Positions 1 to 64,000 of a DNA stretch of 64,000 bases are shown here, piece by piece; position 1 is the stretch's first letter, and each line of letters starts with the position of its first letter. The DNA comes from Nitrospinaceae bacterium. GTDB taxonomy: Bacteria; Nitrospinota; Nitrospinia; Nitrospinales; VA-1. The translations under genes and the position numbers were made by a program. The notes below the pieces were generated by a model. The model ran no database searches and was not told where the DNA came from. It saw only the letters and a list, made by a program, of their open reading frames with translations. Location: assembly GCA_021604505.1 (NCBI GenBank), contig BQJC01000005.1, forward strand, positions 1 to 64,000, in the 5' to 3' direction.

Positions 1-350
1 CCACGCAAACACATGCGGGGGTTCCATGCCGCATCGGCCTGGTTCCCGTAAAGATCACGCACTTTGTGATGATCGTAGTTCTGCTCGATACGCATCAAAA
101 TGCCGTTACGTACGAACCCGCGAACGCGACACTGATGCGTGTCGTTCGGAGAACAACAGTAGGTGAAAGACCGCTCATACTTGTACTGATCGCGGTACAC
201 TTCCTCCCAGCGCCGATCCGGATACGAATCCAGAGGATTGCCCACCTTAATAACGGGCTTTAACTGCGCTCCAACCTTCTTGCTTGAAAGCGCCATAGCT
301 GTCGCTACACCAGCACTCACCTGCAAGAATTTCCTTCGGTTTAACCTCAT
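1..350 (-). CDS. nxrA: Nitrite oxidoreductase alpha subunit (NxrA), N-terminal part only
   Basis: This is the 5' end (116 codons) of a gene that runs off the left edge. The start ATG (348-350) follows a perfect AAGGAGG ribosome site at 358-364. The protein opens with a twin-arginine (Tat) export signal, RRKFLQ at residues 5-10 followed by an Ala-rich stretch, so it should be exported folded to the periplasm. Residues 65-74 (CCSPNDTHQC) and Cys114 fit the N-terminal iron-sulphur site of type II DMSO-reductase-family molybdoenzymes, in a Cys-x3-Asp-x3-Cys arrangement. From memory this N-terminus matches NxrA of periplasmic nitrite oxidisers, which oxidises nitrite to nitrate at a bis-MGD molybdenum centre. 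Related type II enzymes (perchlorate or selenate reductase) are the alternative. The family is fairly sure and the exact substrate less so, because most of the protein lies outside the window. Confidence 0.8.
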   Translation of the reverse strand, partial: MRLNRRKFLQVSAGVATAMALSSKKVGAQLKPVIKVGNPLDSYPDRRWEEVYRDQYKYERSFTYCCSPNDTHQCRVRGFVRNGILMRIEQNYDHHKVRDLYGNQADAAWNPRMCLR

Positions 351-364
351 AAAGAAACCTCCTT

Positions 365-524
365 AAATTTATATGGCTTCAACTTGAGTTTCATTAAGGG
401 ATGGCTGAATTCCTTCAACCAACCCCGTTACCTCCCAAAACACTAACCGGCGCAAAAAAGCGCCCCTCCACTCTCCTCTCAAATCAATGACGTCCAATCA
501 AAAAGGCAATAACAAACCAAAAAC
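365..524 (-). other. Leader/promoter region of nxrA
   Basis: About 160 bases lie between the nxrA ribosome site and the terminator-like structure upstream. The stretch is purine-rich on the coding (minus) strand and holds a small hairpin at 449-464 (five-base stem GGCGC/GCGCC around a run of six T). I could not pick a convincing -35/-10 pair. No ORF is present. Confidence 0.3.
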
Positions 525-607
525 AAAAAAAGCTCCAAAGCTCAATCAGAGCCCCCGCCACTAGGCGGGGAAGGGAGGGCAGTCCCACTCTGATTAAACT
601 TTGGAGC
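525..607 (-). terminator. Branched stem-loop with U-run, minus strand
   Basis: Read on the minus strand, an outer stem pairs 599-607 with 532-540 (nine bases, GCTCCAAAG) and continues as 588-595 with 544-551 (eight bases). It encloses a GC-rich hairpin (564-570 with 553-559, loop of four) and a short GGGA/TCCC hairpin (573-586). Seven U follow directly (A-run at 525-531). The position suits a terminator for the response regulator gene upstream, or the 3' end of a small structured RNA in the nxrA upstream region. The plus strand lacks a T-run after the stem, so the minus-strand reading is preferred. Confidence 0.65.
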
Positions 608-900
608 CCCATAAAATTTCCACTTTGAAAAATTAAATTTCTTTTCCAACTTTCTTTAAGGGGAGTTTAAGTGGATCGTTCGGAGGATGAAATCAGGAGA
701 AACTGATTATCAAATGGGGGATGACTGCTTTTTTCAGTGGAACAATTCCGATTATTGATTAGGAAAATTCCTACAAAATCACTAACCTGTAAAAAAACAA
801 CAGTATATGAAGCTCTAATGAATGGATTTTATGTGCGTTGCCAGAGGAGAAAAGCAAACCGGCCGTTCAGAGCGGGAAAACCAGGGGTAAAATTGCCGTA
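608..900. other. Intergenic region, no gene seen
   Basis: This AT-rich stretch lies downstream of the response regulator stop. I find no ORF with coding character, no repeat and no clear promoter. It may hold the promoter of a small RNA ending in the structure at 525-607, but nothing in the sequence proves it. Confidence 0.3.
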
Positions 901-1548
901 TTAAATCACCTTATTCAATATTGCATATTGAATGAGTTCGGCATTTGTCTGCATTTTCATTTTTTCAAGGATGTGGCTACGATGGGTGCTCACGGTTTTA
1001 ACGCTCAAAAACAGCTTTTCGGCGATCGCGGTCAGGGAAGCACCGGAAGCCAACAGGCAGAAAACTTGAAACTCCCGATCGGAAAGCATTTCATGGGGTT
1101 GTTTATCCTGGCCGGAAAAATTGAAAGCAATTTTTTCCATAAATTCTGGGCTTAAGAACTTCCCTCCTCCGGCAACCTTACGCACCGCCTGTTTTAATAC
1201 ATCCAGAGGACTGTCTTTTGTTAAATACCCGGAAGCTCCCGCCTTGATATAACGCATGGCAAAATGTTTTTCCGGATAGACACTCAATACGATGATTGGC
1301 AGATCTGGAAATTTAACTTTCAACTCTTTCATATAATCGAGACTCCATTCATCATTCATGCTGATATCCAGCAACACGACATCCACCTTTTCGGTCGTGG
1401 CTTTATCCAAAAGCTCTTGGCCGTTTCCAGCTTCTTCAACAACTTTCAGGTCACGGGTGTCGGAAAAAGCACGGTATAACCCCTCGCGGAAAACCGGATG
1501 GTCATCCGCTACCATGATTCGAATGGTTTCTTTTTTTGTTGTCATCAT
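901..1548 (-). CDS. NarL/FixJ-family response regulator
   Basis: A 215-residue two-component response regulator. The receiver domain (about residues 8-125) has the acidic pair Asp15-Asp16, the phospho-acceptor Asp61 in LLDIS, Ser89 and Lys111. A LuxR/NarL helix-turn-helix (about 155-200, with LSDRE and the KTVSTHRSHILEKM recognition region) binds DNA. Its start overlaps the end of the histidine kinase gene by four bases (ATGA at 1545-1548), so the two are a translationally coupled pair. It is the last gene before nxrA on the same strand, separated by 550 bases and a terminator-like structure. Control of nxr is possible from position but not shown. Confidence 0.92.
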   Translation of the reverse strand: MMTTKKETIRIMVADDHPVFREGLYRAFSDTRDLKVVEEAGNGQELLDKATTEKVDVVLLDISMNDEWSLDYMKELKVKFPDLPIIVLSVYPEKHFAMRYIKAGASGYLTKDSPLDVLKQAVRKVAGGGKFLSPEFMEKIAFNFSGQDKQPHEMLSDREFQVFCLLASGASLTAIAEKLFLSVKTVSTHRSHILEKMKMQTNAELIQYAILNKVI

Positions 1549-3116
1549 TTTGAGTCAAGTTTAATATTAATGGTAACGGTTGTCCCTCCGTTTTCTACTC
1601 CGGCAAACTCAACCTCCCCTCCCCAGATTTGCGCCCGTTCTTTCATGCCCAATAACCCCAGGGAAAGCCCATTGCCGTTTACTTCGTTTTCAGAAATGCC
1701 CTTGCCATTATCCTGCACCCGCATTATCAGGTTTTCATTATGGCCAACGATATCGACGTGAACTTCGCTGGCTCCTGAATGCCGGGAAACGTTTGTCAGA
1801 CATTCCTGAAATATCCTTAAAAGGGTGGTCGATCTTTGTGCATCAACTTTTATTTCAGGTGGCGACGTAGACAAACTGAATTTGACCCCGGTCTTTTCCT
1901 GGAACAGAGTTCCCTGCCAGTCAATGGCTTCCGTCAGGCTTAAGGAATCCAGCACCGGCGGGCGTAATTCCTGGGAAATCTTTTTCACCGCTTCAATGTT
2001 TTTTTCAATGAGGCGGAACATGACCTTCATGTTCTCTTTAACATCCACCTTTTTTTCGGATAATTTATTATCCAGCAGGGAAAGTTCTATTTTTAAGGTG
2101 GTCATTACCTGCCCCAGATCATCGTGAACATCACGGGCGATTCTCTTGCTTTCCTCTTCCCGTACGGAATCGAGTTTATGATACAACTGCCGCAAATGGC
2201 CGCTGTAGACTTCCTTGCCTTGTTCCGCCCGGGTTCGCTCAACAACACGCCCCAACATAATACCGATACTTTCCATCACCTCCATCATCCTTTTATTCGG
2301 CTCCATAGGAACCGTAGAAAAAAACTCCATGACACCGACCGCCTTGTCCTCGATCAAAATTGGAAATCCGAACCCGGAAACCACGCCGATCTTTTCGGAA
2401 AATGTACCTCTCGGGAAATTGGGATCCGCTTTCAGATCTAAAATAAACTGCGCCTTGCCTTGAGCGATAACGCGGCCCGGCAATCCCTCTCCAGGGGCCA
2501 GCAGGTTATGCCGGGTGACTTCGCGGAAATTTTCGAACTTTTTTTTATTATCCAAATACCAGATACCCGAAGGAAACAGGGTTTTCCGGTCTTCCCCCAA
2601 CAAATACAGGTGGCCGACCGGCCAGCCCGTAAATTCACAAATCTTCCGCAGACTGTAGGTGATGGCATCGTCCAGGGAGCGGGACAAATTGGTAAAATAA
2701 GCGAGGTCCCGGTTCAACTGCACATAGCCCGTCTCTTCTTTAAGACGCTGGTTGGTTTTTTCCAGAAGATCACTGCGGTATTTTTCTTCCACCCACCTGA
2801 GATTCACCAAACAGAAATGAGCCGTGAGCCAAACCGTTCCGTTAGCCAATATGCGGTTGAAAATGCCAAGAATATGATTGGAATTATCTGGCGATAAATA
2901 TGCCCCAAGAAACGTTAAAACAGTCGCCAGGAAGGCGTTGACGATAATGAGTCTACGGGATTCCGCCCACAAACCGACTAAAACAAGAGAAATATAAGGG
3001 ACCCCCGCCGAGAAACCCAGAGGCAAAAGAAGATCCAGATAAAAAAAAGTGGCCGCTAGAATCAGGCTTAAAATACTGGATCCCATAAGGGGAAATTTTG
3101 TTTTTTGTAAAACCAT
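1545..3116 (-). CDS. GAF-domain sensor histidine kinase (HisKA_3 type)
   Basis: A 523-residue membrane sensor kinase partnered with the NarL-type regulator that follows it. Residues 12-105 hold three to four hydrophobic segments, with no large periplasmic domain. About 130-290 is GAF-like and may bind a small ligand or sense redox state. The dimerisation domain carries the phospho-acceptor His331 in the ARDVHDDLGQ motif of the NarX/DegS (HisKA_3) class. The ATPase domain shows the N box (Asn442), DNGKGI (469-474) and GLLGMKER (487-494). The input signal cannot be read from the sequence. The gene is divergent from the outer-membrane protein gene at 3554. Confidence 0.92.
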   Translation of the reverse strand: MVLQKTKFPLMGSSILSLILAATFFYLDLLLPLGFSAGVPYISLVLVGLWAESRRLIIVNAFLATVLTFLGAYLSPDNSNHILGIFNRILANGTVWLTAHFCLVNLRWVEEKYRSDLLEKTNQRLKEETGYVQLNRDLAYFTNLSRSLDDAITYSLRKICEFTGWPVGHLYLLGEDRKTLFPSGIWYLDNKKKFENFREVTRHNLLAPGEGLPGRVIAQGKAQFILDLKADPNFPRGTFSEKIGVVSGFGFPILIEDKAVGVMEFFSTVPMEPNKRMMEVMESIGIMLGRVVERTRAEQGKEVYSGHLRQLYHKLDSVREEESKRIARDVHDDLGQVMTTLKIELSLLDNKLSEKKVDVKENMKVMFRLIEKNIEAVKKISQELRPPVLDSLSLTEAIDWQGTLFQEKTGVKFSLSTSPPEIKVDAQRSTTLLRIFQECLTNVSRHSGASEVHVDIVGHNENLIMRVQDNGKGISENEVNGNGLSLGLLGMKERAQIWGGEVEFAGVENGGTTVTINIKLDSK

Positions 3117-3553
3117 AAATTTCTTCCATTTTGCTTACAAAAATATCAGGATGCACTGATCATCATTTAACATCTTCTGGACTTTGGAATACAATAGGAA
3201 TTATCTGATTATACCGATTTTAACAACTATGAACGGCAAAAAAGGAAATTGAGTAAAAAAGTGTGATTTTCGCAAGCAAAGGGATGGGTCTCTGGGTTTG
3301 CTGAAGTCAATTTCTCGAGTTGCCCCCGTCCCGCATTTCCCAAAGACCCGGTTTTTTGAAAATTTCAACGGATTCAATGCCTTTGACCTGAAATTTCAAT
3401 TCCCGGATAGGCACCTGAAAATCAGCTTGAACTGTCATTCATATCACTGCGGATTGTGAGATACGCCCTCTACATTTTATAGACTTTTGCTACGTTGAAG
3501 ATTCCTTGCAGGTGTTCATTACTTATCCAACTGACGGGTGAGGAAATCTTCTT
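3117..3553. other. Divergent intergenic region
   Basis: A 437-base region between the divergent kinase and outer-membrane protein genes. It must carry both promoters, but I see no strong consensus boxes, no repeat and no small ORF with a ribosome site. A GAGGA ribosome site precedes the ATG at 3554. Confidence 0.3.
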
Positions 3554-4219
3554 ATGTCCATCCAAAAGCGTCTCATTCTTCCTTTGACAGCTATCCTGCT
3601 TTTTATAGCCTCACCAACAATGGCTGGCAGTGGATGGTACTCGGGATTCAATTTAGGGTTGAATTTCCAATTTGATCAGGAAAGCACCGGTCCCAACCGC
3701 GTCGTCGATCTCGATTTTGATACGGGAGGATTATTCGCCGGACAGCTCGGCTATAAATTCAAAGGCACGAGCCTGGGCCGCTTCCGCATTGAGGCAGAAT
3801 TGTCCTATCGTGAAAACGATGTGGATGAAATCGTTTTCAATGGCGTCGAGCGGGTGGGTAGCGGTGAAGAAAGCGTGCTGGCGGGTCTCATGAATCTATT
3901 TTATGACATCAACGCCCACTCTAAAAGGTTTATCCCCTTCGTTGGCGTGGGTATAGGCCTCGCAACTATCGATGCGGATGTTGCCTATTCGCCGGGGGCG
4001 TTTATTGACGACGACGACACCACATTCGCCTATCAGTTTATTGCCGGCGCGGAATACAAACTAACGAACGATTTCTCTCTCATTGGCGATCTTCGTTATT
4101 TTGCTCTGAATGACCCCGTGCTGACGCGTTTTGGCGGCCCTGCGCCTGCGGCTTTTGTCAATCTGGATTCGGAATATGACAGTTTTACGATGTCGCTGGG
4201 GCTTCGTTATAATTTCTAA
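3554..4219 (+). CDS. Outer-membrane beta-barrel protein
   Basis: A 221-residue protein with a Sec signal peptide (about residues 1-24, cut after PTMA). Alternating hydrophobic/polar strands follow, for example WYSGFNLGLNFQF, LGYKFKG, FRIEAELSYRE and FVGVGIGLATI, and the chain ends in LGLRYNF. That C-terminal aromatic is the usual BAM recognition signal. Length and pattern fit an eight-stranded OmpA/OmpW-like barrel without the peptidoglycan-binding domain. The ligand or structural role is unknown. The gene is single and convergent with the small lipoprotein gene at 4262. Confidence 0.8.
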   Translation: MSIQKRLILPLTAILLFIASPTMAGSGWYSGFNLGLNFQFDQESTGPNRVVDLDFDTGGLFAGQLGYKFKGTSLGRFRIEAELSYRENDVDEIVFNGVERVGSGEESVLAGLMNLFYDINAHSKRFIPFVGVGIGLATIDADVAYSPGAFIDDDDTTFAYQFIAGAEYKLTNDFSLIGDLRYFALNDPVLTRFGGPAPAAFVNLDSEYDSFTMSLGLRYNF

Positions 4220-4261
4220 CAGAGAATGGCCCTCCCCTTAGAATATGCCCATAATGGCGTA

Positions 4262-4609
4262 TCACCCATTCGGGTTTTCATAAAAAATGTAACTGGTGGA
4301 ATAATCGCTGAATTCAAAATATAACTTCTTCTCTCCGGGGTCCTTTTTAAGGTTTTTGTTTTCATCCAGAATACCATAGCCATACCGGTACGCTCGGGCG
4401 GAACCGCTCCCGGTTCCGATGGCGGTAGAAATTTTATCGATCTTAATAAAGCGTTTCACAAGTTCATTTCCCGCATAGATATCCAAAACCCCATCCGTTC
4501 CGGTGTAGTTTTGCACGGCTCTGCCAATCTTGTTCTGCGCCTCCTGCGTGCATCCCGTGCTAATAAGGAAAGCGCCTAAAATAAAAATTAGAAATAGTGC
4601 TCGACTCAT
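4262..4609 (-). CDS. Small lipoprotein, unknown function
   Basis: A 115-residue protein. I take the ATG at 4607-4609 because it is preceded by AGAGGT and gives a proper lipoprotein signal: MSRALFLIF, a hydrophobic core, then the lipobox LISTGC. An in-frame start 123 bases upstream would bury the signal inside the protein. The mature part begins TQEAQNKIGRAVQNY and has no domain I recognise. It repeats Gly/Tyr-rich turns (RAYRYGYGILDEN) and ends in a beta-rich segment. It probably sits anchored in the periplasmic face of a membrane. Function unknown. Confidence 0.72.
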   Translation of the reverse strand: MSRALFLIFILGAFLISTGCTQEAQNKIGRAVQNYTGTDGVLDIYAGNELVKRFIKIDKISTAIGTGSGSARAYRYGYGILDENKNLKKDPGEKKLYFEFSDYSTSYIFYENPNG

Positions 4610-4896
4610 ATTGACCTCTCTTTTAATGTGAAATTTCCTATAAACCCAACAGCCCCAGGTGATGGTTTCGCAAAGTGCGGATGATCCATTGTATATCCCG
4701 ACCTCGAACAATTCCCCCGTATTTTGCAACAAACGCCGCTATCGGCTAAGAATAAGCGTTAGTTTTCAATAGCCTCTCATGCCCTCCACACTTTCTCAAT
4801 TCTTATATCGCGATTTTTACCGACGGGCTTTGACTTATAAGGTGGGTGATACTATGATAATTCAGGAATTTAAAAATCAGCGAGAGGTGGTTTTTC

Positions 4897-5775
4897 ATGA
4901 TTAAGGTCCGTGCAAGTCAAATATTTTCCCACGCCATGGAAGATGTGGTTGCCGCTAAAAAAGAACTGGATGCGGGAACGCCCTTTACAGAGGTGGTCGA
5001 GAAATTCAGCACCTGTCCCTCCAAACAGAACGGCGGCGACCTCGGATGGATGCCTGAGGATGCCCTGCAATCCATGATGGGTGAAGGCATTTCCGAAGCG
5101 GACAAGGGAAAGATCATTGGCCCGGTGCACTCGCAATATGGCTATCACATTTTGATGGTCTCGGAAATCGAAGTGGAGAAAGTAGAAGGGCCATTCAAGG
5201 CAGACACCCCCATGAAAGATGTGAACGCCCTTTGGCCGGAAGCCCATTCCCTGCTTTTCAAACAGTTTCATATCGGCCTTCCCGTGACCGGTTACAAGCC
5301 GGAAGAAACCATCCGATCCGTTTGCAGCGACCAGAATAAATCGGAAGCCGAAGTCCTTAATTTTCTCAACCGGGAATTTTTCGACAAAAATATCGCGGTC
5401 ATCCCCCCGGAGGAGCTGGATCTGAAAATCCAGAACGGGTCCACCAATCTGGTTTTGCTGGACATTCGCGAAAGCTGGGAACGCGATATATCCAGGATCG
5501 AAGGGTCCCATTTCATCACCGCTGAAAATTGCGAGACCCTCATCAACTCCTTCAGCAAAGATAAGGAAATCGTTCTGGTCGACTGGAAACAGGACCGCAG
5601 TCCGAGTTTTTTGAAATGGCTGCGGCAAAAAGGATTCACCAACGTAAAATGTCTCGAAGGCGGAATCGACAACTGGACGGAAAAAGTCGACTCGCATCTC
5701 AACCGTTACGAAATCGACGAAGACGACGGCTACCGTTATGAAGACATCATTGAGGAATCAGACCATTCGCATTGA
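4897..5775 (+). CDS. Parvulin-type PPIase fused to DUF1858-like and rhodanese-like domains
   Basis: A 292-residue, three-part protein with no signal peptide, so probably cytoplasmic. Residues 1-92 are a PpiC/parvulin fold (VRASQIFSHAMEDV, the KQNGGDLGW turn and QYGYHILMV). Residues about 100-160 resemble a DUF1858/ScdA-N-like helical domain (ALWPEAHSLLF, GLPVTGY, EETIRSVCS). Residues about 175-275 are rhodanese-like (LVLLDIRESWERD and LEGGIDNW). The active-site loop reads VDWKQDRS, so the catalytic Cys of true sulphurtransferases is missing and this part may only bind partners. A GAGAGGTGG ribosome site supports the ATG at 4897. Likely a folding or sulphur-trafficking accessory protein; the client is unknown. 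Confidence 0.82.
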   Translation: MIKVRASQIFSHAMEDVVAAKKELDAGTPFTEVVEKFSTCPSKQNGGDLGWMPEDALQSMMGEGISEADKGKIIGPVHSQYGYHILMVSEIEVEKVEGPFKADTPMKDVNALWPEAHSLLFKQFHIGLPVTGYKPEETIRSVCSDQNKSEAEVLNFLNREFFDKNIAVIPPEELDLKIQNGSTNLVLLDIRESWERDISRIEGSHFITAENCETLINSFSKDKEIVLVDWKQDRSPSFLKWLRQKGFTNVKCLEGGIDNWTEKVDSHLNRYEIDEDDGYRYEDIIEESDHSH

Positions 5776-5844
5776 GCCGTAATGACAACGGCCTCGTATT
5801 AAACCGCTGAAACCCGTTTCAACTCTTCCCCAAGAGGGTCTCCG

Positions 5845-6828
5845 CTGAATCCACTACTTCGCATTGAAAACCTGAGTATCCAGTTCCACACCGATGAGGG
5901 TGTGGTCGAGGCCGTTCGGAATGTAAATATTGCAATGGACCGGGGAAAAACCCTGGCCCTGGTCGGAGAGTCCGGTTGTGGAAAATCGGTGACCGCCCTC
6001 AGCGTATTGCGTCTCATTGCCACACCGCCAGGCAAATACCAATCCGGGCAAATTTTATTTGATGGCACCGATCTTTTTAAATTGCCCGAAGAGGCGATGG
6101 AAAAAATCCGCGGCAACGACATCAGTATGATTTTTCAAGAGCCGATGACCTCACTCAACCCGATCTTCACCATCGGCGACCAGGTCGCGGAGCCAATCAT
6201 CCTGCATCAGGGGAAAAGCGCCGAAGAAGCCCGGCAAGTCACTTTGGAGACGCTGAAACAAGTCGGCCTCCCCTCTCCTGAAAAACGCATCGACCAATAC
6301 CCGCACGAACTATCCGGAGGCATGAAGCAACGCGTCATGATCGCCATGGCCATTGCCTGCAAACCCAGACTGCTGATCGCGGACGAACCCACAACGGCTC
6401 TGGACGCCACGGTGCAGGCACAGATTCTCGAACTGATCGAAGACCTGCGCAAAACCACGGACATGGCCATCCTGCTGATCACCCACAACCTGGGCATCGT
6501 CGCGCAATACGCCGACCACGTCGCCGTCATGTATGCCGGGAAAGTGGTGGAGGAGGCCCCCGTCGAAGTGCTGTTTGAATCACCGGCGCACCCTTACACC
6601 CAGGGTCTCTTGAACTCACTGCCCAAAGACGAGCCGGGACGCCGGCTGGAAGCCATACCGGGCACCGTGCCGCACCCGGCGTACATTCCCGAAGGCTGCG
6701 CCTTTCATCCCCGCTGTTCCAAGGTCATGCCGCATTGCAAAACATCATTGCCGCCGTACTTTCCCGTTGCGGGCTCGACCGGCCACCAGGCCGCCTGCTG
6801 GCTCTACGGAGAACCTCCAGTCTCATGA
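5845..6828 (+). CDS. oppD: Peptide ABC transporter ATP-binding protein, OppD/DppD type
   Basis: A cytoplasmic ATPase of dipeptide/oligopeptide importers, about 327 residues with the start chosen here. It shows Walker A GESGCGKS, a Q-loop (IFQEPMTSLNP), the signature LSGGMKQR, Walker B LLIADEPTTALD and the C-terminal oligopeptide-transporter Cys motif (GCAFHPRCSKVMPHC). The first canonical start (GTG 5902) would delete the conserved first strand. The reading frame stays open upstream and encodes LLRIENLSIQF in the expected place. The only plausible initiator there is CTG at 5845, with AAGAGG eight bases before it. The gene overlaps oppF by four bases. No permease or binding-protein gene lies beside it. 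Confidence 0.9.
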   Translation: MNPLLRIENLSIQFHTDEGVVEAVRNVNIAMDRGKTLALVGESGCGKSVTALSVLRLIATPPGKYQSGQILFDGTDLFKLPEEAMEKIRGNDISMIFQEPMTSLNPIFTIGDQVAEPIILHQGKSAEEARQVTLETLKQVGLPSPEKRIDQYPHELSGGMKQRVMIAMAIACKPRLLIADEPTTALDATVQAQILELIEDLRKTTDMAILLITHNLGIVAQYADHVAVMYAGKVVEEAPVEVLFESPAHPYTQGLLNSLPKDEPGRRLEAIPGTVPHPAYIPEGCAFHPRCSKVMPHCKTSLPPYFPVAGSTGHQAACWLYGEPPVS

Positions 6829-7799
6829 AACCATTGATTGAAATCAAGGCCCTGAAAAAATACTTTCCCGTTTACGGGGGGCTCCTGTCCAAGGTGGTGG
6901 GCCATGTCAAGGCCGTGGAAAGCGTTTCCCTTAAGATCGCCAAAAAGGAAACCCTGGGGCTGGTCGGGGAATCCGGATGTGGTAAGACCACCGTGGGCCG
7001 AATGTCGATTCGCCTCATTGAACCCACCGAAGGCCAGGTGTTGTTCGAGGGAACAGATATTTTCCAGCTGAGCAAAAACCAAATGTCCAAACTGCGTCCC
7101 CGGATGCAGATTATTTTCCAGGACCCGTACAGCTCCCTCAATCCAAGATTCACCGTCGAGCGCATCATTGGCGAAGCCATGCTGATCCACGGAACCGCCA
7201 CCCGGGAAAATCTGAATGACAAAGTAAAAAAAGTGATGGAGCAGGTCGGCCTCTCTTCCCGCTACATGAAACGCTATCCGCATGAGTTTTCAGGTGGCCA
7301 AAGACAAAGAATCGGCATCGCCCGCGCCCTGGCCATGAACCCAAACTACATCGTGTGCGATGAGCCGGTTTCCGCTCTCGATGTTTCCATTCAAGCTCAG
7401 ATCATCAACCTTTTGCAGGACATTCAGGAAAAAACCGGCATTGCCATGCTTTTCATCTCTCACGATTTAAACGTCGTCAAGCACCTTTCTCACCGGACGG
7501 CGGTGATGTACCTCGGCCGGCTGGTGGAAACCGCTCCTACTCCGGTATTAAATGCAGAACCCGCCCATCCGTACACGCGCGCCCTTTTGGCATCGAAACC
7601 GTCCTTAAACCCCAGGGATCGGGGCCGGCCCACCGTATTGGCCGGCGATGTCCCCTCGCCTCTCACCCCCCCTTCCGGATGCCACTTTCACCCCCGCTGT
7701 CCGGAAGTGATGGACCGTTGCCGCACGGAAGAGCCTAAATACACCCAACTTAGCGACGACCATCAGGTCCACTGCCACCTTTACGATAAGAGCGGCTGA
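6825..7799 (+). CDS. oppF: Peptide ABC transporter ATP-binding protein, OppF/DppF type
   Basis: A 324-residue partner ATPase. The start is the ATG of the ATGA overlap with oppD; a longer frame from 6735 would run back inside oppD. Motifs: Walker A GESGCGKTT, Q-loop IIFQDPYSSLNPRF, signature FSGGQRQR, Walker B IVCDEPVSALD, switch His in FISHDLNVV, and the C-terminal Cys motif GCHFHPRCPEVMDRC. The N-terminal LLSKVVGHVKAVESVS insertion is typical of OppF. OppD and OppF normally form a heterodimer powering import of peptides or nickel-like ligands. The permeases must be encoded elsewhere, possibly the YejBE set at 61-64 kb. Confidence 0.92.
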   Translation: MKPLIEIKALKKYFPVYGGLLSKVVGHVKAVESVSLKIAKKETLGLVGESGCGKTTVGRMSIRLIEPTEGQVLFEGTDIFQLSKNQMSKLRPRMQIIFQDPYSSLNPRFTVERIIGEAMLIHGTATRENLNDKVKKVMEQVGLSSRYMKRYPHEFSGGQRQRIGIARALAMNPNYIVCDEPVSALDVSIQAQIINLLQDIQEKTGIAMLFISHDLNVVKHLSHRTAVMYLGRLVETAPTPVLNAEPAHPYTRALLASKPSLNPRDRGRPTVLAGDVPSPLTPPSGCHFHPRCPEVMDRCRTEEPKYTQLSDDHQVHCHLYDKSG

Positions 7800-7980
7800 A
7801 ATCCCTGTTTTTCCGCAGGTTGTTCAGCGGTTTTGAGAGGTGATGCTCCCGAAAACCGCAATCTGAAACTCGCCTCCCCCGTTTTTTATTCCATAACTAA
7901 TTGTATTTATTGCGTTTTATTCTTCTCCGTGGTAAATTTAAATATACCCCAAATGTAAACCATTAAACCAAAGGTGCCTC

Positions 7981-8781
7981 TTGGATTTTGCTTCCTTTAT
8001 AGGAATTGTTTCAGGAATTTCGCTGATCGTCACCGCCATTTATATGGGCAGCGGCTTCGATATTTTTGTGAACGGACCGGGCCTCATGATCGTTTTAGGG
8101 GGAACCGTGGCCGCCACCCTGATCACATTCCAGATGAAAAACGTTTTTTCAGCCTTCAAAGCGGCGCTTTTTGTGTTCTCGGAGAAAAACCAGGACCCCA
8201 ACGACATGGTATCGACCATGGTCGAATTATGCACCCTCACCCGCCGCCAGGGAATCATTTCCTTGAGCCGTCTGGAAGTCAAATCCGATTTCCTGAAAAA
8301 GGTGTGTAACCTCATTTCCGATGGCACCAAAGAAGAAATGATGCGCGACACCCTGAACATTGAAATTGAATCCATGAAACAAAGGCATTTCATCATTCAG
8401 GACATATTCAGAAAAATGGCCGTGTATTCCCCCGCGTTTGGCATGCTGGGAACTTTGATCGGTCTGATCCAGATGTTGACCCAATTAAACGATCCGGAAA
8501 ACGTCGGGCCCGCCATGGCTGTCGCTCTCTTGACGACTTTTTACGGAATGCTGCTATCCACCATGATATTCAACCCGATTGCAGGAAAATTACGGGCAAG
8601 AACCATGGTCGAAGTCATCAACCTGGAAATCATTTTTGAAGGTGCGATCTCCATCTTGCAGGACAACAACCCCTTACTGGTTTATGAAAAGCTATCCTCC
8701 TATATCCCTGCGACCCTTCGCCGGCCCATGCATCAACAGGTACTGAAGAAAAAATTCGCGTTGAACATTCAAAAAATTTGA
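7981..8781 (+). CDS. motA: Flagellar motor stator protein MotA
   Basis: A 266-residue inner-membrane proton- or sodium-channel subunit of the flagellar stator. The start is TTG at 7981 with AAAGGTG six bases upstream. Four membrane segments are visible: residues about 5-22 and 30-50, then AFGMLGTLIGLIQML and GPAMAVALLTTFYGMLLSTMIF with a large cytoplasmic loop between. The family prolines in the last two helices are present (YSPAFGMLGT, FNPIAGK). The gene is directly followed by motB, whose ATG overlaps the motA stop by one base. A PomA-type sodium stator is an alternative that residues alone do not settle. Confidence 0.93.
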   Translation: MDFASFIGIVSGISLIVTAIYMGSGFDIFVNGPGLMIVLGGTVAATLITFQMKNVFSAFKAALFVFSEKNQDPNDMVSTMVELCTLTRRQGIISLSRLEVKSDFLKKVCNLISDGTKEEMMRDTLNIEIESMKQRHFIIQDIFRKMAVYSPAFGMLGTLIGLIQMLTQLNDPENVGPAMAVALLTTFYGMLLSTMIFNPIAGKLRARTMVEVINLEIIFEGAISILQDNNPLLVYEKLSSYIPATLRRPMHQQVLKKKFALNIQKI

Positions 8782-10271
8782 TGTCTGAAAAAATGAACCC
8801 AAATCAAAATCCCGAGGCCATGCCGCACAGCAATCAAATCGGAAAATTAAAGGAACAACTGCGCGTCAAATCTCTCGAGGTAAAAAAGAAGGACGCCGAG
8901 AAAACCAGGCAGGAGCACAAGGTTCTGCAGGTCATTGAAATCAGCAAGAAAAAAATATCTGATTTAAAGCTCGAAATCGAGAAGGTCAATAGTTCGCTTC
9001 GTGCTTCCTCGCAAAACAACCCGGCCTCGGGGGAAACAGCAGAGTCTCCTAAAGAATCGGACAAACAATTATTAAAAAATGTCAAAATCACTGAAGCTAT
9101 TAAAAAGTTAAAGCGTGAAAATCTAGCTCTCACCGAGCGGATCAAAGCTGAAAAGGCAAAACGGGAACAAATACTCAGGGAAAAAGCCCGCTTGCTGGAG
9201 GAAGTTGAGCGGCTCGCAGGGAGTTCGGAAAAAGTTTCAGAATTAAATGAACAAATCCTAAAATTAAATCAGGATTTCGAGGACAGCCACAAAAAACACA
9301 AAAAACTAATAGAAGAAAAAGACAAACTACTCGCCAAATACCAGCAAATTTTAGAAGAAAAAAGAGCCGAAGAAGCTGAAGGAGAAAACGCCAGGAAAAT
9401 CAACCTGGAGTTAAAAACACAACTGCAGCGTCTCACCGCTATCAAGGATAGCCTGGAACTGGAGAGAAAAAGTCTCGAATCCCAACTTAAAGAAAAAAAA
9501 CGCCTCTTCGAAAGAAAGCTGGCCGAGAAGGTTAAAAACGTCGAGGAGGAATGGGAGAAAAAAATCAAAATCCTCGGCCAGAAAAAACAGCGGGTCAACC
9601 ATTTTGCCGAAGATATCATGGAAGAAGCGGAGGCGCCGTTGTGGATGATCACCTATTCAGACATGGCCACCCTGCTCCTCACATTTTTCATCCTCTATTA
9701 TTCGATCGCCGCCCAGAATCTGGGGAAATTCATGGATGCGGTCATGGAAGAATCAAAAGAAAACCTCGGGATGATCGAATTGCTCGATGTCTCCAAGATA
9801 AGAACCACCCTGAGAAATCTCAAGGCGTTCGAGTCGAATAATATTGTCAATGATATAGAAAACTTTGCGAAAGATGAAAATGATCTTGGTATCACCGAAG
9901 AAAATTCGAAAATCGTAGTGCGTATCCCAGGCCAGACACTTTTCCAGCCATCGTCCGCTGTTTTAGAAAAAATCGGATGGCCTGTGCTTGAAGAGACTGC
10001 GAAGATTTTTAAAAAATACCCGCACTACAAAGTTCATATTCAGGGTCATACGGATGACACGCCCATATCGACCGATAAATTTCCCACCAATTGGGAGCTT
10101 TCTTCGACGCGGGCCACGGCGGTGCTCCGGTTTTTAATCGATAAAGGTCTAGATCCCGGCCGGTTGACGGCAACCGGCTACGCAGACACGTTTCCCCTGA
10201 GTCCTAACACTTCGGCACAGGGACGGGCAAAAAACAGGAGGGTTGAATTTGTTCTGGAAAAAATCGACTGA
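8781..10271 (+). CDS. motB: Stator protein MotB with a ~285-residue cytoplasmic coiled coil
   Basis: A 496-residue protein; a TTG one codon earlier is an alternative start. The C-terminal part is ordinary MotB: one membrane helix (about 288-310) with the ion-binding Asp295 in YSDMATLLLTFF, then an OmpA-like peptidoglycan-binding domain (about 385-496, with QGHTDDTPI and GRAKNRRVEF). Ahead of the helix, where MotB proteins normally have some 20-30 residues, there are about 285 highly charged Lys/Glu-rich residues with leucine heptads (for example LKRENLALTERI, ARLLEEVERL, LNEQILKLNQD). This part would sit in the cytoplasm. The gene is cotranscribed with motA and overlaps the PilZ gene by 29 bases. 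Confidence 0.92.
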   Translation: MSEKMNPNQNPEAMPHSNQIGKLKEQLRVKSLEVKKKDAEKTRQEHKVLQVIEISKKKISDLKLEIEKVNSSLRASSQNNPASGETAESPKESDKQLLKNVKITEAIKKLKRENLALTERIKAEKAKREQILREKARLLEEVERLAGSSEKVSELNEQILKLNQDFEDSHKKHKKLIEEKDKLLAKYQQILEEKRAEEAEGENARKINLELKTQLQRLTAIKDSLELERKSLESQLKEKKRLFERKLAEKVKNVEEEWEKKIKILGQKKQRVNHFAEDIMEEAEAPLWMITYSDMATLLLTFFILYYSIAAQNLGKFMDAVMEESKENLGMIELLDVSKIRTTLRNLKAFESNNIVNDIENFAKDENDLGITEENSKIVVRIPGQTLFQPSSAVLEKIGWPVLEETAKIFKKYPHYKVHIQGHTDDTPISTDKFPTNWELSSTRATAVLRFLIDKGLDPGRLTATGYADTFPLSPNTSAQGRAKNRRVEFVLEKID

Positions 10272-10650
10272 TAAAGACAAAGGCTCCAGTAAACTCTTTA
10301 AAAACCCCGAAGAAATCCGCGGGTCTTTCAGAGTCCATCCGTCTGCCGAGGCGCCCATTGAAATGATTTTGGATAACAAACCGGTTTCAGTTTTAAATAT
10401 CTCATCAGGCGGCCTTTGTTGCGTAAATGATGGATTTGAAGTCGGGGGTATTTATCTCTTTCATTTCATTCTTCCCGGCATCGACAAGAAAGTCACGGGA
10501 AAGATTGAAATCCGGGAAATCACTGAAAAAAACCATTGCCGGTGTAAGTTTCAGAACCTGCTTCCAGAATATCAGGACCTAATCCACCGCTACACGCTAA
10601 ACCGGCAGAAAGAGGACCTCGAGAAAAATAAAAAGCGCTCCACCACTTGA
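10243..10650 (+). CDS. PilZ-domain protein, overlapping motB
   Basis: A 135-residue protein. The start is TTG at 10243, inside the end of motB, preceded by a strong CAGGAGG. The PilZ cyclic-di-GMP signature is largely present: an Arg pair region (RGSFRVHP, residues about 26-33) and a NISSGG turn (about 53-58) in the N/DxSxxG position. The usual first motif RxxxR is imperfect (RGSFR). A charged, disordered tail ends the protein. Overlap with motB suggests coupled translation and a role at the stator, as known for PilZ proteins such as YcgR that slow the motor when cyclic-di-GMP is high. Confidence 0.8.
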   Translation: MNLFWKKSTDKDKGSSKLFKNPEEIRGSFRVHPSAEAPIEMILDNKPVSVLNISSGGLCCVNDGFEVGGIYLFHFILPGIDKKVTGKIEIREITEKNHCRCKFQNLLPEYQDLIHRYTLNRQKEDLEKNKKRSTT

Positions 10651-10753
10651 GAACTCGACACCCGGCTGTAAATAAAGTTTTCCCGCCCGCTGTGACGTGG
10701 TACCTTGATTTTTTTCAAGCTTGATCCTCAACCCGAAACCCGGTTTCATCCTC

Positions 10754-11386
10754 ATGAACAATGAAGGCACAAACGACTCCAAATGGTCTTCCCATGAAAT
10801 GGAAATGCTGACTCACGTTGAAGTCTTTCTGCAAAAACCGGGCTTGATGAAAAAAGCCGAGAGATATCTGACAGCCCTCGGAGAGGAAATGATCCACGAG
10901 TTGGCCCAGAGCAAAATCCTCTTTCCACCGGACACCAAGCTGGAAAAAGTCCAATTGACCCGCGGAGAAAACCACAAAGGCTTTCCCTATCTGTCCCTTG
11001 ATATTCCACAAAAATTTTCCAAAACCGAGATGTTTGCTTACCGGACCCTGTTCTGGTGGGGGCACTACCTGGGATTTTCGCTGATTTTAAAAGGCGAGGA
11101 TTTGCCCAGATACACGAAAAATCTCTTGAACGAAAAAGAGGATCCGCGGTTATCGGATGTTTATCTGGCCGCCGCACCAACCCCCTGGGAATGGAGCGCA
11201 ACCGACAAAAACTTCAAAAAAATTTGTGAGACATCCGGAGAAGAGCTTCAGAAAGTCATCGAGGCCGTCGAATACATCAAGCTGGTGCGATTTCACCCGA
11301 TGAACGACAAATCCTTTGCCTCACTCGATTGGGTCGGCGCGGGAATCACCGCTTGGAAGGATTTATCAAAAGTTACTGAGGCGTGA
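10754..11386 (+). CDS. Hypothetical protein
   Basis: A 210-residue protein of no family I recognise. I chose the ATG at 10754; an in-frame TTG at 10721 would add 11 residues. It is soluble, without signal peptide or membrane helix, and has helical, charged N- and C-terminal parts. A central aromatic patch (FAYRTLFWWGHYLGFSLIL) and PTPWEWSATDKNF look like a hydrophobic core or ligand pocket. It follows the motB-pilZ operon by about 100 bases on the same strand and is convergent with the metallo-beta-lactamase-fold gene. Function unknown. Confidence 0.65.
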   Translation: MNNEGTNDSKWSSHEMEMLTHVEVFLQKPGLMKKAERYLTALGEEMIHELAQSKILFPPDTKLEKVQLTRGENHKGFPYLSLDIPQKFSKTEMFAYRTLFWWGHYLGFSLILKGEDLPRYTKNLLNEKEDPRLSDVYLAAAPTPWEWSATDKNFKKICETSGEELQKVIEAVEYIKLVRFHPMNDKSFASLDWVGAGITAWKDLSKVTEA

Positions 11387-11411
11387 ACGCTTTCCCGTAC
11401 TATCTCCAGAA

Positions 11412-12032
11412 TTATTCTTGCAGGAAATCCGCAACCACTTTTTTCGCGCCTTGCAGGATGCAGTTCCCGTCACCCACCAACAGCATTTCAAAGTTTTGAT
11501 CCAGCAACACCCCTAGCCCCGCCTTCGCCAGCGTCACATCCCTGTATTTATCAGGCGGCAGCAGATTGACTTTTCCGGGAACTTTGCCGATCAATGCATC
11601 GCCGACAATTAAAACTTTCAGATCGGGAAACAGGAAAGCCGACTCGCCAGGGGATTTCTGGTCCTTCAGATGGATGACTTTTAAACCGCAGGGCCCGGAT
11701 TCACCATCCAGAAAGGTCTTGTCCGGGGTAAATTCCAAAAGCAACGCATCCTCTTCATGAATGCAAACCGGAACGGAGAATTTTTTACTGAGGGCCCGGC
11801 TCGTCCGGTCATGGTGCGCATTGGTCAGGAAGATAGCTTTGAGAGGACAATCGTCTTTGTCTGACATCAGCGCTTCCAGTTCCAGCATCCCCGCCTGATG
11901 GAGGGCGGGAGGGTCGATGATCACCGATTCCTTGTTTCGGACAACGTAGTAACCGTTAAAAAATAATTGTTTTTCATCTGAAAATTCCGACCATGTATAA
12001 ATATCCGCTAAAATTTCATTGATAATGGGCAT
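11412..12032 (-). CDS. Metallo-beta-lactamase-fold protein with degenerate metal site
   Basis: A 206-residue MBL-fold protein. The fold is suggested by NGYYVVRNKESVIIDPPAL near the N-terminus, LKAIFLTNAHHDRTS at about 63-77 and the later strands VLIVGDALIG and MLLVGDGNCIL. In active enzymes the metal motif is HxHxDH. Here it reads NAHHDR, so the first and last His are replaced and metal binding may be altered. The Asp of the third metal ligand motif (GDALIG) is kept. Its ATG lies nine bases after the S24-like gene stop, so the two are probably cotranscribed. Substrate unknown. Confidence 0.72.
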   Translation of the reverse strand: MPIINEILADIYTWSEFSDEKQLFFNGYYVVRNKESVIIDPPALHQAGMLELEALMSDKDDCPLKAIFLTNAHHDRTSRALSKKFSVPVCIHEEDALLLEFTPDKTFLDGESGPCGLKVIHLKDQKSPGESAFLFPDLKVLIVGDALIGKVPGKVNLLPPDKYRDVTLAKAGLGVLLDQNFEMLLVGDGNCILQGAKKVVADFLQE

Positions 12033-12041
12033 GGGTTTTCC

Positions 12042-12617
12042 TCATTTTTTAATTTTTTCCTCTGGCAAAGCCATGACCAGAGGGTGCATCCACAATACAT
12101 TTCCAGCTGGAAATAAGATCAACTCTTCGGGGTCGGCGAGGCTTTTAAAGTAAATCATCCGATGCGTGGATTCCGCGATTGGCGAAACCCGGCTCCCCGG
12201 TATGTGAAGCGGCGTCGGGGTCATAAAGCTTTTTCTCAGCCTCCCCTTTTGGGCGTTCGATGCAACGCTTCCATCAGAATGCGCTTCATTTTTGACCACC
12301 TTCCTGATCAACGGAAGTTCGCCCTTCCGTCCTATAGAAAAAATGCCCTCCTGCGCCGATTCCCGGCTCCCGCTTACAGAAAAAACCGCAATCATCCCCG
12401 AACATAAAATGGGAGCCATGCTTTCATCTTCTATCTTCACCCCATAACACCCCTTCGCATACTTACCACCCGCGACCCGGAACATCGGGAAGGACACCGC
12501 ATCATCTTTTTCTTCCCAGGGTCTTGCGGTCAATGGTGCCGAAAATGACAGCAATGGGATGGATGGCAGCGGATCATCATTCATAAATTGGTACGCCTGA
12601 AAATAGTTTCGGCTCAA
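12042..12617 (-). CDS. S24/LexA-type peptidase-like protein without DNA-binding domain
   Basis: A 191-residue protein with the C-terminal self-cleavage fold of LexA/phage repressors. YGVKIEDESMAPIL places a nucleophile Ser66, GMIAVFS follows, and Lys106 in LPLIRKVV sits 40 residues on, close to the Ser-Lys spacing of S24 peptidases. The N-terminal 50 residues do not look like a helix-turn-helix, so this is not a plain repressor. It may be a truncated regulator, a maturation protease or a signal-peptidase-like protein. It is the first gene of a likely two-gene operon with the MBL-fold protein. Confidence in the fold is moderate. Confidence 0.62.
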   Translation of the reverse strand: MSRNYFQAYQFMNDDPLPSIPLLSFSAPLTARPWEEKDDAVSFPMFRVAGGKYAKGCYGVKIEDESMAPILCSGMIAVFSVSGSRESAQEGIFSIGRKGELPLIRKVVKNEAHSDGSVASNAQKGRLRKSFMTPTPLHIPGSRVSPIAESTHRMIYFKSLADPEELILFPAGNVLWMHPLVMALPEEKIKK

Positions 12618-12783
12618 AGGAAAAAACGCGTTATATTTTAGGAACCCTCTATGAATCCCAGTGCCGGATTGTATTCATGCAAAGGGAACCGAAGGGGTAT
12701 TTTACACCTTTGTTTTCAGCAATTGCCAGATTAGTTCCAACGGGTCCAACCGCTTATTCACTCGTCCGGTTAACATCTAACAA

Positions 12784-14088
12784 ATGGCAAAATCCGCCCC
12801 ACGACTGAAAAAAGCCCTGGATTACCTTTACGGCCTGAATCCCGGAGCCATCAAGCTGGGCCTGGAAAACACCCGCCGCCTGCTGAATCACTTTGGCGAC
12901 CCTCACTTGAAAATTCGGACGGTTCACATTGCCGGAACCAACGGCAAAGGTTCCACGGCGGCTTTCGTGGAATCCATTTTGCGGTCTTCAGGGCAGAAAG
13001 TAGGACTCTACACCTCCCCTCATCTGCTTTATTTTCAGGAAAGAATACAGATCGACCGCCGCTTCATTTCCGAACCGGATCTTTGCAAATTGATATTTCG
13101 GGTTAAAAAAGCCGTCGAAGTTTTGAAACTGCCGATCACGTTTTTTGAATTCGCCACCGTAATGGCTTTCTTATATTTTTTCGAGAACAAGGTCGATTGG
13201 AACGTCATCGAGGTCGGAATGGGAGGCCGCCTGGATGCCACCCGTCTTTGCCAGGCGGAAATATCCATCATCACCTCCATCGGCTTGGACCACACCCAGT
13301 ATCTGGGGACGACCCTGAAACAGATCGCTTATGAAAAGGCCTGCATAATCAATAATTTCGGTACGGTAATTGCTCATGTAGAGAGTGAAGAGGCTTTCGA
13401 TGTCCTGAAAAATGTCGCTCAGGAACGATCTGCCCAAATCAAAAGGTGCGGGGAAGATTTCAAGACCGCATTAAGAGCTGTATTACCCCAAGGCCAAACG
13501 ATCGATTTTACGATGGGGGATTTTCATTTGGAGGAGGTGGAAGTTCCCTTGATAGGCCGTCATCAGGCGTCCAACGCAGGTTTGGCGCTGGCGGCATGTC
13601 TCGAACTCCGCTCAAAAGGAGTCCCGATGGATACTCCCACCTTGCGAGACGGTCTCAAATCAACTCAGTGGAAAGGCCGCATGGAAGTCGTTTCCCAAAA
13701 TCCTGCAATCGTAATGGATTGCGCCCACAATCCTGACGGAGTCAGAAAATTGACGGAAACTTTGCGTGAATATTTTTCATTCCAACGTTGTTTTCTGGTT
13801 CTGGGGTTCATGAAAGACAAACCCGTTGATGAAATGTTGAAAATATTTTTGGATTTTGCGGATCACATTTTTCTGGCCAGGCCTAAGCAGGAACGGGCCA
13901 TGGACCCCCAGCAACTCAAGGACCGCTTGCAGGACATCCAAAAACCAATTGAACTGGTTAGCAATATTCCATATGCTTTGCGGATAGCAAAAAATTCCGC
14001 AGGCCCCAATGACCTCATTTGCATTACCGGTTCTATCTTCACCGTTTCTGAAGCCAAAGAATTTCTGATAAATGAAGCAGTTGCTTAG
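12784..14088 (+). CDS. folC: Folylpolyglutamate / dihydrofolate synthase
   Basis: A 434-residue cytoplasmic Mur-ligase-family enzyme that adds glutamate to dihydropteroate and to folates. The ATP loop is HIAGTNGKGSTAAF (about 48-61), followed by the YTSPHL folate-binding segment. WNVIEVGMGGRLDATR and SIGLDHTQYLG are family hallmarks, and the C-terminal domain has MDCAHNPDG. Length matches the family (about 420-440). The ATG at 12784 gives the expected N-terminus. The lptD ATG lies 17 bases before its stop, so folC, lptD and pyrE form an operon. Confidence 0.95.
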   Translation: MAKSAPRLKKALDYLYGLNPGAIKLGLENTRRLLNHFGDPHLKIRTVHIAGTNGKGSTAAFVESILRSSGQKVGLYTSPHLLYFQERIQIDRRFISEPDLCKLIFRVKKAVEVLKLPITFFEFATVMAFLYFFENKVDWNVIEVGMGGRLDATRLCQAEISIITSIGLDHTQYLGTTLKQIAYEKACIINNFGTVIAHVESEEAFDVLKNVAQERSAQIKRCGEDFKTALRAVLPQGQTIDFTMGDFHLEEVEVPLIGRHQASNAGLALAACLELRSKGVPMDTPTLRDGLKSTQWKGRMEVVSQNPAIVMDCAHNPDGVRKLTETLREYFSFQRCFLVLGFMKDKPVDEMLKIFLDFADHIFLARPKQERAMDPQQLKDRLQDIQKPIELVSNIPYALRIAKNSAGPNDLICITGSIFTVSEAKEFLINEAVA

Positions 14089-16306
14089 AATAATCCTGTT
14101 AGTTTGGATCGCGGCGGTGCCTGTGAACTCAGGGTTTGCACAGGTCAAGTCCAAACCCCAACCGGATTTCGTTCCCAATGACGTTCAGGAGGTCAGAATC
14201 AGCGCCGACCATATGTCCCAGGATAAAAAGAGCGATACAGTCAGGGCCTGGGGCAATGTCGTCATTCAGCTGGAAGACCGTGTACTCCGCGCAGACAAAG
14301 TCAAAATAAGCAATAAAACCGGGGTCGGCGAGGCCAGAGGTAACGTGATGTTAACCTCTCAGGACGGAACGGTGATCAAGTCCGAACGCAGTCTGTTCAA
14401 TATCAACTCCCAGCGCGGAAAAGCGTTCGGAGTCATTGGGAAAATCAACGCAATCGATAAACAAACAGATAGCGCAGAAATCCCCATAACCTATTTTTTT
14501 AAAGGCAAGGAAATAAAAAGGTATTCTCCGGTTCGTTACAAATTAAAGGACGCCTATCTAACCACCTGCCGGGGAAAAGTTCCAGACTGGTCATTTAAAG
14601 CAAAAAAAATGGACATCATCCAGAATGACCGGGCCTTGTTCACCCGCGGGGTGTTTAAAGTAAAGGATATTCCCATTCTTTATCTTCCCATAGGATATCT
14701 GCCTCTCAATAAGGATCGTAAAACCGGATTTTTGATGCCCAAAATTGGGACCAGCAACATCGACGGAATCACCTTTGAACCTATCTTTTTCTGGGCGATC
14801 AACGATCAGTCGGATGCGACCGTTTCGGTAAAATACCTGGAAAAACGGGGCGTCCAGCCGAAACTCGAATATAGATACAACCCCCATAAAGACACCGAGG
14901 GGCAGTTTAATGGTACATTTTTAAATGATAGAACAACGGGTGGAACGTTCTACAAAATTGATTGGAAACATGACCAGCTCCTGGAAAAAAAAGCTCGCTT
15001 AAAGGCGAAACTGGACCTGGAAAGCGCCTCCAGTTTCAACAAAACCTTTGAGGACAATACCAACCTGAGAACGCGCCGCAATTCGGACTCTTTTGCTTCG
15101 CTTAACAAAAGCTGGTCCAACAGCACTCTGGACACTCTAATCCGCTTTCGCGACAGCACCGAAGAAACCCGCGATGATCTTTTTGCGCAATTACCGCAGG
15201 TCACCTTCCAGCATCAGCGCCAACAAGTCGGCAAAAGCTCGTTTTTTTTCAATCAGGAAACCAGTTACACCTCCTTTCTTCTCGATTTGAACACTGATCC
15301 CGATAATGATAATACGTTTAACGTTCACCGGTTTGATTTTCATCCTCAGATATCCCGGCCCATTGCTATCGCCCCGTGGCTGGCGTTAACCCCCACCATC
15401 GGATGGAGGGAGACTTTATACACCCAGGGGCTGAAACCCAACTCGTTAGACGATAGAGTTGGAACGTTTTCGCGTGAATTGTTCGATGCCAGCGCCGCTT
15501 TGGAGGGACCGAAAATTGACCGAATCTTCGTGGGCAAGGGGAAAAATCCGACCAAGATCAAACACCTGATTGAACCCCGCATCTCCTATAGTTTTATTCC
15601 CGATATGGACCTCAAGGACCGGGATCAGATCCGGCGAATCGACGGAGTCGACGCTATAGAATCGACCAGCAAATTCACCTACTCTCTGACCCAACGGCTC
15701 TTGAAAAAAAAGGGGGATTCGAAAGGAAATTCTCAAGCCAACGAAATTCTGCGCTTTGTGGTCAGCCAGAGCTACGATCTCAGGAAATCGGTCAGGGGAA
15801 ACTCTATCGACACCAACCCCAGGGATCGGGAAGACGAACCTTTCTCAGATCTAAGGTTTGATTTTGACAGCCGGCTTTTTGAACCGTTCATGTTCAATAT
15901 CGATTCAACCTTCGACATTTACGATAATCAGGTCGAAACCCTCAATTTTGAATTCGGAGTTAAACCTCTGGATACAGTATCCTTTTTTGTTGAGAGAAGA
16001 TTCATCCGCAATCAATCCACATTTCTCCTGGGGTCCTTATATTGGGATTTCAAGAAAAGCTGGCAAGTCCAGGCGACGACGCGGTTTGACGAGTTGACCG
16101 AAACCTTCCGTGAAAACGATGTCAGCCTGGTGTACGATAACCCTTGCAAATGTTGGGGGTTTGCTCTTGACTTTATCAGCCGCGATCTCATCGCCGGATC
16201 AGTAAACAAAAGAGAAAACAAGTTCCTGTTCACCCTCACCCTGCGCGGGGTCGGGACGGAAGGCGTTGGCGACAAATTCATAAATCATATACATCGGCAA
16301 TTTTAA
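14072..16306 (+). CDS. lptD: LPS-assembly protein LptD
   Basis: A 744-residue outer-membrane protein that inserts lipopolysaccharide into the outer leaflet with LptE. A signal peptide (residues 1-23, ending GFA) is followed by an OstA-type beta-jellyroll (about 43-150: ISADHMSQDKKSDTVRAWGNV, VLRADKVKISNKTG, ARGNV). The long C-terminal barrel carries typical landmarks: PILYLPIGYLPL, RKTGFLMPKIGTSN, YRYNPHKDTEG and IEPRISYSFIP. CKCWGF near the C-terminus supplies Cys residues, but the full disulphide pattern was not worked out. The start overlaps folC. LptC, LptA and LptB are encoded at 33.8-35.5 kb, so the LPS export bridge is complete apart from LptE/F/G. Confidence 0.93.
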   Translation: MKQLLRIILLVWIAAVPVNSGFAQVKSKPQPDFVPNDVQEVRISADHMSQDKKSDTVRAWGNVVIQLEDRVLRADKVKISNKTGVGEARGNVMLTSQDGTVIKSERSLFNINSQRGKAFGVIGKINAIDKQTDSAEIPITYFFKGKEIKRYSPVRYKLKDAYLTTCRGKVPDWSFKAKKMDIIQNDRALFTRGVFKVKDIPILYLPIGYLPLNKDRKTGFLMPKIGTSNIDGITFEPIFFWAINDQSDATVSVKYLEKRGVQPKLEYRYNPHKDTEGQFNGTFLNDRTTGGTFYKIDWKHDQLLEKKARLKAKLDLESASSFNKTFEDNTNLRTRRNSDSFASLNKSWSNSTLDTLIRFRDSTEETRDDLFAQLPQVTFQHQRQQVGKSSFFFNQETSYTSFLLDLNTDPDNDNTFNVHRFDFHPQISRPIAIAPWLALTPTIGWRETLYTQGLKPNSLDDRVGTFSRELFDASAALEGPKIDRIFVGKGKNPTKIKHLIEPRISYSFIPDMDLKDRDQIRRIDGVDAIESTSKFTYSLTQRLLKKKGDSKGNSQANEILRFVVSQSYDLRKSVRGNSIDTNPRDREDEPFSDLRFDFDSRLFEPFMFNIDSTFDIYDNQVETLNFEFGVKPLDTVSFFVERRFIRNQSTFLLGSLYWDFKKSWQVQATTRFDELTETFRENDVSLVYDNPCKCWGFALDFISRDLIAGSVNKRENKFLFTLTLRGVGTEGVGDKFINHIHRQF

Positions 16307-16327
16307 CTGGACTAAAAGGATCGCCCT

Positions 16328-16984
16328 GTGACCGTATCAGAACAGCTGGCCGATATCGCCCTTCAAATAGGGGCCATACGCATCGACACCGACAACCCGT
16401 TCACCTGGGCTTCCGGTTATCGAATGCCCATTTATAATGACAACCGTCTCTTCCTGGGGAATGCCGATCACCGCCTTTTGATCGCCCGAGGTTTTCAAAG
16501 TCTTATAATGGATGGAAAAATCGTTGTCGACGTGGTCGCGGGAACCGCCACCGCCGGCATTCCCCCCGCCACCACACTCGCCAACCTAATCGAAGTCCCA
16601 TTAATCTATGTCCGTCCCACGGCTAAAAAACACGGAATGAAAAATCAAATCGAAGGCGTCCTTAAAAAAGAGCAAAACGTGGTTGTCATCGAAGATCTTG
16701 TTTCCACAGGCGGTAGCGCTCTCAATGCGGTGATGGCCATCCGGGAGCTGGGAGGAAGGGTGGACCATTGCTTTTCCATCTTCAACTATGGGTTCCAGGA
16801 GGCCGATGATCGGTTTAAAGAATTCTCCTGTCAATTGCATTCCCTGCTGACGTTTGAAAACCTGATCGATCACGCGGAAAGCATCGAAAAGTTTACGGAA
16901 CCCCAGCTAACCCTTTTGCGTTCCTGGCTTGATGGCCCCTTCAGCTGGGGGGAAAACCACGGTTTTCCCAGGCAAACCCAGTAG
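16328..16984 (+). CDS. pyrE: Orotate phosphoribosyltransferase
   Basis: A 218-residue enzyme that makes orotidine monophosphate from orotate and PRPP in de novo pyrimidine synthesis. It starts at GTG 16328, about 20 bases after lptD. Visible hallmarks are FTWASGYRMPIYNDNR near the N-terminus, the loop RPTAKKHGMKNQIEG (about 96-110), and the PRPP motif VVVIEDLVSTGGS (about 118-130). Length is normal. It completes the folC-lptD-pyrE run; the next gene is 279 bases away. Confidence 0.95.
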   Translation: MTVSEQLADIALQIGAIRIDTDNPFTWASGYRMPIYNDNRLFLGNADHRLLIARGFQSLIMDGKIVVDVVAGTATAGIPPATTLANLIEVPLIYVRPTAKKHGMKNQIEGVLKKEQNVVVIEDLVSTGGSALNAVMAIRELGGRVDHCFSIFNYGFQEADDRFKEFSCQLHSLLTFENLIDHAESIEKFTEPQLTLLRSWLDGPFSWGENHGFPRQTQ

Positions 16985-17263
16985 CTATCCAGTGAAAAGG
17001 ATAGGATCCTCCGTGAGGACACATTTTTCGACAGTCAAATCGCTTTAAATGGGGTATAAAAGCACATAAATATTGACAGGTTTCGCAATTGATAATACTA
17101 TGACCGATTCAAAATGTCCGGCTTGGTACTTGTTTCCCAATACCGAATCGTTCTGTATTTCGAGCCATTTATCTTCACAACAACATAAATAAATGTCATT
17201 GCCAGCGGGCATCGGCATTCTATCTATCTGAAAAAAAAGAACCATTAAGGGAGGTTTTTAAGG

Positions 17264-17986
17264 ATGGGCAAATTTCAAGTTGGACCGATTGGATTACTAC
17301 CCTCTTCCGCGGCATCGTTGGGGATTTTTCAACCCGAGAAAGGTAGCGGCTACCAATTGGTTGAAGGGGAACACGTCCCCGAAGACGAAGCTTTGAAAAC
17401 GGCGGCGCATCAACTCCTGACTCTGCGAAACCCGACCCTGTTTCCCGGTCCAATGATCTTGTGGGGGTGGAACGATGAAGCGATGCATAAAGCGGAGTTG
17501 ATCATGGAGCTGGTCAAGGAAGTTCCGGGCATGAATGTCATTCCAATGCCCGATTACCGCCCGATCTACCCCAAAATTGACCCTGAGGCAGTGATCAATC
17601 CCTGTCATCCCAACCTGACCATTCAGCACAACAAAATTCACACCTGCATTTTAATTGGCGTCCACTGTCACTTTGCCAATATCACCCTCAAAATGATCCG
17701 CGCGAACACAAACTGTTACACCATGGCTTTCTGCCAATACGACGGACATGAGGACGCCCTTATATCTGTCCGGGACCTGGATGGAGCAAAGATTGAAAAA
17801 TTCACCCAGGTTGTGAAAGACGTGAAAAAAGCCGGAACCGTGACCCCGTGGGGCCTGACTCCCGAAGGCAAGGAAGAGCTTGAAGAAATACGGGTCGGAA
17901 AAGCCAAGCGCGCCGAGCTCACAAAAGAAAATGTCAGTCTATTCATGAGTGACCTGGAACAGGGCCTGGACGAGAACGCCGAGTAA
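17264..17986 (+). CDS. CO dehydrogenase beta / acetyl-CoA synthase epsilon-like protein
   Basis: A 240-residue soluble protein with a good GGGAGG ribosome site (about 17250). From memory it matches proteins labelled carbon monoxide dehydrogenase beta subunit family in nitrite oxidisers and Aquificae-like autotrophs. The family fold is Rossmann-like and nucleotide-binding. Distinct segments are FPGPMILWGWNDEA, IPMPDYRPIYPKI, NPCHPNLTIQHNKIHTC and LIGVHCHFANITLKMIRANTN. No CODH catalytic subunit gene is nearby, and the gene stands alone with two terminators after it. In such organisms it may serve a 2-oxoacid:ferredoxin oxidoreductase or carbon-fixation complex, but that is inference. Confidence 0.6.
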   Translation: MGKFQVGPIGLLPSSAASLGIFQPEKGSGYQLVEGEHVPEDEALKTAAHQLLTLRNPTLFPGPMILWGWNDEAMHKAELIMELVKEVPGMNVIPMPDYRPIYPKIDPEAVINPCHPNLTIQHNKIHTCILIGVHCHFANITLKMIRANTNCYTMAFCQYDGHEDALISVRDLDGAKIEKFTQVVKDVKKAGTVTPWGLTPEGKEELEEIRVGKAKRAELTKENVSLFMSDLEQGLDENAE

Positions 17987-18044
17987 AAAAGCCAATATGG
18001 GCATTTTTCCCTGGTGACCGGCTTAATCCTGCGAAGCAAAATAT

Positions 18045-18088
18045 AAAACGGATTCATCAATCGATGGTTGCCCCCCGAATCCGTTTTT
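18045..18088 (+). terminator. Hairpin terminator 1 after the CODH-beta-like gene
   Basis: An inverted repeat pairs AAAACGGATTC (18045-18055) with GAATCCGTTTT (18077-18087) across a 21-base loop, and the descending arm runs into a T-rich tail. The loop is long for an intrinsic terminator, but it sits 59 bases past the stop and before the stronger hairpin below. Confidence 0.5.
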
Positions 18089-18100
18089 ATCTTCATTAAA

Positions 18101-18136
18101 AACCCGCTCTCAAAACCTTGGAGCGGGTTTTTTTAT
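18101..18136 (+). terminator. Rho-independent terminator 2
   Basis: A perfect nine-base stem AACCCGCTC/GAGCGGGTT (18101-18109 with 18121-18129) and an 11-base loop are followed by a run of T. This strong terminator separates the CODH-beta-like gene from the chemotaxis operon. Confidence 0.9.
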
Positions 18137-18248
18137 CCCCTTCTATCCCACATCCGAAAAATTTTCAAAAATCGTTATTTTTACATTGAATATTAATCAA
18201 AATTGCTTTAGTCTAAATATATCATTGAAATTTAAAGGGTAATATTAA

Positions 18249-18264
18249 CCATACGCCTGTATGG
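18249..18264. promoter_or_regulatory. Small inverted repeat upstream of the cheY operon
   Basis: CCATAC/GTATGG with a four-base spacer lies about 97 bases ahead of the cheY start in a very AT-rich leader. It could be an operator or a leader hairpin; nothing further supports either. Confidence 0.3.
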
Positions 18265-18361
18265 ACTTTCTGTTTATCCAAACAATTAGATTTACATTTA
18301 CATAAAATACCTAAAGCTGAGGAAAAGCGTGTTTAAACATAATAACTAAGGAGGCTTTATC

Positions 18362-18733
18362 GTGCGTGCAATGGTTATTGATGATTCAAGGGCCATTCGT
18401 CTGATCCTTGGAAACATCCTCAAGGATCTTGGCTTCGAAGTGGTGGATGCCGGACATGGCCTGGAAGCCATCGAGAAAATGAAGGCCCCAGGAAAATTTG
18501 ACCTCGCTCTGGTGGATTGGAACATGCCTGAGATGAATGGTTACGAATTCGTGTGCGCCGTTCGAAAAGACGACACATACAATGACGTCCGGCTCATGAT
18601 GGTGACGACGGAGACAGAAATGTCCCAGGTGGTCAAGGCCCTGGAAGCCGGCGCGAACGAATACGTCATGAAGCCTTTCACCAAAGAAATGATCACCGAA
18701 AAACTGACCTTGATGGGTATCCCCGTTAGCTGA
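18362..18733 (+). CDS. cheY: CheY-like single-domain response regulator
   Basis: A 123-residue receiver domain with no output domain. It starts at GTG 18362 after AAGGAGG (18349-18355). Key residues are Asp7/Asp8, the phospho-acceptor Asp52 in ALVDWNMPEMNG, Thr82 and Lys104 in VMKPF. In chemotaxis, phosphorylated CheY binds the flagellar switch. It is the first gene of cheY-cheB-cheR-cheX-cheX, which favours a true CheY, although no cheA or cheW gene is in the window. Confidence 0.88.
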   Translation: MRAMVIDDSRAIRLILGNILKDLGFEVVDAGHGLEAIEKMKAPGKFDLALVDWNMPEMNGYEFVCAVRKDDTYNDVRLMMVTTETEMSQVVKALEAGANEYVMKPFTKEMITEKLTLMGIPVS

Positions 18734-18736
18734 GCC

Positions 18737-19912
18737 ATGTCCACGACCCGAATTCTCATAGTTGACGACGAGGCCAGCAGCAGGAATCTGCTCAGAAAAA
18801 CGTTATCCGTTTATTCTAACCTGGATATCGTGGGTTCGGTTTCCACCTGCCGGATCGCTCTCTCAAAAATACCCCAGGTGAATCCCGACATTGTCATCCT
18901 GGACCTGGATATGCCCGATACCGACGTGACCCAGATCCTTCTCGAAATCCGAAAATCGCATCCCGATTTGCCGGTTCTCATGCTGTGCACGAAAAAACAC
19001 AACAAAAATGCGGCCCGGGTATTAGCGGCTTTGGCGGCAGGGGCAAACGATTATATTCCCAAATCCGAAAAACTATCCGCTGAGTCCGGCGCCACGGAAG
19101 AATTCCGCGTGGAGCTTTTCAAAAAATTGAGACCTTTTTGTCAAGGCCCCCTGAAACAGCAAACTTTGAAAAGACTCAAAGGGACACAACAGGCACCGGA
19201 AGCTAATTTCCATGGAAAAGAGCTTCCCACAAAAACCGAAATCCATGAGAGGCCGAGAACCTCAAAAAAAGATGAGGCCAGCCGGATCGATATTCTGGCC
19301 ATAGGCGTTTCCACAGGGGGACCGCAAGCCTTGGAAAAAGTTCTTCCTAAGCTTCCCGAAGACTTTCCCGTTCCCATTGTGATTGTGCAACATATGCCTT
19401 CTAATTTCACCGGCATTTTGGCCAAGCGCTTAAACTCAAAATCTTCTCTATTCGTCAAAGAGGGGCAAAAGGGAGACACTCTGCGGCCCGGACAAGCCTG
19501 GCTTGCCGCCGGGGGCATGCACATGGTGGTGCAGCCGGGTAAAAACAAAATACAAATCAATACGCATATGGGCCCTCCAGAGAATTCCTGCCGACCCGCC
19601 GTGGATGTGCTTTTAAGATCGGTAGCCGACTGTTACGGAAGCCATGCCCTGGCCGTCATTTTGACAGGAATGGGACAGGATGGATTGAGAGGGTGCGAGA
19701 GTATTCAGGAGTTTGGAGGAACTATTTATGCTCAAGACGAAGAATCCAGTGTGGTTTGGGGAATGCCCGGGGCTCTTTCGCAAGCCGGGTTAGCAGACAA
19801 GGTATTGTCACTCGATGCAATGGCGGCTGAAATAACAAGAAGAGTCTGGCAGGGACGGGTGAAACCCTCCTCGACCCACACTTCTTGGAATCAGCGCTCA
19901 CTCGCTACTTAA
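18737..19912 (+). CDS. cheB: Chemotaxis response regulator protein-glutamate methylesterase CheB
   Basis: A 391-residue enzyme that demethylates (and deamidates) chemoreceptor glutamates. The N-terminal receiver has Asp10/Asp11 and the phospho-acceptor Asp56. A roughly 50-residue charged linker follows. The methylesterase domain has the catalytic triad candidates Ser192 in IGVSTGGPQAL, His219 in IVQHMPSNFTG and Asp315 in LTGMGQDG. The start is four bases after cheY, and cheR follows directly, so the adaptation pair is coexpressed. Confidence 0.95.
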   Translation: MSTTRILIVDDEASSRNLLRKTLSVYSNLDIVGSVSTCRIALSKIPQVNPDIVILDLDMPDTDVTQILLEIRKSHPDLPVLMLCTKKHNKNAARVLAALAAGANDYIPKSEKLSAESGATEEFRVELFKKLRPFCQGPLKQQTLKRLKGTQQAPEANFHGKELPTKTEIHERPRTSKKDEASRIDILAIGVSTGGPQALEKVLPKLPEDFPVPIVIVQHMPSNFTGILAKRLNSKSSLFVKEGQKGDTLRPGQAWLAAGGMHMVVQPGKNKIQINTHMGPPENSCRPAVDVLLRSVADCYGSHALAVILTGMGQDGLRGCESIQEFGGTIYAQDEESSVVWGMPGALSQAGLADKVLSLDAMAAEITRRVWQGRVKPSSTHTSWNQRSLAT

Positions 19913-19940
19913 ACGGTTGGTTTTAGACAAGGGTTTGAAA

Positions 19941-20765
19941 ATGGGAATTAGCACCAACGATTTTCAATATATCAGTAAAATGGTTCAAGAGCTGTCGGCG
20001 ATTGTGCTCGAACCAGGTAAAGAATACCTGGTCGAATCGCGCCTTCAGCCTTTAGCCCAAAAGGAAGGGCTTGCGACCATAGAGGATCTCGTCAAAAAAA
20101 TGCAGCGCGAACCTCATAATGGTATCAGCGCCAAGGTTGTTGAAGCCATGACAACCAACGAGACTTCCTTTTTCCGCGATATCCATCCTTTCGAAACTCT
20201 GAAAGGATTCGTCTTTCCCGACTTGATCGAAAAACGGGGAACCACCAGGGAATTAAACATCTGGTGCGGCGCCAGTTCCAGCGGACAGGAGCCATACACC
20301 CTCGCCATGCTGATGAGGGAGAATTTTCCTGAACTCCTATCCTGGAAAATCAATTACTACGCCAGCGATATTTCCAATGAAATGCTGGACCGTTGTCGAA
20401 ACGGAATTTACAGTCAACTGGAAGTGAACCGGGGATTGCCCGCAGCGATGATGGTCAAATACTTCGAACGGCATGGCACGGAGTGGCAAATAAAGGAAGA
20501 TATTCGCAAAATGATCGACTTTCGAATCACCAATCTTTCCGAGCAATGGCCGCTGATGCCCAAATTGGACCTGGTCATGATGCGAAACGTCTTAATTTAT
20601 TTCGATATCGAGATGAAAAAGCAAATCCTGGGGAAAATAAAGGCCTTATTAAAACCGGACGGCTACCTGTTTCTTGGAGCCGCCGAAACGACCTTGAATT
20701 TGGACGATTCCTTCGAGCGAATGAATTATAAACAATCCGGGTGTTATCGGATACGACAAGGATAA
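19941..20765 (+). CDS. cheR: Chemotaxis protein methyltransferase CheR
   Basis: A 274-residue SAM-dependent enzyme that methylates chemoreceptor glutamates. I place the start at the ATG at 19941 with AAGGG upstream; a TTG at 19917 is possible. Family marks are the helical N-terminal domain ending in TTNETSFFRD, the SAM-binding segment LNIWCGASSSGQEPYTLAMLM and LVMMRNVLIYFD. The stop is six bases before the first CheX-like gene. No TPR extension is present. Confidence 0.94.
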   Translation: MGISTNDFQYISKMVQELSAIVLEPGKEYLVESRLQPLAQKEGLATIEDLVKKMQREPHNGISAKVVEAMTTNETSFFRDIHPFETLKGFVFPDLIEKRGTTRELNIWCGASSSGQEPYTLAMLMRENFPELLSWKINYYASDISNEMLDRCRNGIYSQLEVNRGLPAAMMVKYFERHGTEWQIKEDIRKMIDFRITNLSEQWPLMPKLDLVMMRNVLIYFDIEMKKQILGKIKALLKPDGYLFLGAAETTLNLDDSFERMNYKQSGCYRIRQG

Positions 20766-20771
20766 AAAAAC

Positions 20772-21236
20772 ATGCAATTTATCGAGAAAGAAATCTGCGA
20801 ATATACCGAGAGTATTTGGCAGTCCATCCTTTCATTGGAAGCCAGGCCCACTGAAAACGGGCAGGAGATTTCCAAAAACAATTACGCATTGGCCGGTTGT
20901 ATTCATATCACCGGCGCCTGGGAAGGTACCGTGACCATCGACTACCCCATGAGTCTGGCAAAGCAGGTGGCATCCATCATGTTCAACCTCAACAATCAGG
21001 AAGTGGATAAGGAGCTGATTCAGGATGCCCTGGGGGAATTGACCAATATGACGGGTGGGAATATCAAGTCCCTATTGCCGGAACCTTGCTACCTTTCGCT
21101 TCCGGCGGTGGCTGTTACCGACAGCGCCATGCGAATTCCAGGGAGTGAGCTGGTGACCAAAGTGACATTTAAATGTAAAGACGATAATTTTCAAGTGTCG
21201 CTTCTAAAGAAAGTGGAAGAGGACCAAAGAAAATAG
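20772..21236 (+). CDS. CheX-like chemotaxis phosphatase, copy 1
   Basis: A 154-residue protein of the CheC/CheX family, which dephosphorylates CheY-P. The helix with the catalytic pattern ExxN is seen at ALGELTNMTGGNIKSLL (about 96-112), and a beta-sheet core is predicted from the alternating segments. It directly follows cheR (six-base gap), so it likely resets the CheY of this operon. The second copy at 21308 shares the same N-terminal pattern (MQFIEKEI here, MQFFEAEI there) and the GGNIKSLLP-type helix. Confidence 0.82.
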   Translation: MQFIEKEICEYTESIWQSILSLEARPTENGQEISKNNYALAGCIHITGAWEGTVTIDYPMSLAKQVASIMFNLNNQEVDKELIQDALGELTNMTGGNIKSLLPEPCYLSLPAVAVTDSAMRIPGSELVTKVTFKCKDDNFQVSLLKKVEEDQRK

Positions 21237-21307
21237 ATGCGCCCTTATATTGAAGAACCCATTTATTATTAAGCGAACCGGTTCGCACAACTTTCCAAGA
21301 GGACATC

Positions 21308-21781
21308 ATGCAATTTTTTGAAGCCGAAATAAAAGAATATTCCGAATTTGCCTGGTCCACTTTTGATTTAAAAACTTCACCATCTTCGCAAGCGAATCAC
21401 GAAAACCTGGAAGACTCAGTAACAGCCAACGTTCAGATCAGCGGAAACTGGCAGGGCGTGGTAACTTTAAAAATTGAAATGGACCTCGCTCATCAACTGG
21501 CGGAAAAAATGTTCTCACTTGAAAAAGGAAAAGCGACTCCAGACGAAATAAACGACGCGGTCGCAGAAATGATTAATATGATTGGCGGCAACCTTAAATC
21601 TCTCCTGCCCCAGCCGTGTCAACTTTCCCTGCCCATCATCGACTTGAAAGGAGCTCTTTTCGAATTTCCTTTCACGGAACAGCTTTCAGAAGTCGTTTTT
21701 GAATGTCAGGGAAAGAAATTCATGGTTTCAATACACCAGGTGAAAGAGCATAAACTCCCCAATCAGCCCACCGCGACGTAA
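21308..21781 (+). CDS. CheX-like chemotaxis phosphatase, copy 2
   Basis: A 157-residue paralogue of the preceding gene, 71 bases downstream. The same active helix appears as AVAEMINMIGGNLKSLLPQP, followed by CQLSLPIID where copy 1 has CYLSLPAVA. The two copies differ in the loop after residue 20 and in the C-terminal tail (here ending in a Pro/Thr-rich stretch), so they are old duplicates rather than recent ones. An AGAGGA ribosome site precedes the ATG. They may form a heterodimer or act on different CheY proteins. Confidence 0.8.
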   Translation: MQFFEAEIKEYSEFAWSTFDLKTSPSSQANHENLEDSVTANVQISGNWQGVVTLKIEMDLAHQLAEKMFSLEKGKATPDEINDAVAEMINMIGGNLKSLLPQPCQLSLPIIDLKGALFEFPFTEQLSEVVFECQGKKFMVSIHQVKEHKLPNQPTAT

Positions 21782-21992
21782 TCGTCTCCGTCTTCCTGAC
21801 CTAAAATCGATTTTAATTTTTGAAGGTGTAACCAGAATCAGGCTTGCTGTCCAACCTGCCTTGAGGATGATCCAATCTTATCGGCCCCCTGGCGAGATGG
21901 GGAAATTTACGCGTGGATTTGTGGATTAAACAAATAGAGGAAACCGCTCATATTTTCTTATACAACCAGCCCAAGCGCTGGAATACGCCAAA

Positions 21993-22385
21993 TTATTCCC
22001 GCGCTTTCAGGCCCAGATGACTGTGGATCTCTTCTTCTACAATGTCATGTGCGGAATGAGAATTGTGCATGATAAGGTTCTGCAGGTATTCATAGCCGTC
22101 CAGATCAATTTCAGTGAACTCAATCGCCATTCCAGAGTCCGTAGACCGCTTGACCAGCCCCTTGACATCGATGTTGCACCCCAAATCGCCATTTCCCAGA
22201 AGAATGGAAATGGAGCATTTCGTATCCACAGGCAGGGTTTGATCCGCCAGCAGAGCAATGCCTTTCATACTTAAATTAATAGTTTTATTGGCTTTAAAGA
22301 AAATCTCACCGGCTTTTACTTCAACCGTCACATTGATAGGAATCCGGGTGAATTCCCTTAAATTTTGATCGACATTTTTGTCCAT
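21993..22385 (-). CDS. PilZ-domain protein
   Basis: A 130-residue single-domain protein facing the chemotaxis operon. The ATG at 22383-22385 is chosen over an upstream in-frame start because of an AAAGGGA ribosome site and because the extra N-terminus looks unstructured. RxxxR-like REFTRIP (about 10-16) and the NLSMKG turn (about 41-46) fit a cyclic-di-GMP-binding PilZ fold, with a helical C-terminal tail. It is the second PilZ gene in the window. Position suggests motility control, but no partner is shown. Confidence 0.75.
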   Translation of the reverse strand: MDKNVDQNLREFTRIPINVTVEVKAGEIFFKANKTINLSMKGIALLADQTLPVDTKCSISILLGNGDLGCNIDVKGLVKRSTDSGMAIEFTEIDLDGYEYLQNLIMHNSHSAHDIVEEEIHSHLGLKARE

Positions 22386-22562
22386 GGGGTGTCCCTTTAT
22401 TTGAAATTGGTCATTTATAGTATAAGGGATATTGGGACCAAAAAAAACCCCCAATCGCCATTTTTTTTCCAATAAATCATTGATTTTATTCCTGTTTTTT
22501 AACCGACGCCGTTCCCCCGCCGCCCTCCCGGGAAGTTTTTCCCTTTAATATTCGCCCCTGCC

Positions 22563-22591
22563 TTGACAAAAAGCCGCCCCGGTCTTATCCA
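22563..22591 (+). promoter_or_regulatory. Sigma-70-like promoter of dnaK
   Basis: TTGACA (22563-22568), a 17-base spacer and TATCCA (22586-22591) lie about 75 bases ahead of the dnaK start. No CIRCE element and no good sigma-32 consensus were found in the same leader. Confidence 0.55.
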
Positions 22592-22666
22592 CTAATGAAG
22601 CTCAAACGCATAACTAAATAATCCGTTGAATCATAACAACTTAATATATTGAAAGGACTTGGACTC

Positions 22667-24595
22667 ATGGGAAAAATTGTAGGCATTGACTTAGGGACGA
22701 CCAATTCCGTGGTCGCGGTAATGGAAGGCAACGAACCGAAGGTCATCCTGAATGAAGAAGGAAGCCGGACCACCCCTTCCGTGGTTGGTTTCACCAAAGA
22801 TGGCGAAATTCATGTGGGCCAGGTTGCCAAGCGCCAAGCCATTGCCAACCCGACCAACACCGTATTTTCAGTGAAGCGATTCATGGGCCGGTCTTTCGAC
22901 GAAGTTTCTGAAGAGATGAAAATGGTCCCGTACAAAGTTGCCAAAGGGACCAAAAACGATGTTCTCATTGATGTCGGAGACAAAAAATACACACCACCCG
23001 AAATCTCCGCCATGATCCTGCAGAAACTCAAAAAATCCGCGGAAGCTTATCTCGGAGAACCGGTAACGGAAGCCGTCATCACGGTTCCGGCTTACTTTAA
23101 CGATGCACAAAGGCAAGCCACCAAAGACGCCGGGAAGATAGCGGGCCTGGAAGTCAAACGGATCATCAACGAGCCGACCGCATCTGCCCTGGCTTATGGT
23201 CTGGACAAGGAAAAAGATCATATGATCGCCGTTTACGATTTCGGCGGCGGCACCTTCGATATTTCTATTCTCGAAGTGGGCGACAATGTGGTGGAAGTGA
23301 AAGCCACCAATGGCGACACCCACCTGGGCGGTGACAACCTCGACCAAAGGGTCATCGACTGGCTGGTGGTGGAGTTCAAAAAAGATCAGGGTGTGGACTT
23401 GTCCAAGGACAATATGGCGTTACAGCGTCTCAAAGAAGCCGCGGAAAAAGCCAAAATGGAATTGTCCACGACCAACGAAACCGACATCAATCTGCCTTTT
23501 ATCACAGCCGATGCAACCGGTCCCAAGCATCTGAATATTAAACTGACCCGGGCAAAATTCGAATCCATGATCGATGATCTGGTGGAACGCTCGCACGATC
23601 CCTGTAATAAGGCTTTGAAGGACGCCGGTCTGGATGCCAGCAAGATCCATGAAGCGGTTCTGGTTGGCGGATCCACCCGGGTTCCCAAAGTTCAACAGTT
23701 GGTGAAGGACTTGTTTGGCAAAGAACCTCATCGCGGAGTCAACCCGGATGAAGTGGTTGCCTTGGGCGCGGCCGTTCAGGCGGGCGTTCTTTCCGGAGAC
23801 GTCAAAGACATTCTCCTGCTCGACGTAACGCCTCTGTCATTGGGAATTGAAACCCTTGGCGGCGTGACCACCAAGCTGATCGAACGCAACACGACGATTC
23901 CGACCCGTAAGAGCGAAGTGTTTTCCACCGCCTCGGACAACCAGCCCAGCGTGGAAATCAACGTTCTTCAAGGGGAACGCGAAATGTCCAAGGACAACCG
24001 CTCCCTCGGAAAGTTCCATCTCGATGGAATTCCTCCGGCACCCCGCGGCATGCCGCAGGTTGAAGTTACTTTCGATATCGATGCCAACGGCATCATCAAT
24101 GTAACCGCCAAGGACAAGGGAACCAACAAGGAACAAAAAATCACCATCACCGATTCCACGGGTCTTTCGGACGCGGATATCGAAAAAATGGTCAAAGACG
24201 CCGAAGCCAATGCCGAAGCGGATAAGGGCCGGCGTGAGAAAATTGACGTCAAAAACCAGCTCGACTCCATCATCTACTCGACAGAGAAAACCATTAAGGA
24301 CAATAAAGAGAAGTTGAAGGAGGAAGACGTTAAATCCGCTGAAGAAGTGATTGAAGAAGCCAAAAAGCATCTGGAGGACGAAGTTGAGCCGATGAAAGAG
24401 CAGATTGAAAAGCTCAATCAAATCGCGCACACCCTCGCCCAGACCATATACTCCCAGGCGCAGCAGGGAACACCCGGTGAAGGCGGAGATCCTTCAGGCG
24501 GCCCCGAAGGCGCCGGCGGTCCAGAAGCAGAGAGCAAAGATAAGGCCGATGAAGATGTCGTCGATGCGGAGTTCGAAGATATCGGTAAAAAATAA
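22667..24595 (+). CDS. dnaK: Chaperone DnaK (Hsp70)
   Basis: A 642-residue ATP-driven chaperone. It starts at ATG 22667, nine bases after GAAAGGA; a TTG 18 bases upstream is unlikely. Hsp70 signatures are all present: GIDLGTTNS (residues 5-13), [16 protein letters not shown] and [13 protein letters not shown]. The linker [15 protein letters not shown]-type segment and a Gly/Pro/acidic C-terminal tail ending in [10 protein letters not shown] follow. It leads the dnaK-grpE-dnaJ cluster. Gaps of about 170 and 150 bases between the genes leave room for internal promoters. Confidence 0.98.
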
Positions 24596-24765
24596 CATCT
24601 TCAGCAAAACAAAAAGCTTAAAGCGGGGTTTTCTCTGCAGTCCTTTTTGGGTCAAGGAAATGGACTGTGGCGGAAACCCCCTCTTTGCATTTCGGAGCCT
24701 TTAAGGAACTTCAATTTTCTTAAACATCCGGTACTTTTGTAAAACAATACATATAAGAGTTCACC

Positions 24766-25389
24766 ATGGAAGACGACCGTAATTCGAACGAAAACGAACA
24801 AACAGGCGAAAAACCCAAAATACATGTGGTCGACCGCCGCCATTGGGTAAATGAGGATGAAGGAGTAGAACCAATGGAAACCACAGATGTAGAAGAACGT
24901 TATCCCAGTTTTGTCGAAAAATTGAAAAAAGAGGCGGAAGAAAAAGACCAACGGCTGAAAGAGTATATCGCCGCTTACAAGGAAAAAAATTCGCAGACCG
25001 ATGAGTTGCGAGTCCGGCTTCAGCGTGACAATGAAATCCGGCTCGACCAGTTCAAGGCCAACCTGTTCGCGAGGCTGGTGCCCATTCTCGATAACTTAAA
25101 ACGCGCCGAAGACGCGGCAAAAACCAGCAACGATTTCGAGAGTTTAAAACAGGGAATCAATCTGGTCATCAACCAATTTATCAGGGAACTGAAAGACAAC
25201 GACGTTCAGGTCATTGAGACCAAAGGGATGAAACTCGACCCCAAAGTCCACGAAGCCTTCATGGTTACGGAAACCGATGACCCAGAGCAAGACAATCTGA
25301 TCGTTGAGGAACTGGAACAAGGTTACATGCTTAAGGACAGGATCATTAAAGCCGCTAAAGTAAAAGTTGCAAAATTTAAAAATTCATGA
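24766..25389 (+). CDS. grpE: Nucleotide exchange factor GrpE
   Basis: A 207-residue partner of DnaK that releases ADP. A charged N-terminal tail is followed by a long coiled coil (about 45-110) and the C-terminal beta domain with the GrpE signature around NDVQVIETKGMKLDPKVHEAF. Length is normal. It lies between dnaK and dnaJ on the same strand. Confidence 0.95.
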   Translation: MEDDRNSNENEQTGEKPKIHVVDRRHWVNEDEGVEPMETTDVEERYPSFVEKLKKEAEEKDQRLKEYIAAYKEKNSQTDELRVRLQRDNEIRLDQFKANLFARLVPILDNLKRAEDAAKTSNDFESLKQGINLVINQFIRELKDNDVQVIETKGMKLDPKVHEAFMVTETDDPEQDNLIVEELEQGYMLKDRIIKAAKVKVAKFKNS

Positions 25390-25538
25390 TTATCATGTAG
25401 CGTTTGTTCCTTAAAAAGGGGCGTTCCGTCTCTTTTTCAATCTGACCGTATTCTGAGTATCAAAGAGGTCCTCCGGCAGGGAATCTATGAGAATTTCCAG
25501 ACCGGATTCATACCTCACTAAATCCATTAAAGGACTCC

Positions 25539-26627
25539 ATGACAAAGCGCGACTACTACGAAATATTGGGTATCAATAAAAACGCGTCTGAATCTGAACT
25601 TAAAAAAGCTTACCGCCAATTGGCGCTCAAATACCATCCCGACAAAAATCCAGATGATTCAGCGGCTGAAGAAAAGTTCAAGGAAGCCGCGGAAGCTTAT
25701 GAGGTGTTGAAGGACCCGGAGAAAAGACAGGTCTATGATCAGTTTGGCCACGATGGCCTCAAGAGAACTGGCTTTTCCGGACCACAAGGGTTTGAAGATA
25801 TTTTCTCCTCTTTTGGGGATATATTCGGCGATTTTTTCGGCGGCGGCGGACGCGCAACCACGGGACCGGATCTTAGGTTGGACCTTTCCGTCACCTTTAT
25901 CGAAGCAGCTTTTGGGGTCAAAAAAGATGTAGAGGTTTCCAAGCACAGTCCCTGCAATACCTGTAGAGGTTCAGGCGCTAAACCGGGACACCCGCCCAAT
26001 CAATGTTCGACCTGCCGGGGAACCGGCCAGGTGGTCCGCTCCCAGGGGTTTTTCAGCGTGAGCAGTCCCTGCCCTGCCTGTCATGGCGCCGGTCAGATCA
26101 TCACCCACCCCTGTGGAGATTGCCGGGGAGAAGGACGGGTTTTGGACAAGAAGACCGTTTCCATAAGCATTCCGGCAGGCGTGGATGACGGATCCAGGCT
26201 CCGCTTGCGGGGAGAGGGGGAAACGGGCCCGGGCGGATTGCCTCCGGGAGATCTTTACGTATTCATTCACATGGAAGCCCATGATTTTTTCCATCGGGAA
26301 GGCTACGACATCCACTGCCGTCTGCCGTTATCTTTTTCCCAGGCGGCCCTGGGAGCAGAGATTGAAATTCCCATGCTGGACAACGGCAAAACCAACGTCA
26401 TTTCCGTTCCCGCGGGAATACAATCGGGAGAGACAAAAAGAATTTCAGGAGCGGGGATTCCCCAGCTCAAAGGCCATGGACGAGGCAATCAGATTGTTCA
26501 CTTCGTTGTGGAGACCCCAAAGAATTTAAGCAAACAGCAAAAAGAACTGCTAAAGGAGCTCGCCGAACTGGATGGAAAACCCGTCAAGGACACCCTCAAA
26601 GGGTTTTTTGAAAAATTAATGCCATAA
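25539..26627 (+). CDS. dnaJ: Chaperone DnaJ (Hsp40, class A)
   Basis: A 362-residue cochaperone. It has the J-domain with HPD (YHPDKNP, about 32-38), then a Gly/Phe region ([21 protein letters not shown]). Four CxxCxGxG zinc repeats follow ([32 protein letters not shown]) and then the two C-terminal beta-sandwich domains. All parts needed to deliver clients to DnaK are present. A bidirectional terminator follows the gene. Confidence 0.98.
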
Positions 26628-26655
26628 TAATCGTCCGCGCCGCAATTAAAACCCA

Positions 26656-26696
26656 CAAAAAAAGCCGACCTGATTGCTCAGGCCGGCTTTAATTTT
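26656..26696. terminator. Bidirectional terminator between dnaJ and a convergent gene
   Basis: A stem AAAGCCG/CGGCTTT (26661-26690) with an inner CCTGA/TCAGG stem and a four-base loop. On the plus strand it is followed by a T-rich tract, and on the minus strand by seven U (A-run at 26657-26663). It can stop transcription from both dnaJ and the gene at 26708. Confidence 0.88.
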
Positions 26697-26707
26697 ATAA
26701 GCCTCAA

Positions 26708-27115
26708 TCAACCACAGTTCACATTGATGTCAATGGTTCCCGTGTTGGTGATTTTAACTTCGCCGCTGATATCGCCGATAGAATCGCCGCGGCTGAAATT
26801 GCTTTGCTTTTTCAAAACTATAGTTTTTTGTCCCTTGGAAAACTTGTCAGGCATTCCCACGCCTCTTTCGCCTGCCATTCCATGATCATCCGTTGGTCCC
26901 AGAGTGATCGGAACCGTGGTGTAATTGGAAGATTTCCAAATCACCGCATTGGCATTGCCTCTATCTTCAGGATGATTTCCGGAAGCTTCCAGAGTGATAG
27001 AATTGGCGTTTTTACAGCTGGTGGATTGACCCGGTTGAAGTGCCCCAGCAAAAGAAGATGCCGCAAAACAAAGAACAGAAATAGCAACAATAAAAACGAA
27101 TATGAATTTTTTCAT
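26708..27115 (-). CDS. Small secreted protein, unknown function
   Basis: A 135-residue protein starting at the second in-frame Met (MKKFIFVFIV), which gives a clean Sec signal peptide cut after SSFA. The mature part is Gly/Ser/Asn-rich and beta-like, with only two Cys (in TSCKNA near the mature N-terminus and NVNCG at the very end) that could close a disulphide. It resembles small periplasmic or cell-surface beta-sandwich proteins, but I recognise no family. It is a single gene convergent with dnaJ. Confidence 0.65.
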   Translation of the reverse strand: MKKFIFVFIVAISVLCFAASSFAGALQPGQSTSCKNANSITLEASGNHPEDRGNANAVIWKSSNYTTVPITLGPTDDHGMAGERGVGMPDKFSKGQKTIVLKKQSNFSRGDSIGDISGEVKITNTGTIDINVNCG

Positions 27116-27641
27116 AACATGCCCTCCCTTCACCTAGTTAAAAATCAGCCTCTACAAAATTCGATCTCATGATGGTGTTAGAATAAGCCACCTCCTCCCA
27201 GTTTTTAACACCTCAGATTTTCAATTTTTTAAAGAACCAAACCCAAAAATGGGATAATTTTAACTTTGTCTGGTGGTGCGAAACTCATATTCAAGAAATG
27301 AATGCGTATGACCTCAAGCACCGCAAACTTTATCCAGCCTTAAAGACGATTAAATTATACTTCGGAATCCAATCATGTCAATCTATTTTCCTACTTAGCC
27401 TAGGTAATTTCCTACGCAACGATTGATTTGAAAAGGATTAGAAACCTTTGTCGCTCAGAAGAAACCAAGCAACGGCTATCCAAAAAATTTACTCACAACT
27501 TTTTTGAGATGCCTTATAATCAATTAAGGCATTGAAATTAAAGGCTATTATTTATTTTCTGAAAAATAGTATTCCATTCATACAAATCTCCATTGGCAAA
27601 AACAAAAACCCCGCAATCTTAAAGCGAGTAGGAAACAACCC
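27116..27641. other. Intergenic region, no gene seen
   Basis: A 526-base AT-rich gap between divergent genes. Only short ORFs without ribosome sites occur, and I see no strong hairpin or repeat. It must hold the promoters of both flanking genes. Confidence 0.3.
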
Positions 27642-28358
27642 ATGAGGCCAAACTCTCCCGCCACCTGGCGGCAACAGGCCACCGCTTTCATTTTCGGTGG
27701 AAACCCGAAAAGACGGTTCATCTCATTCATCATCATCATTCTGGTCGGCCTGATCACCAGTTATCTTACGGTAAGAAAAGGCGTTCGCTTGACGCCGGAG
27801 AGCTTCCGGGACTTTGTCGTCTCGCTGGGAATCGCAGGACCGCTGATCTACACCGGGGTTTTCGTCATCCGGCCCTTACTCCTGATCCCTTCGATCGCTT
27901 TGTTTATCGGGGGAGGGTTGGCGTTCGGCCCTGTCTGGGGCCCCGTGTACGCCTCAGTTGGAGCGGCGATGGGAGGAACGGTCGGGTTCTGGATCGCCCG
28001 CCGCCTGGGACGCGATTATGTCAAGAGCAAACTCAAATTCGGAGCGGGAGTGATCGACAACACCAAATTCAGTTTTTCGGTGGTGTGGCTGTTGAGCCTG
28101 ATTCCGGTGATGCCGGTCACCGTCATCAATTACGGGGCGGGTTTATCGAACATGAAATTTGGCAATTACATCACAGCCCACGTTTTGGGACTGACGCCGA
28201 GGGCGTTTGCCTACGGGTTTTTTGGAAGCACCCTGTTGGAAATCGGGTCGCCCAGGTTCCGCGGCGCGGTCATGATGCTACTTTTACTGGGTCTGGTAAC
28301 TGTCTATTTCCGCCTACGTCGAAACAGAATAAGGAACGGCATCAATGAAAATTTCTAA
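27642..28358 (+). CDS. TVP38/TMEM64-family (VTT/DedA-like) membrane protein
   Basis: A 238-residue inner-membrane protein of the SNARE-associated/VTT family. It has an N-terminal membrane helix (about 27-44), then the VTT core. That core is FVIRPLLLIPSIALFIGGGLAFGPVWG, the conserved GAAMGGTVGFWIARRLGRDYV, and LIPVMPVTVINYGAGLSNMKF. A last helix is near the C-terminus. VTT proteins are linked to lipid scrambling or transport across the membrane; the bacterial substrate is not established. The next gene overlaps its end by 14 bases. Confidence 0.85.
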   Translation: MRPNSPATWRQQATAFIFGGNPKRRFISFIIIILVGLITSYLTVRKGVRLTPESFRDFVVSLGIAGPLIYTGVFVIRPLLLIPSIALFIGGGLAFGPVWGPVYASVGAAMGGTVGFWIARRLGRDYVKSKLKFGAGVIDNTKFSFSVVWLLSLIPVMPVTVINYGAGLSNMKFGNYITAHVLGLTPRAFAYGFFGSTLLEIGSPRFRGAVMMLLLLGLVTVYFRLRRNRIRNGINENF

Positions 28359-28791
28359 ATGGGAAATTGCAGCTGATTCCTTAGCTACAAGGGCGGTTTA
28401 TGAGAAAATTGAATCTGGAACTGGGTGCGATTGCGATCATTGTAAAAACTTCGAAAAACTTGGCGCAGACGTTTTTCCACCTGAAATGCATGAGATTTTT
28501 CGTCTTCTCGGGATCGATTTTGCAAAACCGGTTGAGGTATTCCGCTACTGCCGTCTTGATTCAGGGCTTCACTCATACGGAGGATGGTATCACTTTATCG
28601 GGTCCATAGTTGACGGCGCAGATTGCGTCCAAAATTGTTCAGTTGAGCTGGAACGTATTTCGGATAAGGCAAGCTTTGGTTTCTCCAGGCAAGCAAGTCT
28701 TGTTCATGATTCCTTTCCAGATCATCCAGTTATTCAGTTGGACATTGATATTGAAATACCGTGGGTTCTCAACGAGACCGAACCGGATTAA
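28345..28791 (+). CDS. Hypothetical protein with N-terminal Cys cluster
   Basis: A 148-residue soluble protein whose start overlaps the TVP38-like gene, so it may be cotranslated. An N-terminal cluster CDCDHCKNF (about 28-36) and two further Cys pairs could bind zinc. Several aromatic segments (EVFRYCRL, YGGWYHFIGSI) and a C-terminal beta-like IQLDIDIEIPWVL follow. I do not recognise the family. The ORF has a normal composition and is likely real. Confidence 0.6.
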   Translation: MKISKWEIAADSLATRAVYEKIESGTGCDCDHCKNFEKLGADVFPPEMHEIFRLLGIDFAKPVEVFRYCRLDSGLHSYGGWYHFIGSIVDGADCVQNCSVELERISDKASFGFSRQASLVHDSFPDHPVIQLDIDIEIPWVLNETEPD

Positions 28792-28812
28792 ATAAAAAAA
28801 TTGAAACAATCC

Positions 28813-30162
28813 CTACCGCTCCACCACCTGGTCCTGCAAAGTCGATCCATCTTCAACAACCAGCGGTTCATTGACAGCCGTCAGCTGCACCCTTCCCTTG
28901 AGTTTCACATTATCGCCAAAACGGACATCACCGGTCACTTCCAGAGAATCCAGATCGAGCATTCCGGGCGCGGCTGAAATCCGCTTCTGGAAATCCTTCA
29001 GTTGCGTGAACTCGCTTCCCAGCTGCACTTCGGGCAATTCTTTTTGTTTTCTTTCCGGATTGCGGAACAGTTTTCCCTTCTCTAAAACAAACAAATCCGA
29101 CTGCACCTTCAACAGGTCGTTCGTTGTCTTGACCGGCATGAACCGGTCGCGGGACACCACCAGACCGACGGACCCGTGAAAACATTCGAGCGCCGATCCG
29201 ATGGCGGTTTCCAATTGAATCACCGGCTTCCCGCAAACGGTTTTGCGGTTCACGATCACGTTCAAATCCAAAGGCCCGGCTTGCAGTTTGTTGCGCAAAT
29301 GCCGAAGGTGAATCCAGATATTGTTGGTGTTGAACACCTTGAACTTGCGTTGACTGCAAAACTCATCTTTGTGTTCATCGGGGACGCTGGCGATTTCCAG
29401 AAGCTTGAGCTGATCTCTATCCTGATAGATGGTTCCGCCTTTCACATCCGCCGGAGTTTTGGGCGTCATTTCGATCAGGAAGGGAATATCGTTATCCAGA
29501 ATATGCGTCAGAATATTCGGGTCCATGACCGCGCCAAGATTATCCGCGTTGGAAACAAACAGAACCTCCCTGCCCTCTTTGAGCAATTGATCGAGAAATC
29601 CCAATTCAAAAATGCAGGAATAAAAATCGCCGTGGCCTGGGGGGTACCAGGCACCAAGGCCAAACTCCTCTTCCCTCAACGGTTGGTGAGAATCCGCCAG
29701 CAACCGCGGAAATTTGCTTTGCTGAAAGGTTTTTATTTCCAGACGATCGTGGTATTTTTCGATGACCTTTGCCGTTTCCTCATGAGTGTAAAAACTGTTC
29801 ATCAAAATCAAGGGCACTTTGACGCCGAAATCCTTTTCGACCCCACACAATTGATCGACAATCAGATCCAGAAAAGATTGATTGCCGCGCACCGCAATCG
29901 TGGACTTTGGCATCTGACAGCCCATACTCGTCCCCAGACCGCCGTTTAATTTACAAACAGCGACTTTAGAAAGACTTGCCCGAACCGTCTCATTATCAGG
30001 AACCTTTAACGATGCATAGGGAACCAGGTTTTTCTCATCCGGGGAACAGACGGAGTCCCAATCAGCGATTTTACAGGGACCCGCCTGAAAATTTTCGTAC
30101 AACCGGAGAAAATTCTTCTGAGCCCGGTCGTCCAGGGGAAGTTGCGACAACGCTTTTTTCAT
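28813..30162 (-). CDS. UTP--glucose-1-phosphate uridylyltransferase, eukaryotic type
   Basis: A 449-residue enzyme of the UDPGP family (UGP2-like), not the bacterial GalU family. It makes UDP-glucose from UTP and glucose 1-phosphate. The nucleotide-binding signature is seen as LNGGLGTSMGCQMPKSTIAVR-like sequence at about 73-93. MNSFYTHEET, the GHGDF turn, FVSNADNLGAVMD and the C-terminal beta-helix (LEVTGDVRFGDNVKLKGRV) also match. Length is slightly short of eukaryotic UGP2 (about 500). It stands alone; the product could feed polysaccharide or glycogen synthesis. Confidence 0.88.
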   Translation of the reverse strand: MKKALSQLPLDDRAQKNFLRLYENFQAGPCKIADWDSVCSPDEKNLVPYASLKVPDNETVRASLSKVAVCKLNGGLGTSMGCQMPKSTIAVRGNQSFLDLIVDQLCGVEKDFGVKVPLILMNSFYTHEETAKVIEKYHDRLEIKTFQQSKFPRLLADSHQPLREEEFGLGAWYPPGHGDFYSCIFELGFLDQLLKEGREVLFVSNADNLGAVMDPNILTHILDNDIPFLIEMTPKTPADVKGGTIYQDRDQLKLLEIASVPDEHKDEFCSQRKFKVFNTNNIWIHLRHLRNKLQAGPLDLNVIVNRKTVCGKPVIQLETAIGSALECFHGSVGLVVSRDRFMPVKTTNDLLKVQSDLFVLEKGKLFRNPERKQKELPEVQLGSEFTQLKDFQKRISAAPGMLDLDSLEVTGDVRFGDNVKLKGRVQLTAVNEPLVVEDGSTLQDQVVER

Positions 30163-30274
30163 TTCAAACCCATTTCTATCAAAGACCTTCGTTAAAATGA
30201 TGTGTTAATATAAACAAAATTTTGAAATTTTAAACTGGCGCCAGGGCCATTCAATTTTTTAATGCAGATGATTT

Positions 30275-30874
30275 ATGTTGGTATTTAAAAAAAATATTTA
30301 CAGCGCCGTCGAAGAGCCTGTCGCCAACCCCACTGGCAATCCTTCCCTCGATCCTTATAATTTTATTTTCAGTTCTCTGCTTTCCGACCGCGATCTTTTT
30401 ATAGGGTTGACGCAACTCGATCCGGAGGAAGGAAACGAACGCTTCAAACTGTTTTTCCCGCACGCATCGCGGTTCGGAGGTCTCAACGTCATCAACGGGA
30501 TTTCCAAACAGCTTCTGGAGGGACTGGTCAATCCGGGCAAATGGTATCAAATGAATGCCTATCACCTTTGTTACCTGTACGACAGCTTAGCTTCGATCAT
30601 CGAAGAATACAGCTACGAGTCCCCGGAACAACGAATGGAGATGTTTCCGGAGTTGGACGGCGAACCGATCGATTTCAACGATTTTCTTGAATATTATTTC
30701 ACCAACACCGCTTTTCTCATCGATCCGGACCGATTCAACAATATGGATTCCGAGGAAAAGAAAATCCGTGGATTTGTCGACCCGTGTTTATTCGGCGCGA
30801 TCAACCGGCTGGTTCCTTCAGAGGAAGAAATCAAGCTCATAGAAACAGATGACCCCTATATTGAAAAAGCATAG
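30275..30874 (+). CDS. Uncharacterised protein, tandem paralogue A
   Basis: A 199-residue soluble protein of no family I know. It begins MLVFKKNIYS and shares collinear blocks with the gene at 30962: KWYQMNAYHLCYLYDSL (about 89-105), FPELDGEP, YYFTNTAFLIDPDRF and a final CLFGAINRLVPSEEEI. Acidic overall (many Glu/Asp), no signal peptide or membrane helix, few Cys. The pair lies between the UDP-glucose enzyme and nnrE/nnrD. Function unknown; conservation of the YQMN-x-YH-x-C block suggests a binding site or core. Confidence 0.68.
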   Translation: MLVFKKNIYSAVEEPVANPTGNPSLDPYNFIFSSLLSDRDLFIGLTQLDPEEGNERFKLFFPHASRFGGLNVINGISKQLLEGLVNPGKWYQMNAYHLCYLYDSLASIIEEYSYESPEQRMEMFPELDGEPIDFNDFLEYYFTNTAFLIDPDRFNNMDSEEKKIRGFVDPCLFGAINRLVPSEEEIKLIETDDPYIEKA

Positions 30875-30961
30875 GGATTTTTAAAGTTTTTTGAATATTC
30901 CTGGGTTCCGTCTTAAAATAGACATACAGTGTTTGACCGTCAGGGAATCGTAAAACAAACC

Positions 30962-31582
30962 ATGTTGATCTTCAAGAACAACATTTACGACCGCAAAGAA
31001 CTTGGGTCTGCAGGGCTCATTCGATCCCCCGACCCGGATTACGATGCGGGGTTCGATCCAGCGCATTTTGTTGAAACGGCTCTGAATGAAGAAGATGAAA
31101 TCATCGCCTTCATCGAAAAACAGCCAGTTCAATACTGGAGAGAGGATGTGGAAAAGTTTTTCCCCAATGCCTGTAAAATTGGCAATCTGATCATTCTCCG
31201 CGAGCTTTTGCAAATCCTTAGAAGCGGTTTCGAGGATACAAATGCCTGGTACCAGATGAACACCTACCACTTTTGCTTTTTGTATGACGTTTTGACCCGC
31301 CACGCCTTCAATTACAACCACGACAGCCGGGAAGAAAGGTTGAACGTCCTTCCAGAGCTTCAGGGGAAACCCGTACAGCTTGAATTGTTTGTTAAAAATT
31401 ATTTTTTCAATACGGTGTTTCTCATGGACCAGGACAAGTACGACGCCCTCACCCATGAAGAAAAGCTGGAAAAAGGTTTCGATTGCCCGCGCCAGTTCGG
31501 GGTCATTCACGGACTGACCCCCACGCATGAGGAAATGGAGCTCACGGAATCCAGGGATTACCCTTACTCCATCTACGTTTGA
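30962..31582 (+). CDS. Uncharacterised protein, tandem paralogue B
   Basis: A 206-residue paralogue of the preceding gene. The ATG at 30962 gives MLIFKNNIYD, aligning with MLVFKKNIYS of copy A; an in-frame GTG at 30929 is rejected. Shared blocks are AWYQMNTYHFCFLYDVL, LPELQGKP, NYFFNTVFLMDQDKY and FGVIHGLTPTHEEM. Divergence between the copies is high outside the blocks, so the duplication is old. The protein looks cytoplasmic. The nnr gene begins 48 bases after its stop on the same strand, so all three may be cotranscribed. Confidence 0.7.
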   Translation: MLIFKNNIYDRKELGSAGLIRSPDPDYDAGFDPAHFVETALNEEDEIIAFIEKQPVQYWREDVEKFFPNACKIGNLIILRELLQILRSGFEDTNAWYQMNTYHFCFLYDVLTRHAFNYNHDSREERLNVLPELQGKPVQLELFVKNYFFNTVFLMDQDKYDALTHEEKLEKGFDCPRQFGVIHGLTPTHEEMELTESRDYPYSIYV

Positions 31583-31630
31583 ACCTGGAAATCGCAACCA
31601 GATACCATTCACCTGACCCGGAGATGATTT

Positions 31631-33181
31631 TTGCAAACCATCCTGACCGCCGCCGAAATGCAGGCCATCGACAAACGCTCCATAGAAAAGTTTGACATTC
31701 CAGGAGCTATCCTTATGGAAAATGCCGGCCGCGGGGCGGTTGATGTTCTAAAAAACGAATCTCCCGATCTCATGACAAAAAGGATCGTCGTCTTCGCCGG
31801 CAAGGGAAACAATGGAGGCGACGGTTTTGTGATGGCCCGCCACTTGTTCAATATGGGAACAGACGTCTTAGTCCTCCTGCTTGGCAAAATTTCCGAACTG
31901 AAAGCCGACGCCAGGCTCAACGCCGGCATCGCTAAAAACATCGGCGTAGAAATCAACGAAGTGGACGCCGCCAATTTCAAATCTTTCGATCACCGCCTGC
32001 GCCACTCAGACCTCATCATCGACGCAATATTCGGCACCGGGTTGACCCAGCCTGCCAGCGGCTTTTTTGCGGATGTGTTCGAGAAAATTAACCAACTGCA
32101 AAAATGCGTGGTTTCCGTAGACATCCCTTCCGGCGTGGATTCGGACTCCGGCCAGTTGATCGGCCCGCATGTAAAAGCCGATCGGACCCTGGCTCTGGCC
32201 CTGTTAAAGCGCAGTCATGTGACCTTCCCCGCCGCCTCGGTGATGGGAGACATCGCAAGGATCGATATCGGCATCCCCGAAAAAGCCGTTGCGGCCCAAA
32301 CCTGCACCGTTCAAATGACCGAATCCGGCGATATCGCGCAAGGGTTCAAAAAGCGGCCAGAAGACGCCCATAAAGGCGATTTTGGGCACGTGCTGGTCGT
32401 TGCCGGATCGCTGGGAAAAGGCGGCGCCGCCGGACTCACGGCGCTTGGCGCTCTCAGGGCCGGATGCGGCCTCGTGACCCTGGCTCTGCCGGAGAGTTGT
32501 CAAAAAACCGTGGAATTCAACCCCCTGGAGGCGATGACCGTCCCCCTGCCGGAAACCTCAAATGGGACATTGGCCCCAGCCGCAAAAGACCTGATCCTCG
32601 AACACGCCCGCGGGAAATCCTCCGTTGCCGTCGGACCGGGGATTTCCACCGACCCGGAAACCATTCGCCTGTTGCAATCAGTTCTTCCCGACATTGAGCT
32701 TCCGATGGTTTTGGATGCCGATGCCGTGAACGGCCTGGCTGAGAGCGGAGCGCTTAAGTCTTTAAAAAACCCTGAACTCATTCTGACTCCGCACCCAAAA
32801 GAGATGTCGCGGATCTCAGGTCTGAGCACCCGGGAAATCCAGTCCAACAGAATCGAAACCGCGTGCCGTTTCGCCAGGGAGAATGGCATCCATCTGGTTC
32901 TTAAAGGAGCGCGGTCCATCATCGCTTTTCCGGACGGGTCGGTTTTCATCAACCCCACCGGCAATCCGGGAATGGCCACTGCCGGCTCGGGCGACGTCTT
33001 AACGGGAATCATCGCCGGGCTCATCGCTCAAAAAATGGAAATCCGGCAGGCGGTGATTGCCGGAACTTACCTGCATGGCCTCGCTGGCGACATTTTTACA
33101 GAAAAGGCGCCTGAAGCCAGCCTGATCGCCAGCGACCTGGTAAATAATCTCCCTGAAAGCCTGAACAGGGTCTTATCCTGA
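31631..33181 (+). CDS. nnr: Bifunctional NAD(P)H-hydrate epimerase / ADP-dependent dehydratase
   Basis: A 516-residue repair enzyme that restores damaged NADHX/NADPHX. The start is TTG at 31631 (GGAGA seven bases before). The N-terminal epimerase (YjeF_N) has AGKGNNGGDGFVMARHL and DAIFGTGL. The C-terminal dehydratase (carbohydrate-kinase-like) has KGDFGHVLVVAGSLGKGGAAGL, LTPHPKEMSRI, LVLKGARSII and the catalytic AGSGDVLTGIIAGLI. The fused form is usual in bacteria such as E. coli. tsaE follows by 15 bases, the common neighbour order. Confidence 0.95.
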   Translation: MQTILTAAEMQAIDKRSIEKFDIPGAILMENAGRGAVDVLKNESPDLMTKRIVVFAGKGNNGGDGFVMARHLFNMGTDVLVLLLGKISELKADARLNAGIAKNIGVEINEVDAANFKSFDHRLRHSDLIIDAIFGTGLTQPASGFFADVFEKINQLQKCVVSVDIPSGVDSDSGQLIGPHVKADRTLALALLKRSHVTFPAASVMGDIARIDIGIPEKAVAAQTCTVQMTESGDIAQGFKKRPEDAHKGDFGHVLVVAGSLGKGGAAGLTALGALRAGCGLVTLALPESCQKTVEFNPLEAMTVPLPETSNGTLAPAAKDLILEHARGKSSVAVGPGISTDPETIRLLQSVLPDIELPMVLDADAVNGLAESGALKSLKNPELILTPHPKEMSRISGLSTREIQSNRIETACRFARENGIHLVLKGARSIIAFPDGSVFINPTGNPGMATAGSGDVLTGIIAGLIAQKMEIRQAVIAGTYLHGLAGDIFTEKAPEASLIASDLVNNLPESLNRVLS

Positions 33182-33196
33182 GTAAAAGGACCGAAT

Positions 33197-33679
33197 ATGG
33201 CAATTCTCACGAACACTCCGGAAGAAACCCATGAACTGGGGAGACAGCTCGGCAAATGCCTCAAACCGGGCGATATTGTCCTTTTGTTTGGCGATCTGGG
33301 GGCCGGGAAAACCACCCTGACCCAGGGAATTTGCCACGGATTGGGACTCCCTGCGGGGGAATACATCCGCAGCCCCACCTTCACCCTGATCAATGAATAT
33401 CAGGGAAATCAGCCGATCTACCATGTGGACCTCTACCGGCTGGAAACGCAGGAAGAAATCGAAAACCTGGGATTGGAGGAAATCCTTTTTGGAAAAGGAG
33501 TAACCCTCGTCGAATGGGCTGAAAAACTGCATTTTTTCGGCCAGAACCAGCCCTTTTTACTGGGAAATGAGGGACGAATAGAGGTTCGGATTTCCTATAT
33601 CAAAGAAAACCAGAGATCCCTGTCTATCGAGCCCGTGAACTGGGCGGCTCGACCCACTCCGGTTTTCTCTTTACAATGA
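33197..33679 (+). CDS. tsaE: tRNA threonylcarbamoyladenosine synthesis ATPase TsaE
   Basis: A 160-residue ATPase needed with TsaB/TsaD for the universal t6A37 tRNA modification. The P-loop GDLGAGKTTLTQG lies at about 32-44, then SPTFTLINEY and YHVDLYRL, and the C-terminal LVEWAEKL are the classic TsaE marks. Length is normal. Cotranscription with nnr is likely (15-base gap). Confidence 0.95.
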   Translation: MAILTNTPEETHELGRQLGKCLKPGDIVLLFGDLGAGKTTLTQGICHGLGLPAGEYIRSPTFTLINEYQGNQPIYHVDLYRLETQEEIENLGLEEILFGKGVTLVEWAEKLHFFGQNQPFLLGNEGRIEVRISYIKENQRSLSIEPVNWAARPTPVFSLQ

Positions 33680-33755
33680 CCAAGGGATATGGCATCATTT
33701 TATTCTTGGTATGCCATTTGCATATGTTTCTAATTAATTCATTTTTAATTGATTA

Positions 33756-34178
33756 ATGGTCGACAACGCACGTAAGATACTGCTGATTCTGGTTTTTGGC
33801 ATCCTCGGAACCTCCGTTTATTATCTTTTTTTCAATAGCGGGGAAGTCATTGAGAAAATCACTCTGAAGGCTTTGGATGAAGGAATTGATATCGAAATAG
33901 AGAACTTCGAAGTGGTCCATGACGCTGAAGAAGGAAAAAAGTGGGAATTGAAGGCGGACCTGGCCCAGATCAACCAGGAAAAAGATTTGACCCTGCTGAC
34001 CAATGTGGAATTGACCATAAAAAAAGGAAAAATACAGGAGTTCTGGGTCGTGGCTGATTCAGGCAGTTTGCAAAATGGCAGCAAGGATATTCAGTTGGAC
34101 GGTAACGTGAAAATGATCAGCGCCGCTAAAATGGTGAAGGAACAAATGGGTAAAAGTGAACCTGAGCCTGATGAATAA
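33756..34178 (+). CDS. lptC: LPS export protein LptC
   Basis: A 140-residue bitopic protein: one N-terminal membrane helix (about 8-27) and a periplasmic LptC/OstA-like domain. The domain has IEIENFEVVHDAEEGKKWELKAD and LDGNVKMIS. In the Lpt bridge it receives LPS from LptBFG and passes it to LptA. It is shorter than E. coli LptC (191), ending after the first strands, which is common outside gammaproteobacteria. It begins the lptC-lptA-lptB-rpoN-hpf-ptsN cluster. Confidence 0.85.
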   Translation: MVDNARKILLILVFGILGTSVYYLFFNSGEVIEKITLKALDEGIDIEIENFEVVHDAEEGKKWELKADLAQINQEKDLTLLTNVELTIKKGKIQEFWVVADSGSLQNGSKDIQLDGNVKMISAAKMVKEQMGKSEPEPDE

Positions 34179-34196
34179 CTTCTATTCCTGAAACGT

Positions 34197-34793
34197 ATGT
34201 CGAAACTGAAAAAAAAGTGGATCACAGCTGTCCTGCTTACGATTCTGGCGCTGATGACACCTCAATCCGTCCTTTCCCAGATAGGCATCAAGGAGGGTAA
34301 AGACGCCAACAAGGAAGAGCCCATTGAAATCACCGCCGACAGGATGCGTTCGGAGGACGGAGGAGTAAAAATCGTCTTTTCAGGAGACGTGGTGGGGATC
34401 TGGGGAGATCTGACCATCAATTCGGATATTCTGGAAATTTACAATTCAGGGGAGGACAAAAAGGAAACCGATGAGATCGTAGCCATCGGCAATGTCTTCA
34501 TCACCCGCGAGAACAAAAAAGCAAAGGGCGACCGGGCGGTGTATCTGGAAAAACTGCAGAAAATCATCCTGACGGGCAAGCCCACGGCAACCGCCTGGGA
34601 AGACAAAAATATAATCCAGGGGAAAGAAATGATCTTTCTCCTGGAAAAAGACCGGTTCGTGGTCAATGACCGGGTCCGTATGAAACTGTTTCCGGAGAAA
34701 AAACCCGACAAAGGCAAAAAAACAGCTTCAACCGAACGTAAAAAAAAAGTCTGGGTAGACGCTAAAAATAAACCCCACCAGGAGAATAATTAA
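34197..34793 (+). CDS. lptA: LPS transport periplasmic protein LptA
   Basis: A 198-residue periplasmic protein with a signal peptide (about 1-28, ending VLSQ) and the OstA/LptA fold. [16 protein letters not shown] opens the domain, then [11 protein letters not shown], and [23 protein letters not shown] and [19 protein letters not shown]. These beta-jellyroll subunits stack to bridge the periplasm. A Lys-rich tail follows residue 165. It lies between lptC (18-base gap) and lptB. Confidence 0.93.
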
Positions 34794-34798
34794 AGGAA

Positions 34799-35521
34799 TT
34801 GGACGGTTTACGAGCCATCAATTTAGTCAAATCGTTTCGCAAACGGACCGTTGTCAAAGAGGTCACCATCAACGTCCAGCGGGGGGAAACCGTCGGATTG
34901 CTGGGGCCCAACGGGGCGGGGAAAACCACCACTTTTTATATGGTTGTGGGTCTCACCCGGCCAGAAAGCGGCCAGGTTCTGCTCAATGGCGAAGACGTGA
35001 CTCATTTTCCCATGCATTTGCGGGCCATCAAGGGAATGAGTTATCTCCCGCAGGAGCCTTCTGTGTTTCGCAAGCTGACTGTGGAGGAAAACATCATTGC
35101 GGTGCTGGAGACCCAGAACCTCTCCAGTTTTGAAAGAAAAAAAAGGGCTCGGTCCTTATTACGGGAGCTGAACATCCTTCATATCAAAAATTCAAAAGCC
35201 TACACGCTTTCCGGTGGAGAGCGCAGGAGAGTGGAAATCAGCCGGGCACTGGCCACCTCGCCGACTTTCATCCTGCTGGACGAACCGTTTGCGGGCATCG
35301 ACCCCATAGCGGTGGCGGACATCCAGTCGATCATCTCCCACTTGAAAGACAGGGGCATCGGAGTACTGATCACGGATCACAACGTCAGGGAAACCTTAAG
35401 CATAACGGACAGGGCCTATATCATCAACGAAGGGCAAATCATTTGTGCTGGATTGCCTTCTGAAGTGGCGCAGGATGAAAAAGTAAAGCAGATTTATCTC
35501 GGCAATCAATTTTCTTTTTAA
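34799..35521 (+). CDS. lptB: LPS export ATPase LptB
   Basis: A 240-residue cytoplasmic ATPase powering LPS extraction with LptF/LptG. Walker [12 protein letters not shown]-loop ([13 protein letters not shown]), signature [15 protein letters not shown], Walker [14 protein letters not shown] and switch His in [11 protein letters not shown] match LptB. The start is TTG 34799; AAAGGA lies almost on top of it and an AGGAG lies 14 bases away, so initiation may be weak or coupled to lptA (five-base gap). Gene order agrees with E. coli. Confidence 0.96.
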
Positions 35522-35536
35522 GACGGAGCGGACTTT

Positions 35537-36976
35537 ATGGCGATGGAATTACGGTTAAATATGAAGTTGAGCCAGAAGCTGGTAATGACTCCCATGCTTC
35601 AGCAAGCCATCAAGTTACTGCCCCTCGCTCGCATGGAGCTCGCCCAACTGGTAAGGCAGGAAATCACCGAAAACCCGGTTCTGGAGGAAATTCAGGAGGA
35701 AGAAGAAGAGGATTTCAAAACCGAAACGGAAGGTGAAGAAAAAGTTCAGGAAAGAGAAGCTCCAGAAAGCTTCGATGAACCTGTGACCGAACCCGCCGCT
35801 CCTGACCCGGAAGTGGACTGGGAAAGTTATTTTCAAAATAATATCGACCAGGGAAGCTCCGTCGAAAGCTATGCGGAGCCGCCCCCCATCGAGGCCACTT
35901 ATAAGAAAGACCCTTCATTAAACGACCACCTGCAATGGCAACTGGATCTCACCGTAAACTCCGAACTGGATAATTTTATCGGCCAATGCATCATCGGCAA
36001 CATTCAAAACGATGGCTATCTCTGTGCCGACCTGGGGGAAATCGCCGAAATCGCGCAGGTGTCGGAAGATGAAGTGCTCAGAGTATTGAAAATCATTCAA
36101 GGATTTGAGCCGACCGGCGTGGGCGCCCGCTGTTTGAAAGAATGTTTAATGATTCAAGCCAAGGCCCTGCCGGAAAGAAATAGCCTGATGGAAACCCTGA
36201 TCGATTCCTATCTCGAACGATTGGAAGAACGTAATTTCCATAAGATCGCTTCCGAATTAAAGATCAATGTTGAGAAAATTTTAGAAACGGTAAAGCTGAT
36301 TCGCGAATTTTTCCCCAAACCCGGATTGTCCTACAGTATCGAAGGCGTCGATTACGTCACCCCCGATCTGACGGTGGTCAAAACCGAAGACGGCTACGAC
36401 ATCGCCTTAAATGACGAAGGGGTCCCCAAACTCAGAATCAACCCGTTTTATCAAAACCTGCTGAACCGCACCAATGAAGGTCAAACCAAAGAATACCTGG
36501 AAAACAAATACCGCTCGGCTTTATGGCTGATCAAAAGCATCGACCAGCGGCGGCAGACCATCTATAAAGTGGGCAAGAGCATCATTAAGCTGCAGCAGGA
36601 GTTCCTCGATCGCGGTTTGGCCTATCTGAAACCCATGGTCCTGAAGGACGTCGCTAAAGACATCGAAATGCATGAATCCACCGTCAGCCGCATCACCACC
36701 AACAAATATATAGACACGCCACAAGGGATCTTCGAGCTCAAATTCTTTTTCCATAGCGGTATAAAATCCTATATGGGAACCAACCTGTCCTCGATCCGGG
36801 TCAGAAATATGATCAAAGAGGTGGTCGCCAACGAAGACCCGAAAAAACCCCTCACGGACGATGAAATGGTACAGGCTCTGATGCGGAAAAACGCTAAAAT
36901 TGCGAGGCGCACCATTACAAAATACCGAAAAGAATTGAACATCCCTCCCGCCAGCAAAAGAAAAAAATTATTTTGA
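35537..36976 (+). CDS. rpoN: RNA polymerase sigma-54 factor
   Basis: A 479-residue sigma-54. The N-terminal activator-interacting region is glutamine/leucine-rich (KLSQKLVMTPMLQQAIKLL), followed by an acidic linker (about 60-110). The core-binding region and the DNA-binding region come next, with a helix-turn-helix near 360-390. The C-terminal RpoN box is RRTITKYRKELNIP. It sits between lptB and hpf, the usual place. It directs enhancer-dependent promoters; I did not locate convincing -24/-12 sites in the window. Confidence 0.97.
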   Translation: MAMELRLNMKLSQKLVMTPMLQQAIKLLPLARMELAQLVRQEITENPVLEEIQEEEEEDFKTETEGEEKVQEREAPESFDEPVTEPAAPDPEVDWESYFQNNIDQGSSVESYAEPPPIEATYKKDPSLNDHLQWQLDLTVNSELDNFIGQCIIGNIQNDGYLCADLGEIAEIAQVSEDEVLRVLKIIQGFEPTGVGARCLKECLMIQAKALPERNSLMETLIDSYLERLEERNFHKIASELKINVEKILETVKLIREFFPKPGLSYSIEGVDYVTPDLTVVKTEDGYDIALNDEGVPKLRINPFYQNLLNRTNEGQTKEYLENKYRSALWLIKSIDQRRQTIYKVGKSIIKLQQEFLDRGLAYLKPMVLKDVAKDIEMHESTVSRITTNKYIDTPQGIFELKFFFHSGIKSYMGTNLSSIRVRNMIKEVVANEDPKKPLTDDEMVQALMRKNAKIARRTITKYRKELNIPPASKRKKLF

Positions 36977-37072
36977 CTCCACGGCTTTTCCTTGCTTAAA
37001 TCCCCCTAACCACCTAAGTTAATAAATAACTGAAGTCTACAAGTTTTATTTTCGTTGATCAGGAGAGAACTC

Positions 37073-37402
37073 ATGAAATTGACGGTCGCTGGCAGACACA
37101 TAGAAATTACAGATGCTATTCATAACCACCTGGAAAGGAAAATGGAAAAAACCATCCAGGAATTAGGTGAGAAAGCCGATGTGCATGTCGCCCTATCCGT
37201 GGAAAAACGTCGCCACTTGGCTGAAATTACTGTAAAAACAAAAGGGTTCACGGTTCACGCGGAAGAAGAAACCCATGACCTTTATGTTGCCATGGACAAC
37301 GTTTTGGTGAAAATCGAAAGACAACTACGAAAACATAAAGACCGAGCTAAAGACTTGAGAATCAAACAAGCCGCCGCCGAAAAAAATAAACTGACTGAAT
37401 AA
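37073..37402 (+). CDS. hpf: Ribosome hibernation promoting factor, short form
   Basis: A 109-residue protein starting at the ATG at 37073 (KLTVAGRHIEITDAIHNHLERK); an upstream in-frame start would add six residues. It has the HPF/YfiA fold and no C-terminal dimerisation domain, so it is the short type that works with RMF in gammaproteobacteria or alone elsewhere. It binds the 30S subunit in slow growth. It lies between rpoN and ptsN as in many proteobacteria. Confidence 0.93.
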   Translation: MKLTVAGRHIEITDAIHNHLERKMEKTIQELGEKADVHVALSVEKRRHLAEITVKTKGFTVHAEEETHDLYVAMDNVLVKIERQLRKHKDRAKDLRIKQAAAEKNKLTE

Positions 37403-37446
37403 ATCAGCAGTTTTGTTCATCCCTTGAAAACAAATATAAAATTTCT

Positions 37447-37911
37447 ATGAAAGTTAGCGAGATTCTGAAAAAGGATTTCATCATTTCCGATTTATCTGGA
37501 AAAGACAAAAAAAATGTCCTTCTGGAATTGACTGATTTCCTGGAGAAAAATGGCGCCATACAAAATAAAAACGTCCTCCTTTCAGCCCTGAACGAGCGGG
37601 AAAAACTAGGCAGTACCGGAATCGGCGAAAATGTCGCCATCCCGCACGCAAAATCGGATGAAATCGACCAGATATTGACGATTTTCGGAAGATGCACGGA
37701 TGGAATCGATTTCGATTCTCTGGACAAAAAACCGGTCTATTTTGTCTGGCTGGTGATCGCGCCATCTCATTCGACAGGACATCATTTAAAAGCATTAGCG
37801 CGGATTTCCCGGCTCCTCAAAAATGGACAACTGCGCGAAGGAATCCTAAAGGCCCGAAACGAAAATGAAATTTATTCCATTCTTCTGGATGAAGATTCAA
37901 AGTTTATATAA
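37447..37911 (+). CDS. ptsN: Regulatory PTS enzyme IIA (PtsN)
   Basis: A 154-residue EIIA-Ntr-like protein. The phosphorylatable His67 lies in ENVAIPHAKS, in the usual position. The N-terminal ISDLSGKDKKNVLLELTDFL helix and later LDKKPVYFVWLVIAP strand fit the family. These proteins receive phosphate from an NPr/HPr and regulate transport and nitrogen/potassium metabolism rather than sugar import. It is followed by the enzyme I gene at 37977 with no HPr gene between them. Confidence 0.93.
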   Translation: MKVSEILKKDFIISDLSGKDKKNVLLELTDFLEKNGAIQNKNVLLSALNEREKLGSTGIGENVAIPHAKSDEIDQILTIFGRCTDGIDFDSLDKKPVYFVWLVIAPSHSTGHHLKALARISRLLKNGQLREGILKARNENEIYSILLDEDSKFI

Positions 37912-37976
37912 ACCTTCAGTATCTTCCGGTATGAAGCCAAATCGTCCTGAGTTCGATATTTACCAAGGGTTTTTAC

Positions 37977-39764
37977 GTGTTTAATGGAATTGCATTATCC
38001 AAAGGGGTTGCCATCGGCAAGGCCTATCTTCTGGACAGCTCCAAATTCTGCGTCCTGAAGCAGGAACTGAACCCGGATCAGGTGGAAACGGAAGTCAAGC
38101 GGTTCCGGCATGCCATTGAACTCTCCAAACTGCAAATGCAGGAAATCAAAAAACGCGCCAGCAAGGTGGCGGACAAATACGCGGTCATCCTCGACACCTA
38201 CACCCTCCTGTTAGAAGATGAAGTCATCGTCAACGACACCATCGAAAACATCAGAGGCAACCGGTTGAATGCGGAATGGGCCCTCACCGAAACGCTCAAC
38301 AAATTCACCAAACTATTCAATAATATCAATGACGATTACCTGAAGGGCAAAAAAGACGATCTTGACCTCGTCGTCCACGGGATCATCCGCAACCTGATCG
38401 GCCATAGTCAGGAAAAGCTTTCTGAAATAGATGAGCCGGTCATCCTGGTTTCCCACACGTTGAGCCCCTCGGACACCATCGCCATGCCCAAGAATTTAGT
38501 TTTGGGGATGGCAACCGAAGTCGGCGGCAAAACTTCGCATGTGGCCATTTTTGCTTCCGCCCTGGGCATCCCCTTAGTCGGTGGAATCAAGGATCTGACC
38601 GGGCAATTGAACTCGGGCGACCAGATAATCATCGACGGAATCGACGGACGGGTCATCGTCAACCCTTCAGCGGAACAACTCAAGCACTACCAGAAAAAGC
38701 AGGAAAATTACCGCCATTACGAGCAAAAACTTTTAGAAGACATTCATCAACCGGCCCGGACACTGGATGGGGTTGCCATCAAACTCATGGCCAACATCGA
38801 ATCACCGGACGATCTGAAATCCCTGCGAAAATACGGAGCAGAAGGAATCGGCCTTTACCGGACCGAGTTTCTCTACCTGATGGCCAAGACCCCTCCCACA
38901 GAAAGCGAACTCTACGAAACGTTTAAGAGAGTGGTCCAGGAAATGGCTCCTCTGCCAGTGGTCATTCGAACCCTGGACATCGGCATGGATAAAACCCTGA
39001 CGGATATGAGCAGTGAACCTGAAAATAACCCGGCATTGGGATTGCGGGGTATCCGTCTGTCGCTGTCCGATCCGGGAGTTTTCATCTATCAGCTAAAGGC
39101 CATTCTGCGTGCGAGTCTTTATGGAAACATAAAAATCCTGTTTCCCATGCTTTCCTCCCTGGAAGAGTTCAGCGATGCTAAAGAACTTTTAGAAACCGCC
39201 AAAAATGATCTGAAGAAAAAACAAATTCCCTTCGATGAAGAGATTCCGGTAGGCACCATGGTAGAAACACCGGCGGCGGCGATTTGTGCCGATCATTTAC
39301 TGAAAGAAGTCGATTTCATCAGCATTGGAACCAACGATTTGATCCAATATCTTCTTGCCGTGGACCGGACCAATGAAAACGTCGCGCCGCTCTATCAACC
39401 CTTTCACCCCTCGGTTCTTAAAACGCTAAAGAATATTTTCCAAGCCGCCAAGAATTCGGGAAAAGATTTCTCCATTTGTGGAGAGCTGGGCGGCGACCCG
39501 CTGGCCACCGCCGTCCTGTTGGGTTTAGGGAACCACCAGGAATTGAGCATGGAACCGCATTCCATTCCCAAGGTGAAAAAAATTATCCGCAAAATAAGCC
39601 TGGAAGAAGCCCGGCAGATGGCGGATCATGTTCTGGGTCTCACCTCCACCGATGAGATCAACCAATTTATATTGAAAGAAATGCAATCAAGGTTTCCTTC
39701 CGATTTTGACCGGGGAACATCCTTTGAAGAAAAAATGATACCAGCAGGGAAAAACTCTCATTAA
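37977..39764 (+). CDS. ptsI: Phosphoenolpyruvate-protein phosphotransferase (enzyme I)
   Basis: A 595-residue enzyme I starting at GTG 37977. The phosphohistidine is His188 in GGKTSHVAIFASALGIP, and the PEP-binding barrel shows EGIGLYRTEFLYL, GLRGIRLSLSDP, FPMLSSLEEF, SIGTNDLIQYLLAVDRTN and the catalytic Cys in SICGELGGDP. It lacks the GAF domain of PtsP. The partner phosphocarrier HPr/NPr is not in the window. With ptsN upstream it forms a regulatory PTS; no sugar permease is visible. Confidence 0.95.
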   Translation: MFNGIALSKGVAIGKAYLLDSSKFCVLKQELNPDQVETEVKRFRHAIELSKLQMQEIKKRASKVADKYAVILDTYTLLLEDEVIVNDTIENIRGNRLNAEWALTETLNKFTKLFNNINDDYLKGKKDDLDLVVHGIIRNLIGHSQEKLSEIDEPVILVSHTLSPSDTIAMPKNLVLGMATEVGGKTSHVAIFASALGIPLVGGIKDLTGQLNSGDQIIIDGIDGRVIVNPSAEQLKHYQKKQENYRHYEQKLLEDIHQPARTLDGVAIKLMANIESPDDLKSLRKYGAEGIGLYRTEFLYLMAKTPPTESELYETFKRVVQEMAPLPVVIRTLDIGMDKTLTDMSSEPENNPALGLRGIRLSLSDPGVFIYQLKAILRASLYGNIKILFPMLSSLEEFSDAKELLETAKNDLKKKQIPFDEEIPVGTMVETPAAAICADHLLKEVDFISIGTNDLIQYLLAVDRTNENVAPLYQPFHPSVLKTLKNIFQAAKNSGKDFSICGELGGDPLATAVLLGLGNHQELSMEPHSIPKVKKIIRKISLEEARQMADHVLGLTSTDEINQFILKEMQSRFPSDFDRGTSFEEKMIPAGKNSH

Positions 39765-39836
39765 AGTTAAATAGTTCACTTCTTCTTTTAAATATCCAAT
39801 CACAACCACTAGACCTTCAAACACAGGGGACAAAAA

Positions 39837-40997
39837 ATGAATTTAGGCAATTTCCTTTTTACATCGGAGTCGGTTTCCGAGGGCCACCCGGACAAAGTCG
39901 CCGACCAGATTTCCGATTCCATTTTAGACGCAATTCTTGAAAAAGACACCAAGGCCCGCGTCGCTTGTGAAACCATGGTGACCACCGGGTTTGCTGTCGT
40001 TGCCGGCGAAATCACCACCGATTGCTACATAGAGGTCCCCCAGGTCGTACGAAACACCATCAAAAACATCGGCTACAGCCATTCGGACATGGGCTTCGAT
40101 TTTGAAACCTGCGGCGTTCTGGTGTCCTTTGATCAGCAATCGCGAGATATCGCCCAGGGCGTCGATGACGACAAACACGAGCAGGGAGCCGGCGATCAGG
40201 GAATGATGTTCGGATACGCCACCAATGAGACCAAGGAATTGATGCCCATGCCCATCATGTATTCCCACAAACTGGTTCGCAAGTTGTCGGAACTGAGAAA
40301 AAAGGGAGTCCTTCCGTATTTACGGCCAGACAGCAAGTCCCAGGTCACCGTCCGTTACGAAAAACACAAACCCGTCGCTATTGAAACGGTGGTGATCTCC
40401 ACCCAGCACCAGCCCAATGTTTCAAACAAAAAAATGCGCGCTGAGATCACCGAACTGGTGATCAACAAAATTATTCCGGAAAAGTATCGACAGAAAAAAA
40501 TCAAGGTTCATATCAATCCAACCGGACGGTTCGTGGTCGGCGGCCCGCACGGCGATTGCGGGTTGACCGGAAGAAAAATCATCGTGGATACCTATGGTGG
40601 ATTTTCCCGGCACGGCGGCGGCGCTTTCTCCGGAAAAGACCCCTCCAAGGTGGACCGGTCCGCCGCGTATATGGCCCGTTACATCGCCAAAAACCTGGTG
40701 GCCGCCAAAATCGCTGACCGTTGTGAAGTCCAGTTGGCTTACGCCATTGGGGTTCCAGATCCCGTTTCCGTCTACGTGGAAACCTTCGGAACCTGCAAAG
40801 TCAATCCCGACATACTGGACAATTTGATTCGCTCGCATTTTCTTCTCAAACCCGCAGGCATCATCAAATCTCTGGACTTGATGAAACCTAGATACAAGAA
40901 AACGGCAGCATATGGCCATTTTGGGCGTAGCGAAAAAGAATTCACCTGGGAACAAACCGACAAAGCCAAAGGATTAAAAAAAGATGCGGGATTGTGA
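39837..40997 (+). CDS. metK: S-adenosylmethionine synthase
   Basis: A 386-residue enzyme making SAM from methionine and ATP. The signatures are [18 protein letters not shown] near residue 15, [12 protein letters not shown] at about 119-130 and the P-loop-like [39 protein letters not shown] is also present. Length is normal. The upstream gap of about 70 bases is too short to hold a SAM riboswitch. It supplies SAM to the methyltransferases nearby and to the radical-SAM enzyme at 55.7 kb. Confidence 0.98.
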
Positions 40998-41016
40998 TCC
41001 CTCATGAATTCCCAAA

Positions 41017-42060
41017 ATGAGTGGTGACGCGATTAAAATAGGAATCATTGGCGCAGGGCAAAATACCCGAAAAATGCACCTGCCGAAATTGTCGGCCATT
41101 CCAGGCGTCAAAATACACGCCGTCGCCAACCGCACTCTCGCGTCCGGGGAAAAAGTGGCGCAGGAATTCGGCATTCCACAAGTTAAGAAAACCTGGCAGG
41201 AAATTGCCACATCCGGGGAAATCGACGCCGTGGTCATCGGAACCTGGCCGCACCTTCACTGCGAGGCCACCTGCCTGGCGCTGGAATCGGGAAAACACGT
41301 CCTCTGCGAAGCCAGGATGGCCATGAACAAGTCGGAAGCGGAACAAATGCTCCGCGTCTCGAAGGACCATCCAGAGCTGGTCGCTCAGTTGGTCCCCGCG
41401 CCCTTCACCTTTCGCGTAGACCAGACCATCACCAGCTACATTCATCAAAACGTTCTGGGGCGGCTTTTTTCGTTTCAGGTGGATTACCAGTCCGCTTCCC
41501 TAACTCCTCCCGAAAGCCCCCTTCACTGGAGGAGAAATAAAAAATATACCGGAATGAACACCATGGTCCTGGGGATCGTTTATGAGTCCCTTCTACGTTG
41601 GCTTCCTGCGGCTGAATGGGTGAGCGCCGTAGGTAAAGTCTTTAACGACACCGCCCTGAATGCAGAAACCGGAAAAAAAGAAACGATCGAGGTTCCTGAT
41701 TATTTATCCGTGCAAATGCAATTGCAAAACGGCATGCTGGGGACCTTCCTCATCAGCGAGACCGGGCATTGTGCCGGGACACCTGGGGTAAAAATTTTTG
41801 GCGAGCAGGGGACGCTTCAGTGCGAATTCATTCCAGGGGGAAAATTGTGGATCGCCTTTCGGGAGGATGCGCAATTAAAGGAAGTCGATATCCCCAAGGA
41901 GAGCGAAAGCCATTGGCGGGTGGAAGAGGAATTCATCAATGCCATTCGCGGCAAAGAAGAAGTCAAACTCACCCCATTTGCAACCGGCGTCGAGTATATG
42001 AAGTTCACGGAGGCTGTGATCCTGAGCACCCAGCAAAACGGCTCCCGCATCTATCTATGA
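41017..42060 (+). CDS. Gfo/Idh/MocA-family oxidoreductase
   Basis: A 347-residue NAD(P)-dependent sugar-type oxidoreductase. The Rossmann N-terminus IKIGIIGAGQNTRKMHLPKLS (residues 5-25) binds the cofactor. The conserved EKP of the family appears as CEARMAMNKSEAEQ, where the usual Lys is replaced by Arg, which may affect catalysis. The C-terminal domain begins near residue 130. The stop overlaps the endonuclease V start by four bases. Substrate unknown. Confidence 0.85.
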   Translation: MSGDAIKIGIIGAGQNTRKMHLPKLSAIPGVKIHAVANRTLASGEKVAQEFGIPQVKKTWQEIATSGEIDAVVIGTWPHLHCEATCLALESGKHVLCEARMAMNKSEAEQMLRVSKDHPELVAQLVPAPFTFRVDQTITSYIHQNVLGRLFSFQVDYQSASLTPPESPLHWRRNKKYTGMNTMVLGIVYESLLRWLPAAEWVSAVGKVFNDTALNAETGKKETIEVPDYLSVQMQLQNGMLGTFLISETGHCAGTPGVKIFGEQGTLQCEFIPGGKLWIAFREDAQLKEVDIPKESESHWRVEEEFINAIRGKEEVKLTPFATGVEYMKFTEAVILSTQQNGSRIYL

Positions 42061-42737
42061 AGGTGCACAACCTGCATGCCTGGAACGTATCTCCCAAACA
42101 AGCAACTGAAATCCAGAAGGGATTGGCGTCGAAGATCCGCTTGACGGGAAGCCGCACCCCCCCGGCCATCGTCGCCGGAGCCGATATCAGTTTCACGAAA
42201 CATTCATCGCGTGCATTCGCTGGCATCGTGCTCCTGGAATTTCCTTCCTTAAAGGTAGTGAACGAGTTGGCGCTTGAAGATGAACTGACCTTCCCTTACG
42301 TTCCCGGCCTGCTTTCTTTTCGAGAAGCGCCGATTCTGCTGAAGTTGTTCTGCGAGGTAACCCCTGCCCCGGATTTACTTTTTTTCGACGGCCAGGGACT
42401 GGCGCATCCGAGAAAGTTTGGTCTCGCCTGCCACCTGGGATTGATTCTGGATCGTCCGGCCATTGGCTGCGCCAAGACAAAACTGACTGGGGAATACAAG
42501 GAGCCGGGTCTGGCGAAGGGATCTTGTTCCGACCTTTTGGACAACGACCAAAACGTGGGTGCGGTCCTTCGGTCCCGTGAAAACTGCAATCCGATTTTCG
42601 TTTCTGTAGGCCACAAAATAGATATCAACACCGCCATCCAAAGAACCTTGGAATGCACCACCCGCTACCGCATTCCCGAACCAACCCGGCTCGCACATCA
42701 CCTGGTGAACAGGGTGCGAAAGAAATCCACGGAATAA
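42057..42737 (+). CDS. nfi: Endonuclease V
   Basis: A 226-residue DNA-repair enzyme that nicks near deaminated bases, chiefly inosine. The start is the ATG of the ATGA overlap with the preceding gene; the frame extends further upstream, but inside that gene. Catalytic residues line up with E. coli Nfi: Asp43 in AGADISF, Glu90 in YVPGLLSFRE and Asp111 in FFDGQGLAHPRKFG, with the following His117. All are intact, so the enzyme should be active. Confidence 0.93.
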   Translation: MKVHNLHAWNVSPKQATEIQKGLASKIRLTGSRTPPAIVAGADISFTKHSSRAFAGIVLLEFPSLKVVNELALEDELTFPYVPGLLSFREAPILLKLFCEVTPAPDLLFFDGQGLAHPRKFGLACHLGLILDRPAIGCAKTKLTGEYKEPGLAKGSCSDLLDNDQNVGAVLRSRENCNPIFVSVGHKIDINTAIQRTLECTTRYRIPEPTRLAHHLVNRVRKKSTE

Positions 42738-42741
42738 TCTT

Positions 42742-43548
42742 TTAAGAAGCAGATGGTCTCCGGGCCGTCACCAGATGTGCACTTCCGGCATACAGCGGTT
42801 CCGTGTGGACCACCGTCATTCCGAGTTGCTCCATTTCTTTGCACATTTCATCCAGGCTAAAAGACCGCCACGCTCCCGTTTTCAATTGCCGCTCTATAAA
42901 TTTCAAACCCAGGTAGTAGGTGAAAGGATACACAAACAACCTTTTTGCCCAGGCGGCAAGGATTCCCCTCTCCTCCTGCAACGCCGCAACACTTTCCCGC
43001 AGGATGCGTTTTCCGTCGTATTCTTTGGAAGGGTCGACAATGACCATCAAGCCCCTGGGTCTAAGCGTTTCCATCAAATTGAAAATGATCTTTTTCCGGC
43101 TCTCCGGGTCAGCGACTGTGTAGAGGGAAAAATGCGCCACGACAATATCGATGGATTCCTTTTTAACGGGAAGCGGTTGGGTCAAATCCCCGTTGAAAAA
43201 CAGACATTGCACCCCATCTCCTGTTGGTACTTTGCCAAGGGCCCGCTGTACCCCTGGGAATTGAATGTCAGTCCCCAGATAGCGCAAACCAAAAGCCAAC
43301 TGGTCCCGCAAATATTCGATCAACAACCCCGATCCGCATCCTGCATCCAATAAAACCTGCCCCTTTTTAACAGGAATGCTCTGGACACAACGGTGAGCCG
43401 ATTCCCGATAGGCTTGTGGGGTCAGCAGATCGTATAAACGGGTTTGAAAACCCAGCCGCCAATAGTTTATCTGATAAAATTTTTCCCAGACAGACGAATC
43501 TGTATTTTTATTTGTCTCCATACCGCCAGAAATTTCGTTTCTATTCAA
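42742..43548 (-). CDS. Class I SAM-dependent methyltransferase
   Basis: A 268-residue methyltransferase. The SAM-binding motif I is VLLDAGCGSGLLIEYL (about 65-80), followed by LGTDIQFPGVQRA (acidic residue after strand 2), and IDIVVAHFSLYTV, the post-II motif. GLMVIVDPSKEYDGKR is near residue 172. The C-terminal AWRSFSLDEMCKEMEQLGMTVVHTEPLY is typical of small-molecule or lipid/quinone-type methyltransferases. Substrate not predictable. It is convergent with the endonuclease V gene. Confidence 0.82.
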   Translation of the reverse strand: MNRNEISGGMETNKNTDSSVWEKFYQINYWRLGFQTRLYDLLTPQAYRESAHRCVQSIPVKKGQVLLDAGCGSGLLIEYLRDQLAFGLRYLGTDIQFPGVQRALGKVPTGDGVQCLFFNGDLTQPLPVKKESIDIVVAHFSLYTVADPESRKKIIFNLMETLRPRGLMVIVDPSKEYDGKRILRESVAALQEERGILAAWAKRLFVYPFTYYLGLKFIERQLKTGAWRSFSLDEMCKEMEQLGMTVVHTEPLYAGSAHLVTARRPSAS

Positions 43549-43654
43549 AGGTTTTTCTTTTATACTTTCGGCAAAATTTTTGCAATTGCAAAACGCATAT
43601 TTTGCATTTACTTTTTCATACCCTATTTATGAATCCATCGGAAAGAGATAAGTT

Positions 43655-44254
43655 TTGAGCCAATTAAAAAGTTTGATCCACAGCCTTTGCATCGCCCGCT
43701 TTAGAAAATACGACAAAAGTAGCTACAATAGCGAATACTTTTCAAATTTTCGAAGCGCACCTGAGGATAACAGGGCGAAGTATTTTCAAAACTTTTTTGA
43801 ACCACAAAAAACTCTGGATGTCGGATGCGGCACTGGAAACCTGGTTTGGGGGCTTTTCAATTTGGGCATAGAAGCTTATGGCGTGGACCTCTCCGAGATA
43901 CCGATTCAGAAAGCCTCTTCTGAAATCCAGGCCAACCTGAAAGTTGGCGATATCCAGAATCTTGATTACAAAGAGAACGAATTCGATCTTGTCACATGTT
44001 GCGACGTCATCGAACATCTACCTTTTCCCGAATGTGACGAGGCAATTGACGAACTTTATAGAATAACCAACCGCTGGCTTTTCTGTCATATTTGCCTGTG
44101 GACGGATAAAAATGCGCGGCTGGACCCGACTCACGTCAATTTACACTCTAAATGGTGGTGGAACAAATATTTTAAACGCAAAGGATTCACCCTCATAAAA
44201 CCCCCCAAGGATTTTCCTTCTCGGAAAAACAGTTTCATCATCAAAAAGAATTAA
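43655..44254 (+). CDS. Class I SAM-dependent methyltransferase
   Basis: A 199-residue methyltransferase starting at TTG 43655 (GGAAAGAGA upstream). Motif I is TLDVGCGTGNLVWGL (about 53-67), then YGVDLSEIPIQKAS and FDLVTCCDVIEHLPF. WWWNKYFKRKGF near the C-terminus looks like the usual substrate-side cap, as in glycan or ubiquinone-type methyltransferases. The upstream region is strongly AT-rich (43549-43654), unlike its neighbours. Divergent from the other methyltransferase gene; substrate unknown. Confidence 0.8.
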   Translation: MSQLKSLIHSLCIARFRKYDKSSYNSEYFSNFRSAPEDNRAKYFQNFFEPQKTLDVGCGTGNLVWGLFNLGIEAYGVDLSEIPIQKASSEIQANLKVGDIQNLDYKENEFDLVTCCDVIEHLPFPECDEAIDELYRITNRWLFCHICLWTDKNARLDPTHVNLHSKWWWNKYFKRKGFTLIKPPKDFPSRKNSFIIKKN

Positions 44255-44417
44255 CCCGCCCACAATTCCCTGGCCTTATGCGTCTTGCACCAAGGCTGTT
44301 TCGCCACCCCATAATTCTTTGCCGGTAGCGCTCCTTCCAGGCAAACAGTCTTGAATGCATTCTTAAGACTGAATATAATATGGGACGTGATTTTGGTTTT
44401 ATATGGAGAGAATTCTA

Positions 44418-44855
44418 ATGGCAAAGAAACCTTTTATCAACAAATACGGGTTTGTGGAATATCCGTTTTTGCACGATGAGCGAAAAGGAAAAAATTGGTG
44501 GTTTTTTAATCTTCTGGAAGATTACCTGAAACGCCGGGCGCGGCAAAAATACGGTCAAGGTTATACCAGAGACCAGATGGATAAAGACATGATGGAATTC
44601 CTGCATGAAACCAACTTAAAGTTTTTCGCTCTGGTTCCATCAGGCATGGGAATGGAGTTTAAACTGATCGGCAAATATGAAACTCCCGAACTGGTTCACC
44701 TGGAAGACCCGGTGCCATTTATTGAGGAAACTTACGGCGGCGGCAAATTCAAGGTCAATATCCATCACCACGGCACGTTTGCCGGCACTCAGAACTATAA
44801 AACCCACGGCGACCCCGCATGGGTGGAAATTCCGGATGACAACCCCACAGGGTGA
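44418..44855 (+). CDS. Hypothetical protein
   Basis: A 145-residue soluble protein; the ATG at 44418 is seven bases after GGAGAG, so the in-frame ATG at 44403 is rejected. It begins with an aromatic, basic stretch (GKNWWFFNLLEDYLKRRARQKYG). A central helix YTRDQMDKDMMEFLHE and a Gly/His-rich end with VNIHHHGTFAGTQNY follow. No family is recognised. It is convergent with the Rieske gene. Confidence 0.62.
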   Translation: MAKKPFINKYGFVEYPFLHDERKGKNWWFFNLLEDYLKRRARQKYGQGYTRDQMDKDMMEFLHETNLKFFALVPSGMGMEFKLIGKYETPELVHLEDPVPFIEETYGGGKFKVNIHHHGTFAGTQNYKTHGDPAWVEIPDDNPTG

Positions 44856-44884
44856 GAGAATTTTTGACAGTGGATATTTTTTCC

Positions 44885-45298
44885 CTACAGTTCCTCATCG
44901 GGGTTGATGGGCTTTTGAATGGTGGGAATCTTAAATTTTAAAGTGGAAGGAACTGCGGACGCCTCTTTGCCAAACACTTTCTGGTCATTTTTCTTGAATC
45001 CGACATAAATTTTCTCGTCTTTGACCCGGACCGGAAACACCTGGACTCTCATTTCCGGATTTTGCATGCTGTTTCCGGTTCTCAATTCGAAGCGCCACTC
45101 GTGACTGGGACAGACGATCACCCCTTCCTGAACCCGCCCTTCCCCCAACGGCCCACCCTTGTGGGGACATTTATTGGCAACGGCGTAAATCTCCTCTTTA
45201 TAATTAAATAACGCGATCTCCACATCATCCACTAAAACAATGGCTGATTTTCCAACCGGAAGATCTTCCGTTTTCAGCACTTTGACAAATCGGATCAT
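44885..45298 (-). CDS. Rieske [2Fe-2S] ferredoxin, NirD-like
   Basis: A 137-residue soluble Rieske protein. The cluster ligands are in CPHKGGPL (about 44-51) and CPSHEWRF (about 63-70), the C-x-H and C-x2-H pattern of NirD-type ferredoxins. A GGAGA ribosome site precedes the ATG. The last 35 residues are a Pro/Lys-rich tail beyond the fold. In related bacteria such proteins serve nitrite reductase small subunits or dioxygenases. No large subunit is adjacent, so the partner is open. Confidence 0.85.
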   Translation of the reverse strand: MIRFVKVLKTEDLPVGKSAIVLVDDVEIALFNYKEEIYAVANKCPHKGGPLGEGRVQEGVIVCPSHEWRFELRTGNSMQNPEMRVQVFPVRVKDEKIYVGFKKNDQKVFGKEASAVPSTLKFKIPTIQKPINPDEEL

Positions 45299-45465
45299 TT
45301 TTTATTTCTCCAAAAACCAACGGCCTGCCAATAACCGACAAGCCGGAACATATGTTCATTATATAATGATTGTCGTTACTGATTATAATTAAACTTTACC
45401 GGCAGTTTCCACCACGATTTAATCAGGAATTGGAATTTGGAAGAATTCAACCCCGACAGGGGCGT

Positions 45466-45849
45466 TTACTTTTCAGCGCCGTTGTCGATCAATAGCGATT
45501 CCACCGCCCGCCGTCCGAGAACGATTGATAAGTACAGAGGGGAATAATCCTCCCCGTGTTCACTCACCATTCTGGCGTTGACATCCGCCCCGTTTTCTAT
45601 CAAAACCTTGGCGACCTCCGTATGCCCTTCCTCAATCGCCATGTGTAACGGAGTGTATCCATGGACATCCCGTTCGTCCACATCGGCGCCATTAGCGATC
45701 AGAATCTCCACGATTGTGATGTCGCCGGCCAAAGCGGCGTCGTGAATCGGCGATGCGATTGCAGCAACATGAAAAAACATCCCCAAAACACCAACAGCGA
45801 GGGCGGATGTTATAAATCGAATCCGTCTAAAAGTCATTTTTGATGTCAT
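45466..45849 (-). CDS. Secreted ankyrin-repeat protein
   Basis: A 127-residue protein with the start chosen at 45849 so that the hydrophobic signal (ITSALAVGVLGMFFHVAAIA) is N-terminal. A longer frame would overlap the pentapeptide gene and bury the signal. About 2.5 ankyrin repeats follow: PIHDAALAGDITIVEILIANGADV, TPLHMAIEEGHTEVAKVLIENGADV and a last SPLYLSIVLGR. Likely a periplasmic protein-binding module. The upstream gene ends 22 bases before it on the same strand. Confidence 0.72.
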   Translation of the reverse strand: MTSKMTFRRIRFITSALAVGVLGMFFHVAAIASPIHDAALAGDITIVEILIANGADVDERDVHGYTPLHMAIEEGHTEVAKVLIENGADVNARMVSEHGEDYSPLYLSIVLGRRAVESLLIDNGAEK

Positions 45850-45871
45850 TTTCCATGATTGGATGGATTCT

Positions 45872-46540
45872 TCAATAAACCCTTTTACCCTCTTCCTTGC
45901 ACTCAAAACCATATCTTCCGTTCCAGGTCACTTTTATATAATCCGGAAACTTTGTGGTTTTGTCAATCTTGGCGGATTGGATTTGCTCCGGAGAAAGAAA
46001 TTTTGCCAGGCGGAGATCCGCTCCAAGAAGGCTGGCTCCGGTCATATCCGCTTCATGAAGCCCCGCACCGCTGAAATCACTGTCCGTGAAATCAGCCCCT
46101 CTCAAGTCCGCCCGTGTGAGATCCGCGCAACTCAGATCAGATTGTGCCAAATTGGCTCCTGAAAACCGGGCCCCTGCCATAATCGCACCCTTCAGGTCAG
46201 CCTGTGACAGATTTACATGGCTTAAATTTGCCCCGCTGAGATTGGCCTCACAGAGTTTAATCCCGTGCATATTCGATCGGTTAAGATCGGCTCCACTGGT
46301 ATTGGCCTTACTCAGATCCGCCCCGTCAAGTCTGGCGCCGACAATTTTCGCGCCAATCAGTGTTGCCCCGTGAAGGTGCGCCCTTTCAAGCCTTGCGCCA
46401 CAAAGATTGGCCCCGATGAGGGTGGCTCCTGTCAGGTCCGCACCTCTTAAATCCGAATAGCTCAAGTCTCCCCGGCTGAGATTGGCGCCGGAAAGAACAG
46501 GCAAAATCACCGAACGGCCATTGTTATTCATAAATCCCAT
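45872..46540 (-). CDS. Pentapeptide-repeat protein
   Basis: A 222-residue protein made of about 30 A(D/N)LxX pentapeptides between residues 15 and 185 (for example LSGANLSRGDLSYSDLRGAD), predicted to form a right-handed quadrilateral beta-helix. A short tail with a Tyr/Lys stretch ends in RVY. No signal peptide or membrane helix is visible. Many family members are orphan; a few (Qnr, McbG) protect DNA gyrase, but nothing here shows that. Probably cotranscribed with the ankyrin gene. Confidence 0.88.
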   Translation of the reverse strand: MGFMNNNGRSVILPVLSGANLSRGDLSYSDLRGADLTGATLIGANLCGARLERAHLHGATLIGAKIVGARLDGADLSKANTSGADLNRSNMHGIKLCEANLSGANLSHVNLSQADLKGAIMAGARFSGANLAQSDLSCADLTRADLRGADFTDSDFSGAGLHEADMTGASLLGADLRLAKFLSPEQIQSAKIDKTTKFPDYIKVTWNGRYGFECKEEGKRVY

Positions 46541-46847
46541 AATGTTCTTTGATATTTAAAAAGGTTGCGTGAAAGTCTAAAACACCGGGAAAAGCCAGGT
46601 ATTGCATACCCTCTCAATCTTAAAAGTCAGGTGTCTCAAGGGAGTCAAGGAATTGTCACAAATACGTTATAAACGCCTGTTATGCACACCCAGGGGCTTG
46701 ATGGACAGGTTTGCATCTGGAGAGAGAATTCATTTCTTCGCAATTTCGATCTTGTTTTCAAAACGAAACAATTCCTTAACATCTTTGCAACAGGAGTCTG
46801 GCATTTTAATTTCAGCAGAACCAATGTCTCACCAGGGAACAGGTCTC

Positions 46848-47696
46848 ATGAAATTAACGGAATGCTACGACACATTGAATGTGTCTCCCGATTCGAAATG
46901 GCAGGAAATAAAAAAGGCTTACCATTTCCTCGCCAAAAAATATCATCCTGACGTTCAACCGAAACGCCCGGGGTCCGAGTCAAAATTTCGAAGAATCACC
47001 CAGGCATTCAAGCTTCTGGAAACGCGCTACAGAATGGAAAGCTTTGAAAAGGCAAATGGAAAGCAAACAAAATCCCCGCCTTTTAGTAAACGCCAATCCT
47101 CTCCGAAAAATCAGGATGAACCCGTGGCTGCAGTTCCACTGGAAAAAACACCAACTCTATTGCACACCCATAAGAAAACCGTCCCTGGGGAAAAGAGGGG
47201 TTTCACCGGGAATTTAAAGCATTTTGGTCAAAGTCTTTTCAAACTGGAAAAGAAAGTTTTTTTGCTCGACTTAAAGCAGAATATCTATTTGAAGAAACGT
47301 CTTGTCAATAAGGCCAATATCGTTCGGATAAAAAGGGGAAAGGATAATTTTCAGGTAAGAATCCCACCGGGACCTTGGACATGCATGTTCATTCGCATTC
47401 CCAACAAGGGAAACAAAAGCTTATTCTCCAACAAGCGCGGAGATCTGCTTCTAAATATAACCGTTCCAGAGATGGATTTTTTCACGCCCACGAATCCCAA
47501 CTTCTATTATAAGGTCAGAATTCCAAGAGAACGTTTAGAAGCAAACAAGGCATGGATCTTAAAATCCACACGCGGGCCGATACGATTCACTCTGCCAGAA
47601 AATACAGAGGACGGACAGAAGTTCACGTTAAAGTCCAGCGCATCAAAAAGCGAGCCGTCGGAATCAAGTCACATCATCACTGTCCATCTGGTTTAG
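46848..47696 (+). CDS. J-domain cochaperone, class B (CbpA/DnaJ-C type)
   Basis: A 282-residue protein taken from the ATG at 46848 (an ATG at 46824 adds eight residues). The J-domain (residues 1-68) has the HPD in KKYHPDVQPK. A Pro/Ser-rich linker follows, and then degenerate DnaJ C-terminal repeats: VRIPPGPWTCMFIRIPNKG, GDLLLNITVPEMDFF and RFTLPENTEDGQKFTLKSS. No zinc-finger cysteines are present. Class B J-proteins stimulate DnaK for special clients; the client here is unknown. The gene is divergent from the pentapeptide gene. Confidence 0.8.
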   Translation: MKLTECYDTLNVSPDSKWQEIKKAYHFLAKKYHPDVQPKRPGSESKFRRITQAFKLLETRYRMESFEKANGKQTKSPPFSKRQSSPKNQDEPVAAVPLEKTPTLLHTHKKTVPGEKRGFTGNLKHFGQSLFKLEKKVFLLDLKQNIYLKKRLVNKANIVRIKRGKDNFQVRIPPGPWTCMFIRIPNKGNKSLFSNKRGDLLLNITVPEMDFFTPTNPNFYYKVRIPRERLEANKAWILKSTRGPIRFTLPENTEDGQKFTLKSSASKSEPSESSHIITVHLV

Positions 47697-47784
47697 ATAA
47701 CGCCGCCAGCCACGAAAACACCTTAGCCCCAATAAGCGATTCCACGCCGGATGGATCTAGATATTCCCCTGCGAATGGTTTACC

Positions 47785-48051
47785 TCAAATAAAATTGAGC
47801 GCCAATACAAGAAAAAGACATATTCCTGCAAACCCAAAGTTTTCCTCAAACAAAAAACCAACAGCAAGCATCAAAAATATTAAAGAAAGAACAATAGAAA
47901 CGAATCGACCGAGCTTTTGATTTCTCAGAAGGACCCGTTCTCTTCGAAACTCTTGATACACTGCGACGGTTCCCAAGTCACCGCAATTTGCACATTGCCG
48001 CTCCTTGGCGGAAAATTTTTCCCCACATTCCTGACATGTAATGAGTTTCAT
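47785..48051 (-). CDS. Zinc-ribbon membrane protein, unknown function
   Basis: An 88-residue protein. The ATG at 48049-48051 has a clear AGGAG ribosome site, so I reject a 21-residue longer reading. CQECGEKFSAKERQCANCG is a zinc ribbon at residues 5-23. A basic stretch follows, then two adjacent hydrophobic helices (about 50-66 and 70-87). This small membrane-anchored zinc-ribbon type is widespread but unassigned. Convergent with the J-protein gene. Confidence 0.68.
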   Translation of the reverse strand: MKLITCQECGEKFSAKERQCANCGDLGTVAVYQEFRRERVLLRNQKLGRFVSIVLSLIFLMLAVGFLFEENFGFAGICLFLVLALNFI

Positions 48052-48612
48052 AAAAAACTCCTGTTCAGCCACCTCCCCATCCCCCTCAATGGCAAACCCT
48101 GCTCGCACCATCATAAACCCAGACCTATTTTCACCAAAGACTTTATAAAGTTTTTTTACAAAAATTTAAAACCTCAATTTTCGAAGCGCCGATACAGGCA
48201 TATTTTTCTTCTTACCGAATACTGAAAATAGATGGTTTTCGGGAGTGCGAAAATAGACTCAAGCCCATATAATCCAATCCTCTAATTTGTATCCATTTGT
48301 TAAAACCTCAACCCTGATCCGTCCACAAAATAAGTCACCCCGCACGCCACAAAACCCATCATTTCCAAACCTGGAAAAGGCAGTTCATTTAACGTGCACC
48401 TTTTCAATCCTTTTAAATAATTCAAACGGAAAGTCCTTTTAGGCATCAAGCTTGCTTGGGCATAAATATGAGATCGTCGATTGATTCAGATCACAAATTT
48501 TTGTGACCGACCCCTTCTCCATTTAAAACATATTTTAATACCCTGAATGAGGAAAAGAATGTTCTCGGTAAAAACCGATCAAATAAAACACACGCATTCT
48601 TGGAGGTGCAAT
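48052..48612. other. Intergenic region, no gene seen
   Basis: About 560 bases between divergent genes, AT-rich. I see no coding-like ORF, strong hairpin or repeat. The GGAGG just before 48613 marks the FecR-domain gene start. Confidence 0.3.
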
Positions 48613-49170
48613 ATGTTTATTGCTACCAGAAAACAGATTTTCATAATACTTTTGTCACTTGCTTTGATCCCTGGGCTTGCCTTCGCATCTGAACAGAGCG
48701 ACCGCCTGCCCGATTTACCAAATATGATCGTAGAAGATGATGCTTTGGAAACCGATAATTCGCCCGAACCACTTTATATATTTGAGGACCAGAGCACTCT
48801 CACCATGAGTGAAGACACGGTCATCACGATTGATACCCGCATCTACCCTTCAGGCAAAAACAGTCCGGAAACAATCATCACTGTTTTATATGGTTGGGTC
48901 CGCTTAAAGGGCGCAAAGGGAATGGACAATGAGGGCCTGTTTAAAATTGTCACGCCCAGCGCCACCGCGGGAGGGCGCGAGACGGATTTTTCCGCCGTAG
49001 TGGACTCAAAAGGCAAAACAACTTTTATGGTGACGGAGGGTCAAATTTCAACTCACCCGAAACTGTCAAAAGCTAACAACAGCCAGCCTTTTCAGGTTTC
49101 ATCCGGTGAAGCGCAGGATTTTTATCCAGACGGATCTCACTCGACCGTTAGAAAGCTTATTCGTTGGTAA
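48613..49170 (+). CDS. FecR-domain protein
   Basis: A 185-residue protein starting at 48613 (GGAGG upstream). A signal peptide (about 1-24, ending AFA) is followed by a FecR-like beta domain. The match is FEDQSTLTMSEDTVITIDTRIY, VLYGWVRLKG, then FKIVTPSATAGGRETDFS (the TPtAviGvRGTeF region). TTFMVTEGQIST follows. In this window it lacks a partner sigma factor or TonB receptor, so it may be a structural or signalling secreted FecR protein. It is a single gene. Confidence 0.75.
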   Translation: MFIATRKQIFIILLSLALIPGLAFASEQSDRLPDLPNMIVEDDALETDNSPEPLYIFEDQSTLTMSEDTVITIDTRIYPSGKNSPETIITVLYGWVRLKGAKGMDNEGLFKIVTPSATAGGRETDFSAVVDSKGKTTFMVTEGQISTHPKLSKANNSQPFQVSSGEAQDFYPDGSHSTVRKLIRW

Positions 49171-49276
49171 AATGGAAGTGTAAACTTTTTATTGTGGAGG
49201 TCACCACGGGGGGCCCGGTTAACGCACGCCCCCCACGGCGCACCTTACACGCCGTAGTTTCAGACCCCGTAAAGCT

Positions 49277-49927
49277 CTAAGGATTCCATTGTTCCATCCG
49301 GTAGGCGCTGTCCCAGAACATCCATTCCAGGCGGGTGGAGAGGATGAAAGCTTCGTGCATTCGTTCCGCCTGTTCTTTATTAGCCCCTTTGGACACGCGA
49401 TCGGTGAGGTCGATGGCGTTTTGCACGATTTCCCGGAACTCTTCTCCTGAATAGGTGTCGATCCATTTCTGGTAGGGGTTGTCCTTCGCAGCGTTCTCAT
49501 GAATGTGCATGCCCACTTCCCGGTATATCCAGAAGCAGGGAAGCAAAGCCCCCAGCGCTTCTTCATAACTCGCATGCGTTGCGGTGGAAATCAAAAACCG
49601 GGTGTAAGAGAAACACCCCGGCGCCTGCTGGACGTCCAGTTTGATTCCGTAAAATTCAAAATAAAATTCATGCAGGCCGCGTTCAGCAAGAATCGCCCCT
49701 TTGGAAAAGTCCAGTAACAAAACAAGATCCTCCGGGTTTTGAGCCTTGGATGCGGCAAGCGCAAGTGCGCGGGCAAAATCCACCAGATAAAGAGAATCCT
49801 GTTTCATATAGAACTGAAATTTTTCTTTTGCCAGGCTGCCATGGGCCAGTTCCTGGTTAAACGGGTGCTCGATAATGGATTTATAAATGGGTGCAATCGC
49901 CGCCCATGCTGTTTTTGAAAAGGACAT
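49277..49927 (-). CDS. tenA: Thiaminase II TenA
   Basis: A 216-residue enzyme that recycles the pyrimidine moiety of thiamine (aminopyrimidine aminohydrolase). The catalytic Cys sits in LLPCFWIYREVG (about 135), and the N-terminal ELAHGSLAKEKFQFYMKQDSLYL and C-terminal MFWDSAYRMEQW are family marks. GGAGG lies before the ATG, 11 bases after thiD. The two form a thiamine-salvage operon. Confidence 0.93.
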   Translation of the reverse strand: MSFSKTAWAAIAPIYKSIIEHPFNQELAHGSLAKEKFQFYMKQDSLYLVDFARALALAASKAQNPEDLVLLLDFSKGAILAERGLHEFYFEFYGIKLDVQQAPGCFSYTRFLISTATHASYEEALGALLPCFWIYREVGMHIHENAAKDNPYQKWIDTYSGEEFREIVQNAIDLTDRVSKGANKEQAERMHEAFILSTRLEWMFWDSAYRMEQWNP

Positions 49928-49938
49928 ATTTCCTCCGC

Positions 49939-50763
49939 TTACTGTTTCCAGGTCTTATAAAAATGCATGACCGGGCCTTTCCCCTTTCCCAGTTGGTAGC
50001 GGTCCCCGGCTTGGATGGCGCCGGTGAGGTAGCTTTTGGCTTCCCGAACCGCGTCTTCAATGGGAAAAGAACGCGCCAGAAAGGCCGCGATCGCGGCGGA
50101 AAAGGTACAGCCGGTTCCATGAACGTTATCGGTCGGCACCCGTTTCTGCTTCAGCCAATGCGTTTTCCCTCCCCGTATAAATAAGCAGTCGTCGCTGGAG
50201 TCTTTTAAAAGGTTTCCGCCCTTCACCACCACCGCTTCAGGCCCCATTTGACACAGGTCTTTCGCCGCTTTTTCCATTTCTTTGCGGCTATCTATCGGAC
50301 GACCCAGAATGGCTTCCGTCTCAGAAATATTCGGCGTCAGCACCGTTGCCAGCGGAATCAACTCCCTGCAGAACGAATCGATGGCGTCTTTCAAAAGCAG
50401 GCGGTCGCCGCTTTTGGCGAACATCACCGGGTCGACCACCAGGGAAGAAACAGGGTTCTCTCGAAGATACCCGGCCACCGCCAGAATGATAGGGGAATTG
50501 AACAGCATCCCGGTTTTGACGGCATCCACACCCACATCGTCAACGATGGTTTGGATTTGTTGAACGACGAACTCAGAAGGAATTTCCTGGATTCCCCGCA
50601 CCCCACAAGTGTTCTGAGCCGTCAGGGCGGTGATCACCGACGTCCCGTAGCAACCCAGAGCGGAAAACGTTTTGAGATCCGCTTGAATTCCCGCACCGCC
50701 GCTGTTGTCCGACCCGGCGATGGTTAAGGCCCGAAAATACTTTTTTTCCTCAACGGGTTCCAT
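49939..50763 (-). CDS. thiD: Hydroxymethylpyrimidine/phosphomethylpyrimidine kinase
   Basis: A 274-residue kinase that phosphorylates HMP and HMP-P in thiamine synthesis. Motifs: TIAGSDNSGGAGIQADLKTF (residues about 14-33), the GTSVITALTAQNT segment, LTPNISETEAI and the catalytic HGTGCTFSAAIAAFLA. First gene of the thiD-tenA pair. I looked for a TPP riboswitch upstream (50764-50900) and saw none. Confidence 0.96.
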   Translation of the reverse strand: MEPVEEKKYFRALTIAGSDNSGGAGIQADLKTFSALGCYGTSVITALTAQNTCGVRGIQEIPSEFVVQQIQTIVDDVGVDAVKTGMLFNSPIILAVAGYLRENPVSSLVVDPVMFAKSGDRLLLKDAIDSFCRELIPLATVLTPNISETEAILGRPIDSRKEMEKAAKDLCQMGPEAVVVKGGNLLKDSSDDCLFIRGGKTHWLKQKRVPTDNVHGTGCTFSAAIAAFLARSFPIEDAVREAKSYLTGAIQAGDRYQLGKGKGPVMHFYKTWKQ

Positions 50764-50920
50764 TATTAAGAATAGAGATTAAAGAGGGGAAATAATCGCA
50801 CTCTTTACCGGTTTTTGCAACTGAGTGGGAGGTGCTTTCTTGGGGCTGTTATGGATGGCGGGTCATATTGCGGTGGGAGAATCGAAGGAGTGGGAAAACA
50901 GATCATTAATGATTCCAGCC

Positions 50921-50948
50921 GTCCTAAGTCAAGACTTGACCCCTTTTC
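50921..50948 (+). repeat. Inverted repeat, left arm
   Basis: A 28-base sequence with the core GTCAAGACTTGAC, itself a near palindrome. Its reverse complement recurs at 51626-51653 with one mismatch, and a weaker copy lies at 51241-51261 in the same orientation. The arms enclose about 730 bases including the small gene at 51301-51555. Confidence 0.8.
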
Positions 50949-50956
50949 TTTTTAAT

Positions 50957-51029
50957 CGTCATCGCGAGCCTCTGGAAGAGGCGCGGCGATCCAGAGTCTC
51001 TAGATTGCTTCGTTACACTCGCAATGACG
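50957..51029. repeat. Palindromic repeat element of 73 bases
   Basis: CGTCATCGCGAG (50957-50968) faces CTCGCAATGACG (51018-51029), and the interior contains further short pairings around GGCGATCCAGAG and TAGATTGCTTCG. The pattern, beginning and ending in the same 12-base arm with one mismatch, is that of dispersed REP/RPE-like repeats found between genes in many bacteria. Only one copy is seen in this window. Confidence 0.7.
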
Positions 51030-51240
51030 TTACGGTGGGTTTTGTTTTCTTTGCGATCTTTGCGGCCTTTGCGTCTTTACGGTGAGAAAGGGAGCGGCTT
51101 GCGATGACATGACGGGTGAGTTCGGTTCGTCGGGGTTTCGGGAGTGGCCAGGGTCGTGGGCCGATTGAAAACAAAAATGTGATCTGAGATTGTATTCACC
51201 TGATAAAAATACGCAAAATCATCGAAATCAGGTAAAAGAT

Positions 51241-51261
51241 GTCCAAAGTCAAGAATTGACT
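51241..51261 (+). repeat. Degenerate third copy of the inverted-repeat arm
   Basis: This 21-base stretch matches the left arm at 50921 with three or more changes in the core (GTCAAGAATTGAC instead of GTCAAGACTTGAC). It lies 40 bases beyond the stop-codon end of the small gene at 51301, so the gene is bracketed by this copy and the right arm. Confidence 0.6.
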
Positions 51262-51300
51262 CCTTTAGCCCCCTTTATTTGCTCTTTTTTCGGCGCTTTA

Positions 51301-51555
51301 TTAGGAATATTTTTCAAATATTCTTTTAGCATAATCTTTCAATAAATTCTGTTGGTAAACTTCGTATTCTTTATCTTTCTCTCGAATATCATCATCATCT
51401 GCAAAATGGGTCAATTCATGCCAACTGCTTGCAATCAATTCATCTTGTTCCTGGTCAACATCACCCCATTCTATTAAGGCTTGATCAGGATCAAGTTTCC
51501 CCTCAGCTACCTTTTTTAATAATGAAACTATTTTTTCAATTCTTTTTGGTATCAT
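51301..51555 (-). CDS. Small hypothetical protein inside an inverted-repeat bracket
   Basis: An 84-residue acidic protein, no signal or membrane helix. N-terminal PKRIEKIVSLLKKVAEG is a basic helix; the rest is Asp/Glu-rich (EWGDVDQEQDELIASSWHEL, DDDDIREKDKEY). The only in-frame ATG is at 51553-51555, with GGAGC a short way upstream as a weak ribosome site. It could be a cargo or immunity-type gene of the flanking repeats, or a normal small gene that the repeats surround. Family unknown. Confidence 0.55.
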   Translation of the reverse strand: MIPKRIEKIVSLLKKVAEGKLDPDQALIEWGDVDQEQDELIASSWHELTHFADDDDIREKDKEYEVYQQNLLKDYAKRIFEKYS

Positions 51556-51625
51556 TAATCAAAAAAGCTCCTTGGATTTAAAGGTATATGCTTATCAGGA
51601 AAAATTTTTGGCAAATGAAAAAAGG

Positions 51626-51653
51626 AAAAGGGGTCAAGTCTTGACTTGGGACA
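51626..51653 (-). repeat. Inverted repeat, right arm
   Basis: Reverse complement of 50921-50948 with 27 of 28 bases equal. It ends 137 bases before the end of the trigger factor gene. Such a pair of arms around non-essential DNA is what a miniature or decayed mobile element would leave. Confidence 0.8.
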
Positions 51654-51790
51654 ACTTGAGTCATACAGTATGCCTCCTTAATGAACAATATTTATTTCAA
51701 GACAGGTGGGAAGAATTCTGAACAGGTTGATCATGACGGGCTGGGTTTAAAGAAAGGGAGTTCAGGACTTTTTTGAAGGTATTGAAAGAT

Positions 51791-53164
51791 TTACTTAGAA
51801 GAATCGTCGCTTTCTTTAGGGTCCAATTCCTTCACGTATTCAAATTCACAGTGGGAATAGATAAAGTCCATGGCCTTTTGACCCAGTAGCTTAGAGCTGG
51901 TCTGGCTCAGGGATTCGGCGTTGGCCATCATTCTTCTTTTAATATCCTCGACTTTTTGCTTGGTCTGCTCGGCGAGTTTTTTGTATTCTTCATCCAGGTC
52001 CGTTTGGGCCACATGGATATTTTCCTTCCCAGCGATGGCTTCCAGGACCATGTAGCCTTTGGTGTTGAAGATGGCCTTTTCCCGCCATTCCACTTCGGCC
52101 TTTTCCGGTTCGAAGCCCGAATCTTCAACCTTCATTCCGGACTGCTCGATCTGATATTTCATGCCTTCGATCATGAACTTGAGCTCTCTCTTGATCAATG
52201 TCTCCGGCGGCTCTGCTTCCGTTTCTTTGACCAACTTATTGAAAATATCCTCTTTGATGCGAATCTCCTCCTGCTGTTCCTTGAACCCCTGAAGATCGGT
52301 CTTGACTCCCCGGCGGAACCCTTCCACATCGCGGAATCCTTCTTTACCGGCAATGTCATCCGTCAACTCGGGAAGGATCTGCTGTCTGACTTCCTTGACC
52401 TTCACCTTAAACGTTGCCCGGTCTTCCTGGTTCTGGGTATCCGCCCCAGGGACCGGCATGCTGACCCGCCGGATTTTATTGTCCCAGTTGGCTGGCAGAA
52501 TGACCTTCACTTCGAACTCTTCTCCCACCTTATGGCCTTTCAACTGATCTTCAAATCCTTCGATCATCTTTTTGTCACCCACACGGATTTTATAATCTTT
52601 GGCTGATCCGTTTTCCAGAGGTTCGCCTTCGAAAAACCCTTCAAAATCCATTAGGATAAAATCACCCGCTTCGATTTTGTGATCGTCATCTTCATAATGC
52701 TCCAGACTGGCGTAACGCACCAGAATTTCCCGAATGGCTTTTTCCAGTTCTTCTTCGGTAACCGAGGCTTCTTTCTTTTGAAATTTGAGTCCCTTGTAAT
52801 CCTTCACCTCAAGAGTGGGCTTGATATCGAGGACCACTGAAAATTTGAACGGCGCGTCCTTTTTGATGTTCTCGAGTTCGGTGTTTTCGATTTCCGGCTG
52901 ACCGGCAGGCACAATTCCCGATTCCTTCAGGGCCTTGTCGTAATATTCCTGCATCATCTCCTGAAACATTTCCGTGAAGGACTGAATCGGCACCTGCTTT
53001 TCCAGAATAGCCAGGGGAATTTTACCCGGACGAAACCCCGGCATTTTCATTTGACGATTCAATTCTTTATAAGCGTTGCTCACCCGGCTGGAAACCACGT
53101 CTTCAGGGACGGTGATCTTCAACTTGCGCTTCAGGTTGCTCACTTCCTCAACAACATACTCCAT
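51791..53164 (-). CDS. tig: Trigger factor
   Basis: A 457-residue ribosome-bound folding helper with prolyl isomerase activity. The N-terminal ribosome-binding segment includes GFRPGKIP (about 44-51). An FKBP-like domain (about 150-240: EAGDFILMDFEGFFEGEPL and IEGFEDQLKGHKVGEEFEV) and a long helical C-terminal chaperone domain (about 260-440) follow. Length is normal. It is 12 bases downstream of ispG and probably cotranscribed. Confidence 0.97.
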   Translation of the reverse strand: MEYVVEEVSNLKRKLKITVPEDVVSSRVSNAYKELNRQMKMPGFRPGKIPLAILEKQVPIQSFTEMFQEMMQEYYDKALKESGIVPAGQPEIENTELENIKKDAPFKFSVVLDIKPTLEVKDYKGLKFQKKEASVTEEELEKAIREILVRYASLEHYEDDDHKIEAGDFILMDFEGFFEGEPLENGSAKDYKIRVGDKKMIEGFEDQLKGHKVGEEFEVKVILPANWDNKIRRVSMPVPGADTQNQEDRATFKVKVKEVRQQILPELTDDIAGKEGFRDVEGFRRGVKTDLQGFKEQQEEIRIKEDIFNKLVKETEAEPPETLIKRELKFMIEGMKYQIEQSGMKVEDSGFEPEKAEVEWREKAIFNTKGYMVLEAIAGKENIHVAQTDLDEEYKKLAEQTKQKVEDIKRRMMANAESLSQTSSKLLGQKAMDFIYSHCEFEYVKELDPKESDDSSK

Positions 53165-53176
53165 GACTTGACCTTT

Positions 53177-54331
53177 CTAATGCCCGGCAGGTTCCGGTGT
53201 TCCGTACCGTTCTAAAATTAATTGATCGATTTCTTTCTTCAGTTTATTCAATATCTCATCATAGGAAAAAGACCCGAGTTCTTCGGTGCCTTTCTTCAAA
53301 TTCACTCTTGATGGACCGCACCACAAGCCGAGATCAGCGTCGTCCGTTTCCCCAGGGCCGTTGACCCTGCATCCCATCACCGCAATGGTGAGCTTATAAC
53401 TTGCCGCGTATTCGGTCATTTTACGGACGTCCTGCGCAAGATCGACAAACTTGTCGTTCTCCACCCTGGAACAACTCGGGCAGGCGATGATGTTGATGCC
53501 GTCGAAAAAATTCTTCGGCACCGAACGGAACCGGCCTTCGCTGATGTCCTTTAAAATTTCCCGGCCCACGGTAATTTCCTGCCCCTTGTCCTCATTGGGC
53601 AGAGTGAGGGACACGCGAATGGTATCTCCAATTCCTTCCGAGACCAGCTGCTCAAAGGCGATCCGCGTTTTAATAACACCTTCCGGCGGCAGTCCCGCTT
53701 CCGTCACGCCCAGGTGCAGGGGAACATCGGGCCGTTCCTTGGCAAACCGGCGATTGGCCTCGATGACCTGGTTGGTGTCGGAATCCTTTAGCGATACCAC
53801 ATAGTTCTCGAATCCCAGATCGTCGAGCATTTGACAGTGATCCACCGCGCAACGGACCATCGCCTCGGTCGAGTCGTCGGGGTATCGTGCCTTGTAATCC
53901 GGGTCCACCGAGCCGCAGTTGACACCGATGCGGATGGCGCAGTCATTGTCTCTCGCCGCATCGACGATGAACTTCACCTTTTCCGGAATGCTTTTGTCCT
54001 TTTCCAGATGGTAGAGGTGTCCGGGATTGTAGCGGATCTTATTGACCAAAGGCGCCACGATGGGAGCCAGCTTGTAGTTTTCCTGCAGATCCACCGACAA
54101 AATAGTGTCCGGGAACTGCTTGCGCAGGGTTTTCAGAGCCTCCACGTCCTTGTCACTGTCTACCGCAATACGGATGATATCCGCGTTGGCGTTTTCGAGA
54201 ATCTCGATCTGACGGGCGGTGGTCTTCAGATCCTGAGTCTGTGTCGCCGCCATGCTTTGCACCGCAATGGGGGAATCCCCGCCGATTACGAGGGAACCGA
54301 TATGGATTTTACGTGTGGGTCTGGGTTTCAT
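53177..54331 (-). CDS. ispG: 4-hydroxy-3-methylbut-2-en-1-yl diphosphate synthase
   Basis: A 384-residue iron-sulphur enzyme of the non-mevalonate (MEP) isoprenoid pathway. N-terminal [28 protein letters not shown] is the family start, and the [4Fe-4S] ligands lie in CPSCSRV (about 275) and [30 protein letters not shown] and LHLGVTEAG are also conserved. It carries no plant-type insertion. It leads an ispG-tig operon, divergent from the parDE module. Confidence 0.97.
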
Positions 54332-54548
54332 GGATTATCCATTGATATAGAATCGTTTATCAAATCCCCGGTGAGGGATTATAAAGTATTTAAAACAAAA
54401 GATGTTAGCAGAAATGGAAGCGGTAAACAAGGGAAGGGAACTCCTTGATATTGGTTTTCGTATAATAAGTAAATTTGCGATTAATAATATTAGATATATA
54501 ATAAATATTATAGGGATGTGTTCAATTTTAATTTAGGATAATCGACCT

Positions 54549-54824
54549 GTGAGTACAAACAAAAGCTATACCCTGGGCAAACATTACGAGCATTTTATTG
54601 CCAGACAGGTTGGCGAGGGACGTTTCAACAATGCCAGTGAAGTGGTTCGAGCGGGTCTCAGAATGCTGGAGGATTATGAAATCCGCATGAAAGAGCTACG
54701 CGGCCTGATTGATGAAGGCGATTCAGCGATTGCTGCAGGACAGGTAAAGACTTACGCCAGCGCCGGGGAATTAACCGATGAAATTTTAAGACAGGGCAAA
54801 AAGCGATTAAAGCAAAACGGCTAG
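54549..54824 (+). CDS. parD: ParD-type antitoxin
   Basis: A 91-residue antitoxin starting at GTG 54549. The N-terminal ribbon-helix-helix ([33 protein letters not shown], residues 8-42) binds the operon promoter. The acidic/basic C-terminal tail ([21 protein letters not shown]) wraps the toxin. The downstream toxin frame overlaps its stop. It is divergent from ispG and matches chromosomal addiction modules. Confidence 0.9.
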
Positions 54825-55114
54825 ATATTTCAGAACCTGCGCAAACGGACCTCACCGGGATTTACGAACATATCGCGCAGGATAACCCCGAAGCCGCAGA
54901 ATCTTTTATAGCAGACCTCATTCGGCAAATGTATAAAATCGCCGACCTTGAATTATCCGGCTCGCCAAGAGACTGGATACGCCCCGGCCTGCTTGCGTTT
55001 CCCTATCGCAAGCGATGCATTTACTTTCGAGATTATGAGGACCGCATTGTCATTGTCCGTGTGCTCAGTGGCAGACAGGATGTTGACCAGCAGGAGTTTT
55101 CGGAGAATGACTAA
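54806..55114 (+). CDS. parE: ParE-type toxin with non-standard start codon
   Basis: The ParE frame is open from 54782 to the stop at 55112-55114 and encodes a full RelE/ParE-type toxin of about 103 residues. Examples are [29 protein letters not shown] at the start and [19 protein letters not shown] near the end (quoted in parts). No ATG, GTG, TTG or CTG precedes residue 42 in this frame. At the place where relatives have ATG-AAA-GC the sequence is ATT-AAA-GC (54806). Either ATT is used as a very weak start, or a G-to-T change silenced the toxin. The internal ATG at 54929 would give a fragment lacking the first third. Confidence 0.8.
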
Positions 55115-55159
55115 AATCTTTGCAAAACAAAATGATTAACTTGTTTCTTCATTATTGAT

Positions 55160-55365
55160 CGCCTATCCCGTTTCAATCCCCTCCATCAAACTGGCCCTAT
55201 CCAGTGAAAGCGGGTTTTCTGGTTTACGAAAAACCAAGAAAGGTGGGCTAACTATAGAGGTCCACCGATTGCTGGAAACTGCCGATGGCCCCGGTTTTAT
55301 TGACTATAAATGTTTCTAGCCTCTCACGCCGGAAACACGGTTTCGATTCCCCTTGGGGCTACTTC
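55160..55365 (-). pseudogene. Decayed duplicate of the amrS 3' end
   Basis: Read on the minus strand, 55164-55235 encodes FRKPENPLSLDRASLMEGIETG then a stop. That matches the C-terminus of the intact radical-SAM protein at 55727 (FRKQESPFPLDRADLVEEIEAG) in 14 of 22 positions. About 60 bases align with some 80 percent identity. Farther out, 55325-55348 still matches the intact gene (the VNTVFQ/EIETVF region), but the part between is scrambled. This is a broken second copy lying 370 bases from its parent. Confidence 0.75.
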
Positions 55366-55446
55366 CTTTTCAATAGTTCAACCATTCGCTTAATCATCAT
55401 TCTTCAAATTGTGACCGTTTTGTGTCCGCCATCAGATTGAACCGTT

Positions 55447-55704
55447 TTAATCGCAACCATACAAAAATACATAATGAATCATGCCGGAAGGATGCTTTGC
55501 ATTAACTTCAAAAAATTCGGTTTTTTCTTCACTGAAATTTTTACATTGATATAGATTGATCTTCTTTCCAATCACACTGAAATGCCCAACTTCTAATGCT
55601 TCCTGGAATTCCTGGTCTCGAGTTAGATTAAGCATTAGTAAATGAGCATGTAATCTTTCTCTTTGTTCATCCGGGTCATCACACCTTAATTCTTCGTGCT
55701 CCAT
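55447..55704 (-). CDS. Small hypothetical protein
   Basis: An 85-residue soluble protein between the amrS remnant and intact amrS. The N-terminal part is acidic and helical (EELRCDDPDEQRERLHAHLLMLN), the rest beta-like with FFEVNAKHPSGMIHYVFLYGCD at the end. No recognised domain. The gene sits in a possibly rearranged patch, so it may have come in with the duplication. Confidence 0.5.
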   Translation of the reverse strand: MEHEELRCDDPDEQRERLHAHLLMLNLTRDQEFQEALEVGHFSVIGKKINLYQCKNFSEEKTEFFEVNAKHPSGMIHYVFLYGCD

Positions 55705-55726
55705 CTATCCATCCCCCTATTTTTGA

Positions 55727-56770
55727 TCATTTGACATCAATTACCTTCATAGCTTCCTTCTTCTTGCCCTGCCCTGCTTCAATCTCTTCCACCAAATCAG
55801 CCCTGTCCAAGGGAAACGGGCTTTCTTGCTTGCGAAAATCAGGCAGGTTGTGCAGTTCGTCTTCAAGATTCTGGGTGAACACGGTTTCAATGCCCAGATC
55901 CCTGGCCATACTGAGGACCGCTTCGTATTCTTTGGCATAGATCCTTCGCGATATCCGTGATTTCGCCGCCGCTTTGTGTACGGGCTGGTACTGGCTCATC
56001 AAGCTCACGGGAACCTTTGGAGACAATTCCAACGCAATAAAACAGAGGGTCTCCCAGCTTCCCGCCGTATCATCCGGTAAAACCAGATGCCGTACCACCA
56101 TCCCCCGTTCGGCCAACCCGGATGCGTTCAGGGTCAGCGGTCCCACCTGCCGGTACATTTCCAGCACAGCGGAGCGGGTATGATCCACGTAGTTCTTGAT
56201 ATGCGAAAATTCGCGGGCCACGTCATTCTCGGCGTATTTCAAATCGGGAAGGTAAATGTCAATAATACCGTCCAGCAGTTTCAGCGTCGGCAGGGCATCG
56301 TATCCGTTCGTGTTGTAGATGATTGGAAGGTGGAGTCCCTTTTCCCGCGCCAGCGCCAGAGCTTTCAATAAACCCGGAACCACATGCGACGGCGACACCC
56401 AGCCGATGAAATGCACTCCCTGATCCTGAAGATCCAGCATCTGTTCCGCCACTTGGCCGTAGGAATATTCCTTTCCCAGATCCTCCTGGGAAATTTGAAA
56501 ATTCTGGCAATAGTCGCAACGCAGATTACAGGACGTGACAAAGATGTTTCCCACGCCGCGGGTTCCGGTGAAGGGAGGCTCTTCGCCAAAATGCTGAACC
56601 GAAGCCCCGACCACCAGGCGGTCGCTCTGGCCGCACACGCCCCTGCCCCCGTCCGTCCGGTCCACCTGACAGGCGTGCGGGCACACGGTGCAATCGCGGT
56701 ACAGGGCATAAGCTGCTTCCGCCCGGCCTTGCAATTCGTTTTGAGATAGATTCAGATAACTTACCGTCAT
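55727..56770 (-). CDS. amrS: AmmeMemoRadiSam-system radical SAM enzyme (AmrS)
   Basis: A 347-residue radical-SAM protein. Three Cys of the cluster lie in CNLRCDYCQNF (CxxxCxxC, about 81-91), preceded by FVTSCNLRCDYC context and followed by the SPSHVVPGLLKAL and IYNTNGYD segments of the family. An N-terminal Cys-rich part (CTVCPHACQVDRTDGGRGVCG) resembles pyruvate-formate-lyase activase relatives. It belongs to the uncharacterised AMMECR1/Memo/RadicalSAM set, but neither the AMMECR1 nor the Memo gene is adjacent here. The start overlaps the end of the TPR lipoprotein gene by four bases. Confidence 0.88.
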   Translation of the reverse strand: MTVSYLNLSQNELQGRAEAAYALYRDCTVCPHACQVDRTDGGRGVCGQSDRLVVGASVQHFGEEPPFTGTRGVGNIFVTSCNLRCDYCQNFQISQEDLGKEYSYGQVAEQMLDLQDQGVHFIGWVSPSHVVPGLLKALALAREKGLHLPIIYNTNGYDALPTLKLLDGIIDIYLPDLKYAENDVAREFSHIKNYVDHTRSAVLEMYRQVGPLTLNASGLAERGMVVRHLVLPDDTAGSWETLCFIALELSPKVPVSLMSQYQPVHKAAAKSRISRRIYAKEYEAVLSMARDLGIETVFTQNLEDELHNLPDFRKQESPFPLDRADLVEEIEAGQGKKKEAMKVIDVK

Positions 56771-57783
56771 AGACCCTGGGGTATTTGTCGCAACAGTTCT
56801 TCCCGCTCCGCTTTCAACCGCTCGTTATGAGCAATTTCCTTGATATACTTGCCATCTCCTGAAATTTCATAGGCCCGTCGAAACATCGTGTCCGCCTTAT
56901 CGAACTGCCAGGAATATTCATACGCCAGGCCCAGGTTCCAATAGGCATTGACGACGCTTTCCTTCGGAATTTTTCCACTGATCTGGGCCGCCTCGAGTTC
57001 GCGTTGAAATATTTCGATGGCCCCTGGAAAATTTCGCTCCCTGGCTAAATTGATCCCCATTTCTAAATTCGGCAGGTGATAATCTTTTTCAAAAGGGATT
57101 CTCACTTCTTCCTGCCACGGGGACATGGCTTTAAAAATTTTATATACATGCTGATTCAAACACTTCTCATACATGTATTTTTTATTGATGGCCGCCGGAC
57201 TTTCATCGACGGAGGTGTTGTAATCATCCTTTGAACATTTAAAATTTTTTGAAAGGAGGATGGTTCCGGTCGCTTCTTCGGTAAAATCGATATGGCCGAA
57301 GGTGGTCAAGGTTCCCGTCCGCTTATAATGAGTGCAATCGTATTTTTCTTTCTTTTCTTTGCCCTCCACCTCTATCTTCCGCTCGCAGGTTTTCTTTTTA
57401 AATGTGGTCTCCTCATCATAGTAACTTTCCGCATTTCCAAAGAGCAAAACAGAAGAGCGGTTCAACTGCCCCAAGTTGCTTGTATTCTCCCTGGGAAGGT
57501 AGGAGTTCGACAGTGCATTTTCTCTTCTGAGGTGAAGCTGCTGAGGCCGGTCCATAATTCGGATGTGGCTCAATCTTATAAGCTCGTCTCTCAGGCAAAT
57601 TTTAAAATCAGGCGCCATGTTTCCGGTGACCCGCCCGAACGCAACGTTTTCATATTGAGAAAGGTTGACCTCAGCAGGATGGGTCAAGGGAATGGGAACG
57701 TACAAGGTCGTGCAACCGGACAATACCCAAAACCCCAGAAAAATTAAATACGCTCTGTTTATTTTTATTCGCCGGTTTGACAT
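56767..57783 (-). CDS. TPR-containing lipoprotein
   Basis: A 338-residue protein, start taken at the ATG at 57781-57783 (a TTG nine bases upstream is possible). The signal ends in the lipobox LSGC at about residue 23. The mature N-terminal half has a beta-like domain with Cys-containing loops (KKKTCERKIEVEG). The C-terminal part (about 235-310) has two to three TPR-like repeats: NLARERNFPGAIEIFQRELEAAQ and YWNLGLAYEYSWQFDKADTMFRRAYEI. Probably a membrane-anchored periplasmic scaffold; function unknown. Coupled to amrS. Confidence 0.78.
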   Translation of the reverse strand: MSNRRIKINRAYLIFLGFWVLSGCTTLYVPIPLTHPAEVNLSQYENVAFGRVTGNMAPDFKICLRDELIRLSHIRIMDRPQQLHLRRENALSNSYLPRENTSNLGQLNRSSVLLFGNAESYYDEETTFKKKTCERKIEVEGKEKKEKYDCTHYKRTGTLTTFGHIDFTEEATGTILLSKNFKCSKDDYNTSVDESPAAINKKYMYEKCLNQHVYKIFKAMSPWQEEVRIPFEKDYHLPNLEMGINLARERNFPGAIEIFQRELEAAQISGKIPKESVVNAYWNLGLAYEYSWQFDKADTMFRRAYEISGDGKYIKEIAHNERLKAEREELLRQIPQGL

Positions 57784-57870
57784 GAGATTCAATTACCGGT
57801 AGTGATTGAAACCGGACCAATGTTAGAATAATCCCTTATGGCACTACTAACTGAAAGAATACCCGAAACC

Positions 57871-59748
57871 ATGTCCAAAACGAGCATAAAATTTTTTCTC
57901 CTGACTGTTGTTATTGCCCTCATTTCGGCCCTCCCAATTTCAGCGGAACCCAAGCATGGGTTGTCCCTTTACGGACCTCAGGGACTGAAATACAAGGCGG
58001 ATGAACCTTATGAATATGCCAATCCGAAGGCCCCGAAAGGCGGTCACCTCGTACTTTCTGACTTTGGGGCGTTCACCAAATTGAATCCTTTTTCGCTGAA
58101 GGGCGTGCCCGCAACGGGTATAGCGGGCCTGGTCCTGCAAACACCGATGGACTCCTCCTCGGACGACGACGAACCATTTTCCCAATATGGCAATCTTATC
58201 GAAAAGGTCGATCTGGCTAAGGATCACATGTCAATGGTCTATCACATATATAAAACCGCTAAATTTTCCGATGGGCAGCCGGTCACGGCGGATGACTTCG
58301 TGTTCTCCTTTGAAATCATAAAAGATCCGCAATACCACCCACTCTACAAACAGTATTTCAAAGATATTAAAAAAGTCGAGAAAATCGGCAAGCACACTGT
58401 CAAATACCACTTCGCCATTCACAATCAGGAACTGCCGCTGATCACCGGGCAAATGCCGATCTTCCCCAAACACATTTACGGACAAAAGGGGAAATCCTTC
58501 GGATCGGATTTTGACAACATCGCCGTCGGCAGCGGTCCCTATAAGGTGGACAAATTCGAGTTCGGGAAATACATCACCTTAAAACGCGATCCCGACTGGT
58601 GGGGAAAAGACCTGCCGAAAAACCGCGGACGCCACAACTTCGACCAGATCACCTGGAAAATTTTTCTCGACCCGGTGGCCATCCGCGAGGGGTTCAAAGG
58701 AGGAGAGTTCGACGTCAACCTGATCAACAGTTCCCGCGACTGGGCTCTGGACTACAAAGGCGACTTCGTTAAAAAGGGTTATTACATCCGCGAAGGAGTT
58801 CCCCATCAACGCGTGGCAGGCATGCAGGGATACGCGATGAACACCCGCAACGAGTTATTTAAATCCCGGAAAGTGCGGGCCGCCCTGGCCATGGTCTTCG
58901 ATTTTGACTGGAGCAACAAAAACCTTTTTTACGGACAATACACCCGAAACGAAAACTATTTCGACAACAACCCGGAGATGAAAGCCAAGGGCCCACCCGA
59001 GGGAGAGGTCAAAAAAATCCTCATGGCCTTGCGGCAAAAATACAAGGAACATGTGCCTAAAACGGCCCTGACCAAACCCGTCGGCACTCCCGGAGAAGGA
59101 CAGCCGCTGGAAAAAAATATTCAGCTGGCAAACGCACTTCTCGATTCCGCCGGCTGGAAAGTCGGAAAGGATGGCATCCGGGAAAAAGACGGCAAACGGT
59201 TTACGTTTGAACATCTGCTCACCAGCCCGCAATTCATGCGAATTTCGGAGCCGTACAAAAACAACCTGCGCAAAATCGGCATCGAAATGAAAATAAGAAT
59301 CGTCCAGATCGCTGAATATGAGGAACGCTTGCGGAATTTCAAATTTGACATGGTGGTGGTCAATTATCCACAAAGCCGCTCACCGGGGAACGAACAACGC
59401 TATAGGTGGGGAAGCGAAGCCGCCAAAACTCCGGGAACCCGGAATTATATGGGCATCGAAAACCCCGCAATTGATGAACTGATCGATCTGGTCATCGACG
59501 CAAAAACCCGCAAGGACCTGATCACGGCCATTCAAGCGTTGGATCGGATTCTGACCCACCAGTTTTATGTCGTCCCCCACTGGTATATCAACATCGACCG
59601 CGTCGTCTATTGGAACAAATTTTCCAGGCCCGAAATCAATCCGTCGCAGGCTCCTGTTTTAAGCAACATCCTCGAATGGTGGTGGTGGGATGAAGGCAAG
59701 GCCCAACGGTTGAAAAAGGCCCAGGCCGCGGGCGAATCGGTCAATTGA
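57871..59748 (+). CDS. yejA: Peptide ABC transporter substrate-binding protein, YejA type
   Basis: A 625-residue family 5 solute-binding protein. The start at ATG 57871 gives a proper signal peptide (residues 1-25, ending ISA); an upstream in-frame ATG at 57838 would add 11 residues. Markers: HGLSLYGPQGLKYKADEPYEYANPKAPKGG, which is the YejA N-terminus, the LSDFGAFTKLNPFS segment and ADDFVFSFEIIKD. Later HWYINIDRVVYWNKFSRPE also fits. YejA binds peptides such as microcin C. The permease genes follow after one inserted gene. Confidence 0.92.
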   Translation: MSKTSIKFFLLTVVIALISALPISAEPKHGLSLYGPQGLKYKADEPYEYANPKAPKGGHLVLSDFGAFTKLNPFSLKGVPATGIAGLVLQTPMDSSSDDDEPFSQYGNLIEKVDLAKDHMSMVYHIYKTAKFSDGQPVTADDFVFSFEIIKDPQYHPLYKQYFKDIKKVEKIGKHTVKYHFAIHNQELPLITGQMPIFPKHIYGQKGKSFGSDFDNIAVGSGPYKVDKFEFGKYITLKRDPDWWGKDLPKNRGRHNFDQITWKIFLDPVAIREGFKGGEFDVNLINSSRDWALDYKGDFVKKGYYIREGVPHQRVAGMQGYAMNTRNELFKSRKVRAALAMVFDFDWSNKNLFYGQYTRNENYFDNNPEMKAKGPPEGEVKKILMALRQKYKEHVPKTALTKPVGTPGEGQPLEKNIQLANALLDSAGWKVGKDGIREKDGKRFTFEHLLTSPQFMRISEPYKNNLRKIGIEMKIRIVQIAEYEERLRNFKFDMVVVNYPQSRSPGNEQRYRWGSEAAKTPGTRNYMGIENPAIDELIDLVIDAKTRKDLITAIQALDRILTHQFYVVPHWYINIDRVVYWNKFSRPEINPSQAPVLSNILEWWWWDEGKAQRLKKAQAAGESVN

Positions 59749-59811
59749 TCCCGTCGCCTGTTCTCCCATGAAACCTCTGATGTCCATCATTTTCCGACCC
59801 TAAACAGGTGC

Positions 59812-61317
59812 ATGCAGATTCACTCGCTAATAAATTTCGTTAACCATCGAAATTCTGCTCTCCTTTTATTTACTGTGCTCTGCTGCCTGTTTCTCAACCC
59901 TGTCGTCACGGGAAATGAAGAAATTTATTTAGGATGGGCCAAGTCGTATTATGACCCGGATTGGCTGCCCAACTCATTCGTCTACGATCATTGGGTGGGC
60001 CACCGATACGTCTTCGAACTGTTTTTTGGATTCCTCTTAAGTCATCTCAGTTTTGAAGCGGTGGTAATGATCGGCAGAGTGATGGCGGCGGCGGCAATGG
60101 CCTTCTCACTTTCCCGGCTTTTCAGGCAAATCAATTTCACCAATCTGGAATCGTTGCTGGTGGTGCTGGTATTCATTTCGATAGGGCAAAACTTTGTTCC
60201 CGGCGAATGGATATTCATGTCGATAGAATCCAAAGTTTTTGCCTATCCGCTGATTTTTCTCAGTCTCACGGAACTACTGAAAGGCAATCCCAGGCGGTCC
60301 GCGCTGTACATCGTTGGCGCCACCTATTTCCATGTCTTGGCCGCGGGCTGGTTTTTCATGTACTTTTTAATTTATCTGCTATGGACCCGAACGCAATTTC
60401 TCGACGTTGCCAGGGTATTTGCCATCTATGTGGCTGGGACTTTGCCTCTGACCGTCTATCTGGCCCCGCAAGTCTTCTCAGGCCCCAGCGATGTTGGCGG
60501 AATTCATCTCAATTGGATCTACGTCTTCTACCGGATTCCCAACCTGGCGCCTTTTGTGGAAGGAAAATTAAATACCGCCGCAAATTGGGAAGCGCAAAGG
60601 ATTCTCACCGTCGCAGTTTGCTTCGTTCTCGCTATTTTTTGGCACCGTAGAAACGAAACGCCAGAGAAAATAAAATTTTTCTCTCATTTCATCATAATTA
60701 TCGGCGCATTTTTCTTTACCTTCCTGGTGGCAGCTTACTTTGACCGTTCAGGCGACCTGTTAAAATTCCGTCCGTTCCGGGGAGCTTCGCTGTTTACCTT
60801 ATTCGTTCTCATAGAAATTGTTATTTTTGCTAAATTTAAGTTCACCAGTCCAAAAGCGCAGACCCTTGTTTCCCATCTCTCGATGGCCACTCTGGCTGTG
60901 CTTTTCGTCTATGGCACGGGTCGAAATTTAAACGAAAAATACATCGACACTGTTTTCTTCCCGGATGAGAAAAAACTGGCCTGGAGAGAAGTGACATCCT
61001 TCGCCAAAAATCAAACGGAGCGGCAGGCTGTTTTTCTAATAAAAGGAATTCCTGAAAGTGTCAGTTGGACATTTTCAAGAAATGCGAACAGAGACGTCTT
61101 TGTATTAAAAAAATTTGTTCCCATCGACAAAAATAAATGGCACGAGTGGTATCAGCGTCTCCATGTAAGGGTAGAAAATGAAGCTCAGATGGCCGACTTA
61201 AGGAAAAAATATAAACTGGACTACTATATTACGACTCCCTCGCGGCCTCGAATCGGGAAAGTTGTCTTTGAAAATTCCCGCTATGTGATTTCACATCTGC
61301 CTGATCCAGGGTTGTGA
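59812..61317 (+). CDS. Polytopic membrane protein of unknown function
   Basis: A 501-residue protein with about ten hydrophobic segments between residues 13 and 395, then a soluble C-terminal part (about 395-501). The layout of TM helices with a periplasmic first loop (NEEIYLGWAKSYYDPDWLPNSFVYDHWVGHRY) resembles glycosyltransferase-like or O-antigen-type membrane proteins, but no clear catalytic motif is present. It lies between yejA and yejB on the same strand (64- and 100-base gaps). It may be cotranscribed, yet it is not a usual Yej component. Confidence 0.72.
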   Translation: MQIHSLINFVNHRNSALLLFTVLCCLFLNPVVTGNEEIYLGWAKSYYDPDWLPNSFVYDHWVGHRYVFELFFGFLLSHLSFEAVVMIGRVMAAAAMAFSLSRLFRQINFTNLESLLVVLVFISIGQNFVPGEWIFMSIESKVFAYPLIFLSLTELLKGNPRRSALYIVGATYFHVLAAGWFFMYFLIYLLWTRTQFLDVARVFAIYVAGTLPLTVYLAPQVFSGPSDVGGIHLNWIYVFYRIPNLAPFVEGKLNTAANWEAQRILTVAVCFVLAIFWHRRNETPEKIKFFSHFIIIIGAFFFTFLVAAYFDRSGDLLKFRPFRGASLFTLFVLIEIVIFAKFKFTSPKAQTLVSHLSMATLAVLFVYGTGRNLNEKYIDTVFFPDEKKLAWREVTSFAKNQTERQAVFLIKGIPESVSWTFSRNANRDVFVLKKFVPIDKNKWHEWYQRLHVRVENEAQMADLRKKYKLDYYITTPSRPRIGKVVFENSRYVISHLPDPGL

Positions 61318-61417
61318 AATCCAAATATTGACTGAAACCAGAAGGCAAACATAGTAAAATAGCTGGCGTCTTGTAAAAATCTAAATTTTCCATCCCCTGC
61401 TTTTTCCGATCTATAAA

Positions 61418-62557
61418 ATGCCCAGTTATATCATCCGCAGACTGCTTCTGATTTTCCCCACCCTCATAGGAATCGTGACCATCACCTTCATCGTCACTCA
61501 GTTTGTACCGGGCGGCCCCATGGACCAGATCCGGTCATTGCTCAGAGGCCACGGCGGTGTCTTGACCGAAGCCGGGGGCGGAGCACTGGATCGGATGGGC
61601 GCAAAACCCGGCGAACTCGACCCAAAGCAAATGGAACAGTTGAAAAAAATCTATCATCTCGACCGTCCCCTCTGGGAACGGTATTTGCGTACCTTTCTCT
61701 GGTACGCCCCCAAAAACCCCGAAGCACCTTTTTCGGAAAGTTTTTTTAAACACGACAACTGGGAAGGATTTCTGGTTTTTAAATTTGGCGACTCCTTTTA
61801 CCGCAACCGGTCGGTGTTGGAACTGATCAAGGAAAAACTTCCCGTTTCCATATCCCTCGGCGTCTCAAGTTTTTTCCTGACCTATATCATCTGTATCGTT
61901 CTTGGAATCGCCAAAGCGGTGAAGAACGAAACGCGGTTTGACACCGTGACCAGCGTCATCGTGTTGGTCGGATACAGCGTTCCAGGTTTCGTCATGGGAA
62001 TTTTTTTGATCGTCCTGATCGGACCCGGTGATGGCGCCATTGCGCATCTCATCCCTCTCGCCGGACTGACTTCTGAAGGAACACCGGGCTATGAAGACTG
62101 GTCGCTATGGAAAAAAATCGTCGATTACCTGCATCATCTGGCCGCGCCGCTGTTCTGCTACGTGCTGGGGGGATTTGCCACACTGACTCTGTTGACCAAA
62201 AACGCCGTGCTGGAGGAGATGCGAAAACAATATGTCCTGACCGTAAGGGCGAAGGGTTTGTCCGAAAAAATGGTTCTGTTTAAACATATCCTGAAAAACG
62301 CCCTGATCCCGTTGGTGACCGGATTCCCAATTGGTTTTTTGACCATGTTTTTCTCCGGGTCGCTTCTCATAGAACAGATATTCACGCTGGACGGTTTTGG
62401 TCTGCTTTCCTATCAGGCGGTGATACAGCGCGATTATCCGATCGTGCTGGGTTCCATGTTTATTTTTTCGCTGATCGCGCTTCTCGGACAACTTTTGACC
62501 GATCTCTCCTATGTGCTCATCGACCGGCGAATCAGTTTTGAAGAAACTCAAGGATAA
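61418..62557 (+). CDS. yejB: Peptide ABC transporter permease YejB
   Basis: A 379-residue permease with the N-terminal MPSYIIRRLLLIFPTLIGIVTITF helix of oligopeptide permeases. Five or six further helices follow and a LTLLTKNAVLEEMRKQYVLTVRAKGLSEKMVLFKHILKNALIPLV region that contains the EAA loop contacting the ATPase. An inserted soluble loop (about residues 45-115) is typical of YejB. It is followed by yejE after ten bases. Confidence 0.94.
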   Translation: MPSYIIRRLLLIFPTLIGIVTITFIVTQFVPGGPMDQIRSLLRGHGGVLTEAGGGALDRMGAKPGELDPKQMEQLKKIYHLDRPLWERYLRTFLWYAPKNPEAPFSESFFKHDNWEGFLVFKFGDSFYRNRSVLELIKEKLPVSISLGVSSFFLTYIICIVLGIAKAVKNETRFDTVTSVIVLVGYSVPGFVMGIFLIVLIGPGDGAIAHLIPLAGLTSEGTPGYEDWSLWKKIVDYLHHLAAPLFCYVLGGFATLTLLTKNAVLEEMRKQYVLTVRAKGLSEKMVLFKHILKNALIPLVTGFPIGFLTMFFSGSLLIEQIFTLDGFGLLSYQAVIQRDYPIVLGSMFIFSLIALLGQLLTDLSYVLIDRRISFEETQG

Positions 62558-62566
62558 GGCGAACCA

Positions 62567-63874
62567 ATGCGCCTAAGCAAAGACCTCCAGGTAAAACTGA
62601 AACGCTTCCGCCGCGACCGCAGAGCGTTCTACAGTTTTCTTTTTATCGCCGCATTGTTCATTCTGACACTTCCCGCCGAATGGCTATGCAACATCAGGCC
62701 CATCCTCATTGTGGTCGAAGGCCGTCCCTACTTTCCTGTTTTATTTTCCTATAGCGAGAAAGATTTCGGCGGCGCTCTCCTGAGCGAGCCCGACTACAAA
62801 TCCGACCGCTTCATCCGGCTCCTCAGCGGTAATCAGGAAAGCACAGAGGCAAAAAACCTGTTGATGGAATTTGAGGATGAAGACACCGGGAGCGAAAACC
62901 TGGGCCTGGATCTGGGGGATTTTGATGAAGAGGACAGCGGTTCTGGTTTTTCTCTGGGCCTGGGAGATTTCGATGAAGATGAAGAAAGCTCTGGCACACC
63001 CAATATTACCTCCGAGCAAACGACTCCCAATATCACGGATGCACCGCCTGGCGTTAAGAGAGATTTCTGGATTCTCTGGCCTCCCGTGCCTTATGATTAT
63101 AAATACATCCCCACCCAATCCACCACCGGTCGGGTGGTTTTGACCGCGCCTTATGAAACGCTTTCCTTCGATGGTGAGCGTATGATTCCATCGTCCGTAA
63201 TAGACCAGCATTATCTGGGAACCGACGACCGTGGACGCGACGTTCTGGCCCGTCTCATCTATGGGTTTCGAATATCCATGATATTCGGGATCTCCCTGGC
63301 GATTTTTGGCACCCTCATCGGCTGTCTCATTGGCGGTGTGCAGGGATTTTTCGGCGGATTGGTGGACCTCATCGGCCAACGGCTCACCGAAATCTGGGGA
63401 TCGATCCCCCGGCTTTATATATTGATCATCTTAAGTTCGTTTCTCGTGCCTTCGGTTTTATTGTTGTTCGCCATCTTGAACCTGACCGCCTGGATGGGAA
63501 TCGGAGCGTATATCCGCGCGGAATTTTTAAAAATCCGCAACCTCGAGTTCGTGAAGGCGGCCAAGGCGATGGGCGTTTCGAATTTTAAGATCATGCGGCG
63601 TCACATATTGCCCAATGCCCTGACACCTGTGATCACCTTTTTTCCCTTTGAAGTCACTGCAGGCATTCTAGCGCTGGTGAGTCTCGACTACCTCAATCTC
63701 GGAGTGCCCAGCCCGGCGCCCAGCCTGGGAGAACTGCTGGCCCAGGGGAAGAACAACCTGCATGCCCTGTGGATTCTACTTCCCACCTTCACGGTTTTAA
63801 CGGTGGCGCTCACATGCCTGACCTTTGTGGGAGAAGGCGTCCGCAACGCGTTCGACCCAAGAAGGTCAGGATAA
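62567..63874 (+). CDS. yejE: Peptide ABC transporter permease YejE with acidic insert
   Basis: A 435-residue permease. An N-terminal RxxxR-rich cytoplasmic tail and first helix (about 22-40) precede a periplasmic loop. Conserved permease segments follow (FGISLAIFGTLIGCLIGGVQGFFGG, KAAKAMGVSNFKIMRRHILPNAL, and LDYLNLGVPSPAPSLGELLAQGKNNL). Residues about 95-165 hold an extra acidic stretch containing two 16-residue near repeats (LGLDLGDFDEEDSGSG then FSLGLGDFDEDEESSG) and a doubled PNIT. E. coli YejE is about 95 residues shorter. The stop lies 25 bases before yejF. Confidence 0.92.
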   Translation: MRLSKDLQVKLKRFRRDRRAFYSFLFIAALFILTLPAEWLCNIRPILIVVEGRPYFPVLFSYSEKDFGGALLSEPDYKSDRFIRLLSGNQESTEAKNLLMEFEDEDTGSENLGLDLGDFDEEDSGSGFSLGLGDFDEDEESSGTPNITSEQTTPNITDAPPGVKRDFWILWPPVPYDYKYIPTQSTTGRVVLTAPYETLSFDGERMIPSSVIDQHYLGTDDRGRDVLARLIYGFRISMIFGISLAIFGTLIGCLIGGVQGFFGGLVDLIGQRLTEIWGSIPRLYILIILSSFLVPSVLLLFAILNLTAWMGIGAYIRAEFLKIRNLEFVKAAKAMGVSNFKIMRRHILPNALTPVITFFPFEVTAGILALVSLDYLNLGVPSPAPSLGELLAQGKNNLHALWILLPTFTVLTVALTCLTFVGEGVRNAFDPRRSG

Positions 63875-63899
63875 CGATGAACCGGAAAGCGACGACTCC

Positions 63900-64000
63900 A
63901 TGCTCTTAGACGTACAAAACCTTAAAACTTATTTCAAGGTCGGCTTCGACAAAATCGCGAAAGCCGTCGACGGCGTGTCGTTCCAACTCGAACAGGGTAA
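63900..64000 (+). CDS. yejF: Peptide ABC transporter ATPase YejF, N-terminal part only
   Basis: The first 33 codons of an ATP-binding protein run off the right edge. The start ATG at 63900 begins LLDVQNLKTYFKVGFDKIAKAVDGVSFQLEQG, a typical ABC N-terminus with the first strand before Walker A. Position after yejB-yejE makes YejF the natural call. An ATG at 63877 opens only a ten-codon frame and is rejected. Confidence 0.85.
   Translation, partial: MLLDVQNLKTYFKVGFDKIAKAVDGVSFQLEQG

Follow-up and report, generated by a model that had tools for sequence, protein, structure and literature searches.

A conserved leader RNA of one nitrite oxidoreductase operon in Nitrospinota as a candidate repressor of its near-identical partner

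No marine nitrite oxidisers are known to be more abundant than the Nitrospinota, whose energy enzyme is nitrite oxidoreductase (NXR). Among regulatory RNAs, those of the RoxS/RsaE type use an exposed C-rich loop to occlude the G-rich Shine-Dalgarno sites of many targets. In nitrogen metabolism, NarS of E. coli and Salmonella is a product of the 3'-UTR of narK, and represses nirC by base pairing (PMC8139620). The RNA is annotated between narK and narG. An sRNA from the rhlI 5'-UTR of Pseudomonas provides an example of a bacterial sRNA derived from a 5'-UTR (PMC6786874). With regard to NXR itself, Nitrospina gracilis has two nxrABC operons, the NxrA of which is Tat-exported (PMC3578206), and the nxr paralogues of Nitrospira differ both in their expression and in their sigma-54 regulators (PMC6606698). 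The leader RNA described here would offer a concrete switch between two almost identical nxr operons.

The window, i.e. the whole stretch of 64,000 nucleotides that was analysed, comes from a Nitrospinaceae genome (G000; an assembly of 3.64 Mb in 14 contigs) and begins at the first base of its contig, C5. At this edge lies a 116-codon open frame that leaves both the window and the contig, and that the original prediction took to be a periplasm-facing NXR on the basis of a Tat signal, Cys66-x3-Asp70-x3-Cys74 and Cys114. Alignment locates C65, C66, D70, C74 and C114 in the 116-aa fragment, so that the residues are exactly as stated, and the N-terminus, MRLNRRKFLQVSAG (NRRKFLQ), fits the twin-arginine models TIGR01409 (16.8 bits, cut-off 16.7) and PF10518 (E = 7e-4). 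Over all of its 116 aa, the fragment shows 94-98% identity to about 20 Nitrospinota loci; identity to the NxrA of anammox bacteria and Nitrospirota is approximately 62%. Against NXR subunit A of PDB 7b04 it gives E = 1.7e-48, compared with 0.006 for ethylbenzene dehydrogenase and 0.02 for NarG; together with the level of identity within Nitrospinota, this value implies that the match to NxrA is not due to chance.

The phylogeny that the prediction had called for, a maximum likelihood tree of 22 sequences built with full-length relatives and leaving out SerA and PcrA, bears out the assignment. The fragment falls within the Nitrospinota NxrA clade (support 100/100), which groups with the NXR of anammox bacteria, Nitrospirota, Acidobacteria and gammaproteobacterial metagenome-assembled genomes (MAGs), and a further branch with support of 100/100 separates these enzymes from NarG (E. 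coli), ClrA (Ideonella) and two further type II enzymes, one haloarchaeal and one from Dehalococcoidia. The C-x3-D-x3-C motif is common to all bacterial NXR rows of the alignment, whereas NarG and ClrA have H-x3-C-x3-C instead; the fragment has neither this latter motif nor a position in the NarG clade. The nearest full-length relative, from the same genus (1153 aa), is 99% identical across the 116 aa and contains the molybdopterin domain PF00384, a part of the gene that is missing from the window's assembly. Judged by this homology, the gene at the window edge is an ordinary NxrA, the biology of which is already known.

A second nxrA start, of 79 aa and 99% identical to the window copy, is found at the edge of another contig of the same genome, C3. 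Both C5 (window 1-350) and C3 (G000:C3:1-237) terminate within nxrA, and a search of the assembly for the remainder of the gene and for nxrB recovered only the two N-termini. This fits the collapse of near-identical repeats during assembly, which implies that such MAGs contain more nxr genes than their assemblies show; a survey of Nitrospinota argues similarly about nxr genes (PMC10839748). The window copy, which has the RNA upstream, is referred to here as nxrA2, and the other copy (on C3 in the window's genome) as nxrA1. Among the loci checked, nxrA1 is always downstream of one conserved gene (391 aa in G000). Within a genome, the coding starts of nxrA1 and nxrA2 share 93-100% DNA identity, higher than that of either with the same copy elsewhere, yet only 20-45% of the 60 nt before the start are shared. 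Hence the coding parts appear to be homogenised, while the leaders are kept different, such that nxrA1 and nxrA2 leaders can be distinguished in metatranscriptomes and coding reads cannot. A third, divergent nxrA-like gene was seen in one Nitrospinota MAG (G046:C73:2164 onward, loci L128 and L097; 1153 aa, 55% identity); it groups with the NxrA of gammaproteobacterial MAGs, not with those of Nitrospinota, and the same MAG was singled out in the survey (PMC10839748).

Upstream of nxrA2, the minus strand of window positions 525-620 has a predicted fold of -57 kcal/mol (z = -9.0), consisting of a long stem around two hairpins. A covariance model of the RNA detected it in nine of the 64 genomes of the order, and a second model, with hairpin A included, returned the same nine among 77 genomes of the phylum Nitrospinota, with ten copies in total, all at E < 1e-11. 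A weak covariance-model match, G003:C46, was discarded, as the loop is missing from the stretch in which it lies. For the alignment of the loop, gaps in the window sequence (WIN) and L048 were filled with N, which falls in an unpaired column. The nine distinct sequences have standard pairs in 94% of pair cells, and 16 of the 31 pairs have changed on both sides, a number reached by none of 500 shuffles (mean 7.2); sliding the structure by 1-3 columns makes the pairing much worse. By hand count, the alignment contains about 26 G-U cells; read from the opposite strand, these would become A-C mismatches. The model also scores far lower on that strand, and the G-U cells imply that the RNA is read on the minus strand, as is nxrA. 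No family in Rfam 15 scored above its gathering threshold, and the miRNA matches in that search (E >= 0.075) are attributable to chance. Within the open-access literature, text searches turned up no account of an RNA of this kind. On comparative grounds the leader element is regarded as a real conserved RNA, representing a new family without an Rfam match. The features of the locus are listed in the table.

Table. Features of the nxrA2 leader region in the window, with the complementary site of nxrA1 on contig C3 of the same genome
Feature	Position	Strand	Description
nxrA2, first 116 codons (NXR subunit A)	3..350	-	Tat signal, C66-x3-D70-x3-C74, C114; runs off contig
Shine-Dalgarno of nxrA2	358..364	-	AAGGAGG; complementary to RNA loop only at generic core
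U-run straight after RNA stem	523..530	-	intrinsic-terminator-like end; confined to G000 and G022, the window's genus
Conserved structured RNA, nxrA2 leader	530..608	-	20-bp outer stem around hairpins A and B
Hairpin A of leader RNA			GGGA-CUGCCC-UCCC
Hairpin B of leader RNA			CCCCGCC-UAGU-GGCGGGG
Antisense segment of RNA	571..586	-	5'-GGGACUGCCCUCCCUU-3', core ACUGCCCUCCCUU
NarL/GacA-type response regulator gene	901..1548	-	Response_reg + GerE
Sensor histidine kinase gene	1545..3116	-	GAF + HisKA_3 + HATPase_c
nxrA1 Shine-Dalgarno region	G000:C3:242-254	-	AAGGGAGGGCAGU; perfect complement of RNA core ACUGCCCUCCCUU

The prediction had also placed the two-component pair and the RNA in an nxr regulatory neighbourhood. 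This holds for the RNA, which in eight of the nine genomes that have it precedes nxrA2 by 55-270 nt, and for the two-component pair in several lineages but not all. Such a pair is found upstream of the RNA in G000, G022 and G002, and others adjoin RNA-less nxrA copies (L020, L042, G007). The genus g7 instead has, upstream of the RNA, canonical sigma-54 sites (TGGCAT-N5-TTGC) and the gene of a sigma-54 activator in divergent orientation; in G001 and G005 this position is occupied by a gene for a 310-aa protein without a Pfam match. The upstream regulator therefore changes between lineages while the RNA stays before nxrA2. This argues against the view that the RNA is just an intrinsic terminator for the response-regulator gene and plays no part in nxr control, as could be proposed from the same-strand two-component genes upstream and from the U-run that directly follows the stem in the window and in G022. 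The U-run is absent after the stem in seven of the nine genomes, and neither a bipartite head with a nearly invariant loop, superfluous for termination, nor the complementarity to nxrA1 would be accounted for; simple termination downstream of the response regulator, with the window gene still being nxrA2, is hence considered very improbable. The conserved 310-aa protein, encoded beside nxrA2 at L116:632-1558 and L024:8559-9497 in two genera without the two-component pair, is itself a candidate nxr regulator.

The loop of the RNA, (A)CUUGCCCUCCCUU, is the reverse complement of the nxrA1 ribosome site, AAGGGAGGGCAAG(U), located just before the ATG. RNAcofold, which sees any pairing within a closed stem as a pseudoknot, was uninformative, and interactions were instead scored as the duplex energy plus the opening costs of both partners. 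All nine genomes yield duplexes of 11-18 nt in the -19 to +1 region of nxrA1, for which the totals range from -10.5 to -23.1 kcal/mol. By comparison, the RNA and the start of its own nxrA2 give -4.2 to +6.6 kcal/mol, and the mean for shuffled leaders is near +1. A caveat is that a C-rich loop has some affinity for Shine-Dalgarno sequences in general. In the window's genome, the plain duplex energy is -28.9 for nxrA1, while 683 other ORF starts (104 kb) have a mean of -12.5 (s.d. 3.6), with none better. The exact 14-mer AAGGGAGGGCAAGU (searched as AAGGGAGGGCAAGT) occurs at 17 sites in the 64 genomes, of which nine are nxrA1 starts, four are antisense copies in the RNA and four are inside unrelated genes. 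The 11-mer AAGGGAGGGCA has five sites in the window's genome, and besides the RNA itself only that of nxrA1 extends to 13 nt; the looser pattern GGAGGGCAN{2,10}ATG was unspecific and was discarded.

A second potential target within the window, the Shine-Dalgarno sequence at 27120-27130, was set aside, because its 11 nt match to the loop is not conserved at the ribosome sites of relatives and is probably chance. It precedes a gene (window 26711-27115, minus strand) for a secreted 135-aa protein without a Pfam match, and the match is found in G000 only. Separately, nxrA1 leaders were observed to have a further AAAGGRGG-like site, about 100 nt before the start codon, with a small hairpin after it (e.g. 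GGGCACGC...GTGTGCC; the C3 leader of G000, L004, L006, L034, L046, L047, L049, L050, L055 and L060), which is possibly another leader element.

The loop and its target vary between genomes. In G000 there is a matched change, with the loop lacking one U and the target one A (ACUGCCC versus GGGCAGU), such that a perfect 13-mer is kept. Paralogous copies of the RNA are found in two genomes of a single genus, G004 and G005 (G004:C27:1468-1546, minus strand; G005:C157:3121-3199, plus strand), each about 160-170 nt before a gene for a secreted protein with a carboxypeptidase-regulatory-like domain; in G004 this is the sole copy found. In these paralogues the stem of hairpin A has changed from GGGA/UCCC to GGAA/UUCC, replacing a G-C pair with an A-U pair; the stem is kept, as is the pairing with the target, via one G.U. 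The loop of G048 also lacks one U, but with nxrA1 unchanged, leaving a one-base bulge, and in G022 there is one mismatch between the loop and nxrA1. The tally is thus one clean compensation (G000), one tolerated change (G004/G005) and two imperfect cases (G048 and G022).

The distribution of the RNA follows that of the nxrA1-type start, which is present in 14 genomes including all nine that have the RNA, while the covariance models found no copy in the other 26 nxrA-bearing genomes. A hypergeometric estimate by hand of this co-occurrence is 7e-6, a figure that overstates the association as the genomes are related, although the nine do span three families. Five genomes have the nxrA1 start but no confident match to the RNA (G020, G023, G024, G049 and G053). 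Four of these also have no detected second nxrA, nxrA2 often being lost in assembly; in the fifth, G023, the RNA is represented only by a degenerate relative.

These observations bear on whether the RNA may instead be a cis-acting element of the nxrA2 leader, such as an attenuator, a stability element or a switch bound by a ligand or protein, with the match to nxrA1 incidental or secondary. Its location is in keeping with such a role, particularly in G005, in which the gap between it and the nxrA2 start codon is a mere 55 nt or so, and the position of the sigma-54 sites in g7 implies that it is probably within the nxrA2 transcript. Scanning for sigma-70 promoters produced no match above the chance level. 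A purely local function would, however, leave unexplained why the RNA pairs poorly with the ribosome site of nxrA2, why the antisense to nxrA1 is its most conserved part, why it is found only in genomes with an nxrA1-type start, and why paralogues exist away from nxrA2. A cis-acting element is accordingly viewed as unlikely. The preferred reading of the locus, assigned a probability of roughly 0.7 on the basis of comparative sequence analysis, is that the window gene is nxrA2, one of two near-identical copies in a nitrite oxidiser of the Nitrospinota, and that its leader RNA acts as a riboregulator of nxrA1. That this new RNA family, carried in the leader of one nxr operon, represses translation of the near-identical other operon is a more specific proposal, and seems rather probable.

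In the proposed mechanism, transcription of nxrA2 would bring the RNA along, whether within the 5' leader or as a short transcript that stops at the RNA's own terminator-like stem. The long stem would present hairpin A, allowing the C-rich loop and the 3' arm to pair with 13-16 nt of the nxrA1 mRNA; if formed in the cell, this duplex would span the Shine-Dalgarno sequence up to the start codon and block ribosome loading. Hence any physiological signal that turned the nxrA2 operon on would turn translation of nxrA1 off. As the duplex is symmetrical, the effect could also run in the other direction, with abundant nxrA1 mRNA capturing the loop and altering nxrA2 expression as a sponge or antiterminator, and in G000 and G022, in which the stem ends in a U-run, its disruption could permit read-through. 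The lack of the U-run in most genomes, and the fact that the duplex covers the Shine-Dalgarno sequence of nxrA1 but no signal of nxrA2, make this reversal a slim prospect. Repression of nxrA1 by the nxrA2 leader, if correct, would constitute an RNA-based isoform switch for a key enzyme of marine nitrite oxidation, kept despite the homogenisation of the coding sequence and the exchange of the upstream regulators.

Comparison with known systems places the components of this locus at different distances from what has been described. The NxrA proteins of Nitrospina gracilis and Kuenenia (PDB 7b04) share the Tat signal, the C-x3-D-x3-C + C FeS motif and the presence of more than one near-identical nxr copy, and nothing in the 116 residues from the window is distinctive relative to them. 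Base pairing at a Shine-Dalgarno site is a functional kind already known; what is new is the RNA family and the unusual design, in which one isozyme gene would act against the other. The use of a C-rich loop on a G-rich ribosome site is shared with the RoxS/RsaE type, but the match of the Nitrospinota RNA continues beyond the generic core and singles out nxrA1. The rhlI 5'-UTR sRNA is comparable as a regulatory RNA that a gene carries in its 5' leader, and different in sequence, fold, target and organism. NarS is unrelated in sequence and fold, such that no kinship is claimed, and derives from a 3'-UTR, whereas the Nitrospinota RNA is located in the 5' leader region of an isozyme gene and is complementary to the beginning of that gene's counterpart. 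Nevertheless, as an RNA from one nitrate-respiration gene region that acts on another nitrogen gene, NarS is the closest working parallel.

What the first reader, a model, noticed from the sequence alone, without database searches (positions are those of the whole stretch)
8781..10271. MotB with a 285-residue cytoplasmic coiled-coil extension
The stator ion channel and peptidoglycan domain are normal, but the region before the membrane helix is about ten times longer than in standard MotB and shows dense heptads. This would project a coiled-coil rod or ring into the cytoplasm beside the C-ring. It may bind MotA, the switch or the adjacent PilZ protein. I know of no well-described MotB of this build.
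Basis: partly seen in the sequence, partly recalled or inferred. Interest (0 to 1): 0.72.

Follow-up and report, generated by a model that had tools for sequence, protein, structure and literature searches.

The report
Flagellar stator protein with cytoplasmic coiled-coil arm
In one order of marine nitrite-oxidising bacteria (Nitrospinales), two of the three kinds of flagellar motor 'stator' protein carry a long, helical cytoplasmic arm with a conserved tip that ordinary MotB proteins lack, so these motors may have an extra docking or control point that I found described nowhere.

Summary
The ORF at 8781-10271 is a MotB (Asp-bearing membrane helix, plug, OmpA domain) with about 286 residues before the membrane helix; MotBs from other phyla have about 20-60. 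The tail shows heptad periodicity, is predicted helical and has no second membrane segment. It is not one continuous rod: a conserved 60-residue N-terminal 'cap' helix, a disordered linker, then about 189 helical residues in three pieces. It is no assembly artefact: it recurs throughout Nitrospinales (phylum Nitrospinota) and is absent from other orders of the class and other phyla sampled. A second, divergent MotB in the same genomes carries a homologous cap; the third MotB is ordinary. Tailed MotBs vanish where flagellar genes vanish. Thermodesulfobacteriota carry the same MotA-MotB-PilZ operon with a tail-less MotB, so PilZ coupling is older than the tail. Best explanation, inferred: the cap is a docking tip held below the membrane by the coiled-coil arm, recruiting or retaining both tailed stators at one cytoplasmic partner. 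The 'ring' idea has no support and PilZ as the tail's dedicated partner is weakened. The family is known; the architecture is a new variant and the binding partner is unknown.

The parts
7981..8781 (+). MotA (A subunit of the stator), 266 aa, PomA-like
   Evidence: Pfam MotA_ExbB 3.9e-25; NCBIfam PomA model E 5e-69, below its cut-off; about 54-88% identical in orthologous operons
8781..10271 (+). MotB with long N-terminal extension, 496 aa (possible start also at 8820)
8820..9011 (+). Conserved cap module (residues 14-77; consensus KEQLRxKxxELKK), best conserved part of the tail, homologous to the cap of the second tailed MotB
9012..9056 (+). Variable linker, predicted disordered (residues 78-92)
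   Evidence: AlphaFold2 pLDDT < 50; mean pairwise identity 0.16 over 78-97
9057..9623 (+). Predicted coiled-coil arm (residues 93-281; helices 93-144, 149-195, 202-281)
9639..9755 (+). MotB membrane helix and plug region (residues 287-325; membrane Asp is residue 294)
   Evidence: Pfam MotB_plug; model; invariant D294
9939..10238 (+). OmpA-like peptidoglycan-binding domain
   Evidence: Pfam OmpA 1.2e-17; matches solved MotB/PomB structures
10243..10650 (+). PilZ protein, starting inside the 3' end of motB; c-di-GMP motifs RGSFR and NISSGG present
   Evidence: Pfam PilZ 3.3e-5; motifs; overlap; conserved operon
10754..11386 (+). Conserved 210-aa protein of unknown family, fourth gene of the operon in most Nitrospinales

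Best explanation
This is a flagellar stator B subunit in which an ordinary MotB (ion-channel helix, plug, peptidoglycan anchor) has gained a cytoplasmic arm. Two arms from the MotB dimer probably pair as a parallel coiled coil that leaves the MotA ring through its centre and reaches up to about 28 nm (189 residues at 0.15 nm each, if straight), ending in a flexible linker and a conserved cap helix of about 60 residues. The cap most likely docks on a cytoplasmic partner shared by the two tailed stators, recruiting or holding stator units at the motor (or the cell pole) from the cytoplasmic side, in addition to the peptidoglycan anchor. Shown here: the anatomy (from sequence and prediction), the conservation, the shared cap, the order-wide distribution and loss together with flagella. 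Inferred: dimeric rod, docking function, partner.
For: Cap core is the best conserved tail segment (mean pairwise identity 0.51 for residues 14-33, against 0.16-0.38 in the rest of the tail). An HMM of the family-A cap finds the N-terminus, and nothing else, of family-B MotBs (E 2e-3 to 3e-14; hhalign probability 98.7%) although the rest of the two tails diverges. In 77 Nitrospinota genomes the cap hits fall in MotB-A/B frames, contig-end or interrupted fragments and one marginal hit aside, which points to one docking site used by stators. The cap occurs in 48 of the phylum's 77 genomes, in all four families of the order and in none of 13 other-order genomes; 0 of 198 Thermodesulfobacteriota genomes have it. 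No MotB passes Pfam's cut-off where FliG and FlhA are absent or broken in well-covered genomes (G011, G012, G017). Flexible linker plus rod fits a tethered tip.
Against: No partner has been identified. The cap of family A was lost in G002, G003 and genus g2, and the tail is shorter in g2 and probably in g7, so it is not essential to the A stator. The AlphaFold2 model is a monomer with moderate confidence (mean pLDDT 74.5, pTM 0.34), so the parallel dimer and straight rod are assumptions.
Confidence: 0.42

Rival explanations
1. Gating arm: the tail senses MotA-FliG contact or c-di-GMP-loaded PilZ and transmits it to the ion channel, acting as a brake or clutch on the cytoplasmic side.
For: A PilZ gene with both c-di-GMP motifs starts inside motB and the operon is conserved. 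In Salmonella a GFP fused to the MotB N-terminus makes the channel leak and the authors propose that the N-terminal tail couples gating to MotA-FliG contact (PMC7564593). Some families add a cNMP-PAS-GGDEF-EAL gene upstream of motA.
Against: The MotA-MotB-PilZ operon exists in 13 loci, mostly Thermodesulfobacteriota, with tail-less MotB, so PilZ control does not need a tail; the family-B tailed MotB has no PilZ neighbour.
Confidence: 0.25
2. Second-messenger scaffold: the tails hold cyclic-nucleotide enzymes (class I adenylate cyclase for family B, PilZ or GGDEF-EAL proteins for family A) next to the stator, making it a surface or load sensor.
For: Where its neighbourhood is on the contig, every family-B motB examined is followed by a class I adenylate cyclase gene, motA and a pentapeptide-repeat gene; family A sits with PilZ.
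Against: In two lineages both family-B stator genes are gone but the cyclase and pentapeptide genes stay, and the outgroup cyclases examined are not next to stator genes: association only.
Confidence: 0.13
3. Passive spacer: the coiled coil only stabilises the MotB dimer or MotA ring and has no specific partner.
For: The middle of the tail is poorly conserved and varies in length.
Against: The N-terminal cap, furthest from the membrane, is the most conserved part and shared between paralogues.
Confidence: 0.15
4. Non-flagellar 5:2 motor (for example a Zorya-like or gliding motor).
For: PADLOC ZorB models match (E down to 7e-20), mostly in the OmpA domain.
Against: MotA gives no Zorya hit; the protein has the flagellar plug; the genome has FliG and FlhA and the tailed MotBs disappear with them. 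In Zorya the tail belongs to ZorA, the A subunit (PMC11890865).
Confidence: 0.05

Closest known systems
Flagellar stator B subunit MotB / PomB
   Same: Membrane helix with catalytic Asp, plug, OmpA-like peptidoglycan-binding domain, motA directly upstream
   Different: About 286 instead of about 20-60 residues before the membrane helix, with coiled coil and conserved cap
MotA-MotB-PilZ operon of Thermodesulfobacteriota
   Same: Same gene order; MotA about 60% identical; MotB core is the sister group in the tree
   Different: MotB there has about 23 residues before the Asp; no homologue of the unknown fourth gene was found beside it
Zorya ZorAB
   Same: 5:2 motor family with a long cytoplasmic tail (PMC11890865)
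   Different: Tail is on the five A subunits and the system is anti-phage defence; here the tail is on the two B subunits of a flagellar stator
GldLM gliding motor
   Same: 5:2 motor with a long cytoplasmic tail proposed to anchor it to a cytoskeletal partner (PMC9389320)
   Different: Tail is on GldL, the A-type subunit

Membership tests
Flagellar MotB | Membrane helix with conserved Asp and plug | tested here: met
   MotB_plug 2e-11; D294 invariant in 26 orthologues
Flagellar MotB | C-terminal OmpA-like peptidoglycan-binding domain | tested here: met
   OmpA 1.2e-17
Flagellar MotB | Partner motA directly upstream | tested here: met
Flagellar MotB | Occurs with, and is lost with, flagellar rotor genes | tested here: met
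   FliG and FlhA present in G000; G012 and G017 lack both, G011 has a broken FlhA and no FliG; none has a MotB over the cut-off
Flagellar MotB | Short cytoplasmic N-terminus (usual, not strictly defining) | tested here: not met
   about 286 residues; MotBs of other phyla are short wherever measurable
Flagellar MotB | Conducts ions and drives rotation | not testable with these tools
   needs experiment
Zorya ZorB | Paired with a ZorA having a long C-terminal tail | tested here: not met
   MotA is 266 aa with no PADLOC hit
Zorya ZorB | ZorC/ZorD/ZorE effector genes alongside | tested here: inconclusive
   Only MotA, MotB and PilZ were scanned against PADLOC; the next genes read by eye as folC-like and lptD-like
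Parallel dimeric coiled coil | Heptad periodicity and helicity | tested here: met
Parallel dimeric coiled coil | Parallel two-stranded pairing | not testable with these tools
   only single chains can be folded here

The most novel reading that the evidence does not exclude
Nitrospinales motors have a second, cytoplasmic stator anchor: a coiled-coil arm on the stationary MotB dimer whose shared cap docks two different stator types on one undiscovered cytoplasmic scaffold, so stator exchange would be controlled from inside the cell as well as through the cell wall.
Probability: 0.25. Interest if true: 0.75.

Novelty: new variant of a known kind. Interest (0 to 1): 0.52.

Why it matters
Stators are thought to be held at the motor by peptidoglycan, periplasmic scaffolds and MotA-FliG contact. 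A conserved cytoplasmic arm on the stationary MotB dimer, present in two paralogous stator types and lost with flagella, suggests an additional cytoplasmic docking or control point. It gives a defined bait (the 60-residue cap) for finding the partner, and a natural test of what the MotB N-terminus does.

Tried and rejected
Assembly or annotation fusion: rejected, since the same single frame occurs in dozens of genomes. Tail common in other phyla: rejected for the samples taken (named loci; 36 named genomes; 100 Pseudomonadota genomes, whose match list was cut off). Eighteen of the longest or most doubtful MotB frames from other phyla were opened: in nearly all the likely start lies close to the membrane helix and the extra length lies elsewhere; none shows a coiled-coil stretch before it. 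Tail as the reason for PilZ coupling: weakened by the tail-less MotA-MotB-PilZ operon. The unknown fourth gene as obligatory tail partner: weakened, as it persists in G011 and G017, which lack MotB. Zorya: rejected. A fold comparison of the unknown protein gave no confident match; weak recurring hits to bilin reductases (E 0.06-2, TM-score about 0.3) are only a lead. One origin of tailed MotBs A and B: the core tree separates them but a single clade is not rejected (AU p = 0.154), so duplication and transfer of the tail cannot be told apart. My first tree left out family B because of a faulty search pattern, and the first attempt at extracting caps failed for the same kind of reason; both were redone.

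Full report
Observation. The frame 8781-10271 encodes a 496-aa MotB. Pfam finds the MotB plug/membrane segment and an OmpA domain at the C-terminus, and the profile of its orthologues matches solved MotB and PomB structures over the C-terminal 210 residues. The first 286 residues have no Pfam family and no hydrophobic segment, so by the known MotB topology they lie in the cytoplasm. Their hydrophobic residues repeat every 3.44 residues (0 of 500 shuffles as strong; most orthologues peak between 3.4 and 3.6) and a heptad register scores 4.9 standard deviations above shuffles. AlphaFold2 predicts helices 16-77, 93-144, 149-195 and 202-281 with a disordered linker at 78-92. Orthologues start at the position of Met14, so the start codon may be 8820 rather than 8781.

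Organism and distribution. Named relatives carrying the tail are Nitrospina and Nitrospinaceae, so the window is from order Nitrospinales, phylum Nitrospinota. The genome has three MotBs: this one (A), a 440-aa one with a tail of about 200 residues (B) and an ordinary 270-aa one (C). Across 77 genomes of the phylum, frames of about 450-600 aa occur in the four families of the order and never in the other families of the class, whose listed MotB frames are at most 317 aa. MotBs from other phyla have about 19-57 residues before the membrane Asp, and the longer or doubtful frames opened individually show no coiled-coil tail. One unplaced 'Nitrospinia' MotB (L072) has about 104 residues there and was not examined.

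The cap. The first 60 residues (KEQLRxKxxELKKxxxEK...) hold the best conserved part of the tail (mean pairwise identity 0.51 for the core, 0.16-0.38 elsewhere in the tail). A profile of the A caps recovers the N-terminus of all 17 B proteins and scores nothing else in them; profile-profile probability is 98.7%. Genome-wide, cap hits lie in MotB-A/B frames (fragments and one marginal hit aside), in 48 of 77 Nitrospinota genomes and in none of 13 genomes of other orders or 198 Thermodesulfobacteriota genomes. Some A proteins have lost the cap (G002, G003; genus g2).

Link to flagella. G000 has FliG and FlhA. Well-covered genomes of the same family that lack FliG and have no or broken FlhA (G011, G012, G017) have no MotB over the family cut-off. 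Four genomes with tailed MotB but no detected FliG (G023, G032, G042, G045) do have FlhA (in G023 only a fragment), so FliG is probably missing from those assemblies. This supports a flagellar role; motility was not tested.

Operons. Family A is motA-motB-pilZ plus, in most genomes, a gene of unknown family; pilZ starts within motB and most PilZ proteins keep RxxxR and [DN]xSxxG motifs, the second altered in one cluster of f2 genomes. In two f2 genomes examined a gene lies just upstream of motA; the one scanned has cNMP, PAS, GGDEF and EAL domains. Family B is motB', class I adenylate cyclase, motA', pentapeptide-repeat gene in all loci long enough to show it. In two lineages (g14, g2) both stator genes of this operon are gone while the cyclase and pentapeptide genes stay in place.

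Evolution. The A core is sister to tail-less Thermodesulfobacteriota MotBs (support 100/97) and B lies apart, though one A+B clade is not rejected (p 0.154). Those tail-less relatives sit in motA-motB-pilZ operons. The simplest reading is that the tail was added to an existing PilZ-coupled stator in the ancestor of Nitrospinales, and was also acquired by, or inherited with, family B.

Mechanism. Because the most conserved part is the far tip, is shared by two stator types and is separated from a weakly conserved rod by a flexible linker, a docking tip on an arm is the most economical explanation (0.42). A gating role fits the Salmonella result that a MotB N-terminal fusion perturbs the channel (PMC7564593) and the PilZ neighbour, but PilZ coupling predates the tail (0.25). 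A passive spacer (0.15), a scaffold for cyclic-nucleotide enzymes (0.13) and a non-flagellar motor (0.05) are less likely.

Literature. Searches for MotB with a cytoplasmic coiled coil or long N-terminus found no description. A 2025 survey of 379 MotAB-type pairs reports limited variation among flagellar stators; a word search of it found nothing on Nitrospinota or coiled coils (PMC12505986). Long cytoplasmic tails are known on the A-type subunits ZorA (PMC11890865) and GldL (PMC9389320). The library holds open-licence papers only, so absence is not proof.

Noticed in passing
L038:8573-13808 (G000 C1); also L042, L044, L065, L156-L167: A second tailed-stator operon, motB' - class I adenylate cyclase - motA' - pentapeptide-repeat gene, conserved across Nitrospinales. 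Class I cyclases are best known from gammaproteobacteria (own knowledge); a stator operon interleaved with one is unusual.
   Followed up: partly
L196 (G042) and L197 (G005): Same locus with both stator genes missing but the cyclase and pentapeptide genes retained: paired loss of motB' and motA'.
   Followed up: yes
window 10754-11386: Conserved 210-aa protein without Pfam or PDB sequence match, confident AlphaFold2 model (pLDDT 91, pTM 0.88), weak recurring similarity to ferredoxin-dependent bilin reductases; kept in two genomes that lack MotB.
   Followed up: partly
L043:7711-9822 and L045:7625-9742: A protein upstream of motA in f2 genomes; the L043 copy carries cNMP-binding, PAS, GGDEF and EAL domains, and the L045 copy occupies the same place.
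   Followed up: no
L072: An unplaced Nitrospinia MotB with about 104 residues before the membrane Asp: a possible intermediate length, not examined.
   Followed up: no
G011:C5:292151-293624: flhA broken by a TGA in a 98%-complete genome without FliG or MotB: flagellar genes apparently decaying.
   Followed up: no
window 10243-10271: pilZ reading frame starts inside the 3' end of motB with a GGAGG-like site just before a TTG, suggesting coupled translation.
   Followed up: no
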